This document shows, one piece after another, positions 1-64,000 of a stretch of DNA of 64,000 nt (its first letter is position 1; each line of letters starts with the position of its first letter). The notes under the pieces were generated by a model. The model made no database searches. It worked only from the letters and a program-made list of their open reading frames with translations, and was not told where the DNA came from. This stretch comes from Chitinophagaceae bacterium (GTDB lineage Bacteria > Bacteroidota > Bacteroidia > Chitinophagales > Chitinophagaceae): NCBI GenBank assembly GCA_003168265.1, contig PMSV01000008.1, positions 186,001 to 250,000 of the forward strand, read 5' to 3'. The position numbers and the translations under genes were made by a program.

Positions 1-2508
1 AGCCTGTTTACATCCCTCCCCTTTCACCGAATTGAGCGAACAGGGATATTGTTATCCTTATTGCTTACCTATTGTGAGGATGCCTATAAGAAAAAAGAAA
101 GCCCTGAAAAGATCATCAATGATTTTTTTGAAAAGCATACGAATAATACCGATGAAAGGGAGAGGGCAGATATCCTTTTCCGTTTCGTTCAATACGTAGA
201 GCGGCAGATCGTATTATTCGATGCGGTAGAAGACGCCGCATTCAAAGATGTAAATGACATGAACGGACCCGGAACCTTGAAGCAGCTGGCATCACAAGTG
301 ATCGATTCGGGCAGGGAGCAGGAGCTGACAGAAAAGCTGAAGGACTATTCCGTTTACATCGTATTGACCGCCCATCCTACCCAGTTCTATCCCGGATCGG
401 TGCTGGGAATCATCAATGACCTGTCCAGGGCCGTGATGGAGAACAATGCCAATCAGATCAACACTTTTATGCAGCAATTGGGGAAGACTCCTTTTTTGAA
501 AAAACAGAAGCCTACTCCTTTTGATGAGGCCATCAGCCTGATCTGGTACCTGGAGAACGTATTTTACCAGGCCGCCGGAAGGATCATCTCCTTCCTGAAG
601 GACCAGTTCCGCGATTGTGTCGATGAAAGCAACCCTATCATAAAGATGGGTTTCTGGCCTGGAGGAGATCGGGACGGAAATCCATTTGTCAATTCGTCCA
701 CCACCCGTAAAGTGGCGGAAGCGCTGAGGGGCTCGATTATCAAATGTTATTACCTTGATGTCCGAAGGCTGAAAAGAAGGCTGACATTTAAAGGAGTTGA
801 CATTATTATCTCATCGCTTGAGGCCAAATTATACGATAACCTTTTTACTGCCGAACAGAAAAATGATTTGAAGAAAGAGGAGATCATCGAACCATTGAAA
901 AAGATAAGGGAGATCCTGGTTTACGAACACAATAATCTATTTCTGAACCTTGTGGACAACCTGATCAGTAAGGTGGAAATTTTTGGATTGCATTTTGCGT
1001 CCCTGGATATCCGCCAGGATAGTTCCGTCCATGCAAAAGCTCTCCAGGCACTGGCTGAGACGGATGATATTCTTCCTAAAAATTATGAGTCCCTGGACGA
1101 GCAGGAAAAGATCCGTCTGCTTTCCGGCATCCGGGGAAAGATCAATATCGATTCCTATAAGGATCCCGTCATCAGGGATACATTTGAGTCCATTGCTTCA
1201 GTTCGCGAAATTCAGAACTTCAACAGTGAGTTCGGCTGTAATCGCTATATCATCAGCCATACTTTCAGTGCATTGAATGTTTTTGAAGTGTATGCGCTTT
1301 TTTTGCTGAATGGCTGGAATATGGAAGAATTGAGAGTCGATATTGTTCCTCTTTTTGAAACGGTGGAGGATCTCCGTCATGCCGTTATCGTGATGCGGAC
1401 CCTTTACAATAATAAGACCTACCATGATCACCTGAAGCTTCGCGGCTTGAAACAAACGATCATGCTAGGTTTTAGCGATGGCACCAAGGATGGAGGTTAT
1501 ATGATGGCCAATTGGAGCATCTATAAGGCTAAAGAAGAATTGACCTGGATTTCCAGGGAATATGGCATCAAGGTGGTCTTCTTCGATGGCAGGGGCGGCC
1601 CTCCGGCGAGGGGAGGCGGAAAGACCCATAAGTTTTATGCATCGATGGGCAGGAATATTGAAAACAAAGAGATTCAATTGACCATACAGGGCCAGACCGT
1701 AAGTTCGAATTTCGGGACCATCGACTCGGCCCAATACAATATCGAGCAATTGATCCACGCAGGTATTTCCAATGAACTTTTTTCATCAAATGAAATCACC
1801 TTACGCAAAGACGAGGAAGAATTATTACAGGATCTGGCGGATGAAAGTTATCGTGCCTATATGGATCTGAGGAATCATCCTGATTTTTTGAGATACCTCG
1901 ATGACCTAAGCCCTTTGCGTTTTTACAGCGAAACCAATATTGCGAGCCGGCCTTCGAAAAGGAACAGCAGTTCAAGGCTTGATTTTAATGATCTGCGCGC
2001 CATACCCTATGTGGGAGCCTGGAGCCAGCTAAAACAGAATGTGACGGGTTATTATGGAGTTGGGACGGCGCTTCAGTTCATGGAAAAAAGAAATAAATGG
2101 AAGGAACTCGGGGATCTTTATGAGCATTCCTTATTTTTTAAGACACTGATGGACAATTGTGAAATGGCCATGAAAAAATGCTTTTTCCCCCTTACTGAGC
2201 ATTTTTCAAAACACCCAATCTATGGAGAAATCTGGAACAAGATTCATGACGAATTCGAATTGACTAAGAAATATCTTTTCAAGTTGGGCGGAACCCGCGA
2301 GCTGATGGAAGGTTATCCGGTAGAACAGATGTCGATCCAAATGCGGGAAAGAATTGTTCTGCCCTTAAGCACCCTTCAACAATACTCCATAACACGCTTC
2401 CGGGAATTAGAAAAAAACGATCCGCGCAGCCCGATGAAGGATGTCTACGAAAAGCTGATTATCCGGAGCTCATTTGGGATCATCAATGCGGCCAGGAATT
2501 CTGCCTGA
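1..2508 (+). CDS. ppc: Phosphoenolpyruvate carboxylase, 5'-truncated by the window edge
   Basis: Catalyses PEP + bicarbonate to oxaloacetate, the anaplerotic step that supplies carbon skeletons to the aspartate and glutamate families. The reading frame is open from base 1; the first in-window start-like codon (TTG at 49) lies inside the conserved N-terminal segment (LFTSLPFHRIERTGILLSLL), so the true start is upstream of the window. Landmarks visible: the TAHPT motif with the catalytic His (about 120 residues into the visible protein), GGDRDGNP at about 205, and the glycine-rich loop GRGGPPARGGG at about 525-535. The first motif reads TAHPTQ rather than the TAHPTE of the enterobacterial enzyme. 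The visible part is about 835 residues, consistent with a normal 850-900 residue enzyme. It converges on amt, with a terminator hairpin between them. The assignment is firm; only the missing N-terminus is unknown. Confidence 0.96.
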   Translation, partial: SLFTSLPFHRIERTGILLSLLLTYCEDAYKKKESPEKIINDFFEKHTNNTDERERADILFRFVQYVERQIVLFDAVEDAAFKDVNDMNGPGTLKQLASQVIDSGREQELTEKLKDYSVYIVLTAHPTQFYPGSVLGIINDLSRAVMENNANQINTFMQQLGKTPFLKKQKPTPFDEAISLIWYLENVFYQAAGRIISFLKDQFRDCVDESNPIIKMGFWPGGDRDGNPFVNSSTTRKVAEALRGSIIKCYYLDVRRLKRRLTFKGVDIIISSLEAKLYDNLFTAEQKNDLKKEEIIEPLKKIREILVYEHNNLFLNLVDNLISKVEIFGLHFASLDIRQDSSVHAKALQALAETDDILPKNYESLDEQEKIRLLSGIRGKINIDSYKDPVIRDTFESIASVREIQNFNSEFGCNRYIISHTFSALNVFEVYALFLLNGWNMEELRVDIVPLFETVEDLRHAVIVMRTLYNNKTYHDHLKLRGLKQTIMLGFSDGTKDGGYMMANWSIYKAKEELTWISREYGIKVVFFDGRGGPPARGGGKTHKFYASMGRNIENKEIQLTIQGQTVSSNFGTIDSAQYNIEQLIHAGISNELFSSNEITLRKDEEELLQDLADESYRAYMDLRNHPDFLRYLDDLSPLRFYSETNIASRPSKRNSSSRLDFNDLRAIPYVGAWSQLKQNVTGYYGVGTALQFMEKRNKWKELGDLYEHSLFFKTLMDNCEMAMKKCFFPLTEHFSKHPIYGEIWNKIHDEFELTKKYLFKLGGTRELMEGYPVEQMSIQMRERIVLPLSTLQQYSITRFRELEKNDPRSPMKDVYEKLIIRSSFGIINAARNSA

Positions 2509-2534
2509 GGATCGAATAATGCTTCAAATAAAGC

Positions 2535-2558
2535 GAGCCATGTCCCCCGACATGGCTC
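2535..2558. terminator. Hairpin between convergent ppc and amt
   Basis: A perfect 10-bp inverted repeat (GAGCCATGTC/GACATGGCTC) with a CCCC loop lies between the two convergent stop codons. Read on the minus strand it is followed by GCTTTATTTG, a moderately T-rich tail, so it fits best as the amt terminator. On the plus strand there is no T run. It probably serves both genes. Confidence 0.75.
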
Positions 2559-2594
2559 ACTGAAGATATATGGAAGGGTAGGTTAAACCGATAG

Positions 2595-4211
2595 CTATCT
2601 GGAAAGCGGTGTTTCCGCATTTTTGTCCATGCGGATACCGGAATATCCATCGAGCCCTGTTTCGTGAAGGTCCAGTCCATAAAGCTCCACTTCGGCAGGA
2701 ACACGGTTCCCGACAAGTTTGTCCAGCAATTTGAACATGATCCAGCCAGCAAGCGCAAACCAGATGATATTTACCAATCCACCGATGGCTTCTGCAACAA
2801 ACTGGCCACCATCACCATAGAACAAGCCCCTGACATTTCCCTTTACTCCGTTGAGGCCATCTCCATAAGTTCCGTCTGCAAAAAGCCCCAGGGCCAGAAC
2901 CCCCCAGAGTCCATTTGCTCCATGTACGGCAACGGCTCCAACGGGGTCGTCTATCTTCAATTTTCTTTCAACAAAGAAAGTGACTTCCACAACCAGCACA
3001 CCTGCCAGGAGCCCAATGATGAGACCACCTGCCGGGGAAACAAATGCACAGGGAGCCGTAATGGCTACGAGTCCTGCCAGCAAACCGTTGACCATCATAC
3101 TGACATCGGGTTTGTTGCCACGCACGAACCAGATCCATAATGTGGCGGCTACAGCCCCACCGCAGGATGCTATGAGGGTATTGAAAGCGACGACTGCGAG
3201 ACGAAGATCCGTCCCCGCCAGTGTAGATCCGGAATTGAATCCGAACCAGCCGAAGGCAAGAACAAGGGATCCCAATACTGCCATCGGGATATTATGTCCG
3301 GGTATGGCATTGACTGTTCCATTCCTATTGTATTTGCCAATCCTGGGGCCGAGCATCTTTGCTCCCAAAAAGGCCAGTACTCCGCCTGACAGATGCACTA
3401 CTGATGAACCGGCAAAGTCCAGATGTCCATGACCGAGCCCGAAATTTACGCCTAGTTGGGACAACCAACCTCCACCCCAAACCCAGTTCCCGTAGATGGG
3501 ATAGATGAAACCGCCAATTAACACTCCGGAAATGGCGAAGGAGGCGAATTTCCATCTTTCGGCCATTGCGCCCGTTGGAATCGTTGCTGTGGCATCCATA
3601 AATACCACCTGGAAGACAAAGAAACCCAATACACCTACATCATAAATCCCGTTCATAAAAAAACCCTTTGCTCCCAATAGACCAAAACTATGTCCGAATA
3701 ACCGGACGCTGACTTCATGGTTCAGACCATCGAATCCTCCAAGGGTCCCCAGTGCTCCCAGGCCTCCGAACATGATTGCAAAACCGGAGATGAAAAAGCC
3801 GAGGGCACCCGCCGGATATACAAATAGGTTCATGGCCATGGTATGGGCCACGTTCTTGGCCCTTGTAAGGCCGGTTTCTACCAGGGCGAAGCCCGCCTGC
3901 ATGAAGAATACAAGGAAGCCCCCGATCAGGAGCCAAACAAAGTTGATTGAAATCTTATTGTGCCCGTCTGCATTGGCAAAGGTGCTGACAGCTGTAGCCA
4001 GTTTATTTACGGAAGCGTTGACTGCAGCAACTGTAGTGTCTTTGGATCTGGTTAAAGAATCGAGGACCTTGGCTGTAGTGGTATCAATATCTGCTAACGA
4101 ACCTGTATTGCCTCCATTGGGGTCCGGTGTACGAGAGATCTGGGCAGCCAGATCCATGAAACAAATGGTCAGGATTAAGGAAAAGAATATCGTAAGAAGT
4201 TTGCGTGTCAT
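2595..4211 (-). CDS. amt: Ammonium transporter (Amt/MEP/Rh family) with signal peptide and N-terminal extension
   Basis: Conducts ammonium across the inner membrane. The 538-residue product has an N-terminal signal sequence (about residues 1-24, ending LAAQ), then about 65 hydrophilic, helix-prone residues (Thr/Asp/Ser rich), and then the Amt core starting at INFVWLLIGGFLVFFMQAGF. The twin pore histidines are visible in GHLDFAGSSVVHLSGG and in AVAVHGANGLWGVL, and the FGWFGFNSGS segment is conserved. It is larger than the 400-430 residue enteric AmtB because of the extension. It lies 14 nt downstream of glnB, the usual PII-Amt pairing in which GlnB binds and closes the transporter. Expression is presumably driven from upstream of glnB. 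Confidence 0.95.
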   Translation of the reverse strand: MTRKLLTIFFSLILTICFMDLAAQISRTPDPNGGNTGSLADIDTTTAKVLDSLTRSKDTTVAAVNASVNKLATAVSTFANADGHNKISINFVWLLIGGFLVFFMQAGFALVETGLTRAKNVAHTMAMNLFVYPAGALGFFISGFAIMFGGLGALGTLGGFDGLNHEVSVRLFGHSFGLLGAKGFFMNGIYDVGVLGFFVFQVVFMDATATIPTGAMAERWKFASFAISGVLIGGFIYPIYGNWVWGGGWLSQLGVNFGLGHGHLDFAGSSVVHLSGGVLAFLGAKMLGPRIGKYNRNGTVNAIPGHNIPMAVLGSLVLAFGWFGFNSGSTLAGTDLRLAVVAFNTLIASCGGAVAATLWIWFVRGNKPDVSMMVNGLLAGLVAITAPCAFVSPAGGLIIGLLAGVLVVEVTFFVERKLKIDDPVGAVAVHGANGLWGVLALGLFADGTYGDGLNGVKGNVRGLFYGDGGQFVAEAIGGLVNIIWFALAGWIMFKLLDKLVGNRVPAEVELYGLDLHETGLDGYSGIRMDKNAETPLSR

Positions 4212-4225
4212 AAGTTTATTTTTGG

Positions 4226-4588
4226 TTAAATATTGTCTCCCGGTCCTGCGGTGGATGCCTCTCCTCTTGCGCCATTGCTGATCCTGACCGATTCTTCGAT
4301 ATTGTATGTGAAAATCATACCATCACCCACTTCACCGGTATGGGCGGCTTTTTCTATGCAGTCGATGGCTTTTTTTACATTGATATCTTTTAATACAATA
4401 GAAATAAACAGCCTTGGTATGTACTGGGTATCGTAGATTGTCCCACGATAGGTATGGTATTCCTGCGTATGCTCGTTACCGATACCGGAAGCCTCCCAAT
4501 AAGAGAAAAAATCGATACCGATTTTTTTTAATTCTGATTTGACATCTTCAAATTTTGAAGTGCGGATGATCGCTTCTATTTTTTTCAT
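4226..4588 (-). CDS. glnB: Nitrogen regulatory protein PII
   Basis: PII trimeric signal protein that senses 2-oxoglutarate, ATP/ADP and glutamine status and gates Amt. The 120-residue product has the PII fold signatures: N-terminal MKKIEAIIRTSKFEDVK, a T-loop containing YRGTIYDTQY, and the C-terminal GDGMIFTYNIEESVRISNG block corresponding to GDGKIFV..EEAVRIRTG of classical GlnB. A tyrosine occupies roughly the position uridylylated in enteric PII, but this reading cannot show whether it is modified here. The T-loop differs from the proteobacterial one. It is first in a two-gene unit with amt and has a long AT-rich upstream region, suitable for regulation. Confidence 0.93.
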   Translation of the reverse strand: MKKIEAIIRTSKFEDVKSELKKIGIDFFSYWEASGIGNEHTQEYHTYRGTIYDTQYIPRLFISIVLKDINVKKAIDCIEKAAHTGEVGDGMIFTYNIEESVRISNGARGEASTAGPGDNI

Positions 4589-5197
4589 AATTATTTTTTT
4601 TGAACTTCAGTGCGGGAATGAGTGGATATGGAAGTTAACACAATCCGCAAAAAAGGATAATTCTTCTTCCATGCGGAGTGAACCCCCAAACCATTTCTGA
4701 AAGCTCTCATGCAGGATATGGATCATAATCGAATTGCATGGCACATAAACTAGAGTCTTGGTTAAATGCATGTTGATATTGTTTGGGTGTATGAATCTCT
4801 TTTTGCGGATAATATCATTCCGGGAATTCAGGAGGGCTTTTAAAATAAAGATATTTGGAAGGGGGATCTTTAGTTTTGTCTTTGGCAGAAAGTTTATCAA
4901 CACTGGTTTCCTGCTTCTAAAATGAGTGCTGTTTCTCAAATAAATTATAATTCCTGATGGTTATATTAAATAATCAGCATTCTAAAATGTCATTGGCGTA
5001 ATTCACAAGAGAGCTAATCATATTAAATATTTATTGCTATAATAAAAATATGATAAATTTGGATATTAGTTTTGATCAATAAAAAATATTAAAATGAATA
5101 AATTGCTTTGTAGCTTATTCATAATAAGATGATTTCATTGATAAAATAATAAAGCCACTACTGAGGAACGGGTTGGATATTTTAATATTATAATTAT
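4589..5197. other. AT-rich intergenic region upstream of glnB, no convincing gene
   Basis: About 610 bases between glnB and gltD, both on the minus strand, so it should contain the glnB-amt promoter and any gltD terminator. I find no clear TTTG/TAnnTTTG promoter directed at glnB. Two TAnnTTTG boxes occur on the plus strand (TAAATTTG at 5054-5061 and TAGTTTTG at 5067-5074), directed toward the 3' end of gltD, without a good upstream TTTG. An imperfect AT-only inverted repeat (5184-5215) spans the gltD stop codon and could be a weak terminator. A 110-codon minus-strand frame at 4607-4939 has unconvincing composition and no recognisable domain. Confidence 0.5.
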
Positions 5198-6667
5198 TTA
5201 TAATTGAATAATATTTCTGTCCTTAGCTTCCAGAAGCGAATAGGAGACCAGCCATTCGTCAACTTTTTTGGCGCATTCTCTGCCTTCACTTATCGCCCAA
5301 ACTACCAGGGATTGACCGCGCCTCATATCTCCGGCTGAAAAAATTTTGGATATATTAGTCTGGAATTCTTTTTCCGAAGCCCTGACATTTCCCCGGTTAT
5401 CCAGTTCGATCTCTAATTGATTTATTACCCCTTCGTGTTGAGGATGAACGAAACCCATGGCAAGAAGCGCGAGTTCGCAGGGTATTTCTGTTTCCGAACC
5501 GGGAATTTCGGTGAATTGGGGGGGCCTTCCGTCCTCTGAATTCTTCCATTCCAGGCTTGCGGTTCTCAGGGCCTTCAAATTTCCATTTTGATCGCCGATG
5601 AATTCTTTAGTTGCAATAGTCCATTGCCTTTCGCATCCTTCTTCATGGGAGGAAGATGATTTTAGCAACATCGGATAGGTAGGCCAGGGCATTTGGTCCG
5701 TCCGCGAAGCGGGTGGCTTGGGTAATACTTCAAATTGCGTAACAGATTTTGCGCCCTGCCGGATGGATGTGCCTACGCAATCACTGCCGGTATCACCTCC
5801 TCCAATTATGACTATGTTTTTTCCTGTGGCCAAAATATCCTCTGCACCGGGCTCCCTGCCCGAAACTCTTTTATTCTGTTGTTTAAGAAAATCCATTGCA
5901 AATTCCACTCCTTTCAATCCCCTTCCCGGAATATTCAGGTCCCTTGGAATAGTGGATCCTCCTGCGAGCACAATGGCATGGAATTCCCGGAGCAGGTCAT
6001 TGATGCCGATATTCACGCCGACATTTGCCTGGCATTTAAATTGAATGCCTTCCTCTTCCATGATCCTGATCCGGCGATCGACCACCCATTTTTCCAACTT
6101 GAAATCCGGGATGCCATATCGCAACAGGCCTCCTGGCTCATCGTCTCTTTCGAATATGGTTACCAGGTGACCCGCATAATTCAATTGTGCCGCAGTGGCG
6201 AGCCCGGCAGGGCCGGAGCCAACTACTGCGACCTTTTTCCCGGTTCTGACATTTGGTTTTTGAGGTTTTACAAAATTGTTTTCAAATGCGATCTCAATAA
6301 TATGCTTTTCGATCTCTTCGATTGTAACTGGGGGCTGGTTGATTCCCAAAACGCAACTGCTTTCACAAGGCGCAGGACAGATGCGACCGGTGAATTCGGG
6401 AAAATTATTGGTTGAGGAAAGGATTTCATATGCTTCCTGGTACTGTCCCCGGAAAACTGCATCGTTGAATTCCGGAATTACATTGCCGAGCGGGCATCCG
6501 TGATGACAAAAAGGGATGCCGCAATTCATGCAGCGTGCTGACTGCTGATTCAATTTCCCGGCAGGATAGGGTTGAATAAATTCCTTATAATCCTTTCTCC
6601 TCTCGTTTACGGGACGCCTATATGGTAATTCTCTTGTGAATTCTAAAAAACCCGTTGGTTTTCCCAT
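5198..6667 (-). CDS. gltD: Glutamate synthase (NADPH) small subunit
   Basis: Transfers electrons from NAD(P)H through FAD and Fe-S clusters to the large subunit for glutamate synthesis from glutamine and 2-oxoglutarate. The 489-residue product has an N-terminal cysteine-rich Fe-S region (C46, C49, C54, C58 in CMNCGIPFCHHGCP; C97, C101, C105 in CPAPCESSC), an FAD-binding Rossmann motif GSGPAGLATA at about 150, and a second nucleotide-binding motif GGGDTGSDC at about 290. Length is normal. It starts 11 nt after gltB stops, forming a gltB-gltD operon. Confidence 0.96.
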   Translation of the reverse strand: MGKPTGFLEFTRELPYRRPVNERRKDYKEFIQPYPAGKLNQQSARCMNCGIPFCHHGCPLGNVIPEFNDAVFRGQYQEAYEILSSTNNFPEFTGRICPAPCESSCVLGINQPPVTIEEIEKHIIEIAFENNFVKPQKPNVRTGKKVAVVGSGPAGLATAAQLNYAGHLVTIFERDDEPGGLLRYGIPDFKLEKWVVDRRIRIMEEEGIQFKCQANVGVNIGINDLLREFHAIVLAGGSTIPRDLNIPGRGLKGVEFAMDFLKQQNKRVSGREPGAEDILATGKNIVIIGGGDTGSDCVGTSIRQGAKSVTQFEVLPKPPASRTDQMPWPTYPMLLKSSSSHEEGCERQWTIATKEFIGDQNGNLKALRTASLEWKNSEDGRPPQFTEIPGSETEIPCELALLAMGFVHPQHEGVINQLEIELDNRGNVRASEKEFQTNISKIFSAGDMRRGQSLVVWAISEGRECAKKVDEWLVSYSLLEAKDRNIIQL

Positions 6668-6678
6668 GCTTATTTTTT

Positions 6679-9600
6679 TTATCTTTTGATTATGTCCGTC
6701 GGACCTACTCCGACTTTTTTTTGCAGCAACACTTTTTTGTACTCCTTTGGAAATACCTTCAGGAAATTCCTGATCTGGTTATCAAAATCATCCAGAACGA
6801 ATTTAGCTACCGTACTTTGGGTATATTCCTGATGCTTTTGGATCATTTTTTTCAGCTCATCATATTCTTCCATATCCACAGCTTCCAGGTCAACCATTTC
6901 CTGATTGCAATAAGTGGAAAATTTGCCTTTTACATCGTAAACATAGGCGATGCCCCCACTCATGCCTGCAGCAAAATTTCTGCCTGTATCACCCAGGATG
7001 ACCACCTGCCCGCCGGTCATGTATTCGCAACCATGGTCGCCTACCCCTTCCACAACTGCCTTGGCCCCTGAATTACGGACGCAAAATCTTTCCCCGGCCT
7101 TGCCACGGATATATGCTTCACCGCTGGTTGCACCATAAAAAGCCACATTCCCGATAATGATATTTTCTTCCGGCACAAATCCGGCCCGATGGGATGGATA
7201 AACAATGAGTTTTGCACCTGAAAGCCCCTTGCCGAAATAGTCATTAGCATCCCCTTCGAGTTCGAGAGTAACTCCCCGGGTATTGAATGCAGCGAAGCTT
7301 TGTCCTGCAGTTCCTTCCAGTTTAAAATGAATGCTGTCCTCGGGAAGCCCCCTGGATCCGAATTTTTTTGAAATCTCGTTGGAAAGTAAAGTGCCGATGG
7401 TCCGGTCAGTGTTTTTTACAGCGAAGGAAGCTGAAACTTTATGTTGATATTCAAGAGCGGGCCCTGCGGCCTGAAGTAATTTCCAGTCAAGCACTTCGGC
7501 CAAAGCGTGGTCCTGATCTTCCTGATGGTAGAGACCGGTGTACATGGAATTGGGCTCTTTGAAAAGAATGGGCGTCAGATCCAGTTTGCTATATTTCCAA
7601 TGATGAATATCTTCCCTGACAGCAAGGCAATTAACCTGCCCAACCATTTCATCTACTGTACGGAATCCGAGTTCGGCCATGATCTCACGCAGCTCTTCAG
7701 TCAGGAACCTGAATAAATTGATAACATATTCTGCCCTTCCTGAAAAACGCTGCCTGAGCTCGGGATCCTGGGTGGCGACCCCGACCGGACAGGTATTGAG
7801 GTGGCATTTGCGCATCATGATACAACCTTCTGTAACGAGTGCTGCCGAAGCGACTCCCCATTCTTCGGCTCCGAGCAGGGTCGCAATAGCAATGTCCCGC
7901 CCAGTCTTGAGTTGGCCGTCAGTTTGCAGGACGACCCTGCTTCGCAATTTATTCTTAACAAGGGTCTGGTGTGATTCAGCCAGCCCTAATTCCCAGGGCA
8001 AACCGGCATGTTTGATGGAACTGATGGGCGAAGCGCCAGTTCCTCCGTCAAAACCGGAAATGAGGATCACATCGGATTTGGCCTTTGCTACTCCGGCGGC
8101 AATCGTTCCCACTCCTGCCTTTGAGACAAGCTTCACGCTGATCCTGGCCTGGCGGTTTGCATTTTTTAGATCAAAGATTAACTGTGCAAGGTCTTCGATG
8201 GAATAAATATCGTGGTGGGGAGGGGGTGAAATGAGTCCGACACCCGGAGTGGCATGACGCACCTTCCCGATCCAATCGTCGACCTTATGACCTGGCAACT
8301 GACCTCCTTCGCCCGGCTTGGCTCCCTGTGCCATTTTTATTTGGAGTTCGTCAGCCATGGTGAGATAGTGGCTGGTTACACCGAATCTTGCTGAAGCCAC
8401 TTGTTTGATGGCCGAACGCATTGAGCTGCCATCGGGCAATTTTTCATATCGCAGTTCATCTTCCCCACCTTCGCCGGTATTGCTTTTTCCTCCCAAACGA
8501 TTCATGGCGATTGCCAGTGTGGAATGGGCTTCATGGGATATGGAGCCAAAGCTCATTGCGCCGGTAGCAAAACGGCGATAAATATTTTCAGGAGGTTCAA
8601 CTTCTTCAATAGGAACCGGGTTGCGTTGATGCTTGAAAGCAAACAGGCTTCTTAATGTCACTGCTTTTTCGGATTGATCGTTTACCAGCCTGGAATATTT
8701 CTTGAATGCCTGGTAATCATCCATCCTTGTGGAATATTGAAGCAAATGAATGGTCTGAGGATTGAAGAGATGAAATTCTCCTTTTCTTTTCCATTGGTAA
8801 ATGCCTCCTGAAGTCAATCTGTCCACAGGAATATCCTTTCGGCTGAAGGCAAAATAATGCTTCGCGAGGGTCTCCCTGGCTATTTCATCCAAGCCCATTC
8901 CTTCAATGCGGGAGGTAGCCCCGGTAAAATATTTGTCGACGACGCTGCGATTGAGCCCGATTATTTCAAAGATCTGTGCGCCCTGATAGGACTGAAGAGT
9001 GGAAATGCCCATTTTCGAAAAGACCTTCAGCAGACCGTCATTTACGGCATTGATATAATTTTTCTTCAATAGTTCCGGGTCCTGTTCGGTACCGAGTTTT
9101 CCGTTGAGTTTCAAGTCCCGGATCGTGGATAATGCCAGATAGGGATTGATGGCTGTGGCACCGAAGCCGATCAGGCAGGCAAAATGGTGGACTTCCCAGA
9201 CATCACCGGCTTCCACAATGATACCGACCTGTCCCCTGTATCCTCTTCGGATCAGGTGATGGTGTACGGCTGCAGTGGCAAGCAGGGATGGTATGGGTGC
9301 GTGGTCGCTGTCGATGGCGCGGTCGGTGAGGATAAGCACTTCGAATCCGTCTTCAACTGCATCAACTGCATAACGGCAAAGCCTATCCAATCCTTTTTGG
9401 AGAGAACCTTTTTGACCGTCGGCCCTGAAATAGGTCTGAAGCGTCTTGGCCTGAAAAATGCCGGTATCGATGCTGCGTATTTTTTCCAGTTCATGGTTGT
9501 TGAGAACCGGATGCTTTAATGCGATGCTATGGCAGGCCATGGAATCCTCCACAAGAAGGTTGCCATTGTTTCCGGCGAAAGTGGATAAAGACATGACCAG

Positions 9601-11205
9601 CCTTTCCCGGATAGGATCGATCGGCGGATTGGTAACCTGTGCAAAGAGTTGCTTGAAATAACTGCTCAGGTGCTGGGGCTGTTCGCTGAGGACAGCAAGC
9701 GGCACATCGCTTCCCATAGATCCGATCGGTTCCTTGCCATCCAGGGCCATCGGTGCGATGATCGTTTCAAGGTCTTCCGTCGAATAGCCAAATGCTTTCT
9801 GGTATTTGAAGATCTGTTCCTGTTCCAGGTGGGTGAACATGACACGTGGCTCGGGCAACTCTTCCAGGCGTATCTTGAATTTATTCAACCATTCCGCATA
9901 GGGTTTTTGGGAACAGATATGTTGTTTCAACTCTTCGTCGCTGATGATCCTGCCTTGTTCCAGATCCACAATGAACATCTTGCCCGGCTGCAGCCTTCCT
10001 TTTTCCTTGATCAAGGCGGGGTCCACTGGCAATACCCCGGTTTCCGAAGCCATGATTACACGGTCATCCAGGGTCACACAGTAACGCGATGGCCGAAGTC
10101 CGTTTCTATCCAGCGTTGCTCCAATGATCTTTCCATCGGTAAAGGAGATGGAGGCAGGACCGTCCCATGGTTCCATGAAGGAGGCATGAAATTCATAGAA
10201 AGCTTTTTTAACCGGATCCATCTGGTCATTGCCATCCCATGCTTCAGGGATGAGCATCATCATGACATGCGGAAGGCTTCTTCCGCAAAGGACCAATAAC
10301 TCGATCATATTATCCAGGCAGGCTGAGTCGGATTGTCCATCTGTTATGATGGGAAGTAGCATGTCCATTTCTTCATCTGTGAAATAGGGAGAGGTGAAAC
10401 CCTTTTCACTTGTGCGTAACCAGTTGAGGTTTCCCTGAAGGGTGTTGATCTCTCCATTGTGGGCGATATAACGGAATGGCTGAGCCAGCTTCCAGGAAGG
10501 AAAAGTATTGGTTGCAAAACGGGAATGGATCAGGCCGAAGGAAGATACGACCCGCTTATTGCTCAGGTCGGGAAAATAGTTGCGGACCTGGGCGCTCGTC
10601 AATTGGCCCTTATAAACAACAGTCTTATAGGAAAGGGAGGCAAAATAGAATCCGATTTCATCCCTTTTGACCGTGCCGTTGACCAGGTGGCTGGAATAAT
10701 TCCTGAGCACGAATAGCTTTCTCTCGAAATCCTCCGGATTGTTTATATGGTCGGGCCTTGCGATGAATACCTGCTCGATCTCCGGTTCAACGGAAAGTGC
10801 CGTGGGTCCGATCCCGTCTGCATTTACAGGTACTTTTCTGAAACCTAGCACTTCAAGCCCCAGTTTTTCCGCCGAGCGATTGAAAATATCCCGGCATTCT
10901 TCTTTAAGCCGGATATCTCTTGGGAAGAAGATCATACCGACTCCGTATTTGCCATAGGAAGGCAGGTGTATGCCCAATTTCACACACTCGTCGAAAAAGA
11001 ATTCATGCGGGGTTTGGATCATGATTCCTGCTCCATCTCCTGTATTGTTTTCACAACCGCAGGCTCCCCGGTGTTCCATGTTTTCGAGAATGGTCAATGC
11101 ATCTGAAACGATCTGGTGGGATTTGATGCTTTTGATGTTTGCCACGAAACCTATGCCGCAAGCATCATGCTCATATGCAGACTCGTATAGTCCTTTTCCT
11201 GCCAT
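6679..11205 (-). CDS. gltB: Glutamate synthase large subunit
   Basis: Glutamine-dependent 2-oxoglutarate amidotransferase. The 1508-residue product starts with a short propeptide followed by the class II glutaminase nucleophile: YEHDACGIGF, with Cys16 expected to become the N-terminus after cleavage. The order is glutaminase domain (about 16-420), central domain, FMN-binding synthase domain (about 800-1180; GEGGEDELRYEKLPDGSSMR and KPGEGGQLPG are conserved), the 3Fe-4S cysteines C1128, C1134 and C1139 in CIMMRKCHLNTCPVG, and the C-terminal GXGXG beta-helix domain. Full length and apparently intact. It is first in the gltBD unit, 149 nt downstream of ilvA; that gap has A/T runs but no clear promoter or terminator, so read-through from the ilv operon is possible. 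Confidence 0.97.
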   Translation of the reverse strand: MAGKGLYESAYEHDACGIGFVANIKSIKSHQIVSDALTILENMEHRGACGCENNTGDGAGIMIQTPHEFFFDECVKLGIHLPSYGKYGVGMIFFPRDIRLKEECRDIFNRSAEKLGLEVLGFRKVPVNADGIGPTALSVEPEIEQVFIARPDHINNPEDFERKLFVLRNYSSHLVNGTVKRDEIGFYFASLSYKTVVYKGQLTSAQVRNYFPDLSNKRVVSSFGLIHSRFATNTFPSWKLAQPFRYIAHNGEINTLQGNLNWLRTSEKGFTSPYFTDEEMDMLLPIITDGQSDSACLDNMIELLVLCGRSLPHVMMMLIPEAWDGNDQMDPVKKAFYEFHASFMEPWDGPASISFTDGKIIGATLDRNGLRPSRYCVTLDDRVIMASETGVLPVDPALIKEKGRLQPGKMFIVDLEQGRIISDEELKQHICSQKPYAEWLNKFKIRLEELPEPRVMFTHLEQEQIFKYQKAFGYSTEDLETIIAPMALDGKEPIGSMGSDVPLAVLSEQPQHLSSYFKQLFAQVTNPPIDPIRERLVMSLSTFAGNNGNLLVEDSMACHSIALKHPVLNNHELEKIRSIDTGIFQAKTLQTYFRADGQKGSLQKGLDRLCRYAVDAVEDGFEVLILTDRAIDSDHAPIPSLLATAAVHHHLIRRGYRGQVGIIVEAGDVWEVHHFACLIGFGATAINPYLALSTIRDLKLNGKLGTEQDPELLKKNYINAVNDGLLKVFSKMGISTLQSYQGAQIFEIIGLNRSVVDKYFTGATSRIEGMGLDEIARETLAKHYFAFSRKDIPVDRLTSGGIYQWKRKGEFHLFNPQTIHLLQYSTRMDDYQAFKKYSRLVNDQSEKAVTLRSLFAFKHQRNPVPIEEVEPPENIYRRFATGAMSFGSISHEAHSTLAIAMNRLGGKSNTGEGGEDELRYEKLPDGSSMRSAIKQVASARFGVTSHYLTMADELQIKMAQGAKPGEGGQLPGHKVDDWIGKVRHATPGVGLISPPPHHDIYSIEDLAQLIFDLKNANRQARISVKLVSKAGVGTIAAGVAKAKSDVILISGFDGGTGASPISSIKHAGLPWELGLAESHQTLVKNKLRSRVVLQTDGQLKTGRDIAIATLLGAEEWGVASAALVTEGCIMMRKCHLNTCPVGVATQDPELRQRFSGRAEYVINLFRFLTEELREIMAELGFRTVDEMVGQVNCLAVREDIHHWKYSKLDLTPILFKEPNSMYTGLYHQEDQDHALAEVLDWKLLQAAGPALEYQHKVSASFAVKNTDRTIGTLLSNEISKKFGSRGLPEDSIHFKLEGTAGQSFAAFNTRGVTLELEGDANDYFGKGLSGAKLIVYPSHRAGFVPEENIIIGNVAFYGATSGEAYIRGKAGERFCVRNSGAKAVVEGVGDHGCEYMTGGQVVILGDTGRNFAAGMSGGIAYVYDVKGKFSTYCNQEMVDLEAVDMEEYDELKKMIQKHQEYTQSTVAKFVLDDFDNQIRNFLKVFPKEYKKVLLQKKVGVGPTDIIKR

Positions 11206-11354
11206 TGATGGTTTGTTTTGAAAAATTTCTAATATAAACGGAATATTTTAATGAAAAATCAAAAAAATGATCGAGCATGCTAATAAAAATACGTAAAAAA
11301 AGCGAAAAAACCGATAATTAATTGGATTCCTTGTTGAGAAATTGGGGAAAACCA

Positions 11355-12611
11355 TCAAACTGCATAGCCGAACATATCGTCGTCTTTTTTGAGCTCGGTA
11401 TAATGGATATTAACTCTCCTTAGGTTAGACATCAGGGCATCATAATCCCTTCTTGATTTGAGTTCAATTCCTACCAAAGCAGGCCCGGTTTCCTTATTGT
11501 GTTTTTGAATGTATTCGAAACGTGTGATGTCATCAGTTGGCCCCAAAACATGGTTGACGAATTCTTTCAGTGCGCCGGGGCGCTGGGCAAAACGGATAAG
11601 AAAATAATGTTTAAGGCCTTCATATTGGAGGGACCTTTCTTTTATTTCCTGCATCCTGTCTATATCATTGTTGCTGCCGCTGACAATGCAGACCACTGTT
11701 TTGCTTTTTATTTCTTTCGCAAAGTCGTCGAGGCCGGCGATGCTCAGAGCGCCGGCAGGTTCGACAACTATGGCGTCTTCATTGTAAAGTTTCAATATGG
11801 TGGAACAAACCTTTCCTTCAGGTACGAGATGCAGGTCGTCCAATACTTCTTTGCAAATAGGGTAGGTGAGGTCTCCCGTCCTTTTTACAGAGGCCCCATC
11901 GACGAAGCTTTCAATATTGTCGAGCGTTACGGGTTTGCCTGCTTTGAATGCCGCCAGCAGGGAGGGCGCTCCTTCAGGTTCCAACCCGATGATCCGGGTG
12001 TTGGGAGAATAAGTTTTAAAATAGGATCCGGTGCCGGAAGCGAGGCCCCCGCCGCCGACAGGAACAAATAGGTAATCGATATGGGGATTCTGCTCGAGGA
12101 TTTCAACTGCAACAGTTGCCTGCCCTTCAATGATACGGTAATCATCAAAAGGCGGTATATAGGTCATGCCCCTTTCATCGGTGAATTTTTTTGCAGCAAC
12201 TGCACAATCGTCATAAGTGTCGCCGACCATCCTGACTTCCACCTGGTCTTCACCAAACATTTTAGTCTGGTTCACTTTCTGATTGGGTGTGATCACCGGC
12301 ATGAATACGGTGCCCCGAATTCCTAATTTGCGGCAGGAATAGGCGAACCCTTGTGCATGATTGCCTGCACTTGCGCATACGACACCTTTTTGCAACTGGG
12401 CTTCCGGAAGGCTGCTGATCATATTATAAGCGCCACGCAGCTTATAAGACCTTACAACCTGGAGATCCTCTCTTTTCAGATAGACCTGTGCCTGGAACTT
12501 TGCAGAGAGGCTCCTGTTTAATTGGAGGGGAGTCCGGTTGACGATCTTAGCCACCCGGTTGACTGCAGACTGATAATCCAACTGGTGGATCGATTTTTCT
12601 ATGGTGCTCAT
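11355..12611 (-). CDS. ilvA: Threonine ammonia-lyase (biosynthetic, ACT-like C-terminus)
   Basis: PLP enzyme that converts threonine to 2-oxobutanoate, the entry step to isoleucine. The 418-residue product has the PLP lysine K57 in SYKLRGAYN, the substrate loop SAGNHAQGFA, and the phosphate-binding glycine loop VPVGGGGLASG. A C-terminal ACT-like segment begins around RPGALKEFVNHVLG at about 340, consistent with feedback control by isoleucine. With one regulatory ACT-like unit it is shorter than the roughly 510-residue enteric IlvA. It is the last gene of the ilvE-D-B-N-C-A operon, 62 nt after ilvC. Its context in a complete ilv operon argues for the biosynthetic rather than the catabolic role. 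Confidence 0.94.
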   Translation of the reverse strand: MSTIEKSIHQLDYQSAVNRVAKIVNRTPLQLNRSLSAKFQAQVYLKREDLQVVRSYKLRGAYNMISSLPEAQLQKGVVCASAGNHAQGFAYSCRKLGIRGTVFMPVITPNQKVNQTKMFGEDQVEVRMVGDTYDDCAVAAKKFTDERGMTYIPPFDDYRIIEGQATVAVEILEQNPHIDYLFVPVGGGGLASGTGSYFKTYSPNTRIIGLEPEGAPSLLAAFKAGKPVTLDNIESFVDGASVKRTGDLTYPICKEVLDDLHLVPEGKVCSTILKLYNEDAIVVEPAGALSIAGLDDFAKEIKSKTVVCIVSGSNNDIDRMQEIKERSLQYEGLKHYFLIRFAQRPGALKEFVNHVLGPTDDITRFEYIQKHNKETGPALVGIELKSRRDYDALMSNLRRVNIHYTELKKDDDMFGYAV

Positions 12612-12673
12612 TTCAGAATAGATTCAAAAACAAACAAGGACATCCAGGCCCTCAAATGTTTAGGTTAATTGTA

Positions 12674-13723
12674 TCATTTCTGGTTTTCAGGTCTCAGGCT
12701 CCTGACAGTTTTGCCTGCCTGCCACATTTCGCTTTCACGCAATTCAGTTAATTCCGCTTCCAGTTTTTCCCTATAGTCCGCCCGGGAATTGGAGTCGATG
12801 GAACGCTGCGACTCCTTTCCTGCTGCCACACTTTCATATAGATCGTTGAAAACAGGCAGGGTAGCATCGCGGAATTTCTTCCACCAATCCAGGGCTCCCC
12901 GCTGTGCCGTTGTGCTGCAGTTGGCATACATCCAGTCCATACCGTTTTCCGCTACCAGAGGCATCAGGGATTGGGTCAATTCCTCTACTGTTTCATTGAA
13001 GGCTTCCGAAGCTGTATGTCCTTTTTTTCTTAAAACTTCGTACTGCGCTGCAAAAATTCCCTGTATGGCACCCATCAGCGTGCCTCTTTCTCCTGTCAGA
13101 TCGCTGTAGACTTCTTTTTTGAAATCGGTTTCAAATAAATAACCGCTGCCTACGCTGATCCCTAAGGAAACAACTCTCTCCTTCGCTTTGCCGGTGGCGT
13201 CCTGGAATATTGCATAACTGCTATTAAGGCCCCGGCCTTGCAGGAACATCCGGCGCAGAGAAGTGCCGCTTCCTTTTGGGGCAACAAGAAAAACATCAAC
13301 ATCGGCAGGAGGAATGATGCCGGTCTGTTCATTAAAAGTGATCCCGAAACCATGTGAAAAATACAAAGCCTTTCCTGCCGTGAGGTGCTTTTTGACTGTT
13401 GGCCAGATTGCGATCTGTGCTGCATCGCTAAGCAGGTAGCAGATAATCGTTCCGCGTTTGAGCGCTCCTTCAATTTCAAACAGGGTTTTACCAGGAACAA
13501 ATCCGTCACGGACTGCCTTATCCCAGGTTTTGGAATCCTTCCTTTGACCCACTATTACATTTATTCCGTTGTCCTTCAGATTCAGTGCCTGTCCCGGACC
13601 CTGAACTCCATAACCGATGACAGCGATGGTTTCTTTTTTCAATACTTCCTGAGCCTTGCTGAGAGGAAATTCTTCGCGTGTGATCACGTTTTCATCCACT
13701 CCTCCGAAATTAAGTTTTGCCAT
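12674..13723 (-). CDS. ilvC: Ketol-acid reductoisomerase
   Basis: Isomerises and reduces acetolactate and acetohydroxybutyrate with NADPH in valine and isoleucine synthesis. The 349-residue product has an N-terminal Rossmann motif IAVIGYGVQGPGQALNL at about 33-49 and the cofactor loop VGQRKDSKTWD. The C-terminal knotted domain has the Mg-binding acidic residues D208 and E212 in YSDLTGERGTLMG. Length is that of the short class I enzyme. It lies between ilvN (51 nt upstream) and ilvA in the operon. No anomalies. Confidence 0.96.
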   Translation of the reverse strand: MAKLNFGGVDENVITREEFPLSKAQEVLKKETIAVIGYGVQGPGQALNLKDNGINVIVGQRKDSKTWDKAVRDGFVPGKTLFEIEGALKRGTIICYLLSDAAQIAIWPTVKKHLTAGKALYFSHGFGITFNEQTGIIPPADVDVFLVAPKGSGTSLRRMFLQGRGLNSSYAIFQDATGKAKERVVSLGISVGSGYLFETDFKKEVYSDLTGERGTLMGAIQGIFAAQYEVLRKKGHTASEAFNETVEELTQSLMPLVAENGMDWMYANCSTTAQRGALDWWKKFRDATLPVFNDLYESVAAGKESQRSIDSNSRADYREKLEAELTELRESEMWQAGKTVRSLRPENQK

Positions 13724-13774
13724 TTTGGTTTTTGATTTACGATTTAAGTTGACGAATTTTAGTTTGGTATATGT

Positions 13775-14365
13775 TTACATGGTAAACACCTCGTCCTGCT
13801 TGCCCAGGTATTCATTTTCTATCACATTCGTTCCGGGTTCGACGGATTCGAATTCTTTCAATTTTTCATGGAAACCCTTACTGTCTTTAATGATGGCTAC
13901 ACGCGCACTTCTGACGAACTCGATCAGGCCATAAGGCTCAAGTGCACGGATCAGGCCCTCGATCTCTTCCAGGTGGCCCGAAGTCTCGAAGACGGTATAA
14001 TCTCTCCTGATGGCTACAGCACGGGCGCCATATTCCCTGAGCAACCTTTCGACCTTGACTTTATCCGCTATGATCTCGGTGGGAACCTTGTATAAGGCCA
14101 ATTCCTGCCATACCAGTTCGTCGTTGGTATTGAAATAAGCTTTTAGAACCTCAACCTGTTTTTCTATCTGCCTGCATAATTTCCTGACCACTTCTTCGGT
14201 CTCATTGATCACGATCGTGAACCGATGGACACTTTCGATCTCAGAGGGAGAAGTGTTCAGGCTCTCAATATTGATCTTTCTCCTGGAAAATATGATGGCA
14301 ATACGATTCAGAAGGCCGATCTGGTTTTCTGTATATACGGTTATGGTGAATTCCTGCTTTTGCAT
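13775..14365 (-). CDS. ilvN: Acetolactate synthase small (regulatory) subunit
   Basis: Regulatory partner of IlvB; binds valine through its ACT domain. I start it at the ATG at 14365 (MQKQEFTITVYTENQIGLLN, 196 residues), because that is where the family's conserved N-terminus begins and it leaves 11 nt after the ilvB stop; a start further upstream at 14407 would overlap ilvB and add unconserved residues. The ACT domain (TVYTENQIGLLNRIAIIFSR) is followed by a C-terminal ALS small-subunit domain (RDYTVFETSGHLEEIEGLI). It is placed between ilvB and ilvC. Confidence 0.93.
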   Translation of the reverse strand: MQKQEFTITVYTENQIGLLNRIAIIFSRRKINIESLNTSPSEIESVHRFTIVINETEEVVRKLCRQIEKQVEVLKAYFNTNDELVWQELALYKVPTEIIADKVKVERLLREYGARAVAIRRDYTVFETSGHLEEIEGLIRALEPYGLIEFVRSARVAIIKDSKGFHEKLKEFESVEPGTNVIENEYLGKQDEVFTM

Positions 14366-14376
14366 GTGGATCATTT

Positions 14377-16119
14377 TTATTTTAACCTTATTTCTGCCAC
14401 GCTGCAACCCTGTGGCACCATGGGGAATACATTGTTTTCTTTTCCAACTTTAACTTCCAGCAGATAGGGACCCTGATGATCGAGCATACCAGACAGAGCG
14501 TTTCGTAGTTCGTCCCTTTTGGACACGGATCTACCTTCGATATAATAACCTTTTGCTACTGCCACAAAATCTGGGCTGGTTATGTCCACAAATGAATATC
14601 TCCTGTCATGGAACAATTCCTGCCACTGGCGAACCATGCCGAGAAACTCGTTGTTTAGGATCACGATTTTGACATTGACCTTACTCTGCATAATGGTTCC
14701 CAATTCCTGAATGGTCATCTGAAAACCTCCGTCACCAATGATGGCAATGACCGTGCGCGCGGGTGCGCCGAATTTCGCTCCAATGGCGGCAGGCAATGCG
14801 AAGCCCATAGTTCCGAGTCCGCCGCTGGTGATATTGCTGTTTGAATGTTTAAATTGCGCATAGCGGCAGGCTACCATTTGGTGTTGACCCACATCGCTGA
14901 CGATGATGGCTTCCCCCTTTGTCAATTCATTGATTTGATGAATCACTTCTCCCATCGACAAGACATCAGTTGATGGTTTCATTTCAGGTTCGATGCATTG
15001 CTTTTCTTCCTCTCTCTGAAAATCCCTGAATCGTTGCAACCATTCCGGGTGGGTTTTTTTCTGAACTAATTCTGTGAGTAAAGGAAGGGTTTCTTTACAA
15101 TCACCCCAGACGGGAATCATAGCTTTCACATTTTTATCGATTTCCGATGGATCAATGTCCAGGTGGATGACTTTAGCCTGTTTGGCATACTTGTCCAACC
15201 TTCCTGTTACCCGGTCATCAAAGCGCATCCCTACGGCAATCAGCACATCACAATCGTTCGTGAGCACATTGGGTCCATAATTTCCGTGCATTCCCAACAT
15301 GCCGACCGCAAGAGGATGGTCAGTAGGGATAGCGCTCATCCCAAGGATAGTCCAGGCAGCCGGTATGCCGGATTTCTCAATGAATTCACGGAATTCCTTT
15401 TCGGCTTTTCCCAAAATGATGCCTTGTCCAAAAATTATGAATGGCTTTTTCGCTTCATTGATCAGGGCTGCCGCCTGTTCTATATATTTTCTTCTTACAT
15501 AGGGTTTGGGCCGATAACTCCGGATATGGGTACAGGGAGTATAACCGGTGAAATCGAATTTTTGCAATTGTGCATTCTTAGTTATGTCGATCAATACCGG
15601 ACCCGGCCTGCCGGTTCGAGCGATATAAAAGGCCTTTGCCAGTATAGCGGGAATTTCAGAAGCATCGGTTACCTGGTAATTCCACTTAGTCACCGGAGTC
15701 GTGATGTTGACAACATCCGTTTCCTGGAATGCATCGGTTCCCAATAAATGTGCGAAAACCTGGCCTGTTATGCATACCACAGGCGTGCTGTCGATCATCG
15801 CGTCTGCCAGACCGGTCACGAGGTTAGTTGCGCCTGGTCCGCTTGTGGCAAAAACCACTCCTGTTTTGCCGCTGGTCCTCGCAAAACCCTGGGCAGCATG
15901 AACTGCTCCCTGCTCATGACGTACCAGAATATGATGCAATCTCTCCTGGTAATCGTAGAGCGCATCATAAATGGGCATGATGGCGCCTCCCGGATAACCG
16001 AAAATGGTATTTACTTTTTCGCATAGGAGTGCCTTCATTACCGCCTCGCCTCCGCTGATATTTTCAACCTGTTGGATGACAGACTTTGCTTTTTCGGCTG
16101 CCAGTTCGATTGTGCTCAT
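14377..16119 (-). CDS. ilvB: Acetolactate synthase large (catalytic) subunit
   Basis: ThDP-dependent condensation of two pyruvates, or of pyruvate and 2-oxobutanoate. The 580-residue product has the catalytic glutamate E69 in RHEQGAVHAAQGFAR, the FAD-binding middle domain, and the ThDP/Mg motif beginning GDGGFQMTIQELGT at about 462 and ending at NNEFLG. An N-terminal tail of about 20 residues precedes the fold. It is the third gene of the ilv operon, 34 nt after ilvD. Complete, with no missing motifs. Confidence 0.96.
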   Translation of the reverse strand: MSTIELAAEKAKSVIQQVENISGGEAVMKALLCEKVNTIFGYPGGAIMPIYDALYDYQERLHHILVRHEQGAVHAAQGFARTSGKTGVVFATSGPGATNLVTGLADAMIDSTPVVCITGQVFAHLLGTDAFQETDVVNITTPVTKWNYQVTDASEIPAILAKAFYIARTGRPGPVLIDITKNAQLQKFDFTGYTPCTHIRSYRPKPYVRRKYIEQAAALINEAKKPFIIFGQGIILGKAEKEFREFIEKSGIPAAWTILGMSAIPTDHPLAVGMLGMHGNYGPNVLTNDCDVLIAVGMRFDDRVTGRLDKYAKQAKVIHLDIDPSEIDKNVKAMIPVWGDCKETLPLLTELVQKKTHPEWLQRFRDFQREEEKQCIEPEMKPSTDVLSMGEVIHQINELTKGEAIIVSDVGQHQMVACRYAQFKHSNSNITSGGLGTMGFALPAAIGAKFGAPARTVIAIIGDGGFQMTIQELGTIMQSKVNVKIVILNNEFLGMVRQWQELFHDRRYSFVDITSPDFVAVAKGYYIEGRSVSKRDELRNALSGMLDHQGPYLLEVKVGKENNVFPMVPQGCSVAEIRLK

Positions 16120-16153
16120 AATACTTAAGATTAATTGAGATTAGCAATCAGGA

Positions 16154-17836
16154 TCATATTTCATCAGTCACGCAGCCTTCTGCTGCATTCTTGACGTATT
16201 TGGCGTATTTAAAAAGAATACCGTTCGTCGCTTTTAAGGCAGGTTTTGTCCAGGCCGCCCTCCTTTTTTCAATTTCTGCTTCGGAAACTTTCAGGTTCAT
16301 CGTCCTTTTAGCGGCATCGATCTCTATGATGTCATCGTCATGCACGAGTGCGATCAGTCCTCCTTCATAGGCTTCCGGAGTTATATGACCTACCACGAAG
16401 CCATGTGTTCCTCCGCTAAATCTTCCATCGGTAATCAGAGCAACTGTTTTGCCCAAACCTGCGCCGATGAGGGCTCCTGTCGGCTTCAGCATTTCAGGCA
16501 TGCCTGGTGCACCCTTTGGTCCGATATGCCGGATCACGACAACATCACCTGCATGAACTCTCTTGCTTTGTATCCCTTTTAAGAAATCATGTTCTCCATC
16601 GAATACCCTTGCCGTTCCTTCGAAACGAGTTCCTTCCTTTCCTGTGATCTTGGCTACGCTGCCCCCCGTGGCAAGATTCCCGTAGAGGATTTGCAGATGA
16701 CCAGTTGCTTTGACCGGGTTTTCTATGGGGCGAACAACGTCCTGGGTTGAGAAATCGAGGTCGGGGGCTTGTTGAAGGTTTTCTGCAACAGTAAGGCCGG
16801 TTACCGTCAGGCAATGCCCATGGAGAAGACCCTTACTGAGCAGGTATTTCATCACGGCGGGTACTCCACCATATTGATGAAGGTCTTCCATGAGATATTT
16901 TCCACTGGGTTTGAAGTCGGCCAGCACGGGACTCCGGTCGCTGATTCTTTGAAAATCATCCTGGGTGAGTTTTAGACAGACACTCTTGGCCATGGCGATC
17001 AGGTGAAGGACCGAGTTCGTGCTTCCGCCCAGCGCCATGACTACCGTTATCGCATTTTCAAATGCCTCCGGGGTCATAATATCCTTCGGCTTTATATCCA
17101 GTTCAAGTAATTTTTTTATAGCCTTTCCCATTGCTGCGCATTCCTTTTGCTTTTCCTCACTGAGGGCAGGATTGGAGGATGAATAGGGAAGGCTCATGCC
17201 CAGGGCTTCGATAGCGCTTGCCATGGTATTGGCCGTGTACATGCCCCCACATGCTCCTGCACCCGGACATGCATGCCTTACAATGGCTTTGAAATCGCCC
17301 TCATCGAGTTTGCCGGCAATCTTTTGCCCCAATGCCTCAAATGTGGAGACGATATTCAGTTCCTGTCCATTGTAGTGACCGGGAGCAATGGTCCCTCCAT
17401 ACATCATGATGGAGGGCCTGTTCAGGCGACCCATGGCCATTATGCATCCCGGCATGTTTTTGTCACATCCGGGAATGGCGACCAGCGCATCGTAGTATTG
17501 GGCTCCTGCATTGGTTTCAATGCTATCGGCTATGATATCGCGGCTCACAAGGCTATAACGCATCCCGTCGGTTCCCATGCTGATTCCGTCGCTGACGCCG
17601 ATCGTGTAAAATCTAAGTCCCACCAGATTTTCAGCCTGCACGCTTTTTCTCACTTCTGTGGCCAGATCGTTCAGGTGCATGTTGCAGGGATTTCCATCCC
17701 ATCCCATGCTGGCAATCCCGACCTGGGCCTTTTTGAAATCCTCATCAGTGAATCCGATCGCATAGAGCATGGCCTGGGATCCGGGCTGGTTTTCGTCCTG
17801 AGTCAGAATCTTTGAATACTTGTTTAACTCTCCCAT
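16154..17836 (-). CDS. ilvD: Dihydroxy-acid dehydratase
   Basis: Fe-S dehydratase producing 2-keto acids for valine and isoleucine. The 560-residue product has the three cluster cysteines: C51 in [10 protein letters not shown]124 in [10 protein letters not shown], and C196 in [16 protein letters not shown]. It also has [10 protein letters not shown] and the C-terminal [11 protein letters not shown] motif. Three cysteines of this spacing occur in both [2Fe-2S] and [4Fe-4S] enzymes, so cluster type is not decided here. It lies 33 nt after ilvE and is the second gene of the operon. Confidence 0.97.
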
Positions 17837-17869
17837 TCTTTGTTTTTTTTATGTAAGCTTTCAGCCGTT

Positions 17870-18769
17870 TCAGAAGGCCAGCGCCGGTTTGAATTCCTTT
17901 TCAGTTATGCGTGCCTTATAGGCTTCCTGAATGATCTTACCTACCGTAGTATTCCAATCCTTCCTGAATGGGATTCCATCAAGGCTTGCCCACCCGATCA
18001 CTTCCGCTGCCGTTCCGCAAAAAAATGCAGTTTCGGCCTCATACAATTCTGCGGTCTTAAAAAATTTTTCTTCCACGGGTATTTCCAATTCCCGGCAGAT
18101 TTCCAAAACCGTTGCACGGGTTATGCCGGGAAGGATATTGCCCAGCGGAGGAGTATATAATTTTCCATTCTTTTCAAAAAACATATTGGCGCCGGGAGCT
18201 TCAGCTACAAACCCATTCACGTCATTGAGCAGGGCTTCATCATAGCCTTTGGCCTTAGCATCCTGACTTGCCATGATACTGTTGACATAATGCCCGGCTG
18301 CTTTTGCCTCCATTTTGAATGCCCTGGGATTGGGCCGTTCAAAAGAGGAGGTCATCACTTTCAGCAATTGATCTCCGAGAAAATTCCCCATTTCCCAGAC
18401 TTGTATGGTCAGAAAGGATTCGGTATTTCGGGTAAAACCCATGTTGGCCGGGGAATATACAAGGGGCCTGATATATGCATTCTGCAGTTTATTTTGCTTA
18501 AGCAACTCATAGGACACGGAAATCAATTCTTCTGCCTCATAAGGATAGGGGATATTCAGGGCCTCAGAAGATTTTTTTAGTCTTTGGAAATGTTCCTCCG
18601 CTTTGAATATCCTGGTTCGGTCATTGGCAGTACGGTAGGAGCGGATACCTTCAAACACAGCGTAACCATAATGGATGGACTGACTGTATAAGTCCACTTT
18701 GGCTTCATTTGCCTTTACATAGCTCCCATTCAGATAAAGAATGGTCTGGTCGTTATAGTAGGATGTCAT
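17870..18769 (-). CDS. ilvE: Branched-chain amino acid aminotransferase
   Basis: PLP class IV aminotransferase performing the last step of Ile, Val and Leu synthesis with glutamate as donor. The 299-residue product has the PLP lysine K156 in MEAKAAGHYVNS, the class IV signature GYDEALLNDVNGFVAEAPGANMFF split over residues 172-195, and the LGNILPGITRATVLEI loop. The family also contains D-amino acid aminotransferases and 4-amino-4-deoxychorismate lyase, but the length, the operon and the leader peptide support IlvE. It is the first structural gene after the attenuator at 18787-18955, so that element controls the whole ilv operon. Confidence 0.94.
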   Translation of the reverse strand: MTSYYNDQTILYLNGSYVKANEAKVDLYSQSIHYGYAVFEGIRSYRTANDRTRIFKAEEHFQRLKKSSEALNIPYPYEAEELISVSYELLKQNKLQNAYIRPLVYSPANMGFTRNTESFLTIQVWEMGNFLGDQLLKVMTSSFERPNPRAFKMEAKAAGHYVNSIMASQDAKAKGYDEALLNDVNGFVAEAPGANMFFEKNGKLYTPPLGNILPGITRATVLEICRELEIPVEEKFFKTAELYEAETAFFCGTAAEVIGWASLDGIPFRKDWNTTVGKIIQEAYKARITEKEFKPALAF

Positions 18770-18786
18770 TTTGTTATGGATTGTAT

Positions 18787-18826
18787 ATAAAAAAGAACAA
18801 CCCGCCTTTTCTGAAGGCGGGTTGTT
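18787..18826 (-). terminator. Intrinsic terminator/attenuator upstream of ilvE
   Basis: On the minus strand, an 11-bp perfect GC-rich stem (AACAACCCGCC/GGCGGGTTGTT, plus-strand arms 18796-18806 and 18816-18826) with a 9-nt loop is followed by CTTTTTTATAT. This is a textbook Rho-independent terminator, 24 nt after the leader peptide stop and before the ilvE start. Its 5' arm can alternatively pair with GGUGGCUGUU at the end of the leader (plus 18853-18862): 5 bp including one G-U, then an internal loop, then 4 bp. That gives a simple antiterminator. Confidence 0.9.
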
Positions 18827-18850
18827 TATATCTTGATAGTTTTTTAAGTA

Positions 18851-18955
18851 TTAACAGCCACCTCCATGCGGAACGGTAATAATAAAGACCACCACAATAA
18901 TTATTATGTGAATGATATTATGTATTTTTTTTCCGTATATCCTCTTTTCCTGCAT
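18851..18955 (-). CDS. ilv operon leader peptide (34 codons, Ile/Val-rich)
   Basis: ATG at 18955, TAA at 18851-18853. The deduced peptide has 34 residues; residues 14-28 read IIHIIIIVVVFIITV, so 12 of 15 are Ile or Val, and the peptide ends PHGGGC. There is no leucine. It is followed after 24 nt by a strong terminator and then ilvE. A ribosome stalled on the Ile/Val codons would leave the Gly-Gly-Cys codons (GGUGGCUGUU) free to pair with the terminator's 5' arm and let transcription continue; a ribosome reaching the stop codon would cover them and allow termination. This is the classical ilv/his-type attenuation logic. The peptide itself is not expected to have another function. Confidence 0.88.
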   Translation of the reverse strand: MQEKRIYGKKIHNIIHIIIIVVVFIITVPHGGGC

Positions 18956-18972
18956 GAATGATGTGTTCAATG

Positions 18973-19003
18973 CGAATATACGAACCACCGTTATAAAAAC
19001 AAA
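18973..19003 (-). promoter_or_regulatory. Candidate promoter of the ilv leader and operon
   Basis: On the minus strand, TTTG (plus 19000-19003) is followed after exactly 19 nt by TATATTCG (plus 18973-18980), one mismatch from the Bacteroidota -7 consensus TAnnTTTG. The predicted start is roughly 10 nt before the leader ATG at 18955. Position and spacing support a dedicated ilv promoter downstream of leuB. Confidence 0.6.
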
Positions 19004-19013
19004 GAACTATTTG

Positions 19014-19046
19014 CAAAAAACCTCACTCAGGCGACCTTTAGCCTGA
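19014..19046 (-). terminator. Weak hairpin after leuB
   Basis: On the minus strand a 6-bp stem (TCAGGC/GCCTGA) with an 8-nt loop lies just after the leuB stop, followed 6 nt later by TTTTTTG. The stem is short and the T run is offset, so termination may be partial. It would separate the leu unit from the ilv leader. Confidence 0.35.
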
Positions 19047-19060
19047 AGAAATCTTCCAAT

Positions 19061-20176
19061 TTATATGATAGTTGATTTCCTCAATTCGATATTTTCCTTG
19101 TTCACATCGACAGTGATCTTATTGGAAACAAAATCACTGATTAATTCTCCGATGGTAGAAGTGAAATAAAAATTTACCGGGTCGATATCTTTCGTTACGA
19201 ATCCATTTTGAAGGGTCCAGTTGGCTGCATTCCTGATCAGCCCCGCTTCCCTGTGTAAACTGAAATGATCAAGCATCATCGCTGCCGAAAGAATCGAACC
19301 AAGAGGGTTGGCAATGTCTTTTCCTGCAGCCTGGGGATAAGAACCATGAATGGGTTCGAATAAGGCCGAACCGCTCCCGATAGATGCTGAAGGAAGCAGG
19401 CCAAGGGACCCGCTGATCACACTCGCTTCGTCGCTGATGATGTCCCCGAACATATTCTCCGTAAGGATCACGTCGAATTGTTTCGGATTGAGTATGATTT
19501 GCATGGCCGCATTGTCCACGAACAAGAAGTCTAGCGCCACATCCGGATAAGCGGTGGAGATTTCCTTAACCACTTTTCTCCATAGCCTGGAAGTCTCCAG
19601 TACATTGGCTTTGTCCACAAGGGTGAGTTTTTTCCTTCTCTTTTGGGCTTGTTTGAAGGCCAGGTGTGAGATCCTTTCAATTTCTTCCCTGCTGTAAATG
19701 CAGTCATCCTGTGCAATTGTTCCTTCAGGGTTGGTGGATTTGTTTCCGAAATAAATTCCTCCTGTCAACTCCCTGTAGATCACGAAATCGACGTCTTCGA
19801 GATTCTTGGTCTTCAAAGGGGACAAATGGTGCAATGAGGGATAGGCAATTATCGGGCGGATATTGGCAAATAGCTGCAAAGACTTTCTGAGTTTAAGCAA
19901 ACCCTGCTCGGGCCTGATTTTCGCAGTCGGATCGTTGTCATATTTGGGATGGCCGATGGCGCCGAAAAGAATGGCATCGGAATTTAGTGCTGCTTCAATG
20001 GTCTCATCCGGCAAGGGAGAACCGGTCTTGTCAATGGCATCAGCGCCCATCAGACAATAGCGGTAGTTGAATTCATGATTAAATTGATCGGCGATCGCAT
20101 TCAGAACCTTGAGCGCCTGACGGGTTACTTCCGGGCCGATTCCGTCGCCTTCGATTACTACGATATTTCTGTTCAT
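19061..20176 (-). CDS. leuB: 3-Isopropylmalate dehydrogenase
   Basis: NAD-dependent oxidative decarboxylation of 3-isopropylmalate in leucine synthesis. The 371-residue product has the N-terminal VVIEGDGIGPEVTRQAL, the substrate region ELTGGIYFG, the metal-binding segment ENMFGDIISDEASVISGSLG, and the cofactor-region block PIHGSYPQAAGKDIANP. Isocitrate and tartrate dehydrogenases belong to the same family, but the leuA-C-D context decides it. It is the last gene of the leu unit, 15 nt after leuD. Confidence 0.95.
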   Translation of the reverse strand: MNRNIVVIEGDGIGPEVTRQALKVLNAIADQFNHEFNYRYCLMGADAIDKTGSPLPDETIEAALNSDAILFGAIGHPKYDNDPTAKIRPEQGLLKLRKSLQLFANIRPIIAYPSLHHLSPLKTKNLEDVDFVIYRELTGGIYFGNKSTNPEGTIAQDDCIYSREEIERISHLAFKQAQKRRKKLTLVDKANVLETSRLWRKVVKEISTAYPDVALDFLFVDNAAMQIILNPKQFDVILTENMFGDIISDEASVISGSLGLLPSASIGSGSALFEPIHGSYPQAAGKDIANPLGSILSAAMMLDHFSLHREAGLIRNAANWTLQNGFVTKDIDPVNFYFTSTIGELISDFVSNKITVDVNKENIELRKSTII

Positions 20177-20191
20177 AGAGGTGAATGATGT

Positions 20192-20782
20192 TTAGTTTCT
20201 GGAGGTTTCAAATTTCTCTATTTCTTTCCTGATGCTTAACAAATAATCGATATCGTCATAGCCGTTCAAAAGGCAGCTCTTTTTATAAGGGTTGATCTCG
20301 AAACTTTCCTGAAGGCCGTCGCCGACTATTGTTATCGTTTGTGCCGGCAGATCCACAGCTATCTCCGTTAAAGGATCGTCTTCAATTACTTTGAAGAGTG
20401 CCTGTAAAAAATTTTCGCTTACCGTTACCGGAAGTAAGAAATTGTTTAATGCATTGCTTTTGAAAATATCCGCAAAAAAACTGCTGACCACTACATCGAA
20501 ACCGAAGTCCTTTATTGCCCAGGCCGCATGTTCCCTGCTGGAGCCGCAACCAAAATTTTTTCCTGCTATCAGTATCCGCCCCTTGTAGATCGGATTGTTG
20601 AGCAGGAAGCCTGGTTTGGTCGTACCGTCACTATTAAATCTCCAGTCCCTGAATAGGTTTTTACCGAATCCATCCCGGGTCGTCGCTTTCAGAAAGCGGG
20701 CGGGAATGATCTGATCTGTGTCTATATTTTCCATGTTGAGTGGAACTGCAGTGGATTGAACCGTGTTTATCTGTTGACCCAT
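20192..20782 (-). CDS. leuD: 3-Isopropylmalate dehydratase small subunit
   Basis: Swivelling-domain subunit that, with LeuC, isomerises 2- to 3-isopropylmalate. The 196-residue product has [17 protein letters not shown] near the N-terminus and the swivel signature [20 protein letters not shown]. It is separated from leuC by an inserted PEBP-family gene: leuD starts 2 nt after that gene's stop, and leuB follows 15 nt later. Confidence 0.96.
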
Positions 20783-20784
20783 TC

Positions 20785-21327
20785 TTATCTTTTATAATAC
20801 ATGATCAGGGTTGCCTTCTCAACCAAATTCGAGTATAGGTTAAATCCTACATACGCAGGAGTTGCATTCTTATCCAGCCCCAGTTTATCGACTTTCAGTG
20901 CATAGATCGTTATGCGGTATTCATGGAACCCATGACCGGGAGGAGGGCAGGGCCCACCATAGCCGGGTTGGCCAAAATCGGTATTGCTTTGAACGGCGCC
21001 TGCGGGCAGGAGGTTCTTGACGATATTGCCGGCTCCCGTTTTTAGTTCGCTGGTAGTTGCCGGAATATCAAATACGACCCAATGCCAGAATCCGCTTCCT
21101 GTTGGCGCATCGGGATCGTACATGGTAATTGCATAGCTTTTTGTACCAGCCGGCGAGTTCTCCCAATAGAGTTCCGGCGAAAGATTTTCTCCCGAACAAC
21201 CGAAACCATTGTAAACCTGTTTGTCGGTGGCCTGCCCGCCGATATCCTTGCTCTTTAAGGTAAAGGTCTGGGAATGGGAAAAATTAAATGCCAGCACCAG
21301 GGCGATCAGAAAGGGAATCATTTTCAT
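20785..21327 (-). CDS. Secreted YbhB/YbcL (PEBP, Raf kinase inhibitor-like) protein
   Basis: About 180 residues from the ATG at 21327 ([20 protein letters not shown]), which starts a clear signal peptide and sits 10 nt after the leuC stop; an upstream ATG at 21351 would overlap leuC. The mature part shows PEBP hallmarks: [21 protein letters not shown], the [20 protein letters not shown] ligand-pocket block, and [23 protein letters not shown] near the C-terminus. Bacterial members bind phospholipid-like or unknown ligands; the function is not established. It is unusual that it sits between leuC and leuD with gaps of 10 and 2 nt, so it is almost certainly co-transcribed, although a periplasmic protein has no known role in leucine synthesis. 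Confidence 0.9.
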
Positions 21328-21337
21328 ATTATTTTTT

Positions 21338-22735
21338 TTAAATGAATTCACGGATATCGGAAACTTCTCCCGTGATCGCAGCCGCTGCAGCGGTCAGCGG
21401 GCTGGCCAGCATTGTTCGGGCATTGGGGCCCTGTCTTCCTTCGAAATTCCTGTTGGAAGTAGAGATGCAGTATTTACCTGCAGGGATCTTATCCTCATTC
21501 ATTCCCAGACAGGCACTGCATCCAGGTTGGCGAAGCTGAAATCCGGCCTGTTCGAAGATGTGGTGAATGCCTTCCCGGATGGCTTCCTTTTCGACCTGTT
21601 TGCTACCCGGAACCACCCAGACTTCCACATGGTCGGCTTTTTTCTTTCCCTTTACAAATTCAGCTACCATGCGCAAATCTTCTATACGGCTATTGGTACA
21701 GCTTCCGATGAATACATAATCTACTTTTTTACCTTTTATCCTGGAACCCGGTTCAAGGCCCATGTATTGAACGGATTTTTCAAAAGAATTTTTTTCTTTT
21801 TCCCCGATTTCAGAAAGGGCCGGAATATGCCCGGTAACGCCGATGCCCATCCCTGGATTGGTCCCATAGGTGATCATTGGCTCTATTTCCGACGCATCGG
21901 TATGGATCTCTTTATCGAACACTGCATCCTCATCCGTATGAAGCTCCTTCCAGCAGGCAAGCTTATATTCCCAATCCTGGCCATTCGGAGAAAATACCCT
22001 TCCTCTCAGATATTCGAAAGTGATTTCATCCGGAGCGATCATTCCGCCACGGGCTCCCATTTCAATGCTCATGTTGCAAATGGTCATCCTGGCTTCCATA
22101 GACAGTTTTCGAATGGCAGAACCGGCGTATTCGACAAAATAGCCTGTAGCTCCGCTTGAAGAGATCTTGGAAATGATATAAAGAATAATGTCCTTTGACA
22201 CAACGCCGGTATGCAGGTCTCCGTCAATATTTATCCGCATGAGCTTTGGCTTGCTTTGCAATAAGCATTGGGTGGCCATTACCATTTCGACTTCGCTGGT
22301 GCCGATACCGAATGCGATTGCTCCGAATGCTCCATGAGTGGAAGTGTGACTGTCCCCGCAAACAATGGTCATTCCGGGTTGAGTGATTCCCAGTTCCGGT
22401 CCGATCACGTGAACGATACCCTGGTAAGGATGCCCCAGCCCATAGAGTTCAATACCAAAATCGGCGCAATTTTTTTTTAAGGTTTCCACCTGTAGCCTGG
22501 AAAGCTCTTCTTTTATGGGAAGTTCCTGGTGTAAGGTCGGAACATTGTGGTCAGCGGTGGCGACAATCTGGCCTGGCCTTAAAACCCCGATATTTCTTTT
22601 CTTCAAACCTGCAAAAGCCTGCGGACTAGTGACTTCATGAATAAAATGCTTGTCGATATAAAGGACCGAAGGTCCGTCCTTGATTGATTGAATAACATGC
22701 CTGTCCCAGATCTTATCGAAAATTGTTCTACTCAT
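21338..22735 (-). CDS. leuC: 3-Isopropylmalate dehydratase large subunit
   Basis: Aconitase-family [4Fe-4S] subunit. I start it at the ATG at 22735 ([15 protein letters not shown], 465 residues), the family's usual N-terminus, 16 nt after the leuA stop; an upstream ATG at 22765 would overlap leuA. Cluster cysteines are seen in [13 protein letters not shown] and in [34 protein letters not shown] and the C-terminal [13 protein letters not shown] are conserved. It works with LeuD in the cytoplasm. Second gene of the leu unit. Confidence 0.96.
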
Positions 22736-22751
22736 ATGATCGTTTGCATTT

Positions 22752-23933
22752 TCAGAAATCAGCAATTACTTCCTCTGGTTTGTAATTTTTTGCCAATTCC
22801 CGAAGATCCTCTTCTATGATTTCTTTTTTGTTGTCGGCTACTTTTAGGAACCGATCGTATAACACATCAATATCATTTCGATTGAACTCATATCCTAACT
22901 TTTGAAGCCTGAATGCCAAAGCGCTTCTTCCACTACGTGCGGTAAGAACGATTTTAGATCCGTCCGCCCCTACTTCTTCGGGCCGGATGATCTCATAGGT
23001 CGTTGAATCTTTCAGGAAACCGTCCTGGTGAATGCCTGAGGAATGTGAAAAAGCATTGGCGCCGACGATGGCCTTATTCGGTTGAACGGGCATTCGCATG
23101 GTTTCCGAAACCAGCCTGCTCATTGGATTAAGCATTTCCGTTTTGACCCCCGTATAGAACCCCAGGTGTTTGTGTTGTTTTAGGACCATCACACATTCTT
23201 CCATCGAGGTATTTCCCGCTCTTTCTCCCAGTCCGTTTATCGTGCACTCGATTTGCCTGGCTCCTGCAATGACTCCTGCAATTGAATTGGCCGTTGCTAA
23301 CCCAAGGTCATTGTGACAATGGCAGGAAATGACGGCTTTGTCGATATTGGGCACATGGTTGGCCAGCCACGCAATTTTTTCACCATATTGATAAGGCAGG
23401 CAATAACCTGTCGTATCCGGTATATTCACCACGGTGGCTCCTGCGGCGATGACCGCCTCTATTACACGGGCGAGGTAATCATTGTCCGTTCTCCCTGCGT
23501 CTTCGGCATAGAATTCCACATCGTCCACGAAGTTCCTTGCCCATTTGACGGCCTGCACTGCCCGGGCCAGGATATCTTCCCGGTTGGAATTGAATTTGCT
23601 CCTGATATGGGGATCGGAGGTCCCGATCCCCGTATGAATACGGGGATGTTTTGCTTTCTTGAGGGCCCGGGCAGCAGCTTCGATGTCTTTTTGCACGGCT
23701 CTTGAGAGGCCGCAAACGGTCGCATTTTTAATAATCCTGGATATTTCTTCCACCGAGTGGAAGTCTCCCGGACTGGAGATGGGGAAACCAGCTTCTATGA
23801 TATCAACTCCCATTTCTTCGAGTCTGACGGCCAGCTCCGTTTTTTCTTTTGTATTTAATTTGCAGCCAGGTACCTGCTCTCCGTCACGGAGTGTAGTGTC
23901 GAATATGAAAACTTTTTGATCTGCCATAATCAT
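22752..23933 (-). CDS. leuA: 2-Isopropylmalate synthase, short form lacking the regulatory domain
   Basis: Condenses acetyl-CoA with 2-oxoisovalerate, the first committed step of leucine synthesis. The 393-residue product has the metal/substrate motif [17 protein letters not shown] at 10-26, [17 protein letters not shown], and [12 protein letters not shown] (the HMGL-like TIM barrel). It ends shortly after the subdomain [10 protein letters not shown]...[13 protein letters not shown] and has no roughly 120-residue C-terminal leucine-binding domain, unlike full-length LeuA of 500 or more residues. Homocitrate and citramalate synthases share the barrel, but the following leuCDB genes support LeuA. 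Feedback inhibition by leucine through the usual domain is therefore not expected. First gene of the unit. Confidence 0.9.
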
Positions 23934-23960
23934 ATGTTTTTTCCGTTCGTTTGTTTTTCT

Positions 23961-23996
23961 TTTGATTGAAAAACAACTTTTTCGAAGTTATCTTTG
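23961..23996 (+). promoter_or_regulatory. Candidate promoter of the 24104 gene
   Basis: TTTG at 23961-23964 and TATCTTTG (a perfect TAnnTTTG match) at 23989-23996, with a 24-nt spacer, slightly longer than the usual 19-21. It lies in the divergent gap between leuA and the 24104 gene and directs the plus strand. Confidence 0.45.
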
Positions 23997-24103
23997 TTTA
24001 AAATGGCAGCGAAATCAAATTGAATTCTGTTTTACAGGACGCAAGCCGTTAAAATTTGGTGAAAACCCTTTGTGGGAGAGGATTTTAAAGAGCTTTTATT
24101 ACA

Positions 24104-25645
24104 ATGCCCAACCGTTCTTCAGATACCTTGTTCCAGCTTGTCAAATCTCTCAAAAAGTCGGAAAAGCGCAATTTTAAGCTTTATACCACCCGAAATTCAT
24201 CTACTGAGGATTTGAAAATCATCCAGTTGTTCGATGCCATGGACAATATGGAGGTCTATGATGAAGCTCAATTGCTGAAGAAGACCAAGACCATCGCAAA
24301 GCAGCAACTGTCCAATATCAAGGGGCATTTGTACCGGGAAATCCTTTCCAGCCTGAGGTTGATTTCCAATGACGAAAACATCGATATCCAGTTACATGAG
24401 CAACTGGACTTTGCAAGGATATTGTATAACAAAGGGCTTTATCTGCAGAGCCTGAAGACCCTGGATAAGATTAAGGAATCCGCTAAGGCGAATAACCAGG
24501 TCACGGTGCTGCTCCAGGTTTTGTTTTTTGAAAAAAAGATCGAGGCGCTGCATATCACCCGAAGCATGCAGGACCGTGCCGAACAATTAACAGCGGAGGT
24601 CGACGATACGAACAGGCGGCTTCAACTGATCGGGAATTTATCCAACCTATCTCTTCAGTTATATAGCTGGTATATCAAGAACGGTCATGCAAGAAACAAG
24701 GCGGATGAAGATGCCGTTCAGAAATTCTTCGAAGAAAGGATTCCGTTGAATACTGAACATTGCAGCGGTTTTTACGAGAAGCTCTACCTCTATCAGAGTT
24801 ATGTTTGGTATGCCTTTATCAGGCAGGATTTTCTGCTCTATTACCGTTACTCCCAAAAATGGGTGGACCTCTTTGAAAAAGAGCCCTTCATGATCGAAAT
24901 TGAAACTGCCCATTATATCAAAGGGATGCATAACCTGCTCGGCGCCCATTTCGATCTTCAGAATTACAAAAAGTTCATCGAAACCCTGGAAGAGTTCGAA
25001 AAATTTTCCCGGTCGGAGACCGTCCTGCATAATGACAATAACCTGATCCAGACTTTTATCTACCTTAATATTTCACGCATCAATAAGCGTTTTATCGAAG
25101 GAACCTTTACGGAAGGAAAGAGCCTGGTCCCCTCTATTGTCGAAAAATTGAATGAATACCAGTTATTTATCGACCGGCACCGGGTTCTGGTTTTCTATTA
25201 CAAATTCGCCTCCCTTTATTTCGGTAGCGGTGATTACGAGACTGCAATCGACTATCTGAACAAGATCATTAACTGGAAGGTTAGTTTAAGAACGGACCTT
25301 CAATGCTACTCAAGGCTTCTCCACCTCATTGCCCATTATGAATTGGAAAATTATCAGTTACTGGAATACCTGATCAAATCTGTCTACCGGTTTATGGCAA
25401 AAATGGAGAACCTTGGCATAGTAGAGGAGGAAATATTCAATTTTCTGCGCCATTCCTTTCATCTTAGTCCAGGCGAGCTAAAGCCTGAATTTGAATGTTT
25501 GCTTGAAAAGCTGAAAAAACTCGAAAAAAACCCCTTTGCTACCCGCGCATTCTCCTATTTGGATATCATTTCCTGGCTCGAAAGCAAGATCCAGGGGGTT
25601 CCGGTCCAGGATGTGATTCGGGAAAAATTTTTAAAAAGGGCTTAA
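24104..25645 (+). CDS. Conserved helical protein of unknown function
   Basis: 513 residues, no signal peptide, no transmembrane segment. I do not recognise a named domain. The sequence is almost all alpha-helical with alternating aromatic and charged residues (QSYVWYAFIRQDFLLYYRYS, then FASLYFGSGDYETAIDYLNK), which suggests degenerate TPR-like helical hairpins over much of its length. It begins with SDTLFQLVKSLKKSEKRNF. It looks cytoplasmic and possibly scaffold-like. It is divergent from leuA and lies about 250 nt upstream of rpoC, where rpoB would normally be expected. Confidence 0.85.
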   Translation: MPNRSSDTLFQLVKSLKKSEKRNFKLYTTRNSSTEDLKIIQLFDAMDNMEVYDEAQLLKKTKTIAKQQLSNIKGHLYREILSSLRLISNDENIDIQLHEQLDFARILYNKGLYLQSLKTLDKIKESAKANNQVTVLLQVLFFEKKIEALHITRSMQDRAEQLTAEVDDTNRRLQLIGNLSNLSLQLYSWYIKNGHARNKADEDAVQKFFEERIPLNTEHCSGFYEKLYLYQSYVWYAFIRQDFLLYYRYSQKWVDLFEKEPFMIEIETAHYIKGMHNLLGAHFDLQNYKKFIETLEEFEKFSRSETVLHNDNNLIQTFIYLNISRINKRFIEGTFTEGKSLVPSIVEKLNEYQLFIDRHRVLVFYYKFASLYFGSGDYETAIDYLNKIINWKVSLRTDLQCYSRLLHLIAHYELENYQLLEYLIKSVYRFMAKMENLGIVEEEIFNFLRHSFHLSPGELKPEFECLLEKLKKLEKNPFATRAFSYLDIISWLESKIQGVPVQDVIREKFLKRA

Positions 25646-25732
25646 ATCAAATGATTTTGTAATGAGTGTACGCGATTGGAAGCCAGGAATAAGGTTTATG
25701 GTTCGATTTATGGTTATTAATTGATTTATGCG

Positions 25733-25740
25733 TAGTTTTG
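25733..25740 (+). promoter_or_regulatory. Candidate -7 box of an rpoC promoter
   Basis: TAGTTTTG matches TAnnTTTG. The upstream element is weak (TTTA at 25707-25710, 22-nt spacer). If used, it gives rpoC its own promoter with a 5' untranslated leader of about 150 nt, in line with rpoC not following rpoB here. Confidence 0.45.
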
Positions 25741-25896
25741 CCGTCCTTAATTTAGGGAAGTTGTCAATTTTACATGATATTTTACAGCTAAAACATTGAT
25801 GGTCAATAAAAATTTAACGAAGGGAAATCTTCGATTGAAGGTTATTTTTATTGTACCAGGCTGAAGTAATTAAAAATTATAAAACAATATCGAAAT

Positions 25897-28800
25897 ATGG
25901 CTATCAAGAAAGAAAACCGTCCAAGAGCCTCTTTTTCAAAAATCACTATCGGTCTCGCTTCACCAGATTCCATTCTGGAGAGATCCTATGGAGAGGTCTT
26001 GAAGCCGGAAACCATCAATTACAGGACCTATAAACCTGAAAGAGACGGACTTTTTTGTGAGCGGATTTTCGGACCGGTTAAAGATTACGAATGCGCATGC
26101 GGAAAATATAAAAGGATCCGGTATAAGGGGATCGTATGCGACCGCTGCGGAGTGGAAGTGACAGAGAAAAAGGTTCGCAGGGAGCGCATGGGGCATATCA
26201 AACTGGTTGTTCCTGTTGTCCATATCTGGTATTTCAAGAGCCTTCCGAATAAGATCGGTTATCTGCTTGGCATGAGCTCAAAGAAACTGGAGACAATTGT
26301 TTATTACGAAAGATATGTTGTCATTCAGTCGGGCGTGCGCGTTGACAAGGGACAGAATTTCGGTGACCTTCTGACTGAAGAAGAATACCTCGAAATATTG
26401 GATACCCTTCCAAAAGACAATCAATACCTGCCGGACGACGATCCGAATAAATTCATCGCCAAAATGGGGGCCGAAGCCGTCCATGGAATGCTGGAAAGAA
26501 TCGATCTGGATCAATTGTCCTTCGACCTTCGTGCTGCCGCCGCCAGCGAGACCTCCCAACAGAGAAAGGCGGATGCTTTAAAAAGGCTTAGCGTTGTAGA
26601 GAGTTTCCGTGATGCCAATACCCGGATCACCAATCGGCCCGAATGGATGGTGATGCAATATATCCCGGTCATTCCTCCTGAACTCCGTCCACTGGTTCCT
26701 CTGGACGGAGGTCGTTTTGCGTCTTCCGATCTGAACGATCTTTACCGCCGCGTTATCATTCGCAATAATCGTTTAAAGAGGTTGTTGGAGATCAAAGCCC
26801 CTGAAGTAATCCTGAGAAATGAAAAGCGCATGCTTCAGGAAGCCATCGACAGTTTATTTGATAATTCCAGGAAGTCCAATGCCGTCAAGGCAGAGGGAGG
26901 CCGTGCATTGAAATCCCTGAGCGATGTATTAAAGGGAAAACAAGGCCGTTTCCGCCAGAACCTTCTTGGTAAACGTGTGGATTATTCAGGCCGTTCCGTT
27001 ATCGTGGTTGGCCCCGAACTGAAATTGCATGAATGCGGCCTGCCGAAAGATATGGCTGCGGAATTGTTCAAACCCTTTATCATTCGCAAATTGATCGAAA
27101 GAGGGATCGTTAAAACGGTGAAGAGCGCAAGGAAGCTGGTTGACAAGAAAGAAGCCATCGTTTGGGATATCCTGGAAAATATTCTGAAAGGACACCCCGT
27201 TCTCCTGAACCGCGCTCCTACATTGCACCGTCTTTCCATACAGGCATTCCAGCCAAAACTCATTGAAGGAAAAGCAATCCAGTTGCATCCCCTGGTGACC
27301 ACGGCTTTCAACGCCGATTTCGATGGTGACCAAATGGCCGTACACGTTCCGTTGAGCGCTGCCGCCATCCTGGAAGCCCAACTGCTCATGCTTTCCTCCC
27401 ATAATATTCTCAACCCGCAGAACGGGACGCCTATTGCACTTCCCTCACAGGACATGGTACTGGGTCTGTATTACATCACAAAGGGCAAAAAGACATCTGA
27501 GAAGGAACCTGTACGGGGCGAAGGAAAGATCTTTTATAGCACGGACGAAGTGATCATCGCTTATAATGAAGGGATCATCGACCTGCATGCCTTTGTAAAA
27601 GTTAAGGTAAATGTTCGCACTTCGAGGGGGGATCTGGAAAGAAAGCTTATTGAAACGACGGTCGGCCGCGTACTTTTCAACCAGTTTGTTCCTATTGAAG
27701 TAGGTTATGTAAATGCACTGCTAACTAAAAAATCACTACGCGAAATCATCGGCGATATTATCAAATGGACAAATGTGCCGAAGACGGCCAAATTCCTGGA
27801 TGATATCAAGCAACTCGGATTCAGAATGGCATTTCGCGGAGGATTATCCTTTAATATCAATGACCTGATCATTCCCGATACTAAGGAAGAATTGCTTGGC
27901 AATGCCAAGGTGGAAGTGGATGAGGTTTGGGACAACTATAATACGGGCCTGATCACTAACAACGAAAGGTATAATCAGATCGTGGATATCTGGAGCCGTG
28001 TGGATACGCGTATCACGGAAACACTGATCCGCGAACTCAGTACGGATAAGCAGGGGTTCAATTCGGTATATATGATGCTGGATTCGGGAGCCCGCGGTTC
28101 CAAACAGCAGATCAAACAGCTTGCCGGAATCAGAGGATTGATGGCCAAACCCAGAAAATCAGGTTCCACAGGCAGTGAGATCATCGAAAACCCCATTCTC
28201 TCGAATTTCAAAGGAGGATTGAATGTGTTGGATTATTTTATCTCCACGCACGGTGCCCGGAAAGGGCTTGCTGATACCGCGCTTAAAACGGCGGATGCAG
28301 GTTATCTGACACGACGTCTGGTGGATGTGGCACAGGATATGGTGATCACGGAAGAGGATTGCGGTACGCTGAGAGGTATTGCCACTTCAGCCTTGAAAGA
28401 CAATGAGGATATTGTAGAACCGCTCTACGACAGGATTCTCGGAAGAGTTTCCCTCCATGATGTTTATGATCCGGTAACGGAAAAATTGCTGGTGCTTGCC
28501 GGGGAGGAAATAACAGAAGAGATTGCTCACAGGATAGAAGATTCCGGAATCGAAATCATCGAGATCCGTTCGGTACTCACTTGTGAAAGTAAAAGAGGGG
28601 TTTGTGTCAGATGCTATGGCAAGAATCTGGCTACAGGATATACTGCACAAAGAGGAGATGCGGTTGGTATAATTGCGGCTCAGTCCATTGGTGAACCGGG
28701 TACCCAGCTTACTTTGAGAACCTTCCACGTTGGTGGTGTGGCCGGATCCGCTTCGGTGGAATCCACCATGCTGGCCAAATTCGACGGAACGGTGCAGTTC

Positions 28801-30192
28801 GATGGATTAAGAACGGTTACGGTCGAGAACAATGAAGGAAATAAAGTGCAGATAGTTATCGGTCGTACAGGAGAACTTCGTATCATGGATGTGAAGAACG
28901 ACCGTCTCCTGATCACCAACAACGTTCCTTATGGAGCCACCCTGAACGTTAAAGACGGTCAGAAGGTCACCAAGGGAGATATAATCTGCACCTGGGATCC
29001 TTTCAACAATGTCGTGATCTCTGAAATAACGGGGGTCATCAAATTTGAGAATGTGTTGGAAGGCATAACCTATAGGGAAGAAGCGGACGAACAAACCGGC
29101 CACCGCGAAAAAGTGGTGATCGAAACAAAGGATAAGACAAAGATCCCTTCCATCAACGTAGAAGGAAATAAAGAAACTAAATCCTATAATCTTCCGGTCG
29201 GATCACATATCGTTATGGAAGAAGGTGATGATGTAAGGGCAGGACAGGTAATCGTAAAGATCCCCCGCGTGTTGGGCAAACTCCGTGATATCACAGGAGG
29301 TCTTCCCCGCGTAACAGAATTGTTTGAAGCACGTAATCCTGGTAACCCTGCCATCGTTTCTGAGATCGATGGAGTGGTTTCCTTCGGTAATATCAAACGT
29401 GGTAATAGAGAAATCATCGTGGAAGCAAAAGACGGGGTTGTGAAAAAATACCTTGTGCCGCTTACCAGGCAGATACTCGCCCAGGACGGAGACTTTATCA
29501 AGGCAGGCGCGCAGCTTTCCGACGGTCAGGTCGCTCCGGCAGATATTCTATCTATCAAAGGACCTTTTGCGGTACAGGAATATGTAGTGAATGAAATACA
29601 GGAAGTGTATCGTCTGCAGGGTGTGAAGATCAATGACAAACATATTGAAGTAATCGTTCGGCAGATGATGAGAAAACTCACTATCGTTGAACCGGGAGAT
29701 ACCCGCTTTCTTGAAGAAGATACTGTGGACAAATTTGAATTCCTCGATGAAAATGACTGGATCTTCGATAAGAAAGTAGTTACGGATCCCGGAGAGTCTA
29801 CCAAACTGAGGGCCGGTCAGATCGTGAGCTTGAGGGAAGTCAGAGAGGAGAATTCCATTCTGCGCAGGAGCGACAAAAAACTGGCTGAATTCAGGGATGC
29901 CCATCCGGCCACTTCCGCTCCACTCTTGCTTGGAATCACAAAAGCTTCCCTGGGAACCCAAAGCTGGATCTCGGCAGCCTCCTTCCAGGAAACTACCAAA
30001 GTCCTTTCCTCGGCAGCTATACAAGGCAAGACCGACGACATGCTTGGGTTGAAGGAAAATGTGATCACGGGTCATCCGATACCCGCAGGTACCGGGCTTC
30101 GTGAATTTGAGAACATGATCGTAGGCAGCAAGGAAGAATACGAATTGTTGCAAACGACCAGGGAAGCCATGCAGTTCGATGAAGAGGAATAA
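25897..30192 (+). CDS. rpoC: DNA-directed RNA polymerase beta-prime subunit
   Basis: Largest catalytic subunit of RNA polymerase. 1431 residues. The N-terminal zinc ribbon has C66, C68, C81 and C84 (CACGKY...CDRCG). The active-site Mg motif [15 protein letters not shown] has D474, D476 and D478. The second zinc site uses C822, C896, C903 and C906 ([11 protein letters not shown]). [20 protein letters not shown] precedes the trigger loop region, and the jaw and C-terminal segments are present. Length matches Bacteroidota RpoC. It is complete and intact. Oddly, rpoB is not upstream: the preceding gene is an unrelated helical protein 250 nt away, and a strong terminator follows, so rpoC appears to be a single-gene transcription unit. 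Confidence 0.98.
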
Positions 30193-30226
30193 GAGAATCG
30201 GAATAATGGATTTTCATGTAAAATTT

Positions 30227-30260
30227 AAACAGGGAGCCCACTCCCTGTTTTTTTCTTTTC
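30227..30260 (+). terminator. Intrinsic terminator after rpoC
   Basis: A perfect 10-bp stem (AAACAGGGAG/CTCCCTGTTT) with a CCCA loop, followed by TTTTCTTTTC, 34 nt after the rpoC stop. Confidence 0.9.
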
Positions 30261-30418
30261 CAGGTGTGGAGCATTTTTTGATTTAACAATTCTCTTATCC
30301 TTAAAGAATTTAAATTGCAAAAAAGTTTGATGAGACCGGGCATGAGCAATCTGGCTCAAACAGGGAAATGAATAGGCAGGATTCATTCAGGCAAACAGAA
30401 ACAACTATAAATATTCAA

Positions 30419-31006
30419 ATGAAATATATTTCTACAATTCTAAGCGCACTCAGCCTGACACTGATCGCCATATTGTTTTATCTATTTTATAATCATACCG
30501 AGCAGATAAAAGTTATTTCCCGGAAGGCCGATCAACAAACCGCTTCCACATTCAGGATTGCCTATTTTGAAATGGATTCCCTGGAAGCGCACTATGAATA
30601 TTTCAAAGACGCGGAGAATCAGGTTAAATCAAAGGAAGTGGCCATGAATAATGAGCTGGCCGGGATGGAAAGAGGCTATCAGAAAAAGATCTCGGAATGG
30701 CAGCAAAAGGGATCAAGCATGACCCAGGCGGAAAATCAGCAGGCCCAACAGGAATATGCCGGTATGCAACAAAAGTTCCAGGAGCGGAAGCAGGAATTGG
30801 AACAGGATCTGGCAAAAAACAATACGGTAGTGATGACGGATATAAAAAGGAGGATTGAAGGCTTTCTGAAGGATTATAACAAACAAAGGAATTTCGCTTT
30901 TATTTTCTCTTATGATCCAACGACTTTTATTTACTACAAAGACAGCCTCCTCAATATCACCAACGACGTTATAATGGGCCTGAATGTGGGGTATAAGAAA
31001 AAATGA
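30419..31006 (+). CDS. OmpH/Skp-like membrane-anchored protein
   Basis: 195 residues from the ATG at 30419 (MKYISTILSALSLTLIAILFYLFY); an upstream in-frame ATG at 30368 would add hydrophilic residues before the membrane segment. The N-terminal hydrophobic stretch of about 20 residues is an uncleaved anchor or signal. IAYFEMDSLEAHYEYFKD resembles the start of OmpH domains, followed by a long coiled coil rich in Gln, Glu and Lys (about residues 60-150), then a C-terminal FIFSYDPTTFIYYKDSLLNITNDVI block typical of Bacteroidota OmpH-family proteins. The family acts as a periplasmic chaperone for outer-membrane proteins, and that role is inferred. It is alone, downstream of the rpoC terminator. 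Confidence 0.82.
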   Translation: MKYISTILSALSLTLIAILFYLFYNHTEQIKVISRKADQQTASTFRIAYFEMDSLEAHYEYFKDAENQVKSKEVAMNNELAGMERGYQKKISEWQQKGSSMTQAENQQAQQEYAGMQQKFQERKQELEQDLAKNNTVVMTDIKRRIEGFLKDYNKQRNFAFIFSYDPTTFIYYKDSLLNITNDVIMGLNVGYKKK

Positions 31007-31078
31007 CACCCCCGTCACAGATCCTGATGCAGAGTTTTCTTTGCCCCGATTTACTTATCTTCCCTGGTAAAAAAAATC

Positions 31079-32533
31079 ATGGCCTCTACCGCACCTGGCT
31101 TCAAACCCGCACTAGGCTTACTGGACGCAACCATGGTTGTGGCCGGCTCAATGATCGGCTCCGGCATATTCATTGTGAGCGCTGATATTACCCGCCATGT
31201 AGGTAGCGCAGGATGGCTGATCATGGTCTGGGTGATCACAGGTGTCATGACTGTCATTGCAGCCGTTAGCTACGGTGAATTAAGCGCCATGTATCCTAAA
31301 GCGGGTGGACAATACGTGTACCTGAAGGAAGCATTTAACCCCCTGGTCGGATTCCTCTACGGATGGAGTTTTTTTGCAGTGATCCAGACTGCCACGATTG
31401 CTGCGGTTGGTGTGGCTTTCGCCCGTTTCACGGCTTATTTTATTCCTGCCTTTAGCGAGAAAAATATTGTTTTCATTTGGCATCCGGGCTTTGATTTTAA
31501 AATATCTGCGGCCCAGCTCATTTCCATTTCAGTCATCATCTTACTCACCTATATTAACACCAGGGGCGTTAAGACGGGAAAGACCATACAGACCCTGTTT
31601 ACCTCGACCAAATTACTGGCCCTTTTTGGGCTGATCGTTTTTGGTTTCCTGGTTGCCAAAGAAAGCTTCTGGTCTGAGAATTGGAAGAATGGATTTCAGG
31701 GGGCACAGGATCTTGGAGCAAAAGATGCGGCGGGAGCGCTTGGCGCCACAGGCTGGGTATCGATCAGCGGGGTTGCCCTGCTGGGTGCGATTGCAGCTTC
31801 CATGACAGGTTCCATCTTTAGCAGTGATGCCTGGAACAATGTGACTTTTATTGCCGGAGAAATCAAGAACCCGAAGCGTAATGTGGGTTTGAGCCTCTTT
31901 CTGGGCACCCTGGTCGTTTCCGTGATATATATAACGACCAATCTCATGTATGTGCGGGTTTTGCCTTTGCAGCATGTAGCTTTTCCACAGGAGGACAGGC
32001 TGGCCGTCGCCGCTGCCCATACTATCTTCGGAGCTGCCGGCCGATCGATTATTGCGGTCCTGATCATGGTCTCCACATTTGGTTGTATCAATGGGCTGGT
32101 CTTGGCCGGGGCCAGGGTTTATTATACAATGGCCCAGGATGGTCTCTTTTTCAGGCCTGCAGCTAACTTAAACCGCAATTCCGTTCCCCAGTGGTCGTTA
32201 TGGTCCCAATGTGTGGTGGCGGCTCTTTTATGCCTCAGTGGCAGTTATGGACAATTGCTTGATATGATCTCCTTTGTAGCGGTAGGCTTCTATGTTTTGA
32301 CCATCATAGGAATTTTTATCCTGAGAAAAAAAAGGCCGGAGCTCGAAAGACCTTACAAGGCCTTCGGTTATCCTCTTTTGCCACTTCTCTATATACTGAT
32401 GGGGTCGGCTTTCTGCATTTTGCTTATCAAGTTTAAGCCTGTCTATACCTGGCCCGGACTGATCATAACCATTATCGGCATTCCGATCTATTATATTGCG
32501 GTTGGTACGCGCAAGCCCAAAGAAAACGGTTAA
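31079..32533 (+). CDS. Amino acid permease (APC superfamily)
   Basis: Inner-membrane amino acid transporter or exchanger, 484 residues with about 12 hydrophobic segments. The APC signature VAGSMIGSGIFIVSADI is at 21-37, with GELSAMYPKAGGQYVYLKEAF following in TM2-3. The C-terminal half has RKKRPELERPYKAFGYPLLP, typical of the LAT/YfnA-like group. Substrate cannot be read from sequence. It converges on the DUF885 peptidase gene, overlapping its 3' end by 4 nt, next to hydroxyproline-metabolism genes; it may import the amino acids released by that peptidase, which is an inference from position. Confidence 0.92.
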   Translation: MASTAPGFKPALGLLDATMVVAGSMIGSGIFIVSADITRHVGSAGWLIMVWVITGVMTVIAAVSYGELSAMYPKAGGQYVYLKEAFNPLVGFLYGWSFFAVIQTATIAAVGVAFARFTAYFIPAFSEKNIVFIWHPGFDFKISAAQLISISVIILLTYINTRGVKTGKTIQTLFTSTKLLALFGLIVFGFLVAKESFWSENWKNGFQGAQDLGAKDAAGALGATGWVSISGVALLGAIAASMTGSIFSSDAWNNVTFIAGEIKNPKRNVGLSLFLGTLVVSVIYITTNLMYVRVLPLQHVAFPQEDRLAVAAAHTIFGAAGRSIIAVLIMVSTFGCINGLVLAGARVYYTMAQDGLFFRPAANLNRNSVPQWSLWSQCVVAALLCLSGSYGQLLDMISFVAVGFYVLTIIGIFILRKKRPELERPYKAFGYPLLPLLYILMGSAFCILLIKFKPVYTWPGLIITIIGIPIYYIAVGTRKPKENG

Positions 32534-34266
32534 GGCAGAAATTTCCAGGAAGTGCTAAAATCTCTGTTTAGCGGCTGATTAGTCAGGATCGACCGGATCA
32601 TTTCCACCGGCATGCTGTTCAGGTGCATTATGGAATCATGGAATTGTTTATAACTCATCTTTCCGCTATCAACCATTTCTTTTTTCAGTGCATAGAATTG
32701 TTTTCCACCGATGAGATAAGCGAGCTGATAGAGCGGTGAATACCTTCCTTCAAAAGATCTCCTGACCTCGCCTTCTGCATTAGCTCTTTCATGATTGACG
32801 CTGTCCACCAGGAAGTCGATGCATTGTTGGGGTGTCCATTTTCCCAATTGATAGTTCAGGGAGAAAATGATCCTGGCGCATCGGTGCATGTGCCAGAAAA
32901 GCATGCCGATGCGATCTTCCGGAGATTTTGCGAAATGAAGGTCCCAAAGCAATAATTCCCAATATAAGCTCCATCCCTCGACCCAGAAGGGAGTCTCGAA
33001 ATTCCGATACATTCGGTAACGGGCATTCATAAAATATTCCAGGTTATGCCCTGCGATCAATTCGTGATGGACCGTGGCTCTTGAAAAATGGGGATTGTTT
33101 CCGCGCATGCTCATTAATCGGGCATCTTCATCCATGCTGTTAGTAGGATAGGAGATAATAATTTCCTCCCCGCCCAGAAAAAAGGGATTGATGAGTTGCC
33201 TTTCGGGGGTCATCATACGCATGCCCCAGGTTTCTTCCGCTAATGGAGGTATGGTGATCAGGTCATTTTTTTTCAGAAATTCAACGGATTCATTGTAAAG
33301 GCCGAGTATCATTTCGGGTTGTTTTCCCGCAGGCACATAGCTGTTCTTCACTTTTTCTTCCGCATTTTTCCAATTGTCTCCGAATCCCATTTCCGCGGAG
33401 GCTTTTAGCATTTCTGCTTCACACCATGCAAATTCCTTATTGGCAAAATCAATCAGTTCTTCCGGAGAATAAGGGATCATTTCATATTTGAGCTGGCGCA
33501 ACAGCTCTTCCCGGCCAACAGGTTGTCCGACAATCCCACTCTTGTCCGGTCTTGCCATGCTATCCCTTTTTTGGCGAAATGCTTCAGCATAATTGCCCAG
33601 CAGGCTATCAAGGGGTTTAAAGGCATTTGGCACCCACCAGCTAAACAGGGGGTCATAACCGTTATAGAATTGAAAAACGGATTCAAGGCAGGCGCGGACT
33701 AAACGGATATTGTCCGTTGCATCGAAACTATTATCAACCTGAATCGTTTTGTTTTCGCTCAGACTTTTTTTGAGCGAATCAATTTGTTTGCAGAATTGAT
33801 TCCATTGCCTGGAGATGATTTCACCGTCAGGCGCTTTTCCTCTTCTGCGCAATTTCTCCAATGTAAATAGCTCATCGCCAAATGGGATCCAGGATTTGAT
33901 TTTCTCATAGGCAGCGGCTTTTTTCCTGGCAAGCTCTATTTTGGCATTTAAATTTCTTTTAAAAAGGATATAGTCCACTTTACATTCCTGGGGCAACTTA
34001 TCAAAATCAATACCCCTTAGTTTCTCAAGATATTCTTTGTCGAGTTTGACCAGCCTTTCCCTCATTTCCGGTGTGGAAAAGCCATTATAGTCGTTATTGT
34101 AGGATTGTATGGAATTGGGGGAATAGAATCTTTCCAATGCATCCTGGTCCGCCTGGAACTGTTGCATCAGAGAAGGCATTTCACTGCAGGGCACATAATC
34201 AGAAAGAGATTGGGCGCCGGCTTCGGAAAATATGCTTAGGAGGGCCAGCCAGATTGTAATTCGCAT
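32530..34266 (-). CDS. Secreted DUF885 family protein (putative zinc peptidase)
   Basis: 578 residues, with signal peptide MRITIWLALLSIFSEAGAQ. The C-terminal half has the DUF885 signature: HELIAGH at 401-407, a metal-binding HExxxGH arrangement, followed by RYRMYRNFETPFWVEGWSLYWE, where the downstream Glu is a likely further ligand. Members are thought to be metallopeptidases related to the M32/M2 fold, but few are characterised. It lies 42 nt downstream of the proline racemase-family gene and is probably co-transcribed with it. Its secreted location would suit hydrolysis of oligopeptides in the periplasm. Confidence 0.85.
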   Translation of the reverse strand: MRITIWLALLSIFSEAGAQSLSDYVPCSEMPSLMQQFQADQDALERFYSPNSIQSYNNDYNGFSTPEMRERLVKLDKEYLEKLRGIDFDKLPQECKVDYILFKRNLNAKIELARKKAAAYEKIKSWIPFGDELFTLEKLRRRGKAPDGEIISRQWNQFCKQIDSLKKSLSENKTIQVDNSFDATDNIRLVRACLESVFQFYNGYDPLFSWWVPNAFKPLDSLLGNYAEAFRQKRDSMARPDKSGIVGQPVGREELLRQLKYEMIPYSPEELIDFANKEFAWCEAEMLKASAEMGFGDNWKNAEEKVKNSYVPAGKQPEMILGLYNESVEFLKKNDLITIPPLAEETWGMRMMTPERQLINPFFLGGEEIIISYPTNSMDEDARLMSMRGNNPHFSRATVHHELIAGHNLEYFMNARYRMYRNFETPFWVEGWSLYWELLLWDLHFAKSPEDRIGMLFWHMHRCARIIFSLNYQLGKWTPQQCIDFLVDSVNHERANAEGEVRRSFEGRYSPLYQLAYLIGGKQFYALKKEMVDSGKMSYKQFHDSIMHLNSMPVEMIRSILTNQPLNRDFSTSWKFLP

Positions 34267-34308
34267 GGTAGTTGTTTATTTTTTTGAGGCTATGATAGGT
34301 GATCAGGA

Positions 34309-35310
34309 CTAAATAACCTGGAACCCATGAGCATAGGGGTCTTCGTCATCGATAAGGATATGGTTAAACCCTGTCACGATTGCCCAACCTTCAATGCTTG
34401 GAATGATGGCGGGTCTGCCTGCCACAGTCGTTTCCTCTTCGATCCTCCCGATAAACCGGGAGCCAATGATGCTTTCGTGAATGAACAGGTCTCCTTTTCT
34501 TAGTTGGCCTTTCGCATGCCATTGCGCCATCCTGGCGGAGGTTCCGGTTCCACAGGGTGAACGGTCAATGGCCTTGTCCCCATAGAATACGGCATTGCGG
34601 GCAGTCGCATTCTGATCAATGGCTTTTCCTGTCCAAAGCATATGACTCAGGCCCTTTATGTTTTCATTCTCGGGGTGTATGAATTCGTATTTTTCGTTGA
34701 GTCGCTGACGACAGACCCTGCCCCAGCTTATCAACTGATCGGCTTTGAAGTTTTCCAGTCCGGGGAAATTTTTTTGCGGATCTACAATGGCGTAAAAATT
34801 TCCTCCATATGCGACATCCACGCTGATTATTCCGAGATCGGGGCACTCTACTTCCAATCCCCCGGCAGCCAGAAAGGATTTCACATTTGTCAGTCTGACC
34901 GATTTGATCTTTTTTCCTTCCTGCTGATAGCTCACTAATATCAGGCCGGCAGGTGTTTCCAGTCGAAGCAATCCCGGTGTTCCGGGCACAATCAATCCTT
35001 GTTCCAGGGCAATCGTCACGGTCCCGATCGTTCCATGACCGCACATCGGCAGACAGCCGCTGGTTTCAATGAAGAGAATGCCCATATCGTTTTTTTCGTC
35101 CTGAGGCGGATAGAGGATACTCCCGCTCATCATATCGTGTCCCCTTGGCTCAAACATCAAACCCTTTCGGATCCAGTCGAATTCCCGAAGGAAATGAAGA
35201 CGTTTTTCCATCATATCTTTTCCCTTCAGCAAGGGGCCTCCACCCGCCACTAATCTGACGGGATTGCCACAGGTATGGGCATCTATGCAAAAAAAAGAGT
35301 GGGTAGCCAT
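34309..35310 (-). CDS. Proline racemase-family enzyme, probable 4-hydroxyproline 2-epimerase
   Basis: 333 residues from the ATG at 35310 (MATHSFFCIDAHTCGNPVRL); a TTG at 35322 overlaps the upstream stop codon and is less likely. Both catalytic cysteines are present: C90 in PMCGHGTIG and C253 in DRSPCGTGTSA. The Cys/Cys pair fits proline racemase or 4-hydroxyproline epimerase and excludes trans-3-hydroxyproline dehydratase, which has Thr in place of one Cys. Family knowledge: most bacterial Cys/Cys members outside clostridia and trypanosomes epimerise trans-4-hydroxy-L-proline to cis-4-hydroxy-D-proline. The DHDPS-family gene 8 nt upstream supports this. It probably acts in the cytoplasm, as there is no signal peptide. 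Confidence 0.88.
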   Translation of the reverse strand: MATHSFFCIDAHTCGNPVRLVAGGGPLLKGKDMMEKRLHFLREFDWIRKGLMFEPRGHDMMSGSILYPPQDEKNDMGILFIETSGCLPMCGHGTIGTVTIALEQGLIVPGTPGLLRLETPAGLILVSYQQEGKKIKSVRLTNVKSFLAAGGLEVECPDLGIISVDVAYGGNFYAIVDPQKNFPGLENFKADQLISWGRVCRQRLNEKYEFIHPENENIKGLSHMLWTGKAIDQNATARNAVFYGDKAIDRSPCGTGTSARMAQWHAKGQLRKGDLFIHESIIGSRFIGRIEEETTVAGRPAIIPSIEGWAIVTGFNHILIDDEDPYAHGFQVI

Positions 35311-35318
35311 CTGTTTAT

Positions 35319-36272
35319 TCAAGATTGGTTTTCCATGGCCTGTAATGCAATATTTTTTAAGTGGAGATATTCAGGCAACGCCGGCCTATTTGCCAGCGCG
35401 GTTTCAATTATCCGGACTACCCGATTCCTTTCTTCCCCTTCTAATAGTAAACGGGGAGCCCTCACGTATTCTGAACCTATTCCGGTTGCCTGGGCTGCCA
35501 GTTTGATATATTGGACCAGTTTGGGATGAATGTCAAGTTCAAGTAAGGGGAGGAACCAGCGGTAAATATCCAGAGCTTCCTTCAATTTCCCCGCTTTTGT
35601 CAATCTAAATATGGCGACCGTTTCTCTTGGGAAGGCGTCTACCAGGCCTGCCACCCAACCATCGGCACCCGCTGCCAGACTCTCGAATGCCAGGGGGTCT
35701 ACCCCCGTCAGGATCTTGAAACGATTGCCGAAGCGGTTGAACATACGGGTCACATTAGAAATATCACGGGTTGATTCCTTCACAGCCTGGATATTGGGAA
35801 ATGCAGCCAGTTCCGCGAACATATCCAGTGTAACCAGGATCTTATAATCAACGGGATTGTTGTAAATCATGATCGGAAGGCTGCTACTGGTGGCGACGGC
35901 TTTGAAATATTCGACTGTTTCCCGGGCATCGGCGCTGTAGCGCATCGGAGGAAGAAGCATCAGCCCATCTGCACCGTTCTGCCCGGCTTCTTCGGCTGCT
36001 TGTATTGCCGACCTGGTGGACTGCTCGGCAATATTGACGATCACGGGGAGATGGGATCCGCAAATCTTTTTAGCATAGAGGGCCAATTGATTTTTTTCAC
36101 TGTTCTGCAATGTGCTTGCTTCACCTAAAGAGCCGCCGATCACAATGCCGTCAACGCCGGCCTCGATCTGGGCCTTCATGTTGAGGGCAAATAAATCTAA
36201 ATCTATTTCTTCGTTATGTTTGAATGGAGTGAGGAGGGCAGGATATACGCCGATCCAGCTTAGGTTTGCCAT
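35319..36272 (-). CDS. DHDPS/NAL-family protein, probable 1-pyrroline-4-hydroxy-2-carboxylate deaminase
   Basis: 317 residues from the ATG at 36272 (MANLSWIGVYPALLTPF), the usual family start; an ATG at 36290 only adds unconserved residues. Class I aldolase barrel: Tyr137 in MIYNNPVDY and the Schiff-base Lys165 in AVKESTRD. The substrate loop reads GGSLGEAST instead of the GTTGE of true DapA, so it is unlikely to be the lysine-biosynthesis enzyme. In the bacterial trans-4-hydroxyproline pathway, a DHDPS-family deaminase acts after the epimerase and the D-hydroxyproline dehydrogenase; adjacency to the epimerase makes this the best guess. Other possibilities are a sugar-acid lyase or an N-acetylneuraminate lyase-like enzyme. 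First gene of the three-gene minus-strand unit. Confidence 0.82.
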   Translation of the reverse strand: MANLSWIGVYPALLTPFKHNEEIDLDLFALNMKAQIEAGVDGIVIGGSLGEASTLQNSEKNQLALYAKKICGSHLPVIVNIAEQSTRSAIQAAEEAGQNGADGLMLLPPMRYSADARETVEYFKAVATSSSLPIMIYNNPVDYKILVTLDMFAELAAFPNIQAVKESTRDISNVTRMFNRFGNRFKILTGVDPLAFESLAAGADGWVAGLVDAFPRETVAIFRLTKAGKLKEALDIYRWFLPLLELDIHPKLVQYIKLAAQATGIGSEYVRAPRLLLEGEERNRVVRIIETALANRPALPEYLHLKNIALQAMENQS

Positions 36273-36287
36273 GCTTTGGAAATTTGG

Positions 36288-36295
36288 CAAATTTA
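36288..36295 (-). promoter_or_regulatory. Candidate -7 box for the hydroxyproline unit
   Basis: On the minus strand TAAATTTG matches TAnnTTTG. It is only 15 nt before the ATG at 36272, so the transcript would have a very short leader. No clear TTTG lies at the expected distance upstream. Confidence 0.4.
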
Positions 36296-36323
36296 ATCAG
36301 TTCCTGATTCATTTTAATCCTCT

Positions 36324-36331
36324 TAAATTTG
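36324..36331 (+). promoter_or_regulatory. Candidate -7 box for the GH127 pair
   Basis: TAAATTTG on the plus strand, 27 nt before the ATG at 36359. It is identical to the box on the opposite strand at 36288-36295, so the 86-nt divergent gap carries two back-to-back copies. The -33 element is not obvious. Confidence 0.4.
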
Positions 36332-36358
36332 ATTAGGTTCTGTCAACAACTAAATACG

Positions 36359-38329
36359 ATGAATAGATCTTTCTTCCTGGCTATATGCATGCTGTTTTGT
36401 GCATTAGTTTCAGCTCAGAGTCCTTCCTCAGGATTGGCTGAATTCAAGCCGGTAAAATTCTCAGCGGTCAGTATTAATGACAGTTTCTGGAAACCCAAGA
36501 TCGGTAAGGTGGAATCGGTAACCATCCCGGTATGTATCGACCAAACCGAGGTCAAAACGCCCAGGATCAGGAATTTTGAGATCGCAGCCCATTTGAAGAA
36601 AGGAAAATTCGAAGGGATCTTTTATGACGATTCGGATGTCTATAAAGCGCTTGAGGCCATCAGCTATGTGTTGGCCAATCGCCGGGACAGCGTACTTGAA
36701 AAAAAGGCGGACGAGTGGATCGACATCATCTCAAAGGCCCAATTGCCGGATGGTTATCTCAATACCTATTTTACACTAAATGGCCTGGATAAACGCTGGA
36801 CGGATATGAGCATGCATGAGGATTATAATGGAGGCCATTTGATAGAAGCGGCCGTTGCCTATTATGATGCCACAGGGAAAAGAAAATTATTGGATGTTGC
36901 CATCCGCTTCGCCAATCATTTTGATTCCTTGTTCGGACCGGGGAAAAAGCATTGGGTCACCGGCCACCAGGAATTGGAATTGGCCCTTGTTAAGTTATAC
37001 CAGGTCACAAATGATCGAAAATACCTGAACCTTGCCGACTGGCTACTGAGCGAGAGGGGGCATGGTTATGGAGTCGGATATACTTGGACCGACTGGAAGG
37101 ACACAGCCTATACCCAGGACCTCGTGCCGGTGAAGCAGCAGCAAAAGATAACGGGCCATGCGGTAAGGGCGATGTATATGTATACGGGTGCCGCGGACGT
37201 GGCCGCCGAAACAGGCGATACCGGCTATATGCATGCCATGAAGTCGGTATGGGAGGATGTGGTCTACCGGAATATGTACCTGACCGGAGGAATTGGTTCT
37301 TCCGGGAACAATGAAGGATTTTCAAATGATTTTGACCTGCCCAATGCGGAAGCTTATTGCGAGACCTGTGCCTCGGTAGGCATGGTCTTTTGGAATCACC
37401 GGATGAATTTGCTTACCGGGGAAAGCAAGTATGTTGATGTTCTGGAAAGGACTCTGTACAATGGAGCGCTGGACGGGATTTCTCTTAAAGGGGACCGGTT
37501 CTTTTATGGCAACCCGCTTGCCAGTTCCGGTAAGAACCAGAGAAAGGCATGGTTCGGCACGGCCTGCTGCCCAGCCAATATCGCGAGGCTTATCGCGTCC
37601 CTTGGAAATTATATCTATGCCCAAAACGACCAGGGCATCTGGATCAATCTTTTTGTGGGAAGCAGCAGCAGCATCCCAGTGGGAAAGACCAAAGTTCCGA
37701 TAAGCTTACTGACGGATTATCCCTGGGATGGCCAGGTAAAGATCAGTATTTCCCCCGAAAGAAAAACCAGGTTTGCGCTTCATGTCAGAATACCGGGCTG
37801 GGTTCAGGGAGAGGCTGTCCCGGGCGGCCTATACAGGTTTACGGATACTTCAGGCGTCGCTTATTCCATTCAATTAAACGGGCATGAAATAGCATGCAAA
37901 ATGGAAAAGGGCTATGCCATTATTGAAAGGCAATGGCAGAAAGGCGACCTGGTGAAAATCAGGTTTCCCATGGAGGTCAGGCAGGTGATCAGCCGTAGCG
38001 AGCTTAAGGCAGACGAGGGCAGGGTGGCTTTGCAGCGCGGACCACTGGTCTATTGCGTAGAAGGCGCAGACAACGGCAATAGTGCCTGGAATTTCATTTT
38101 ACCAGTTAATCAACCGATTGCTACTGAAAAAATGAATGTGGAAGGAGAGAGCATTATCGCTTTGACTGCGGAAGTGCCGGAGTTGGCTGTGGATCCTTCG
38201 GGCAAGTCCGTTCAAACGGTCAATAAGCAAATGATCGCTATTCCTTATTATACTTGGTGTAACCGGGGGCGCAATGAAATGCAGGTATGGCTCCCAGTTA
38301 GTTTTAAGAATGTGAGGGTAAATGAATGA
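36359..38329 (+). CDS. GH127 beta-L-arabinofuranosidase (DUF1680), secreted
   Basis: 656 residues from the ATG at 36359, which begins the signal peptide MNRSFFLAICMLFCALVSAQ; an in-frame TTG at 36329 falls in the putative promoter box. The alpha/alpha barrel follows, then a beta-sandwich C-terminal part. The key residues of HypBA1-type enzymes are conserved in order: Glu319 (acid/base position), Glu335-x-Cys337 in AYCETCASVG, and Cys403-Cys404 in TACCPANIAR, the latter supplying zinc ligand and nucleophile. Spacing of the first three (16 and 2 residues) equals that of Bifidobacterium HypBA1 (E322, E338, C340). It is expected to release beta-L-arabinofuranose from arabinosides linked to hydroxyproline. 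It is probably periplasmic. The second GH127-like gene starts 14 nt downstream. Confidence 0.92.
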   Translation: MNRSFFLAICMLFCALVSAQSPSSGLAEFKPVKFSAVSINDSFWKPKIGKVESVTIPVCIDQTEVKTPRIRNFEIAAHLKKGKFEGIFYDDSDVYKALEAISYVLANRRDSVLEKKADEWIDIISKAQLPDGYLNTYFTLNGLDKRWTDMSMHEDYNGGHLIEAAVAYYDATGKRKLLDVAIRFANHFDSLFGPGKKHWVTGHQELELALVKLYQVTNDRKYLNLADWLLSERGHGYGVGYTWTDWKDTAYTQDLVPVKQQQKITGHAVRAMYMYTGAADVAAETGDTGYMHAMKSVWEDVVYRNMYLTGGIGSSGNNEGFSNDFDLPNAEAYCETCASVGMVFWNHRMNLLTGESKYVDVLERTLYNGALDGISLKGDRFFYGNPLASSGKNQRKAWFGTACCPANIARLIASLGNYIYAQNDQGIWINLFVGSSSSIPVGKTKVPISLLTDYPWDGQVKISISPERKTRFALHVRIPGWVQGEAVPGGLYRFTDTSGVAYSIQLNGHEIACKMEKGYAIIERQWQKGDLVKIRFPMEVRQVISRSELKADEGRVALQRGPLVYCVEGADNGNSAWNFILPVNQPIATEKMNVEGESIIALTAEVPELAVDPSGKSVQTVNKQMIAIPYYTWCNRGRNEMQVWLPVSFKNVRVNE

Positions 38330-38342
38330 TCGATAAAAAAGC

Positions 38343-40694
38343 ATGAGCAAAAAATTTATTATTTATTTTTTTCTCCTGACCGGACTTATCCGGCCCTGTC
38401 TCGCGCAGTCGGATGCGGTGATCAGGACTCCCGTGATTGACATGAAGGCAATTGCATTTGATCTTAATGAAATCAGGTTGCTGAAAAGTCCTTTCAAGCA
38501 TGCAATGGAAATGGATGCGGCTTATCTGCTGACCATCGATCCTGACCGGCTGCTATTCCGTTTTTATGAATATGCCGGACTTCCTGAAAAGGGCGTCGTA
38601 TATGGAGGATGGGAGAGCGAGGGGCTTTCCGGACATACTACGGGGCACTATCTTTCTGCCTGTTCTATGATGTTTGCGAGCACAGGGGACAAAAGATTTT
38701 TGGAAAGAGTCAATTATATCGTGACTCAATTAGAAAAATGCCAGAAGGCTAAAAAGACCGGCTATGTGGGCGCCATTCCCGGCCAGGATTCGATTTTCGA
38801 AAAACTGTCAAGGGGTGAAATCAAAACCGGAGGTTTTGACCTAAACGGCGGCTGGTCCCCCTGGTACACAGTTCACAAGCTGATGGCGGGACTGATTGAT
38901 GCTTATATCTATTGCCAAAATAAGACCGCACTCCGTGTAGCGGTCGGAATGGCAGAATGGACTGGTCATATTTTGAAAAACCTCGATAACAGCCAATTGC
39001 AAAAAATGCTGTCCTGTGAATTCGGCGGGATGAGCGAAGTCCTTGCTAATATCTACGCCTGTACGGGAAATCAAAAATGGCTCAGCCTCTCAGGCAAATT
39101 CTACCATAGGGCCATTCTGGATCCATTGGAGGGTGGCAAGGATTCCTTGTCTGGTAAGCATTCCAATACGCAGATCCCGAAAATTATCGGCTGCGCCCGA
39201 CGTTATGAATTGATCGGCGATGTGGCTGAGAAAAAAATTGCCGAAAATTTTTGGGAGATCATGGTCAGTCACCACAGTTACGCAATCGGCGGAAACAGTG
39301 ACCATGAGTACCTGGATGATCCGGATAAATTAAGCGACTACCTAAGCGAAAGCACTTGTGAAACCTGCAACACCTACAACATGCTTAAGCTCACCCGGCA
39401 TCTTTTTTGCTGGCACCCTGACAGCCGGCTGGGCGATTATTATGAACGCGCATTGTATAACCATATTCTTTCCTCTCAAAACCCCCAAAATGGGATGATG
39501 TGCTATTTTGTTCCCCTGAGCATGGGGGCCAGAAAAGAATTCAGCGATTCCTTCAATACTTTCAGTTGTTGCGTAGGCAGCGGCATGGAGAACCATTCCA
39601 AATATGGAGAAGGCATCTATTACCAGGGCAGTGACGGAAGCCTCTATGTCAACCTTTTCATCCCTTCTGAATTAAATTGGAAAAAAAGGAATATCCTTAT
39701 CCGGCAACTTAATGATTTTTCTGCCAGTGATACGGCCCGATTCGAAATGGAAACGTCCAAACCCCTTTCTTTTATCTTCCGTATCCGCAAGCCAGCTTGG
39801 GCTGATTCCGGGATAAGCCTTACTGTTAATGGGAAAATCCGTCCTGTGAATATTGATGCTAACGGCTTTATCGTGGTGACCGGCAATTGGAAGAACCATG
39901 ACAGGATCGAGCTTGTTTTGCCGATGCATATCCATTTGGAGCCGACTCCGGATAATGCAGGAAGGGTTGCGTTACTCTATGGCCCCTTTGTGCTGGCAGG
40001 AAACCTGGGCAATAAGGCACTGGACGAAACTTATGATATACCTGTATTTATCACAGACAACCGTCCCGCTTCGGAGTGGATCAAACCTGTTTCGGGAGCC
40101 GCTTCATTGGTCTTTCAAACCATTGGAACGGGCAGACCCGCTGATGTGACTTTTACTCCGTTTTATGAGAACTATAATGATTTTTACAGCATTTACTGGG
40201 ATATTTTCACCAAAGAAGGCTGGCAAAAAAGGGAGCTTGATTATCTTGAAGAAAAACACCGCCAGAAGGATATTGAGGACAGGACCGTCGACCTGATCAG
40301 GATCGGCGAAATGCAACCTGAAAAGGATCACAGGCTTGAGAGCCAGAACTCATATACCGGCGAGGAGCAAGGTAGGAAATCAAGAGTAGCTCATTCGGGA
40401 GGTTATTTCTCCTTTGATATGAATGTGGATAGCGCCGGAGAAAATGTCTTACTGGTCACCTATTGGGGCGGTGAAAACCACCGCACCCATGAAGTTCTGA
40501 TTGACGGCATGGTCATTGCGACCCAATCCATCAATCACGATCGCCCTAACCGCTTTTTTGATGCAGAATACCCTATCCCCCGAAAACTCAGCGATGGAAA
40601 AAAACAGATTCGGATTAGTTTCCAAACACCGGAAGGCAGGACGGGTGGGGATGTTTTCGGGTGCAGGATCCTGAGAAAAGAGGCCGGAAAATAA
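38343..40694 (+). CDS. Second DUF1680 glycoside hydrolase (GH127/GH146-type), secreted
   Basis: 783 residues with signal peptide MSKKFIIYFFLLTGLIRPCLAQ. The same catalytic set is present as in the previous gene: Glu322 in NSDHEYLDD, Glu340-x-Cys342 in STCETCNTYNMLKL, and Cys409-Cys410 in FSCCVGSG. It is about 125 residues longer, with a C-terminal domain (roughly 620-783) of DUF4986-like type that includes a beta-rich module ending in FGCRILRK. The CNTYNMLKLTRHLF block resembles the GH146 branch of beta-L-arabinofuranosidases, but GH127 and GH146 cannot be separated here by eye. It forms a two-gene unit with the upstream enzyme, likely cleaving complementary beta-arabinosyl linkages. Confidence 0.9.
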   Translation: MSKKFIIYFFLLTGLIRPCLAQSDAVIRTPVIDMKAIAFDLNEIRLLKSPFKHAMEMDAAYLLTIDPDRLLFRFYEYAGLPEKGVVYGGWESEGLSGHTTGHYLSACSMMFASTGDKRFLERVNYIVTQLEKCQKAKKTGYVGAIPGQDSIFEKLSRGEIKTGGFDLNGGWSPWYTVHKLMAGLIDAYIYCQNKTALRVAVGMAEWTGHILKNLDNSQLQKMLSCEFGGMSEVLANIYACTGNQKWLSLSGKFYHRAILDPLEGGKDSLSGKHSNTQIPKIIGCARRYELIGDVAEKKIAENFWEIMVSHHSYAIGGNSDHEYLDDPDKLSDYLSESTCETCNTYNMLKLTRHLFCWHPDSRLGDYYERALYNHILSSQNPQNGMMCYFVPLSMGARKEFSDSFNTFSCCVGSGMENHSKYGEGIYYQGSDGSLYVNLFIPSELNWKKRNILIRQLNDFSASDTARFEMETSKPLSFIFRIRKPAWADSGISLTVNGKIRPVNIDANGFIVVTGNWKNHDRIELVLPMHIHLEPTPDNAGRVALLYGPFVLAGNLGNKALDETYDIPVFITDNRPASEWIKPVSGAASLVFQTIGTGRPADVTFTPFYENYNDFYSIYWDIFTKEGWQKRELDYLEEKHRQKDIEDRTVDLIRIGEMQPEKDHRLESQNSYTGEEQGRKSRVAHSGGYFSFDMNVDSAGENVLLVTYWGGENHRTHEVLIDGMVIATQSINHDRPNRFFDAEYPIPRKLSDGKKQIRISFQTPEGRTGGDVFGCRILRKEAGK

Positions 40695-40736
40695 TAGTAT
40701 AACCCGATTAATTATATTGCAGCCGAATATTAACTC

Positions 40737-41723
40737 ATGAATTTCGATAAATTATTTCAGCAATTCAGAAAAGTGAAGGTGGCCGTGGTCGGGGACGTGA
40801 TGCTAGATACTTATTGGTGGGGCCATGTGGAGAGAATTTCGCCAGAGGCACCGGTTCCGGTGGTGAGTTTTGACAAGAGGGAGCACAGGATCGGCGGGGC
40901 GGCCAATGTAGCCCTCAACGCCGCTTCTTTGGGCGCAAGGGTCAGCATGTTCTCGGTCATGGGAAATGACGATGATGCATTATTACTGAGGGCTCTGATC
41001 TCTAAATTCGATATCGATGCGGAAGGCCTGTTGAGAAGCGATTTGAGGATTACAACCAATAAGACCCGCGTTATCAGCCGCAATCAGCAAATGATGAGAC
41101 TGGACGCCGAAACTACAAAGGATCTTCAGGAAACAGATGAAAAAAGGCTGATCGCCGCGGTCAGTAAATATATTGAGAAGCAGAAGCCACAGGTGTTGAT
41201 TTTTGAAGATTACAATAAGGGCGTGCTGACGGAAAGGGTCATATCTGAAATCACGTCAATTTGTATTTCGAACCAGGTTTTGATTTCGGCGGACCCGAAA
41301 CGAAAAAATTTTTTTACCTATCGGCAGGCTGATATTTTCAAGCCGAATTTAAAGGAAGTGAAAGAGGGATTGAACATGATCGTAGAGGAAGCCCATATGC
41401 CTGTTCTGAAAAATATACATAAACAACTTGCCTCCAGACTTCACCACCGCATTTCCCTGATCACCCTTTCCGAAAAAGGCATATTCTACCAGGAGGGTAA
41501 GCAGGCCAAGATCATTCCATCCCATCTGCGTCATATTTCCGATGTGTCCGGGGCAGGGGATACGGTAATAGCGATCGCTTCTATTGTATATGCTGTGACC
41601 AGGAACCTTCACCTGATGGCAGAATTAGCTAATATCGGGGGGGGATTGGTCTGTGAGGAAGTGGGAACAATGGCTATCAACCGGGAAAGGCTCTTAAGCG
41701 AGTGCAAATTATTGCTGGAATAA
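40737..41723 (+). CDS. hldA: D-glycero-beta-D-manno-heptose-7-phosphate kinase
   Basis: PfkB-family sugar kinase of the ADP-heptose pathway for lipopolysaccharide inner core. 328 residues: N-terminal VAVVGDVMLDTYWWG, RISPEAPVPVVSF, RIGGAANVALNAASLGA, and the C-terminal anion hole and catalytic Asp motif DVSGAGDTVIAIAS. Only the kinase half is present; there is no C-terminal nucleotidyltransferase domain as in bifunctional HldE, so a separate adenylyltransferase must be elsewhere. It lies 42 nt after the GH gene on the same strand but is functionally unrelated. It converges on the PBP gene. Confidence 0.93.
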   Translation: MNFDKLFQQFRKVKVAVVGDVMLDTYWWGHVERISPEAPVPVVSFDKREHRIGGAANVALNAASLGARVSMFSVMGNDDDALLLRALISKFDIDAEGLLRSDLRITTNKTRVISRNQQMMRLDAETTKDLQETDEKRLIAAVSKYIEKQKPQVLIFEDYNKGVLTERVISEITSICISNQVLISADPKRKNFFTYRQADIFKPNLKEVKEGLNMIVEEAHMPVLKNIHKQLASRLHHRISLITLSEKGIFYQEGKQAKIIPSHLRHISDVSGAGDTVIAIASIVYAVTRNLHLMAELANIGGGLVCEEVGTMAINRERLLSECKLLLE

Positions 41724-41744
41724 GAATATCTGACTTCAATTGGT

Positions 41745-44177
41745 TCAATTTCCGTTCTTTTTATCCTTACCCCCAAATATCCTGCTCAGAAATCCTCTTT
41801 TCTTCTCAGGCTTATGATCTGCGGCTGCACTTGCTACCGGCTTGTTGGAATGCTTGTCGTCTTTTTTTGGTTCATTTCCCTGATTCGCTTCTTTCAGAAT
41901 TTTTTCTTCATCAGGAGAAAGCCTGGAATCAATGGGCACTTTCTGGGTAGTTGTATCCATGTACTCGCTTGCATCCCCGTTTCCTACATCCACGCCTTCT
42001 GCTCCAGGAGGAGGAGTGTGGTCGATGATATTGTTATAATCGAAGGATTCTTTCAGATTTTCCGGCTGTACGAATTTGATTTCCCGATCCAGGCCTAGTG
42101 TTTTGTCGGCTAAAGCTTTTTGGAAAAAATATTCCCAGATAGGTAAGGCTGCCCGGCCGCCCTGACCAAGGCCGCCATCCAGGCGGATGAATCGGTCATC
42201 GCAACCAATCCAGACACCCGCCAGCAATTGCGGTGTGTATCCGAAAAACCAGGCATCGGAATTGTCATTGGTGGTCCCTGTCTTGGCTCCCATCTCGGCA
42301 ATGCCCAACCTGTTTCGAAGGCCGATTGCGGTTCCGATATCGGCAGCGCCCTGCATCATTCGGCACATGGTATAGGCAGTACCCTGGCTGATAACTTCTT
42401 TTCTATCCGAATCAAAACGTTCAAGAAGATTGCCGTTCTTGTCTTCGATCCGGGAAAGATAATAGGGCTTGGAACTGAAGCCGCCGGCAGCGAACATGCT
42501 ATATCCCCACATCATCTCGAATAGAGATATTTCGCAGGTTCCCAGTGCGATGGAGGGATAGGGTTCTATTTTTGTCGGTATATTGATTTGCCTGATAAAA
42601 TCAGCAAAACGCTGAGGGCCGACTTGCTTGATGATATAGGCAGAAGCGCAGTTCAGCGAATAAGCCAGGGCACTTGCCATGGAGACCATGGCTCCATTGC
42701 CTTTACACAGGCCTTTGGCTGGGACCATGCCTGAGCCGGGGAAATACTGGGCTGTATTTTCAACCTGTGTTTCTGGCGTAAATCCCGCATCCTCAATGGC
42801 CACGCTATAAAGAAAGGGCTTGATAGAGGACCCTACCTGCCGCTTGGTATTGATATTGACATGGTCGTATTTGAAGGTCTTGAAGTCAATCCCTCCCACC
42901 CAGGCTTTTACTGCGCCTGTAATCGGGTCCATAGCCATGAAGGCGGTCTCCAGCATTTGCCGGTTGTACCTGATAGAATCCATCGGGCTCATCACCGTAT
43001 CTTTTTCCCTCTTGTTGTTCCAGGCGAACACTTTCATCTGGACAGGTTGGTTAAAGGCTTTCAAAATATCGGCATCGCTGAATCCATCATCCTTCATATT
43101 TTGCCAACGATCAGTTTTTCGCATATATCCTTCAAGCACATTTTTATGGTCTACCCATACTGTTCCTTTTCTGACACTATTTTGCCCGCTCAGGACTTTT
43201 TGGAGCACAGGCATATGTTTAGCAACCGCTTCTTCGGCGTAGGTCTGCATTCTCGGATTGATGGTAGTGAATATCCTCAAGCCGTCTTCATAAAGATTAT
43301 AGGACTCTCCCGTTGTGGGATTCTTGTGATCCTTACACCATTTTTTCAGCTCGTCCCGGATCACATCTCTGAAATATGGGGCGAGCCCATTGTTATCGTT
43401 TATTTTTTTAAAGTGGCTGAGATCGATCGGTTTGGATTTGTAAGAATTCGCCTCATCCTCCGAGATGAAATTATTTTTCGCCATCCTGCTGATCACCGTA
43501 TTTCGCCTTTCGATCGAAAGGCGTGGATTTCTTCTGGGATTATAGAGGGTGGGGGCGTTCACCATACCGACAAGCAGGGCCGCTTCATCAACAGTCAGGA
43601 GATCAGGTTCTTTTTGGAAAAATGTTTTAGAAGCGTTGCGTATGCCGAAAACATTCTCGCTAAAAGGCACGGTATTAAGGTAAAGAGCAAGTATTTCTTC
43701 CTTCGTGAAATTCCTTTCCAGTTTTACGGCGATGATCCATTCTTTCAATTTTTCTATTCCCCTCCGCCAGATGTTTTTTGAACCCTGTTCGAGCATGTTC
43801 TTGGCCAATTGTTGAGTAATGGTACTCCCGCCGCCATCATGACCGAACTTCATGATTGCCCGGATAACAGCCCATCCGTCAATACCTGAATGTTCGTAAA
43901 AGCGCTCATCCTCCGTAGCCACCAGGGCATTGATCACATTCTTTGAAATATCCTTGTATTCAACATTGCTTCTATTACCCCTGTCGGTAAAATATTTCCC
44001 CATGCTGGTGCCATCATCGGCATAAACTTCAGAGGCGAGAATGATGGAAGGATTCTCAAGCTGTTTGAGGGAGGGAAGCTTGCCGAACAGATCGAAATTG
44101 ATCATCAAAATGAACAAAATAAGCAGAACCAATCCTGAAAAAAAGACTGTCCAGAAAATCCGAATAGTTTTTGACAT
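41745..44177 (-). CDS. Class A penicillin-binding protein (PBP1a family)
   Basis: Bifunctional peptidoglycan glycosyltransferase and transpeptidase. 810 residues: a short cytoplasmic N-terminus and one TM (about 8-29). The GT51 domain has ATEDERFYEHSGID (catalytic Glu about 89) and GGGSTITQQLAKNML. The transpeptidase domain has SxxK at S450-K453 (VGSSIKPF), SxN at S507-N509 (YSLNCAS) and KTG at 632-634 (AKTGTTNDNSDAWF). The C-terminal tail of about 100 residues is Asp/Pro/Lys rich and of low complexity, ending in a basic stretch. All catalytic motifs are intact. Monocistronic by appearance. Confidence 0.96.
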   Translation of the reverse strand: MSKTIRIFWTVFFSGLVLLILFILMINFDLFGKLPSLKQLENPSIILASEVYADDGTSMGKYFTDRGNRSNVEYKDISKNVINALVATEDERFYEHSGIDGWAVIRAIMKFGHDGGGSTITQQLAKNMLEQGSKNIWRRGIEKLKEWIIAVKLERNFTKEEILALYLNTVPFSENVFGIRNASKTFFQKEPDLLTVDEAALLVGMVNAPTLYNPRRNPRLSIERRNTVISRMAKNNFISEDEANSYKSKPIDLSHFKKINDNNGLAPYFRDVIRDELKKWCKDHKNPTTGESYNLYEDGLRIFTTINPRMQTYAEEAVAKHMPVLQKVLSGQNSVRKGTVWVDHKNVLEGYMRKTDRWQNMKDDGFSDADILKAFNQPVQMKVFAWNNKREKDTVMSPMDSIRYNRQMLETAFMAMDPITGAVKAWVGGIDFKTFKYDHVNINTKRQVGSSIKPFLYSVAIEDAGFTPETQVENTAQYFPGSGMVPAKGLCKGNGAMVSMASALAYSLNCASAYIIKQVGPQRFADFIRQINIPTKIEPYPSIALGTCEISLFEMMWGYSMFAAGGFSSKPYYLSRIEDKNGNLLERFDSDRKEVISQGTAYTMCRMMQGAADIGTAIGLRNRLGIAEMGAKTGTTNDNSDAWFFGYTPQLLAGVWIGCDDRFIRLDGGLGQGGRAALPIWEYFFQKALADKTLGLDREIKFVQPENLKESFDYNNIIDHTPPPGAEGVDVGNGDASEYMDTTTQKVPIDSRLSPDEEKILKEANQGNEPKKDDKHSNKPVASAAADHKPEKKRGFLSRIFGGKDKKNGN

Positions 44178-44289
44178 AAATATCGATTAGCGTGAATCCC
44201 TTCTTGGCTTAGATAGCAAAAACCCTACCCGAAAATAGCGAAAGGATTTGCTTATTAAAAGAGGCGCCGATTAAAGTTTTAATAATTTT

Positions 44290-47200
44290 CTACTGGAATT
44301 TTCCAGGATAGGATGCGTTCAGGAACTTTTTATAACCCATAATGTCCTTATTTGCCTTAAGCAATTCCATATTATCGTAACTGATGATCAGAATGGAATA
44401 CTTACCCTGTGGAAGCCAGGGTATGATATCCATAGGAGCCATTTTCCTGGCTTTCTCAATATAGCTCATCGCCGTATCCGAATTGCCGAACCCTGATATG
44501 GCCACTATTTTCATGGTATCATTCAGCGATATGATTTGTATGTCCAGAGTGAGGTTATAATAGTTTTCCTGATTGTAGCGGTTGAATGCATTTTTGGCCT
44601 CGTTTACATATACAGGGTCGACCTTGTTCAACAATAGACTGACTGTCTGGCCTTTCGCCGGTGCATAGGCAAAAGGAGATTTGAGATTGGCTAGTTGCTG
44701 GCTGATCAGGCGGGCGGAATCGATTTTCTGCTGATTGGCGATTGCAACGTGAGAAGTATCTGTTTTGACCAATCGTTTATTACGGAGCGAATCGGGAAGA
44801 GGAACATAGGTAATGGTCGGTCTTGTGGTTGCAGGCTTATCCTCTGTGTAGACGATGGAGTCGTCTTTAGCCCTTTCGACCTGCAATTTGGTCAGATAGT
44901 CTTCAATTTGCCTGCGGCGGCTAAGCACATCCAGGAAGGTCTGGGCTTTTGCGGCCATGGGGGTCTTTGGATATTTTCTGATCAGGTTGCTGAATTCCAC
45001 TTTCGCAAGACTGTCTGCCTGTGCTCTGACAAAATAGACTCCTTCGATAAAGAGCAACTGAGGGGTCCAGAATTTTTCCCCATAAGCGCTATCCGCCTGT
45101 TTTTTGTTTGCCATGGCTTCCTCGAATCTGCCCTCGATAAAAGCGTTGTAAATATTTTCATATCGTCTCGTAGCTTCTACCCTGGGCGCTTCCTCTGCTT
45201 TTTTGTAGGCATCAGGATAGGCTGCCTTATTTGTCAGTTTGCCATTGGGATAGAGCTGCTCCATCAATTTCAGGATGCGTTGCGCATTCTGCTCATCTCC
45301 CAACTTCTTGTAGCAATAGAACATATTGAATAGCGTCTGTTCCTGAAGACGTGTTTGCGGAAACCTTTTTAGCAGTGAATCATAAAAGCCGATGGCTGTA
45401 AGATATTCCGATAAGCCGTCCTGAAAGGAACTGCCAATTTCAAATTGGGCATGTTCCACCGAATCATTGGATTTTTTGAGTTTTTCTGCTGTAAGGGGCA
45501 GACCCTTCAATAGCGCATCTAGTGTCATCGACTTTGCACTGGCAGCAGCTTGTTGCTCAGCGGCGGAATCCGCAGATTTGTTATTCGCGTTGGACCCGAA
45601 GATCCCTGCTTTGGAAGATACCTGCCAGAAATCGGAATTCTGGCGATTGCCCCATCTGGATCTGAAATCTGTGTATCCTCTCGATTTAAGGGCAGAATTA
45701 TAGAAATACCAATCTGTATTACCACCCGATGAGCCGAAGATATCCGCCGGTGCGTTGTTATTATTGAAAGATACTCCTCCACTGTAATTCTCTTCTTCCG
45801 AAAGGCCCTGTTGCCTTCTCATTTGTTTCAAAATCTTCATCAGGTAGGCATCCCTTTCCGCTTTAGGCATGGCGGCCAGGCGCTGAAGGCTGTCCTGCCT
45901 GTCAATGATATCCATTTCCAAAATAATATGATCCAGAGTTTTCCGCTTTTCAACAAAAGTGAGGGGGTCTTCCACAGCCGAATGATCGGAAGCATCCACA
46001 CTGTCATAATAATTTCTTGCTTTTCGGAAGATCTTGTCACTGTAATACAAATTGCCCAATTGAAGAAAGGCCTTGCTTCTTTGTTGATTCTCCGGGATCG
46101 CGTATTTGACGCATTTCAGCAGCATGGCAATAGCGCCGGTTTTGTTTTTTCTTTCCAGTTCTATCTGTGCCGCAGCATAGTAGATAATATCCCTGTAATT
46201 TTCAAACCTGGCTTTTTTGACCATGCTCATCAAGGCATCGATGTTTTGCTGGATCATCTTGTCATCCACTACCTTATTCTGCCTGATGTAGTAAAGACGG
46301 GCATAAACTTCCATTACGGGATCGAAAGTGTGTTCGTAAGTCTTTTTATAATATTCCTGGGCTTTCTCTCTGTTCTTAGTTTCCTCGTACAATTGAGCGA
46401 CCAGGTATTCCCATCTGTATTTCTCAGTCAGGTCGGTTTCATAAGGGAGCATATTGATCAGGTGCCTCGCTGTACTATCGTAGATATGCTGGGAGTAAAA
46501 TGAAAGAGCCTCCACTTCTTCCAGGTCAGGATAGAGTCTTTTTGGAAACTGCGGATCCTGTTTCATCAGTTCCATGAGTCCGGAGGCCTCCGCATAAAGC
46601 CCTCTCGCTATATAGGTCTTAATCTGCCAGATAAAGGATTCATTTCTGCTGGGAGGGAGAGAAAAAGTCTTTTTCACGATATTCGATTTCTCCTTTGTCG
46701 CAACGATCAGAGAATTGCCCGTTTTTTCAGAACTCACATTGCTGCCGATTGGTATGTCATATCCTCCTTCTTCTTTTGGTGAGAATGCATAGTTGACGAA
46801 CTGAAATGTTATATATGCCGAGTCCAGTTGTTTCCTGTAATAATAAGCCTTACCCATTAGCATATAGAGGTTATCGACCCAATCATTTCTCAGATCATGG
46901 TTCAGAATACCCCCTGTAACTTTCATGATGATGGAGTCCAGGTTTTTTTTATCTTTTGAAGTCACTTCAAGAGAGTAGTCGTAAAAGCTCAGCAGCTTTG
47001 TATAATCGTCTTTGTTCTGCGCCCTGGCCCTGGCTACGATTTCATTCAGCTTAAGGTTGGCGTTGTAATAATAATTGAAATGGGAAACCGTATTTTGTAT
47101 GAAGTGACGGAGTGTCTTGAATTTGGTTTCATCGGTCTTTTCCGCACCCAGTTTGGAGTTCTCATATTTTGCCGGTTTCTTTATATCCATGGATGAATAA

Positions 47201-47295
47201 TCCGGCTGCCCGAATGTATTCAGGAAAGCACAAAGGATGGGAATAAAAAATAAAGTTTTGATTTGGGTCACATTAACCGTGCATTTGCATTGCAA
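44290..47295 (-). CDS. sprE: SprE/PorW-like TPR protein of gliding motility and type IX secretion
   Basis: 1001 residues with an N-terminal hydrophobic signal (IKTLFFIPILCAFLNTFGQ, after an unusual Cys-rich start MQCKCTVN), then TPR-type helical repeats (LMGKAYYYRKQLDSAYITFQ; LYEETKNREKAQEYYKK; LQLGNLYYSDKIFRKARNYY). A Ser/Asn-rich linker (about 500-560) contains the family hallmark of WYFYN followed by LKSRGYTDFRSRWGNR. A C-terminal domain follows. SprE/PorW links the T9SS outer-membrane and periplasmic parts and is needed for secretion in this phylum; the role is transferred from the family. I see no canonical lipobox. A T9SS cargo candidate is encoded at 55432. It is divergent from the M23-like gene. 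Confidence 0.85.
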   Translation of the reverse strand: MQCKCTVNVTQIKTLFFIPILCAFLNTFGQPDYSSMDIKKPAKYENSKLGAEKTDETKFKTLRHFIQNTVSHFNYYYNANLKLNEIVARARAQNKDDYTKLLSFYDYSLEVTSKDKKNLDSIIMKVTGGILNHDLRNDWVDNLYMLMGKAYYYRKQLDSAYITFQFVNYAFSPKEEGGYDIPIGSNVSSEKTGNSLIVATKEKSNIVKKTFSLPPSRNESFIWQIKTYIARGLYAEASGLMELMKQDPQFPKRLYPDLEEVEALSFYSQHIYDSTARHLINMLPYETDLTEKYRWEYLVAQLYEETKNREKAQEYYKKTYEHTFDPVMEVYARLYYIRQNKVVDDKMIQQNIDALMSMVKKARFENYRDIIYYAAAQIELERKNKTGAIAMLLKCVKYAIPENQQRSKAFLQLGNLYYSDKIFRKARNYYDSVDASDHSAVEDPLTFVEKRKTLDHIILEMDIIDRQDSLQRLAAMPKAERDAYLMKILKQMRRQQGLSEEENYSGGVSFNNNNAPADIFGSSGGNTDWYFYNSALKSRGYTDFRSRWGNRQNSDFWQVSSKAGIFGSNANNKSADSAAEQQAAASAKSMTLDALLKGLPLTAEKLKKSNDSVEHAQFEIGSSFQDGLSEYLTAIGFYDSLLKRFPQTRLQEQTLFNMFYCYKKLGDEQNAQRILKLMEQLYPNGKLTNKAAYPDAYKKAEEAPRVEATRRYENIYNAFIEGRFEEAMANKKQADSAYGEKFWTPQLLFIEGVYFVRAQADSLAKVEFSNLIRKYPKTPMAAKAQTFLDVLSRRRQIEDYLTKLQVERAKDDSIVYTEDKPATTRPTITYVPLPDSLRNKRLVKTDTSHVAIANQQKIDSARLISQQLANLKSPFAYAPAKGQTVSLLLNKVDPVYVNEAKNAFNRYNQENYYNLTLDIQIISLNDTMKIVAISGFGNSDTAMSYIEKARKMAPMDIIPWLPQGKYSILIISYDNMELLKANKDIMGYKKFLNASYPGKFQ

Positions 47296-47391
47296 ACTAA
47301 TGACTTAATAACTGATTTTCAAGAACTTTATTGCCTGGGAAGGGGCTAGGTTTTAGTGTAATTACAGTAACTTTAACAGGTAAATCCTCAT

Positions 47392-47787
47392 ATGGCCAAA
47401 TTTGATGTTAATTCTTCCCTCAAAAGGCTTAGGAACCGCTACCGCCTGGTAATCATGAACGATGACAGTTACGAAGAAGTGGTGACTTTTAAATTATCCC
47501 GTTTAAGTGTCTATGTGTTTTTGAGCACGGTTTTTGTTCTCTTAACCGGACTCACAGTGGCTTTGATCGTTTTTACTCCCCTTAAGCTCTATATACCGGG
47601 TTATGGGGATGTTAGTAATACCAAGGAGCTCCGTGAACTAAAAGTGCGCACTGATTCGTTAGAGCAATCAGTAAAATACAAAGATCTGTATTTGCAGAAT
47701 ATAAAGAATATTCTGGAGGGCAATAAACCAGTGGCGATCGATACAGCAGCATTGAAAATTCCAAAGCCCGAAAAGATAGATGACTAA
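47392..47787 (+). CDS. Membrane protein resembling the N-terminal part of M23-peptidase-type proteins
   Basis: 131 residues: a cytoplasmic N-terminus with RYRLVIMNDDSYEEVVTFKLSRL, one TM (VYVFLSTVFVLLTGLTVALI, about 40-60), then a periplasmic stretch with a short coiled coil (TKELRELKVRTDSLEQSVKY). The N-terminal motif and TM match Bacteroidota proteins that carry a LytM/M23 endopeptidase domain after the coiled coil, but here the frame stops at 47787 before any HxxxD or HxH motif. The bactofilin gene starts 24 nt later. Either it is a natural short variant acting as a bactofilin membrane partner, or the product of a gene that has lost its 3' part. Confidence 0.78.
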   Translation: MAKFDVNSSLKRLRNRYRLVIMNDDSYEEVVTFKLSRLSVYVFLSTVFVLLTGLTVALIVFTPLKLYIPGYGDVSNTKELRELKVRTDSLEQSVKYKDLYLQNIKNILEGNKPVAIDTAALKIPKPEKIDD

Positions 47788-47811
47788 ATTGATGACTTAA
47801 ATCTGATACCA

Positions 47812-48234
47812 ATGTTTAACGCAAAATCCAAATCCGATTCGTTTGGCGAAACCAGCGGACCGAACGGTAGCACCAGCCTGATTGGTGCAGGCACCTCACT
47901 GAAAGGCGATATCACGAGCAATGGAGATATCCGGATCGACGGGATCCTGGATGGTAATATCCACTGTTCCTCCAAAGTGGTCATCGGGGCCAATGGAGTA
48001 GTAAATGGGGATATCAACGGCCAACAGGCAGATATCATGGGAAAGGTCACCGGTTGTATTAAGGTAAAGGAACTCCTTCAGCTTAAAGCTGGCAGTTTAG
48101 TGAATGGCAACCTGTCTGCGTCCAAATTGCAGATAGAGCCTTCTGCTAATTTCAATGGAGAATGCCATATGGCCCAAAATGTGACCAGCATGCCTGCCAA
48201 GATCGAAAAAGATCTGAAGCTGGCAGCCTCTTAG
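47812..48234 (+). CDS. Bactofilin (polymer-forming cytoskeletal protein)
   Basis: 140 residues. The central right-handed beta-helix of the bactofilin domain runs from about 22 to 120 (GTSLKGDITSNGDIRIDGIL; repeats of a G-x-I/V pattern such as VVIGANGVVNGDI), flanked by short disordered ends. Bactofilins form nucleotide-independent filaments at the membrane and often recruit peptidoglycan hydrolases. The neighbouring M23-type membrane protein fits that pairing. It is followed by a hairpin terminator. Confidence 0.93.
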   Translation: MFNAKSKSDSFGETSGPNGSTSLIGAGTSLKGDITSNGDIRIDGILDGNIHCSSKVVIGANGVVNGDINGQQADIMGKVTGCIKVKELLQLKAGSLVNGNLSASKLQIEPSANFNGECHMAQNVTSMPAKIEKDLKLAAS

Positions 48235-48260
48235 TTCCGAAATTTCAGCCTACCAATGAC

Positions 48261-48295
48261 ATGGCCGTCAGGCCATTAGGTATTTCTTTTTCAAA
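48261..48295 (+). terminator. Terminator after bactofilin gene
   Basis: Stem ATGGCC/GGCCAT with a GTCA loop, followed by the T-rich tract TATTTCTTTTTC. It lies between convergent genes, so it may also serve the aldolase gene. Confidence 0.65.
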
Positions 48296-48305
48296 ATTTT
48301 CCTTA

Positions 48306-48995
48306 TCAGGGGTTATTGCGGATATCCTGAATGGCTTTCACTAATCCGGCAGTCAATTCCCTGATCTGTCCATAGCCTTTAGATTGCAAAATCTCTGCAG
48401 TGATTAATTTACTACCCATTCCCAAAGCGATTGCCCCTGCCGCAAACCATTCCCTCAAATTACTTACGGTAAGTTCTACTCCGCCTGTTACAATGAAACC
48501 GGTCCCAGGGAACAGGGGCCGCACGGCCTTTATAAAAGGCGGTTTCAGCAATTCTCCGGGAAAGAGTTTTACTAGATTGCAACCCGCCGAATCTGCAAGG
48601 TGGATCTCGGTCGGGGTCATGCAACCAGGGATCCATAGAACCTTTTCCATATAAGCGACATCGGCTACTCCGCTGTCAAATACAGGGCTGATCAATATTT
48701 CGGCCCCGGCTTCAATAAAGCGATGTGCCTGTTCCGGAGTCTTTATAGTTCCTGCACAGAGGTGAATATTTATTTTCCCCTTTTCTTTCCAGGATACCAG
48801 TTTTTTGAAATTTTCAAGTGCATTTTCCCCCCTGTTGGTGAATTCAATATATTTCATTCCGCCTTCTGCAAGGGCCCTTACTACATTAATGCAGATTTCC
48901 TCTTCGGGGTGATAGAACATCGGTAAGATACCCTGTTCATTCAAACCGTTAATTTGTTCGACCTCTTTTTGATGTTCATTGGATTGCATAGTCAT
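48306..48995 (-). CDS. KDPG/KHG-type aldolase (Eda family)
   Basis: 229 residues from the ATG at 48995 (6 nt after the transporter stop); TTG at 49001 and ATG at 48989 are alternatives. Class I aldolase of the Eda family: Glu51 in YIEFTNRG, CAGTIKTPEQA (usually GAGT), the phosphate-loop-like IPGCMTPTE, the Schiff-base Lys143 in LVKLFPGE, and a C-terminal TGGV. Eda enzymes cleave KDPG to pyruvate and glyceraldehyde 3-phosphate, and some cleave 4-hydroxy-2-oxoglutarate or KDPGal. The exact substrate is not evident. It pairs with a sugar porter, which suggests uptake and breakdown of a sugar or sugar acid. Confidence 0.87.
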   Translation of the reverse strand: MTMQSNEHQKEVEQINGLNEQGILPMFYHPEEEICINVVRALAEGGMKYIEFTNRGENALENFKKLVSWKEKGKINIHLCAGTIKTPEQAHRFIEAGAEILISPVFDSGVADVAYMEKVLWIPGCMTPTEIHLADSAGCNLVKLFPGELLKPPFIKAVRPLFPGTGFIVTGGVELTVSNLREWFAAGAIALGMGSKLITAEILQSKGYGQIRELTAGLVKAIQDIRNNP

Positions 48996-49001
48996 TTCCA
49001 A

Positions 49002-50330
49002 TCAATCGATTTTAAGGAATTTCTGAATTTCTTCAAGGGATTTTCCTTTGGTTTCGGGAAGAAATTTCCAAACAAAGATCAGATGCAGGACCATCATTGC
49101 TGCAAAACCATAAAATGCATAGATCACACCTGTATGGATTCCCCCGGATTGAATTTCTGCTATGGATGGAAAGATCCAGGAAATGGTGGCTGCCATGAAC
49201 CAATGGGTAAAACTGCCAAGTGCGCCTCCCTTGGACCTGACTGAATTAGGAAAGATTTCGGAAATGAATACCCATATTACGGCGCCCTGAGAAAAAGCAA
49301 AGAAGGCTATAAAGCCGATCAGATAAAAGACCAGGAGACCGCTTCCTGAGCCAACGTTCAAAGACTGCCCTGTAAGAAATAAGAAAAGGATCATGCCGAC
49401 GGAACCGATCAGCAGCAGCTTTTTTCTGCCAAAGCGATCGATAAGAGACATAGCAAGAAGGGTGAAGACCAGGTTGGCAGCGCCGAGATAAACAGGCTGG
49501 AGATAGGCATGGGCTTTGTCGGCACCGGCCAATTCAAATATCCGTGGTGCGAAATAAAAGATGGCATTGATCCCGGAAAGCTGGTTGAACATGGCGAGCA
49601 AAACGGCGAATAAAATGGGCTTTCTGTATTTGAAAGAAAATAAATTTTCACTGGAACCATGAGAGGAAAGAGCATGCTCTTCTTTGATGAGCCTGATCGC
49701 ATCAGTTTCACCTGTACGGGCAAAGACTTTTTCGGCTTCCGAGTCCCGGTTATTCAAAACCAGCCAGCGCGGGCTTTCCGGTATAGTCCTCAGCAAGATG
49801 GCAAATAACCCTGCCGGGATTACCATTACCCCAAGCATCCATCTCCAGGAATTTTCCCCGAAATCCTTGAAAAAGAAATTGGTGACCAGCGCAATAAAAA
49901 TGCCCATTACAATATTCAACTGGAATGACCCTGCCAGCCTCCCTCTTTGCCTGGCAGGCGCCACTTCTGAAATATACATCGGACCCACGACTGATGATGC
50001 GCCGACTGCAATTCCTCCGACAAAACGAAAGCTGACAAAGAGTATCCAGACAGATGAAAGGGTGCATCCAATGGCAGAAATAAGGTAGAGTATGGAAATG
50101 GCCATCAGGGTCTTTTTTCTCCCAAAACGTTGCGCCGGAACCCCCGCCACAATGGAACCCAATACCGTGCCGATGAGACTGGAAGCAACAGTGAATCCAT
50201 GCCAGAAAGAGCTGAGTTGCCAAAGGCTCTCGATGGTTTTTTCGGCCCCTGAAATAACGGCAGTCTCAAAACCGAAAAGAAAGCCGCCGAGAGCTGCGAT
50301 CAGAGCGATCCTGGTGGGGTAGGAAAGCAT
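49002..50330 (-). CDS. Sugar porter family MFS transporter
   Basis: 442 residues, 12 predicted TM segments. Sugar porter signatures: GFLFGFETAVISGA in TM1, RFGRKKTLM in loop 2-3, PESPRWLV after TM6, NQLSGINAIFYFAP in TM7, DRFGRKKLLL in loop 8-9, and PETKGKSLEEIQ at the C-terminus. It is expected to be proton-coupled or facilitative import of a monosaccharide; substrate unknown (the XylE/AraE/GalP group is closest by pattern). It is upstream of and almost adjacent to the Eda-type aldolase gene, so the two are probably co-expressed. Confidence 0.93.
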   Translation of the reverse strand: MLSYPTRIALIAALGGFLFGFETAVISGAEKTIESLWQLSSFWHGFTVASSLIGTVLGSIVAGVPAQRFGRKKTLMAISILYLISAIGCTLSSVWILFVSFRFVGGIAVGASSVVGPMYISEVAPARQRGRLAGSFQLNIVMGIFIALVTNFFFKDFGENSWRWMLGVMVIPAGLFAILLRTIPESPRWLVLNNRDSEAEKVFARTGETDAIRLIKEEHALSSHGSSENLFSFKYRKPILFAVLLAMFNQLSGINAIFYFAPRIFELAGADKAHAYLQPVYLGAANLVFTLLAMSLIDRFGRKKLLLIGSVGMILFLFLTGQSLNVGSGSGLLVFYLIGFIAFFAFSQGAVIWVFISEIFPNSVRSKGGALGSFTHWFMAATISWIFPSIAEIQSGGIHTGVIYAFYGFAAMMVLHLIFVWKFLPETKGKSLEEIQKFLKID

Positions 50331-50590
50331 ATCGTGTAATTTTTGGTTTTATAGATCGCCCCTATAGCGGATCTGAAAATTGATGTTTTATCTAGGCTGA
50401 CCTGATCCGATAACTGGCTAAAGATAATGTTTACCCATTTTCTGAACTCGTTTTTTGAAAACAAAATGAATAATAATTGCAGGAGCGTGCTATTTATTTG
50501 AATCCTAAAAAATGGCCTAACTCCTTTTAGCATCTTCAATCTATCGAAAATTCAGCTTATTTTCACCACCGGGTACCGAAGCTTTCCCAT

Positions 50591-50821
50591 ATGAAATTTT
50601 TATTGGTTTTTTTAGCATGCAGCGCAGTGTTCATCCAGTTATCCAAGAGGCAAGAACATAAATTGGTTAATTCGGGTCAATTGCTGAAACAAGGAAGCGA
50701 GTTCTATGACTGCGGGAAATATCCGGAGGCAATACAGTTTTATGACTGCGCCAACCCTAAAATCTTAAAAAGAATCTGGTTTCTTCCGGGGTGTCAATTA
50801 CGGACTAGTAAAATATTATGA
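50591..50821 (+). pseudogene. Short TPR-like gene, possibly a truncated or frameshifted remnant
   Basis: 76 codons beginning MKFLLVFLACSAVFIQLS (signal-like), then LVNSGQLLKQGSEFYDCGKYPEAIQFYD, one recognisable TPR-like helical pair, after which similarity to a repeat stops abruptly. In another frame the following sequence continues with codable peptide (VNYGLVKYYDATRKL...) up to about 50887, suggesting a frameshift near 50760-50800. Related secreted TPR proteins are several hundred residues long. It lies just upstream of the DUF3857 pair. It may alternatively be a genuine small protein. Confidence 0.4.
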
Positions 50822-50883
50822 TGCAACCCGCAAATTGATCAGGCGCATGGCTTATTACTTTGGCAAAATAATTTCAGTAAGAA

Positions 50884-52803
50884 ATGAGAATTAGGGGCAG
50901 TCAACTATTTTTTTTCCTTTACAGTTTCACATTTTCATTCAGTACGGTCGGACAAAAGCTGGAAGAGTTGCAAAAAAGATTTCCAGGCGATCAGGCGGTG
51001 ATGTTGAATAAGAGTCTGACCTATTCCATATCCGTCAGGGATGGAGAACCTCATGTAGAGAGTAGTGAGATTCAACAGATCGAATATTTATCCGGCGATG
51101 CGTCTTCGCTAATGAGTGAATACGGCTTTTATCAAAGTGATTTTCACCGGTTGGTGGCCTATGAAGCATATACAAGAACTCCTGCCGACAAGAAGTTGAA
51201 AGTAAGCGATTTCAAGACTGCCGATGATAAGGAGAGCTTTGTATTTTACGATGATGTAAAAGAAACGACTTTTAATTTTCCTGCCGTGGAACCAGGGGCT
51301 GTAGGGAACCTGAATGTTTCCTGGATCGACAAAGAACCCCATCTTCTTTCCCCTTTTTATTTCACGGGTTATCTTCCTGCACTAAACTGCGAACTGAGGA
51401 TTGAAGTGTCCGGGGATATTTCAATAAAATATGTTTTGGAAGGCCTGGATACGAGCCGGATCAATGTACAGTTGGAAAATAAACGTCGAGGCAGGATCTA
51501 TACTTTTCTTTACAAGAACTGCCCCGAAGAACCCAGATACGCTGATGCCCCGAATTTTTCCTGGTATGCTCCCCATGTAATTTTCTATATTGATCATTAT
51601 CTTAACGGGGAAGGAAACCAGCAGGCCTATCTTTCCAGCACAGATGATTTGTACAAGCTGAACTATGGATTTATCCGAAATATTAACCGTGATTTGGGGT
51701 CCGAACTGAAACATACCGTGGATTCCCTGATAAAGGGGGTTTCCGAACCCAGGGAAAAGGCCATGAAGATCTATTCCTGGGTCCAGCAGCAAATAAAATA
51801 TGTTGCATTTGAGCAGGGAATGGAAGGGTTTATACCCAGGGATGCGAACCTGGTTTGCAGCCGCAGATTCGGCGATTGCAAGGATATGAGCAGCATCCTC
51901 ACCATGATGCTCAATGCGGCCGGAGTGCCAGCTTATTTTACATGGATCGGGACAAGGGATCTTCCTTATCGGTTTACTGACCTGCCGCTTCCTCTTGTCA
52001 GTAATCATATGATCTGCACCATCCGTCTGGGGGATTCCTTCCTGTTTCTTGATGGAACGGATCCGACCTGTGTGTTTGGTTACCCTTCTTACGGAATACA
52101 GGGAAAGCAGGCTATGGTTGCGCTCGATTCCGCTAATTATAAGATATTGACCGTCCCGGTCATTGAAAAAGATAAAAACATTTCTGCAGATACAACCTGG
52201 TTGGAACTGGATGGAAATTCAATCCATGGGCGGATTAAAAAAGAATTGAAGGGATATTATGCCATGCAGTTTTACGGCAGGCTGATGTATGAAAATGGCA
52301 AAACATCCAACGAGGATCTGAAAGATGAATTCAGCAGGGGTTCGAATAAATTTAAACTTGACACTTTCGCTTTTTATAAGAAACCCACCAATGAAGACAT
52401 CGTCATGACTGCGGGATTCACACTCGACGACTATGCTAAGAAATTGGGCGATGAGATCTATTTGAATCTAAACCTGTTTAAGTTCTTTGAACACCAGGAG
52501 ATCGATTATCCAAAAAGGAAGATCCCGATTGAATATCATTTTAAATCGAGAAGCATTTTCGTAGTGATGTTAAAACTGCCTCAGGGCTATAGGATAAGTT
52601 ACCTGCCTAAGAGCAAAACCTATCACAATGCGGTATGGGGATTCGATCTGGACTATGAGCAAAAAGGAGACTGGGTAATCCTGAAGCAGCAGTTCGGGCA
52701 TGACCAATTGTTGCTCAATGCCGACCAGTTTCAACTATGGAATCAGGTACTTGAAAACCTTTATCCCATGTATAAAGAAACATTAAGCCTGTCGAAAAAC
52801 TGA
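50884..52803 (+). CDS. Secreted DUF3857 / transglutaminase-like protein
   Basis: 639 residues with signal peptide (MRIRGSQLFFFLYSFTFSFSTVGQ). A DUF3857 domain spans about 40-210, followed by a transglutaminase-like domain with an intact triad: Cys332 in RRFGDCKDMSS, His375 in VSNHMICTI, and Asp390 in FLDGTDPT. The C-terminal part is beta-rich. It is expected in the periplasm or at the cell surface. DUF3857 proteins are widespread in Bacteroidota; substrates are unknown. It is 3 nt from the next gene, a paralogous arrangement, so the two are co-transcribed and likely function together. Confidence 0.9.
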   Translation: MRIRGSQLFFFLYSFTFSFSTVGQKLEELQKRFPGDQAVMLNKSLTYSISVRDGEPHVESSEIQQIEYLSGDASSLMSEYGFYQSDFHRLVAYEAYTRTPADKKLKVSDFKTADDKESFVFYDDVKETTFNFPAVEPGAVGNLNVSWIDKEPHLLSPFYFTGYLPALNCELRIEVSGDISIKYVLEGLDTSRINVQLENKRRGRIYTFLYKNCPEEPRYADAPNFSWYAPHVIFYIDHYLNGEGNQQAYLSSTDDLYKLNYGFIRNINRDLGSELKHTVDSLIKGVSEPREKAMKIYSWVQQQIKYVAFEQGMEGFIPRDANLVCSRRFGDCKDMSSILTMMLNAAGVPAYFTWIGTRDLPYRFTDLPLPLVSNHMICTIRLGDSFLFLDGTDPTCVFGYPSYGIQGKQAMVALDSANYKILTVPVIEKDKNISADTTWLELDGNSIHGRIKKELKGYYAMQFYGRLMYENGKTSNEDLKDEFSRGSNKFKLDTFAFYKKPTNEDIVMTAGFTLDDYAKKLGDEIYLNLNLFKFFEHQEIDYPKRKIPIEYHFKSRSIFVVMLKLPQGYRISYLPKSKTYHNAVWGFDLDYEQKGDWVILKQQFGHDQLLLNADQFQLWNQVLENLYPMYKETLSLSKN

Positions 52804-52806
52804 TTT

Positions 52807-54774
52807 ATGAAAAAAAAATTGATTCCGTTCCTTGGTCTTCTGACATGGATCAATATTATCCGGAGCCAAACGGTGAAAATAGAAAAAGAGGAATGGGATT
52901 CCAAACCTGCAATCCATGCCCTGGATCCCGGTTATACCAGGGAATCTGCTGTCATCATTTTCGAGAAGAGCAGGTATGAATACGTTGATCGCCCCAAGGA
53001 CGAAGTGGATGAGTATTATACCTTTCACCGGATCATTCATCTCAATGATGACCAGGGGATAGAGGTCTTCAATAAAATATACCTGGGAGTGGGAGCCGAG
53101 ACCGATTTGATCGACGTCCGTGCCAGGACGATACTTCCCAGCGGGAAAGTGGTCGAAATGATTCAGGACAATATCAAGGACCTTAAAGAAGAAGACGGAA
53201 ATATCTATAAGATTTTCGCCATGGAAGGCCTTGAAAAGGGTTGTGAAATCGAATACCTCTATTCCTATAAAAAGCCGTCTTCCTATTTCGGAAGAGAGAT
53301 CATACAGAGCCGGTATCCGGTCCTGGAATCCAATTTGGAATTGATCGGACCGGATAGACTTCAATTCGAAATGAAGTCCTATAACCTGGATCGGCAGGCT
53401 TCAGATACAACCATCAATTCAAAAAAGGCTCTTGTGTTCAATGTGAAGAATATCCCTGAATTGGAGGAGGAGAAATATGCATCTTATGAGGCCAACCTGG
53501 AAAGGGTTGAATTCAAATTATCTTATAATAATTCGGCTAGCAAGGAGCAAAGGCTTTTTACATGGAATGACCTGGCCAAAAGGATCTATTCCATGTACAC
53601 GGTTTTTTCGGACAAGGAAACCAGGAAGGTGAAAGACCTGCTCGAAGCCAGGGGCTGGAATTCTATCAAGGATGAAACGGGGAAAATAACGGCTGTTGAG
53701 AATTATATAAAAAAGAATATCGCATTCAGGGAGGAACTCGAAGGCGATGATGGTTCTGTGCTGGATAAGGTGATCCAGAATAAAGTGGCCGGCGTCATCG
53801 GCATCACAAGGCTTTATATCTCTGTCTTTCAGCAATTGAATGTGAATATTCAGATCGTGCTGACCGGTAACAGAGACAAATTCGTAATTGACAGAGACTT
53901 TGAGAATTGGAGTAATTGCGATTACCCGGTTATCTATTTTACGGCGGAAAATAAATGCATAGCACCAACCCGTCCCGATTTCCGTTATCCTCTGGTCCTA
54001 CCTGCCTGGGGCGCCACGAATGGACTTTTTTGTAAAGATGTCTCAATTGGCGGCAATAAGTCCGCCCTGGCCGAGGTCAGGGAATTGGAACTGGAAGATT
54101 ATCACAAGTCCTACCGCAAGATCGAATCCCACATAAAATTCAATAGCGGACTCGATTCCCTGAAAATTGATGCCAACCAGCTTTATGGAGGATATACGGC
54201 ATCTACCTACCGCGAGATATTCAATTTCGCCAATGCCGATGAGATCAAATCAGTGACTAAGGACCTGGCAAAAGCAGTTTCCGGATCGGAGCATATTTTG
54301 TTTTCTGAGGTCAAAAACAAGGGATTTGAGGACGGTAATGCGGATCTGCCCTTTATTTTTCATTCTGTAACCGAATCGGGAGAATTGCTTGAAAACGCTG
54401 GCAATAAGATCCTGATTAAGATCGGCCTGGCGATCGGACCCCAGGTCGAAATGTATCAGGAAAAGGCTCGCAGGCAACCAATTTCCATGGAATATCCGCA
54501 TTTCGAAGAACGCGATCTCGAACTCGAAATACCAGAGGGGTATATTGTCAAAAATCCGGGAGACCTTAAAATTTCTCAGACCTATCTGGAGGGAAATGAA
54601 ACGACCATGGGTTTTGTATCTTCCTATATATTGAAGGGAGACTTGCTGAAGATCCATATCATGGAGGAATATCACCGGGCAGCTTACCCATTGACCCAGT
54701 TTGACGAATTTAAAAAAATCATCAATGCTTCTTCCGACTTTAATAAAGTGGTTTTGGTGCTTGAAAAAAAATAA
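52807..54774 (+). CDS. Secreted DUF3857 protein with degenerate transglutaminase-like domain
   Basis: 655 residues, N-terminal signal (MKKKLIPFLGLLTWINIIRSQ). DUF3857 is at about 40-230 (VDEYYTFHRIIHLNDDQGIE; ARTILPSGKVVEM). In the transglutaminase-like region, the position where GDCKD should occur reads NKVAGVIGITRLY, with no cysteine, and the expected His and Asp contexts are also changed (NCDYPVIYF; NKCIAPTRP). I therefore think it is catalytically inactive, unlike its upstream neighbour. It may be a structural or binding partner. The stop codon overlaps the terminator stem of the convergent tRNA gene. Confidence 0.87.
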   Translation: MKKKLIPFLGLLTWINIIRSQTVKIEKEEWDSKPAIHALDPGYTRESAVIIFEKSRYEYVDRPKDEVDEYYTFHRIIHLNDDQGIEVFNKIYLGVGAETDLIDVRARTILPSGKVVEMIQDNIKDLKEEDGNIYKIFAMEGLEKGCEIEYLYSYKKPSSYFGREIIQSRYPVLESNLELIGPDRLQFEMKSYNLDRQASDTTINSKKALVFNVKNIPELEEEKYASYEANLERVEFKLSYNNSASKEQRLFTWNDLAKRIYSMYTVFSDKETRKVKDLLEARGWNSIKDETGKITAVENYIKKNIAFREELEGDDGSVLDKVIQNKVAGVIGITRLYISVFQQLNVNIQIVLTGNRDKFVIDRDFENWSNCDYPVIYFTAENKCIAPTRPDFRYPLVLPAWGATNGLFCKDVSIGGNKSALAEVRELELEDYHKSYRKIESHIKFNSGLDSLKIDANQLYGGYTASTYREIFNFANADEIKSVTKDLAKAVSGSEHILFSEVKNKGFEDGNADLPFIFHSVTESGELLENAGNKILIKIGLAIGPQVEMYQEKARRQPISMEYPHFEERDLELEIPEGYIVKNPGDLKISQTYLEGNETTMGFVSSYILKGDLLKIHIMEEYHRAAYPLTQFDEFKKIINASSDFNKVVLVLEKK

Positions 54775-54803
54775 GGGCGTCTGAATATTATGACAACCCT
54801 TAT
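54764..54803 (-). terminator. Intrinsic terminator of the tRNA-Gly gene
   Basis: On the minus strand, ATAAGGG and CCCTTAT (plus 54797-54803 and 54771-54777) form a 7-bp stem with a 19-nt loop, followed by TTTTTTTC. It overlaps the last codons of the convergent DUF3857 gene. Confidence 0.75.
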
Positions 54804-54808
54804 CGGGG

Positions 54809-54881
54809 AGCGGCAAAAGAGGTTCGAACTCTCGACCCTCAGCTTGGGAAGCTGATGCTCTACCAACTGAGCTACTGCCGC
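54809..54881 (-). tRNA. tRNA-Gly (anticodon CCC)
   Basis: A full 73-nt cloverleaf on the minus strand: a 7-bp acceptor (GCGGCAG/TTGCCGC), D arm GCTC/GAGC, anticodon stem TCAGC/GCTGA with loop TTCCCAA giving anticodon CCC, T arm GAGAG/CTCTT with loop TTCGAAC, and discriminator T as expected for bacterial tRNA-Gly. No CCA is encoded. It reads GGG codons. Confidence 0.95.
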
Positions 54882-54890
54882 AAAATTCAA

Positions 54891-55431
54891 CTATAGAGTA
54901 ATGTTGTAAAGGCTATCTTCAGATTTTGAAAATATCAATAATCGGCAAAAAAACACGATGAGTTAACAAAAACGTAAACAAAATCCGTGCTGGGGTACTT
55001 TAACAACATTACAAACGTTTAAAGAACTATACTAAGGCAGAACAAATACAACTGTCGAACGAATGCAAATATAACCAGATTTCGGCTTTTCCAAAGAATT
55101 GGGAATCAAACAAGGCCAATGCAAGCTTAAGATGGTGTATATCTTACCTATGATGATTCGTTAAAGAATCACGCTTAATTACCCTGCAGGAACAGGTAAT
55201 CATAAAGGGCATGAATAAATTCACAGCACTCAGGTCTGAAACAGGCGAATAGGAAAGCCCTGATTGAAAATAGATAAACGAAAGCAAATCAGGCAGGAGA
55301 AATCAGTCCTATGGAAAGACCTTGCAACTTCGCCGGATAATTAATAAAAAGGTTAAACCGAAAGATTTAATGTATCTTTAGCGAAGCGACGGCATATAAA
55401 AATAGTTAGAAGCCGTACCCAATCCAATCCA
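54891..55431. other. 540-bp gene-free region with several complementary segments
   Basis: No coding frame of note. On the plus strand several short inverted repeats occur: TGATTC/GAATCA and ATTACC/GGTAAT near 55150-55200, GGCGAA (near 55245) with TTCGCC (near 55335), TAGGA with TCCTA nested inside that pair, CCTGATT/AATCAGG near 55260-55295, and AAAGAT/ATCTTT near 55365-55380. CTTCGC near 55335 could also pair with GCGAAG near 55385. A -7-like TATCTTTA lies near 55375 and three CCAAT units directly precede the ATG at 55432. It may be a long structured leader of the DUF3494 gene or a small RNA; I match it to no known RNA family. Confidence 0.4.
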
Positions 55432-56670
55432 ATGAAAAACAAATTAGCACTGTTTATCGTAACAGCCGTTACGCTATTATCATCCCCAATTTTAAGTTTC
55501 GCTCAAGCGCCCCTCTTAGGAACCGTAGCAAATTTTGTCCTGTATACAATTACCGGGGCAGTGGGCAATACAGGTGTCTCAAGCATTGTAGGTAATGTAG
55601 GAACCAATAATGGCGCCATCACCGGTTTTGTGTCACCTTCTACTCTTGTTGGCAGTATAGATTCCGGTAATGCAGTAACCGTTCAATGCAAAACAGATTT
55701 GTTGGCTGCTTATACCCAATTGTACAACACCGCTCCGACTTCCACAACTCACACGCCTTCTTTTGGAACGGGTGAAACCCTTTTTGCGGGAGTTTATTCA
55801 ATAGCGGCAGCAGGATCTGTGGCTGGAAACCTGACATTGGATGCACAGGGAAATTCCAATGCAATATTTATTTTTAAGTTTGGAGGAGCATTTACGACGG
55901 GGGCTGCTTCTACAATCATTTTGCTTAACGGGGCAAAGGCATGCAATGTGTTCTGGGAAGCGCAGGGCGCTATATCCATGGCCGCAGTTACAACCATGAA
56001 AGGAACTCTTATTGCTAACAATGGAGCGATTTCAATGGGTGCCGGCGGCATGCTCGATGGAAGAATGTTCTCTACTACCGGGGCTGTTTCAGTTTATAGT
56101 GTGACTATACCCGTATCCAGTTGTTTTATCCTTCCTGTTGAGCTCGTGTCGTTCACAGGAGTTTGCGAAAACCAAAATGCAGTGCTGAATTGGAGCACTG
56201 CTTTAGGAACAAATGATGACTATTTTATTGTCGAACGGAGCATTGATGGTATAAACTGGCAGGTAGCAGGAAAAGTTGCGGCAATCATCAGTTCAGCTTC
56301 TCTGAATGCTTATTCTTTTACAGATAATTTGCCGGGTAAAATGATTTCCTACTACAGACTAATGCAAATGGATTTTAGCGGGAATTATTCGTATGGGAAC
56401 ATCATATACATTGAAAATTGCAGTGCTGTCTCAAATGAAAATTTAGTTCTTTTCCCAAACCCATCTAAGGGTAAATTCAGCTTGTATTTTGCTGGCGACA
56501 AGGATAAGGTTAATTCAATTGATATATTCAACTCCTCCGGTCAAAAAATATATAGATCAATTGGCTTTCAACCAATGTTTGATCTCACCAATAATATTCC
56601 AGGGATGTATTTTGTGCGGGTTAATCTGAATTCAAATACAATTGAACAAAAAATTATGCTGATGGATTGA
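55432..56670 (+). CDS. DUF3494 (ice-binding-type) protein with T9SS C-terminal sorting domain
   Basis: 412 residues. Signal peptide (about 1-25, ending LSFAQ). The DUF3494 domain at about 27-232 is an irregular beta-helix rich in Gly/Ala/Thr/Val (NFVLYTITGAVGNTG, GVYSIAAAGSVAGNLTLDAQ, NVFWEAQGAISMAAVTTMKG). After PVELVSFTGVCENQNAVLNW comes a short Ig-like linker domain (240-330). The T9SS type A sorting tail follows: LFPNPSKGKFSLYF through IPGMYFVRVNLNS and IEQKIMLMD. DUF3494 is known from ice-binding and antifreeze proteins but also occurs in non-cold adhesin-like proteins, so ice binding is only a possibility. It is presumably exported and anchored or released at the cell surface by the T9SS. 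Confidence 0.9.
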   Translation: MKNKLALFIVTAVTLLSSPILSFAQAPLLGTVANFVLYTITGAVGNTGVSSIVGNVGTNNGAITGFVSPSTLVGSIDSGNAVTVQCKTDLLAAYTQLYNTAPTSTTHTPSFGTGETLFAGVYSIAAAGSVAGNLTLDAQGNSNAIFIFKFGGAFTTGAASTIILLNGAKACNVFWEAQGAISMAAVTTMKGTLIANNGAISMGAGGMLDGRMFSTTGAVSVYSVTIPVSSCFILPVELVSFTGVCENQNAVLNWSTALGTNDDYFIVERSIDGINWQVAGKVAAIISSASLNAYSFTDNLPGKMISYYRLMQMDFSGNYSYGNIIYIENCSAVSNENLVLFPNPSKGKFSLYFAGDKDKVNSIDIFNSSGQKIYRSIGFQPMFDLTNNIPGMYFVRVNLNSNTIEQKIMLMD

Positions 56671-56818
56671 CGAACAGTTCTTCAAATTTGGTATTAGAAC
56701 CGGGCTCCGTGAAAAATATGACATTTTTGGCTTACTGTTGAATGGCTAACCGAATTGTTTAAACTGAAGATAGCTATCGGAAACATATGACAGCAAACGC
56801 AGAATAACAATTGAAACC

Positions 56819-57391
56819 CTATTCCTTCTTCACAGGGTATGATGATTTCAATTGTAAATCCTTTTCCCGGTGCAGTGACTCATTGGCTTGAAACTGTATT
56901 TTTTGGGAAAGCCAGCTTTGGTGAAAAGGGATCAGCCAATTCTTTTCCAGCTCATCCCGTGTTTGTACCGTGTTATTGAAATAAAGTGTATTCTCATCTA
57001 TAGATCCATTTTCGGCTGCATTGGCCAACTGAGACGCGGGAAGCATTTCCACCTTTTCCTTTATGATAAAGGCCAGTAATAGCCGGTCGAATAAACTTAC
57101 CTGAAACTGGTTTTCAATTTGTTTGATCAGTCTGACCGAGCTATCCGTGCTGCATCCACTGACTTGAATGGAGCGCTCATCTGCCATTAGTACAATGAAT
57201 TGTCCAAAAAAAAGATTGGCATAGCCTTTTACTGGAGCGCCATGAGAATTCCAGCTTTCCACAAAATCGTTTAACCGGGTTTTAACTTCCAATGCTTCCT
57301 TAAGACTGAATGAGCGGTTAGATTGGTAGATCCAAACCCTGGAATTCCCGGAGAAATCTGCGGGTAAGAACTGCCGGAATGCGTAATTCAT
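56819..57391 (-). CDS. Conserved Bacteroidota protein of unknown function
   Basis: 190 residues, soluble, no signal. It begins MNYAFRQFLPADFSGNSRVWIYQSNRSF and contains FVESWNSHGAPVKGYANLFF, GQFIVLMADE and GCSTDSSVRLIKQIENQF, a block pattern I associate with a phylum-specific family often named ABC transporter ATPase. There is no Walker A, Walker B or ABC signature, so that name should not be used. Function unknown. It lies just downstream of the CCG Fe-S gene on the same strand (68 nt gap) and may be co-transcribed. Confidence 0.8.
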   Translation of the reverse strand: MNYAFRQFLPADFSGNSRVWIYQSNRSFSLKEALEVKTRLNDFVESWNSHGAPVKGYANLFFGQFIVLMADERSIQVSGCSTDSSVRLIKQIENQFQVSLFDRLLLAFIIKEKVEMLPASQLANAAENGSIDENTLYFNNTVQTRDELEKNWLIPFHQSWLSQKIQFQANESLHREKDLQLKSSYPVKKE

Positions 57392-57459
57392 GGGGACAAA
57401 GTTAGCAAACTGCCGGCTTTTTCAATTGATGATTAACGATTCAGCAACGCAGATCCCGG

Positions 57460-58236
57460 TTACAAAGAAGCGGCTATCAGCTCCGCTATATCCAAAACCC
57501 TGATTTCCTCCTCTTTTTCTCTGTTTTTAATTCCATCGGTCAACATGGTGTTGCAGAAAGGGCAGGCCGAAGCTATTAATGCAGTTCCCGTTGAAATGGC
57601 TTCATCTGTTCTTTCCAGGTTAACACGGGTATTGCCCTTTTCTTCTTCCTTAAACATTTGGGAACCCCCTGCCCCGCAGCAGAAACCCTTGGATCTGCAG
57701 CGTTTCATTTCAACCAATTCAGCATCCAGCGCTTCAAGGACCTTTCGGGGAGCTTCATAGACCTGGTTTGCCCTGCCCAGGTAACAACTGTCATGATAGG
57801 TGATCCGTTTCCCTTTGAAGCAGCCGCCTTCCTTGATTTTTATCCTGCCTTCGTCGAGCAGGTTTTGGAGAAATTCAGTGTGATGGAGCACTTCGTATTT
57901 GCCACCCAATTCGGGGTATTCATTGCGAAGGGTATTGAAGCAATGGGGGCAAGCCGTGACGATCTTACTGATTTCATAATTGTTTAGCAATTGAATGTTT
58001 TGGTAGGCCATCATTTGAAATAAGAATTCATTGCCAGCCCTTCTAGCCGGATCACCCGTGCACATTTCTTCCTTACCCAGAATGGCATAGCGGACTCCTG
58101 CTTTTTCCAGTATATCTGCAAAGGCCCTGGTGATCTTTTGTGCCCTTTGATCGAAACTCCCAGCACATCCGACCCAAAAAAGCACTTCCGGTTTCTCACC
58201 ACTTGCATGCATTTCCGCCATCGTAGAAACATTCAT
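57460..58236 (-). CDS. CCG-domain (heterodisulfide reductase B-like) Fe-S oxidoreductase
   Basis: 258 residues from the ATG at 58236 (MNVSTMAEMHASGEKPEVLF); the in-frame TTG at 58257 is less likely. Two cysteine-rich CCG domains: the first with WVGCAGSFD, EEMCTGDPARR and ACPHCFNT; the second with DSCYLGRANQVY, GFCCGAGGSQM and SACPFCNTML. Such domains bind a [4Fe-4S] (sometimes non-cubane) cluster and carry electrons in HdrD, GlcF and LutA-type enzymes. In this phylum a partner gene with ferredoxin-like CxxC motifs usually stands next to it, but none is adjacent here: upstream is the divergent Crp/Fnr gene. Cytoplasmic, membrane-associated through partners. Confidence 0.9.
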   Translation of the reverse strand: MNVSTMAEMHASGEKPEVLFWVGCAGSFDQRAQKITRAFADILEKAGVRYAILGKEEMCTGDPARRAGNEFLFQMMAYQNIQLLNNYEISKIVTACPHCFNTLRNEYPELGGKYEVLHHTEFLQNLLDEGRIKIKEGGCFKGKRITYHDSCYLGRANQVYEAPRKVLEALDAELVEMKRCRSKGFCCGAGGSQMFKEEEKGNTRVNLERTDEAISTGTALIASACPFCNTMLTDGIKNREKEEEIRVLDIAELIAASL

Positions 58237-58341
58237 ATGCGATTGATTTGAGGCCAAATCTAAAGCATTTTCTCCTGTTGATCCAAAGCCGGAAAAACAG
58301 CATGATTAGTTTATCGGAGTTGATTTCCATTTCTTAATTTT

Positions 58342-59058
58342 ATGGAAAATTACCTCATGGGGATTGAAGAAAAATTGCTGCTGATCCGCAATTATGATTT
58401 GTGGAGAAACCTGAGCGAAGAGGAATACCACTCGCTTCATGTTGAGGACAATTTTAAGGAGGTTCCGAAGGGGGAATATATCTATTTTGAAGCTTATCAC
58501 CACAATAAGATCTATTTCGCGAAGAAGGGATATATAAGGATCGGATTTATTGACGAAATAGGGAATCAAAAGATCAAGGAGATCATCAAACCGGGAGATT
58601 TTTTTGGGCAGTTCACGCTTGAAAAAGACAATCTTCACGGAGAATTTGCCCAGGCCTACAGGGAAAATATCAGTCTTTGCTCCTTCGCAATCGAAGATTT
58701 TGAGAACCTTCTGAGAAAAAGACCGGATATGGCGCTCAAATACAGTAAATGGGTGGGATTCAAACTGAGAAAAATTGAAAACCGGTTGCAAAACCTGCTC
58801 AACAAGGATGTACGTAAACGCCTGGAGATTTTTTTCAGCCAATTGATCGAAAAAAATCCCGTATCGGGCAAAGAGGGAAGGATCTGTGTTTCGAATTACC
58901 TGACGCATGAGGACATTGCCTCTTTGATCGGTTCCAGCCGCCAAACAGTCACCACCCTGATCAATGAGATGGAAAAGGAGAATGTTATTTCCTATAGCAG
59001 GCGCACTATATGTTTTCCGGATGTTAAAGAACTCCAAAAAAGAACAACTGTCGTTTAA
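58342..59058 (+). CDS. Crp/Fnr family transcriptional regulator
   Basis: 238 residues: an N-terminal cyclic-nucleotide-binding-type beta roll (about 25-125; GEYIYFEAYHHNKIYFAKKGYIRIGF), a dimerisation helix, and a C-terminal winged HTH with LTHEDIASLIGSSRQTVTTLINEMEKE at about 190-215. No N-terminal Cys cluster, so it is not a classical O2-sensing Fnr. The ligand pocket does not show the canonical cAMP Arg-Ser pair clearly, so the effector is unknown. It is divergent from the CCG Fe-S gene and followed by YHS-DoxX-YceI genes, which it may regulate. Confidence 0.92.
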   Translation: MENYLMGIEEKLLLIRNYDLWRNLSEEEYHSLHVEDNFKEVPKGEYIYFEAYHHNKIYFAKKGYIRIGFIDEIGNQKIKEIIKPGDFFGQFTLEKDNLHGEFAQAYRENISLCSFAIEDFENLLRKRPDMALKYSKWVGFKLRKIENRLQNLLNKDVRKRLEIFFSQLIEKNPVSGKEGRICVSNYLTHEDIASLIGSSRQTVTTLINEMEKENVISYSRRTICFPDVKELQKRTTVV

Positions 59059-59123
59059 GCGACACTCGGAAGAAATAGGAAGGGCTATTTTTGATCCATG
59101 GTCAGAATTAATAATCAGAAGCA

Positions 59124-59582
59124 ATGAGGGTCATTTTAATTTTCCTATTAATGCTTAATGCGGCATCCACCATCGCCCAGGATGCAGGCCTTCGTCAAAA
59201 GCATTTCAATCTCAAGGATGGAGTTGCAATCCAGGGATATGATCCGGTCGCCTATTTTCTTCAAAATAGGGCCATTAAAGGAAGCAGGGAATTTGCTTTC
59301 GTCTGCAATGGGGTTGCCTATTATTTCACTAGTGAGGCCGATCTGGCGGAATTCAGGAAAAACCCTGAAATTTATGAACCCCAATACGGAGGATGGTGCG
59401 CATATGCCATGGGCAAAGATGGAACCAAGGTGGAAGTGGATCCGGAGACATTTAAGATAGTCAATGGAAAACTGTTTCTGTTCTATAATCAGTTTTTCAC
59501 GAATACCCTGAAGAGTTGGAATAAGGACGAGGTCGAATTGCACCATCATGCAGACTTGAACTGGACTAAAATATTTCATTAA
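59124..59582 (+). CDS. Secreted YHS domain protein
   Basis: 152 residues with a signal peptide (MRVILIFLLMLNAASTIAQ). The YHS region contains VAIQGYDPVAYFLQN, AFVCNGVAYYFTSEADLAEF and YEPQYGGWCAYAMG; Cys residues in the latter two motifs could bind metal. YHS domains occur in copper and other metal-handling proteins. The role here is unknown. First of a closely spaced trio with DoxX (9 nt) and YceI. Confidence 0.9.
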   Translation: MRVILIFLLMLNAASTIAQDAGLRQKHFNLKDGVAIQGYDPVAYFLQNRAIKGSREFAFVCNGVAYYFTSEADLAEFRKNPEIYEPQYGGWCAYAMGKDGTKVEVDPETFKIVNGKLFLFYNQFFTNTLKSWNKDEVELHHHADLNWTKIFH

Positions 59583-59591
59583 ATTACTGTT

Positions 59592-60005
59592 ATGAAAATT
59601 GGGAATTTGATCATTTGGGTATTGCGTATCGTTGCAGCACTGATCCTGATTCAGACCCTATATTTTAAGTTCAGTGCCCACCCCCAATCAGTGGAACTTT
59701 TTACCGAGATCGGAATGGAGCCCTGGGGCAGGATCGGAACAGGTGTGCTGGAACTGATTGCTTCCCTTTTGATTCTTTATCCCCGGACAACGGGCTATGG
59801 ATCGGTTTTGGGAATGGGTCTTATGGCCGGAGCTATATATTTCCACCTGACAAGGATCGGTATCTATTTTGATGGAGACCCGCTCCTGTTCATTTATGCG
59901 GTCACAGTTTTTGTATGCTGCTCCTTCCTGGCCTTCTTTTTCAGGTCCCAGTTGCTCGCATTGCTCATAAAAAAGAATGTCAGAAATGATCCCGGCCATT
60001 CATAA
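59592..60005 (+). CDS. DoxX-like membrane protein
   Basis: 137 residues with four hydrophobic segments (about 5-25, 48-62, 72-87, 96-120), typical of the DoxX/DoxD fold: WVLRIVAALILIQTLYFKF and GTGVLELIASLLILYPRTTG. In other bacteria DoxX relatives associate with thiol or redox stress. It ends with a short charged C-terminal tail. It lies between the YHS and YceI genes, which suggests a small redox or metal-related unit. Confidence 0.85.
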   Translation: MKIGNLIIWVLRIVAALILIQTLYFKFSAHPQSVELFTEIGMEPWGRIGTGVLELIASLLILYPRTTGYGSVLGMGLMAGAIYFHLTRIGIYFDGDPLLFIYAVTVFVCCSFLAFFFRSQLLALLIKKNVRNDPGHS

Positions 60006-60061
60006 TATTCATGTATGGCTTAAACCGGAGGATAAGTAGATTTGCGAATTATTGGGATAAT

Positions 60062-60598
60062 ATGAAAGAATTCTTTTTTTTGGTTTTGCCTCTTTTACTT
60101 GTTAATTCCCTGAACGCTCAGGACTATAATTTGGATGCTGCAGGCTCGATTCTCAAGTTTAAGATAAAAAATTTCGGCTTTACGGTGGATGGAAGTTTTA
60201 AGGGATTGAAAGGATCCATTGAATTCGATCCGGCAAGGACGTCAGAGGCGAAATTCGATGTTAGTGTGGATGCTGCCACTGTTTTTACAGATAACAGCAT
60301 GCGAGATGATCACTTGCGGGAGGAGGCTTATTTTGATGTGAAGAACCATCCCTTAATCAGTTTTGTCTCCACAAGAGTAATTGCAAACGGGAAAGGCGGA
60401 TCCTTCATGTTATTTGGGAAATTGAATCTTAAGGGAAAAGAGAAGGAGATTTCCTTTCCGTTCACCGCTACGCCTGTGGAGGGGGGATTCCGGTTCAAGG
60501 GTGAATTTAAAATAAACAGGAGGGATTTTGATGTTGGCGGTTACAGTACCCTTTCCGACGAAGTGACGATCGAATTGAATGTGGTAGGGAAGAAATAA
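60062..60598 (+). CDS. YceI family periplasmic protein
   Basis: 178 residues from the ATG at 60062, which begins the signal peptide MKEFFFLVLPLLLVNSLNAQ; an in-frame upstream ATG at 60011 adds an unlikely hydrophilic lead. A lipocalin-like YceI domain follows: SILKFKIKNFGFTVDGSFKG, then SMRDDHLREEAYFDVKNHP, then LNLKGKEKEISFPFTATP and FKINRRDFDVGG. Members bind polyisoprenoid or amide-type lipids. It follows DoxX by 56 nt and is the last gene of the presumed unit. Confidence 0.92.
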   Translation: MKEFFFLVLPLLLVNSLNAQDYNLDAAGSILKFKIKNFGFTVDGSFKGLKGSIEFDPARTSEAKFDVSVDAATVFTDNSMRDDHLREEAYFDVKNHPLISFVSTRVIANGKGGSFMLFGKLNLKGKEKEISFPFTATPVEGGFRFKGEFKINRRDFDVGGYSTLSDEVTIELNVVGKK

Positions 60599-60622
60599 TA
60601 ATTTGACCAACCAAATATTTAT

Positions 60623-61126
60623 ATGCAACTGCAACAAGCTATCGGTCGCGTTTTTGCACAGCTATCCGCTGCCTTGGATCAACTTTCGGCCGCGGAGTAC
60701 ACACAATCCTGCAACTCGCTGCTTGGCAATACCATCGGGCAGCATGTCCGTCATATTATTGAATTGTTTCAATGCCTGGAAAGAGGCTATGAGGGAGGTA
60801 AGGTCAATTATGAGCTGAGGAAAAGAGATCCCCTGATCGAAAATGATAAGGAGCTGGCGATACAACTGCTCCTGGAAATTTATCAGCAATTGCATAAGGA
60901 CAATATAGATCTTCAGCTCGAAGCAAATTATGAGGAAACTGAAAGCCCGGAGAAAATGACAATGCCTACCAACTATTACCGTGAAATGGCCTATAACCTG
61001 GAACATACAATCCATCATATGGCGCTGATCCGGACAGGGATCAATGATGTGAGCAGGATTTCTGTTCCTGAAAATTTCGGAGTGGCGATTTCAACGATGA
61101 AGTATAGAAAACAATGTGCACCGTAA
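60623..61126 (+). CDS. DinB family protein
   Basis: 167 residues, four-helix bundle of the DinB/YfiT superfamily. Putative metal histidines: TIGQHVRHIIELF (about 40-50) and AYNLEHTIHHMALIR (about 125-140). No signal peptide. Members are metal-dependent thiol transferases or hydrolases; the substrate here is unknown. It overlaps the start of the NRDE gene by 13 nt, so the two are translationally coupled. Confidence 0.87.
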   Translation: MQLQQAIGRVFAQLSAALDQLSAAEYTQSCNSLLGNTIGQHVRHIIELFQCLERGYEGGKVNYELRKRDPLIENDKELAIQLLLEIYQQLHKDNIDLQLEANYEETESPEKMTMPTNYYREMAYNLEHTIHHMALIRTGINDVSRISVPENFGVAISTMKYRKQCAP

Positions 61127-61848
61127 CTTATATTCCGGTTAACGGAAAAATAATAATCACTTCCAACAGGGATGAAAAGCAATGGCGTTCTCCTGCGCTT
61201 GAACCGGCTTGCTACAATTTTCCATCTGGAAAAATACTCTTTCCCAGGGATTCACAAGCCGGTGGTACCTGGATCAGCCTGCATGAATCGGGTCATGCGG
61301 TCATTTTTTTGAATGGCGGCCTCGCCAGGCACGAACCCCGCCCTCCCTATAAAAAAAGCAGGGGTATAATCCTGCTCCAATTAGCGGATTCAGCCAACCC
61401 CGCCCGGATCTTCAGTGAAATCGCATTGGATGGAATCGAACCTTTCACAGCAATAATTTATCAGAGAGAATCTCTTTATGAATGTGTATGGAACGGGTCG
61501 GGAAAACATATTCACCAGAAAGATGAAAGCTCTCCGCATATCTGGTCCTCAGTGACGCTCTATGATGGAGAGGCGATCGGCCGAAGAAAAAAATGGTTCG
61601 AAGATTGGATAACGCTAAACCCTGCACTGACTCAGGACCAGGTGATTGAATTTCACCGGACCGCAGGCGACGGCGATCCTTATAATGATCTGGTGATGAA
61701 AAGGGAAGGTTTGGTTTTCACCGTCAGCATAAGTTCAATACAATTGGAGGAGGATAAAGGGTCGATGAAATATATTGACATGAATAATCACTCCCAATCC
61801 ATCCGGGAAATTGACATTGCCAAAGCACCTGGCATTTTAGGGTCATGA
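61114..61848 (+). CDS. NRDE/TANGO2 family protein
   Basis: 244 residues beginning MCTVTYIPVNGKIIITSNRDE. Cys2 is the expected Ntn-type nucleophile once Met is removed, and NRDE gives the family its name. WISLHESGHAVIFLNGG follows at about 50-65. Members of the Ntn-hydrolase-like family have no settled biochemical activity in bacteria; the human relative TANGO2 is linked to metabolic disease. The coding frame overlaps the end of the DinB gene by 13 nt. Confidence 0.9.
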   Translation: MCTVTYIPVNGKIIITSNRDEKQWRSPALEPACYNFPSGKILFPRDSQAGGTWISLHESGHAVIFLNGGLARHEPRPPYKKSRGIILLQLADSANPARIFSEIALDGIEPFTAIIYQRESLYECVWNGSGKHIHQKDESSPHIWSSVTLYDGEAIGRRKKWFEDWITLNPALTQDQVIEFHRTAGDGDPYNDLVMKREGLVFTVSISSIQLEEDKGSMKYIDMNNHSQSIREIDIAKAPGILGS

Positions 61849-61932
61849 AACCGAGTTTAAGCATTTTGTCGCCCACTGAGTTATGAATAATCGAAGTTCC
61901 ATCTACCAAATAGAAAAAATATTAATATTCAG

Positions 61933-62994
61933 ATGAAATGGTTAATGAAGTTTTCCTTCCACCCTCTTTTTATCAAATTGTTTCATTGGGAGTATTGGAG
62001 TTTCAATGTTATTTATATCCCTATTTATCCAGCCTGGATTTGGTTATGTCTGAGAGCAAGATCCTTTTTTTTCTTCGCCGCCTCCAATCCCGGCATTAAG
62101 AACGGTGGATTCCTTGGCGAATCAAAAAAGGAAATTGCCGGGATCATTCCGGAAGAACTGCATCCCAGGACAGCGTTTTTTCCTACACATACAGATCCGG
62201 AACATGTCCTGAAGGAAATCAGGCGACTGGGATTCCATTTTCCCCTGATCGGTAAACCCGATATCGGAGGCAGGGGACGTGGCGTGCACCAGCTTCAAAA
62301 TGAAGAAGAAGTCACCCAATATGTGCAAATGGCCGACCTGGATTTTCATATTCAGGAATTCGTGAAATATGAAAAAGAAGCTGGGATTTTTTATTATCGT
62401 TTTCCCGGGCAACAAAAGGGAAATTTATCCGGAATTGTAAGAAAGGAATTTCTGCAGGTCTGCGGCAATGGCAGGGATTCGGTGGAATCGCTATTAGTTC
62501 AAAACAAGAGAGCGGTTTTGCAGTTACAGTCTCTTCGCAAAAAATACGGCGAGGAATTATCAACAGTATTGCCTGCCGGAGCAATAAAAGTGCTGGTTCC
62601 TTATGGAAATCATGCCAGAGGTGCCCTCTTTATAGATGATTCCCGATTGATCGATGAAGAGCTGACGGAAACCATCGACAGCATCTGCCAAAAACTGGAT
62701 GGTTTTTATTTCGGAAGGCTCGATATAAGGTTCCAGAGCTGGGAGGATTTGAAAAAAGGCAGAAATTTTATAATCATTGAGGTGAACGGTGCTGGTTCGG
62801 AGCCAACCCATATCTATGACCCGGGGCATTCCCTATTTTTTGCATGGAAGGAGATCATCAGGCATTGGAGCCTTCTTTGGAGAATCAGCCGGATCAATCA
62901 CCAGCTTGGTTATCCATATCTTACCTTTAAGGCAGGCTGGCAGATGTTCGCTGAAGACATAAGAGATTCGGAAAAATTAAAAAAAATGGCATAG
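61933..62994 (+). CDS. ATP-grasp protein with N-terminal membrane segment
   Basis: 353 residues. The N-terminal hydrophobic segment (about 20-48, YWSFNVIYIPIYPAWIWLCL) probably associates with the membrane. The rest is an ATP-grasp-like fold: FPLIGKPDIGGRGRGVHQL (nucleotide-binding lysine and glycine loop), DFHIQEFVKYEKEAGIFYYR, and FIIIEVNGAGSEPTHIYDP (Mg-binding Glu-x-Asn, as in D-Ala-D-Ala ligases). Related proteins are often labelled D-alanine-D-alanine ligase, but the substrate part differs and true Ddl has no TM, so I would not name it so. It probably ligates a carboxylate in envelope or cofactor metabolism. Confidence 0.82.
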   Translation: MKWLMKFSFHPLFIKLFHWEYWSFNVIYIPIYPAWIWLCLRARSFFFFAASNPGIKNGGFLGESKKEIAGIIPEELHPRTAFFPTHTDPEHVLKEIRRLGFHFPLIGKPDIGGRGRGVHQLQNEEEVTQYVQMADLDFHIQEFVKYEKEAGIFYYRFPGQQKGNLSGIVRKEFLQVCGNGRDSVESLLVQNKRAVLQLQSLRKKYGEELSTVLPAGAIKVLVPYGNHARGALFIDDSRLIDEELTETIDSICQKLDGFYFGRLDIRFQSWEDLKKGRNFIIIEVNGAGSEPTHIYDPGHSLFFAWKEIIRHWSLLWRISRINHQLGYPYLTFKAGWQMFAEDIRDSEKLKKMA

Positions 62995-63046
62995 GGCGAT
63001 TTGGGCAGCTTTAAGTTTAATGCGTTGAATTGTCTAAATTTATTGC

Positions 63047-63613
63047 ATGAAAAAAATGTTCATCACCCTGCTTGTTTTCCCCCTCTGCATAAACGCCCAA
63101 TTTGCAAAATTCGACTCTACCATGAAAATGGGCAAGGTGGGGTACAGGGTGATCTGTATGAATAAAAATCTTGGGAAGAATATGCTAACGATCAAGCCGG
63201 AAGGCTTTGAAAAAGATGCCAGGGAATTGTCCTTCCAGATACCCGGCCGTGTAAAAGGGGCCGAGATAGACGACCTTAACGGAGACGGATACCCGGACGC
63301 AGTCATTTATGTTTATTCCGGCAGGAATTCGGAATTTGGAACCGCTTATTGTTTTGCCTCCCAGGAAAATAAGATGTATATCCCCATGATATTGCCTGAT
63401 ATTCTCCTGGATGGAAAATTCAAAGAGGGTTACAAGGGTTACGATGAGTTCCAATTGCTCGAAGGAAAGCTGATGAGGACCTTCCCCTTATATAAACCCG
63501 ACGATGCAGCCGATAAACCGAGCGGAGGCAAAAGAGTGATAATGTACAATTTGATAGGGGATGCTAATACCCGTTTTGAGTTTAAAGTGCTGCGATCCTA
63601 TATAATAAATTGA
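63047..63613 (+). CDS. Secreted PliI-like protein (putative lysozyme inhibitor fold)
   Basis: 188 residues with signal peptide (MKKMFITLLVFPLCINAQ). The segment EIDDLNGDGYPDAVIYVYSG, then the lower-similarity region, and the C-terminal LEGKLMRTFPLYKPDDAADKPSGGKRVIMYNL follow the pattern of PliI-type inhibitors of i-type lysozyme (DLN-DG-P-hhVYV...S-G-YG; LxRxFPLY...P-GGxRxLxY). The inhibitor role is inferred from pattern only. DLNGDGYPD may also bind calcium like an FG-GAP repeat. It is 52 nt after the ATP-grasp gene. Confidence 0.6.
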   Translation: MKKMFITLLVFPLCINAQFAKFDSTMKMGKVGYRVICMNKNLGKNMLTIKPEGFEKDARELSFQIPGRVKGAEIDDLNGDGYPDAVIYVYSGRNSEFGTAYCFASQENKMYIPMILPDILLDGKFKEGYKGYDEFQLLEGKLMRTFPLYKPDDAADKPSGGKRVIMYNLIGDANTRFEFKVLRSYIIN

Positions 63614-63750
63614 ATCGCAATTTCATTCATGTATGGACATCAGGGTATATTGCCGTTAAATGCAATCCGCTTGATTAAGATCGTCCAGGCAAGAAATGCA
63701 GGATGGACTTGAAATTAAATTCTATCTGACAAAGTAGAATGCCCGAACTT

Positions 63751-64000
63751 CTAATACACGGTAGCCAGGAATTCATATCTGTTTCCATTGCTAAACAGAA
63801 AATTCTGTGAAAAGCCGGTAACGTCGGTTGAGACCTTGCTAAAGATTGTAGAACCATTTTGGTTGATAATCAATTTGATGCTATAAGACTTGATAAAGGT
63901 TGTGTCTAACTGAATGATTGCGGAGAGACTATCTCCGTCCCGAAGTATCGAATTGGGAAACACGGTAGAATCCTGCAGGGGCAGAATGATGGGAGTGATC
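63751..64000 (-). CDS. 3' end of an unidentified gene, running off the window
   Basis: The minus-strand frame is open from the window end to the TAG at 63751. The visible C-terminal 82 residues (ITPIILPLQDSTVFPNSILR ... NGNRYEFLATVY) have the alternating pattern of a beta-sandwich, but I recognise no domain. It is likely the tail of a larger, possibly secreted protein. An internal GTG at 63963 should not be taken as its start, because the frame continues upstream. Confidence 0.6.
   Translation of the reverse strand, partial: ITPIILPLQDSTVFPNSILRDGDSLSAIIQLDTTFIKSYSIKLIINQNGSTIFSKVSTDVTGFSQNFLFSNGNRYEFLATVY

Follow-up and report, generated by a model that had tools for sequence, protein, structure and literature searches.

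Hydroxyproline catabolism genes beside GH127- and GH146-type glycosidases in a Chitinophagaceae bacterium: a probable two-locus system for the use of hydroxyproline-rich glycoproteins

Introduction

Extensins are an abundant, protein-rich component of the plant cell wall. In a 64,000-nucleotide stretch of a Chitinophagaceae genome (the window), genes for arabinofuranosidase-like enzymes lie beside genes for the breakdown of 4-hydroxyproline (Hyp), which raises the question of whether the two sets serve one substrate. A sequence-only reading had inferred that de-arabinosylation, peptide hydrolysis, uptake and Hyp catabolism are coupled here, for the complete use of plant glycoproteins.

Gene organization of the locus

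Six genes occupy positions 31079-40694 of the window, where that reading had placed them, and match AA_permease_2, DUF885, Pro_racemase, DHDPS and, twice, PF07944 in Pfam. An APC-family amino acid permease gene on the forward strand (31079-32533; PF13520, 6.1e-56) is followed, on the reverse strand, by genes for a DUF885 protein (32530-34266; PF05960, 1.3e-40), a 4-hydroxyproline 2-epimerase (HypE; 34309-35322) and a DHDPS-family protein, a probable pyrroline-4-hydroxy-2-carboxylate deaminase (35319-36290; PF00701). Two genes for secreted, probable beta-L-arabinofuranosidases lie on the forward strand: a GH127 gene (36329-38329; PF07944, PF20736, PF20737) and a GH146-type gene whose product has a C-terminal DUF6805 domain (38343-40694; PF07944, PF20736, PF20620). 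The likely ATG starts, judged from the sequence, lie slightly inside the called open reading frames, at 36272 for the DHDPS-family gene and 36359 for the GH127 gene; if these are right, the divergent intergenic region measures 86 bp (36273-36358). A promoter and terminator scan of the region, this gap included, gave no excess over shuffled sequences. By eye, the DUF885, GH127 and GH146 proteins have signal-peptide-like N termini. The permease exceeds the cut-off of no NCBIfam model, and a homologue occurs in 32 of the 80 nearest epimerase loci (the best 80 of 324 relatives, covering the closest only; some overlap genomes of the class sample or the genus, namely L095/L099, L036/L100 and L016/L182).

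A genome-wide profile search found one PF05544 gene and two PF07944 genes over the cut-off, all at this locus (a third PF07944 match falls below the cut-off), and one DUF885 gene, beside the sole epimerase gene. The clustering of these sole representatives at one locus exceeds chance. Neither a SusC/SusD pair nor a regulator gene is found among the six genes. The view that this is not a standard polysaccharide utilization locus (PUL) holds for this copy; in a congener (L016/L182), however, the same gene set is interrupted by genes for SusC, SusD and a regulator of the AraC type. No close copy of the AraC of the relatives' loci was found in the genome studied either, so that co-regulation of the divergent units is only hypothetical. 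An alpha-L-arabinofuranosidase that would release the terminal, alpha-1,3-linked Araf of Ara4-Hyp is likewise missing from the locus, so that "complete use" was an overstatement.

The two PF07944 proteins had been taken for two GH127 enzymes. Both carry the catalytic set, Glu322, Glu338-x-Cys340 and Cys417-Cys418 (HypBA1 numbering), but the label does not fit the 38343-40694 protein, which is of GH146 type. HypBA1 His142, Tyr145, His194 and Arg273 are present as a full set only in the 36329-38329 protein, which keeps ten of the ten HypBA1 sites compared, including the Zn-Cys3-Glu site and the acid/base Glu. Its closest solved relatives are 6ex6 (43% identity), 4qjy (45%) and 3wkw (37%), with 6ex6 (BT1003) scoring highest. 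The other protein has as its best solved relative 5opj (506 bits; 39% identity over 682 columns), which we take to be BT0349. It clusters with GH146 and not with GH127, and retains the zinc and catalytic residues while the GH127 sugar-binding residues are altered. From these features, each of the two proteins probably acts as a beta-L-arabinofuranosidase. The site names partly follow PMC10850190, and in the accounts given there and in PMC6085000 both HypBA1 (GH127) and XeHypBA1 (GH146) are active on Hyp-arabinosides. Judged from sequence, a Hyp-arabinoside is likely to be the substrate of the locus glycosidases; the 39% identity of the GH146 protein to the arabinan-type BT0349 counts against this.

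Hydroxyproline pathway

The racemase-family gene does encode a 4-hydroxyproline epimerase by its score of 595.9 bits with NF010578 (cut-off 376), and it falls below the cut-offs of the curated models for proline racemase and trans-3-hydroxyproline dehydratase. The DHDPS-family protein had been read as not DapA-like. This proved correct: it misses the curated dapA cut-off (164.8 against 206.15), and in the alignment Gly-Ser-Leu-Gly-Glu stands at the DapA-type Gly-Thr-Thr-Gly-Glu site, with Ser-Leu replacing Thr-Thr. Its gene adjoins or neighbours that of the epimerase in 71 of the 80 nearest loci.

The two enzymes missing from the locus, which that reading had suggested looking for elsewhere in the genome, are both encoded on contig C24. 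HMMs built from relatives' operons identified one clear DAO-family gene, for the D-hydroxyproline oxidase/dehydrogenase (517 bits; next match 42), and an aldehyde dehydrogenase (ALDH) gene (790 bits; next match 60). Both sit between rimO and bshC, a slot that in congeners holds ALDH-HypE, mostly together with DHDPS. All four families of the trans-4-hydroxyproline pathway (epimerase, DAO, DHDPS and ALDH) are thus found in one genome, which rules out a gap in the pathway. With DAO and ALDH on C24 and the epimerase and DHDPS-family genes in the window, the pathway is divided between two loci. The genome is nearly certain to encode a cytosolic Hyp pathway; an L-arabinose isomerase gene is also present.

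Linkage in other Bacteroidota

The sequence-only reading had staked its proposal on the linkage recurring beyond this genome, and it does recur. In a class-wide sample of 39 other genomes with an epimerase gene, nine carry a PF07944 gene no more than 10 kb away from it (0.30 expected) and eight have a linked DUF885 gene (57 rows; 0.26 expected), both expectations assuming an even gene density and treating related genomes as independent. The PF07944 count comprises 73 matches in the 39 genomes, with split matches merged and rows below 30 bits dropped; a fused protein (L163) is counted twice and one counted gene has internal stops. The PF07944-linked genomes span five of 25 genera and three families, and five of the nine belong to one genus, which counts against our best explanation. 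GH43, used as a control, gave one case among the stronger of 286 matches (G080, 8.4 kb, by eye), with 1.18 expected for all of them; the idea that glycosidases of any kind accumulate around the epimerase is therefore rejected among the matches listed. Comparative genomics thus supports the inferred coupling well, apart from the labelling of both enzymes as GH127 and the claim to completeness.

On the other hand, PF07944 is missing from the 10-kb surroundings of the epimerase in 30 of the 39 genomes, and the Hyp operon can therefore do without it. Among 17 congener loci fetched, six of them in stretches shorter than 15 kb, GH127/146 is nearby in only four. Where present, the glycosidase gene takes various positions. 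In L097 a GH146 gene is part of the operon, placed between those for HypE and DAO. GH127 follows HypE in L193 and L196; the L193 protein is an orthologue of the window GH127 (59%), and its gene comes immediately after HypE in the same orientation. DHDPS is preceded by a co-oriented GH127 gene in L076, L102, L103 and L104, together with GH27 in the first two. Some loci have additional genes, namely GH27-type, DPP4, aminopeptidase P, SusCD or AraC; GH27-type genes occur in 15 of the 80 nearest loci. Serine dehydratase, found only in L190 and L131, is not a regular epimerase partner.

The epimerase-linked GH127 proteins fall into three supported groups in a tree that leaves out the GH127 of L030 (a long branch in the GH146 clade tree), indicating that recruitment happened repeatedly. 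In the class sample, linkage to the epimerase is seen for six of ten GH146 genes that fall outside the BT0349 clade and for one of 12 within it (p 0.02), with L176 (about 13.5 kb) scored as linked and the unlinked genes being a fetched subset.

DUF885 and other peptidases

The DUF885 protein is a putative zinc metallopeptidase: H401, E402, H407 and E430 are invariant in 17 sequences. Its predicted structure has a mean pLDDT of 79, with lower values at the His/His/Glu motif; it matches DUF885 structures (E 8.7e-12) and has a weak similarity to angiotensin-converting enzyme (E 0.019, TM 0.28). Going by titles and abstract openings, none of the listed papers that name DUF885 has its activity as a subject. 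Prolyl-type peptidases (DPP4, aminopeptidase P and M1) recur near HypE in relatives; of the peptidase counts, that of DUF885 alone has a density control.

Function and alternative explanations

We consider it fairly probable that the window locus is one half of a split, modular system for the use of Hyp-rich glycoproteins of the extensin type. The secreted GH127 and GH146 enzymes would strip beta-L-arabinofuranose from the Hyp-O-arabinosides of extensin-type plant or algal glycoproteins, the secreted DUF885 protein would trim the bared Hyp-rich peptide together with general peptidases, and the permease would take up Hyp or a related amino acid. The epimerase, as its family predicts, would convert trans-4-hydroxy-L-proline to cis-4-hydroxy-D-proline. 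Orthology and synteny suggest the remaining steps: the C24 FAD enzyme may oxidise cis-4-hydroxy-D-proline, the DHDPS-family enzyme may deaminate the pyrroline product, and the C24 aldehyde dehydrogenase may yield 2-oxoglutarate. Freed L-arabinose would enter catabolism via L-arabinose isomerase.

Alternatively, the two gene sets might share no substrate and reflect a plant-debris lifestyle, the Hyp genes serving Hyp from any source (collagen or free Hyp) and the arabinofuranosidases serving pectic arabinan or RG-II. The 30 epimerase loci without GH127/146 agree with this, and the proline peptidases near HypE are equally suited to collagen. Moreover, PMC10850190, where it treats these proteins, places BT0349 in a rhamnogalacturonan-I locus and describes BT1003 (GH127) as an aceric acid hydrolase. 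However, the enrichment is specific to PF07944, the more abundant, arabinan-related GH43 giving a single case among the matches listed; GH127 or GH146 genes lie inside the Hyp operons of L097, L193 and L196; and GH146 linkage is concentrated outside the BT0349 clade. We regard separate substrates as unlikely. Other Hyp-arabinosylated material, such as solanaceous lectins, arabinosylated signalling peptides or green-algal cell-wall glycoproteins, is a highly improbable target. Hyp-arabinosides are described on solanaceous lectins (in PMC6085000) and on secreted plant peptides (in PMC7933510), and sequence cannot separate extensin from such sources, but the GH27-type genes of relatives, absent from the window locus, would fit the Ser-linked alpha-galactose described for extensins, if that is their substrate. 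Finally, the GH127 enzyme can hardly be specific for the aceric acid of RG-II: BT1003 tops its solved relatives and the aceric acid hydrolase model is its sole NCBIfam match, but it reaches only 461.7 bits against a cut-off of 950, stands apart from BT1003 in the tree with starred support, and has Glu two residues past His194 where BT1003 has Ile.

Comparison with known systems

The system favoured here, joining glycan removal to Hyp catabolism, shares parts with several known ones. The trans-4-hydroxyproline pathway outlined in PMC4113996 has the same four enzyme families; here two loci share them, and secreted GH127, GH146 and DUF885 proteins are added. The main text of that paper does not contain "glycosid-", "arabin-" or "Bacteroidetes". 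Bifidobacterium longum (HypBA1/HypBA2/HypAA) likewise has a GH127 beta-L-arabinofuranosidase for Hyp-linked arabinose. There the sugar is taken up via GH121 and an ABC importer, and Hyp catabolism is unmentioned in the relevant account in PMC7263609; by contrast, the window locus has GH146 instead of GH121, and the amino acid would also be used. In Xanthomonas euvesicatoria (XeHypAA/XeHypBA2/XeHypBA1), XeHypBA1 is described as a GH146 enzyme (PMC10850190) preferring Ara-Hyp (PMC6085000) and has GH43 and GH121 partners; the main text of PMC6085000 contains neither "epimerase" nor "catabol-". SusCD-type PULs of Bacteroidota also have clustered secreted glycosidases, and L016/L182 comes closer to them with its SusC, SusD and AraC, whereas the window copy has no SusC/SusD and places its glycosidases alongside genes for the breakdown of an amino acid. 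An in-silico model of Latescibacteria assigns GH127 to the Hyp-linked arabinose of extensins; it is a genome inventory, and its pertinent sections describe no locus joining GH127 to Hyp catabolism (PMC4454575). As presented in these sources, the bacterial systems compared stop at the sugar.

The recurrent combination of glycosidases with Hyp catabolism points to a so far unnamed bacterial use of plant cell-wall glycoproteins. If this is true, GH127/146 beside a 4-hydroxyproline epimerase is a genetic marker for joint users of glycan and amino acid, DUF885 gains a testable function, and a Hyp-linked set of GH146 can be distinguished from arabinan-type GH146. For a broader, joint reading we find the balance even. 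Around the Hyp operon, different lineages of Bacteroidota would each on their own have gathered GH127, GH146, GH27-type alpha-galactosidases, DUF885 and prolyl peptidases, forming a recurrent modular locus by which glycan, peptide and Hyp are used together; the DUF885 proteins would be the first peptidases assigned to bared Hyp peptides, and a six-hairpin protein encoded on C24 would belong to the system as a glycosidase yet to be classified.

This secreted six-hairpin (GtaA-type) protein, for which a sequence search gave no solved relative, is encoded between ALDH and DAO. The same arrangement is found in G404, G415 and L196/G395, the last also with HypE and GH127. Among the other epimerase flanks scanned, only L196 has such a gene, which does not support a general partnership of the protein with the epimerase. 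Within the genus, 26 of 30 genomes have a version of it (at least three of the matches are weak), indicating that its position between ALDH and DAO is a lineage trait.

Genes of the locus

We found all six genes that the sequence-only reading had placed at 31079-40694, namely those for a permease, a DUF885 protein, a proline-racemase-family protein, a DHDPS-family protein and two PF07944 (GH127/GH146) proteins. The locus is bordered by genes for an OmpH-like protein and an HldE-type kinase-domain protein; in a congener (L183), the equivalent locus has the same two neighbours. The proline-racemase-family protein scores 595.9 bits against the curated 4-hydroxyproline epimerase model (cut-off 376), and its gene is the only PF05544 gene in the genome. 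The catalytic residues are intact in both PF07944 proteins; the first is a GH127 enzyme as proposed, while the second, also read as GH127, is GH146-type. The DUF885 protein has the invariant His-Glu-x3-Gly-His motif plus a later Glu; outside its own family, the fold that it matches best is that of angiotensin-converting enzyme, with weak significance. This motif and the gene linkage suggest a peptidase for hydroxyproline (Hyp) peptides.

In the available text of the sources, extensin Hyp is described as bearing up to four Araf residues, three beta-linked and an outer one alpha-1,3-linked, and Ser as bearing alpha-Gal (PMC7933510, PMC6085000). From the same text, HypBA1 (GH127) takes Araf off Ara1-3-Hyp and XeHypBA1 prefers Ara-Hyp (PMC6085000); XeHypBA1 is placed in GH146 (PMC10850190). 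Given these published activities, GH127 and GH146 would be a sensible exo-acting pair on Hyp-arabinosides. No alpha-1,3-arabinosidase gene lies within the locus, the three GH43 matches of this genome all being elsewhere; an L-arabinose isomerase gene is on contig C8. A 1568-residue protein of another genome of the same family (L163:661-5367, G300) carries GH127-type and GH146-type catalytic regions in tandem and resembles a fusion of the two adjacent PF07944 genes; it is encoded far from the G300 epimerase.

A predicted hydroxyproline pathway split over two loci

The remaining pathway genes were sought with HMMs built from the relatives' operon genes and run on candidates from this genome. The D-hydroxyproline dehydrogenase (DAO) and aldehyde dehydrogenase (ALDH) expected elsewhere in the genome each gave one clear match among these candidates, at 517 bits versus 42 for the runner-up and 790 versus 60, respectively. 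Both lie on contig C24 in the order ALDH, six-hairpin protein (Pfam), DAO, bounded by rimO and bshC. Between rimO and bshC, five congeners (L184, L185, L186, L193 and L197) have ALDH and the epimerase gene (HypE), four of the five with DHDPS as well and none with DAO; L193 additionally has GH127 there. The order in L196 is ALDH, HypE, GH127, six-hairpin, DAO, bshC, with the GH127 and DAO frames broken. Two other genomes, G404 and G415, have the same two-locus arrangement as this one. The simplest reading is that these three genomes split a gene set kept together in others.

The six-hairpin protein on C24 (L096:8361-10847) is an 828-residue, secreted-looking protein with GtaA six-hairpin, DUF5127 and DUF4964 regions, for which a sequence search found no solved relative. 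Its gene also sits between ALDH and DAO in G404 and G415, and adjoins GH127 in L196. Another genome of this genus (G436, L202) has a six-hairpin gene next to a PF07944-like one, which shares 22-26% identity with the GH127 and GH146 proteins of the window.

Recurrence of the gene combination

The 80 nearest epimerase loci contain ALDH in 76 cases, DHDPS and DAO in 71 each, a permease in 32, DUF885 in 21 and GH27 in 15. GH127 or GH146 is found in 21 of the 80; 17 of these belong to one lineage (Mucilaginibacter and relatives), and the match in L018 is a fragment of 250 residues at the edge of that locus. Within the window's genus, GH127/146 is nearby in 4 of 17 further loci over the cut-off, six of these 17 stretches being shorter than 15 kb.

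A class-wide sample of 395 genomes included 44 with an epimerase match, of which 40, this genome among them, exceeded the cut-off; the epimerase-flanking stretches of the remaining 39 genomes were compared, two of them being shorter than 10 kb (contig ends). The proposed co-occurrence with the epimerase in related genomes was borne out, with PF07944 within 10 kb in 9 of 39, versus 0.30 expected by gene density. The tail probability of 6.7e-12 overstates the evidence, because five of the nine linked genomes share one genus code; counted by genus, linkage is seen in 5 of 25, and these 5 represent three families. For DUF885, 8 of 39 genomes show linkage to the epimerase, against an expectation of 0.26; three genomes of the sample have DUF885 close to PF07944 genes that are not near the epimerase. 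The GH43 control (283 matches in the 39 genomes) gave one linked case among the matches listed, with 1.18 expected for all.

The linked GH127s fall into three supported tree groups, each also containing unlinked GH127s. Among class-sample GH146s, linkage is found for 6 of 10 outside the clade of BT0349, an arabinan-type reference (including L176 at about 13.5 kb), versus 1 of 12 inside it (Fisher p 0.02). Unless a substrate is shared, such repeated recruitment is difficult to account for. The suggested coupling of de-arabinosylation to Hyp catabolism is partly supported, and we rate the locus as a kind of Bacteroidota catabolic gene cluster.

Our literature search, with subscription papers mostly outside its reach, returned no report of Hyp catabolism and GH127/146 in one locus, and no match for hydroxyproline epimerase together with arabinofuranosidase. 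As far as their available text goes, the nearest described systems are the Hyp-arabinoside systems of Bifidobacterium and Xanthomonas, along with a genome-neighbourhood study of the epimerase family and two genome surveys naming GH127 with extensins. The part families are known, and in the searchable literature their recurrent combination in one type of locus appears not to have been described.

Variation in locus arrangement

The arrangement varies from lineage to lineage. GH127 lies upstream of DHDPS-ALDH-HypE on the same strand in L076, L102, L103 and L104, the first two also having GH27 and the last two lacking it. GH146 is located between HypE and DAO on the same strand in L097, is divergent from DHDPS in L101, and is accompanied by a DPP4-type peptidase in L122 and L125; in L123, a DPP4-type gene separates HypE and DAO. 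One locus (L016/L182) comprises GH127, AraC, SusD, SusC, DHDPS, HypE, DUF885 and a melibiase-like gene; in L183, AraC and the melibiase-like gene are added to the window's layout. The relatives' AraC regulator is absent at the window locus, and this genome has no close copy (best match 25% identity).

Other genes also accompany Hyp loci. In Dyadobacter loci (for example, L046:3185-7195), two large secreted DUF3857/transglutaminase-like proteins are encoded immediately upstream of the Hyp operon, and each of these clusters is represented in 17 of the 80 nearest loci. A DUF5695 protein gene (L098:3281-6040) follows DUF885 in another Hyp locus, the family being present in 5 of the 39 class-sample loci. 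Serine dehydratase genes lie within two Hyp loci only (L190:14615-16192 and L131:14219-15799), which is suggestive of a fit with Ser-Hyp repeat proteins.
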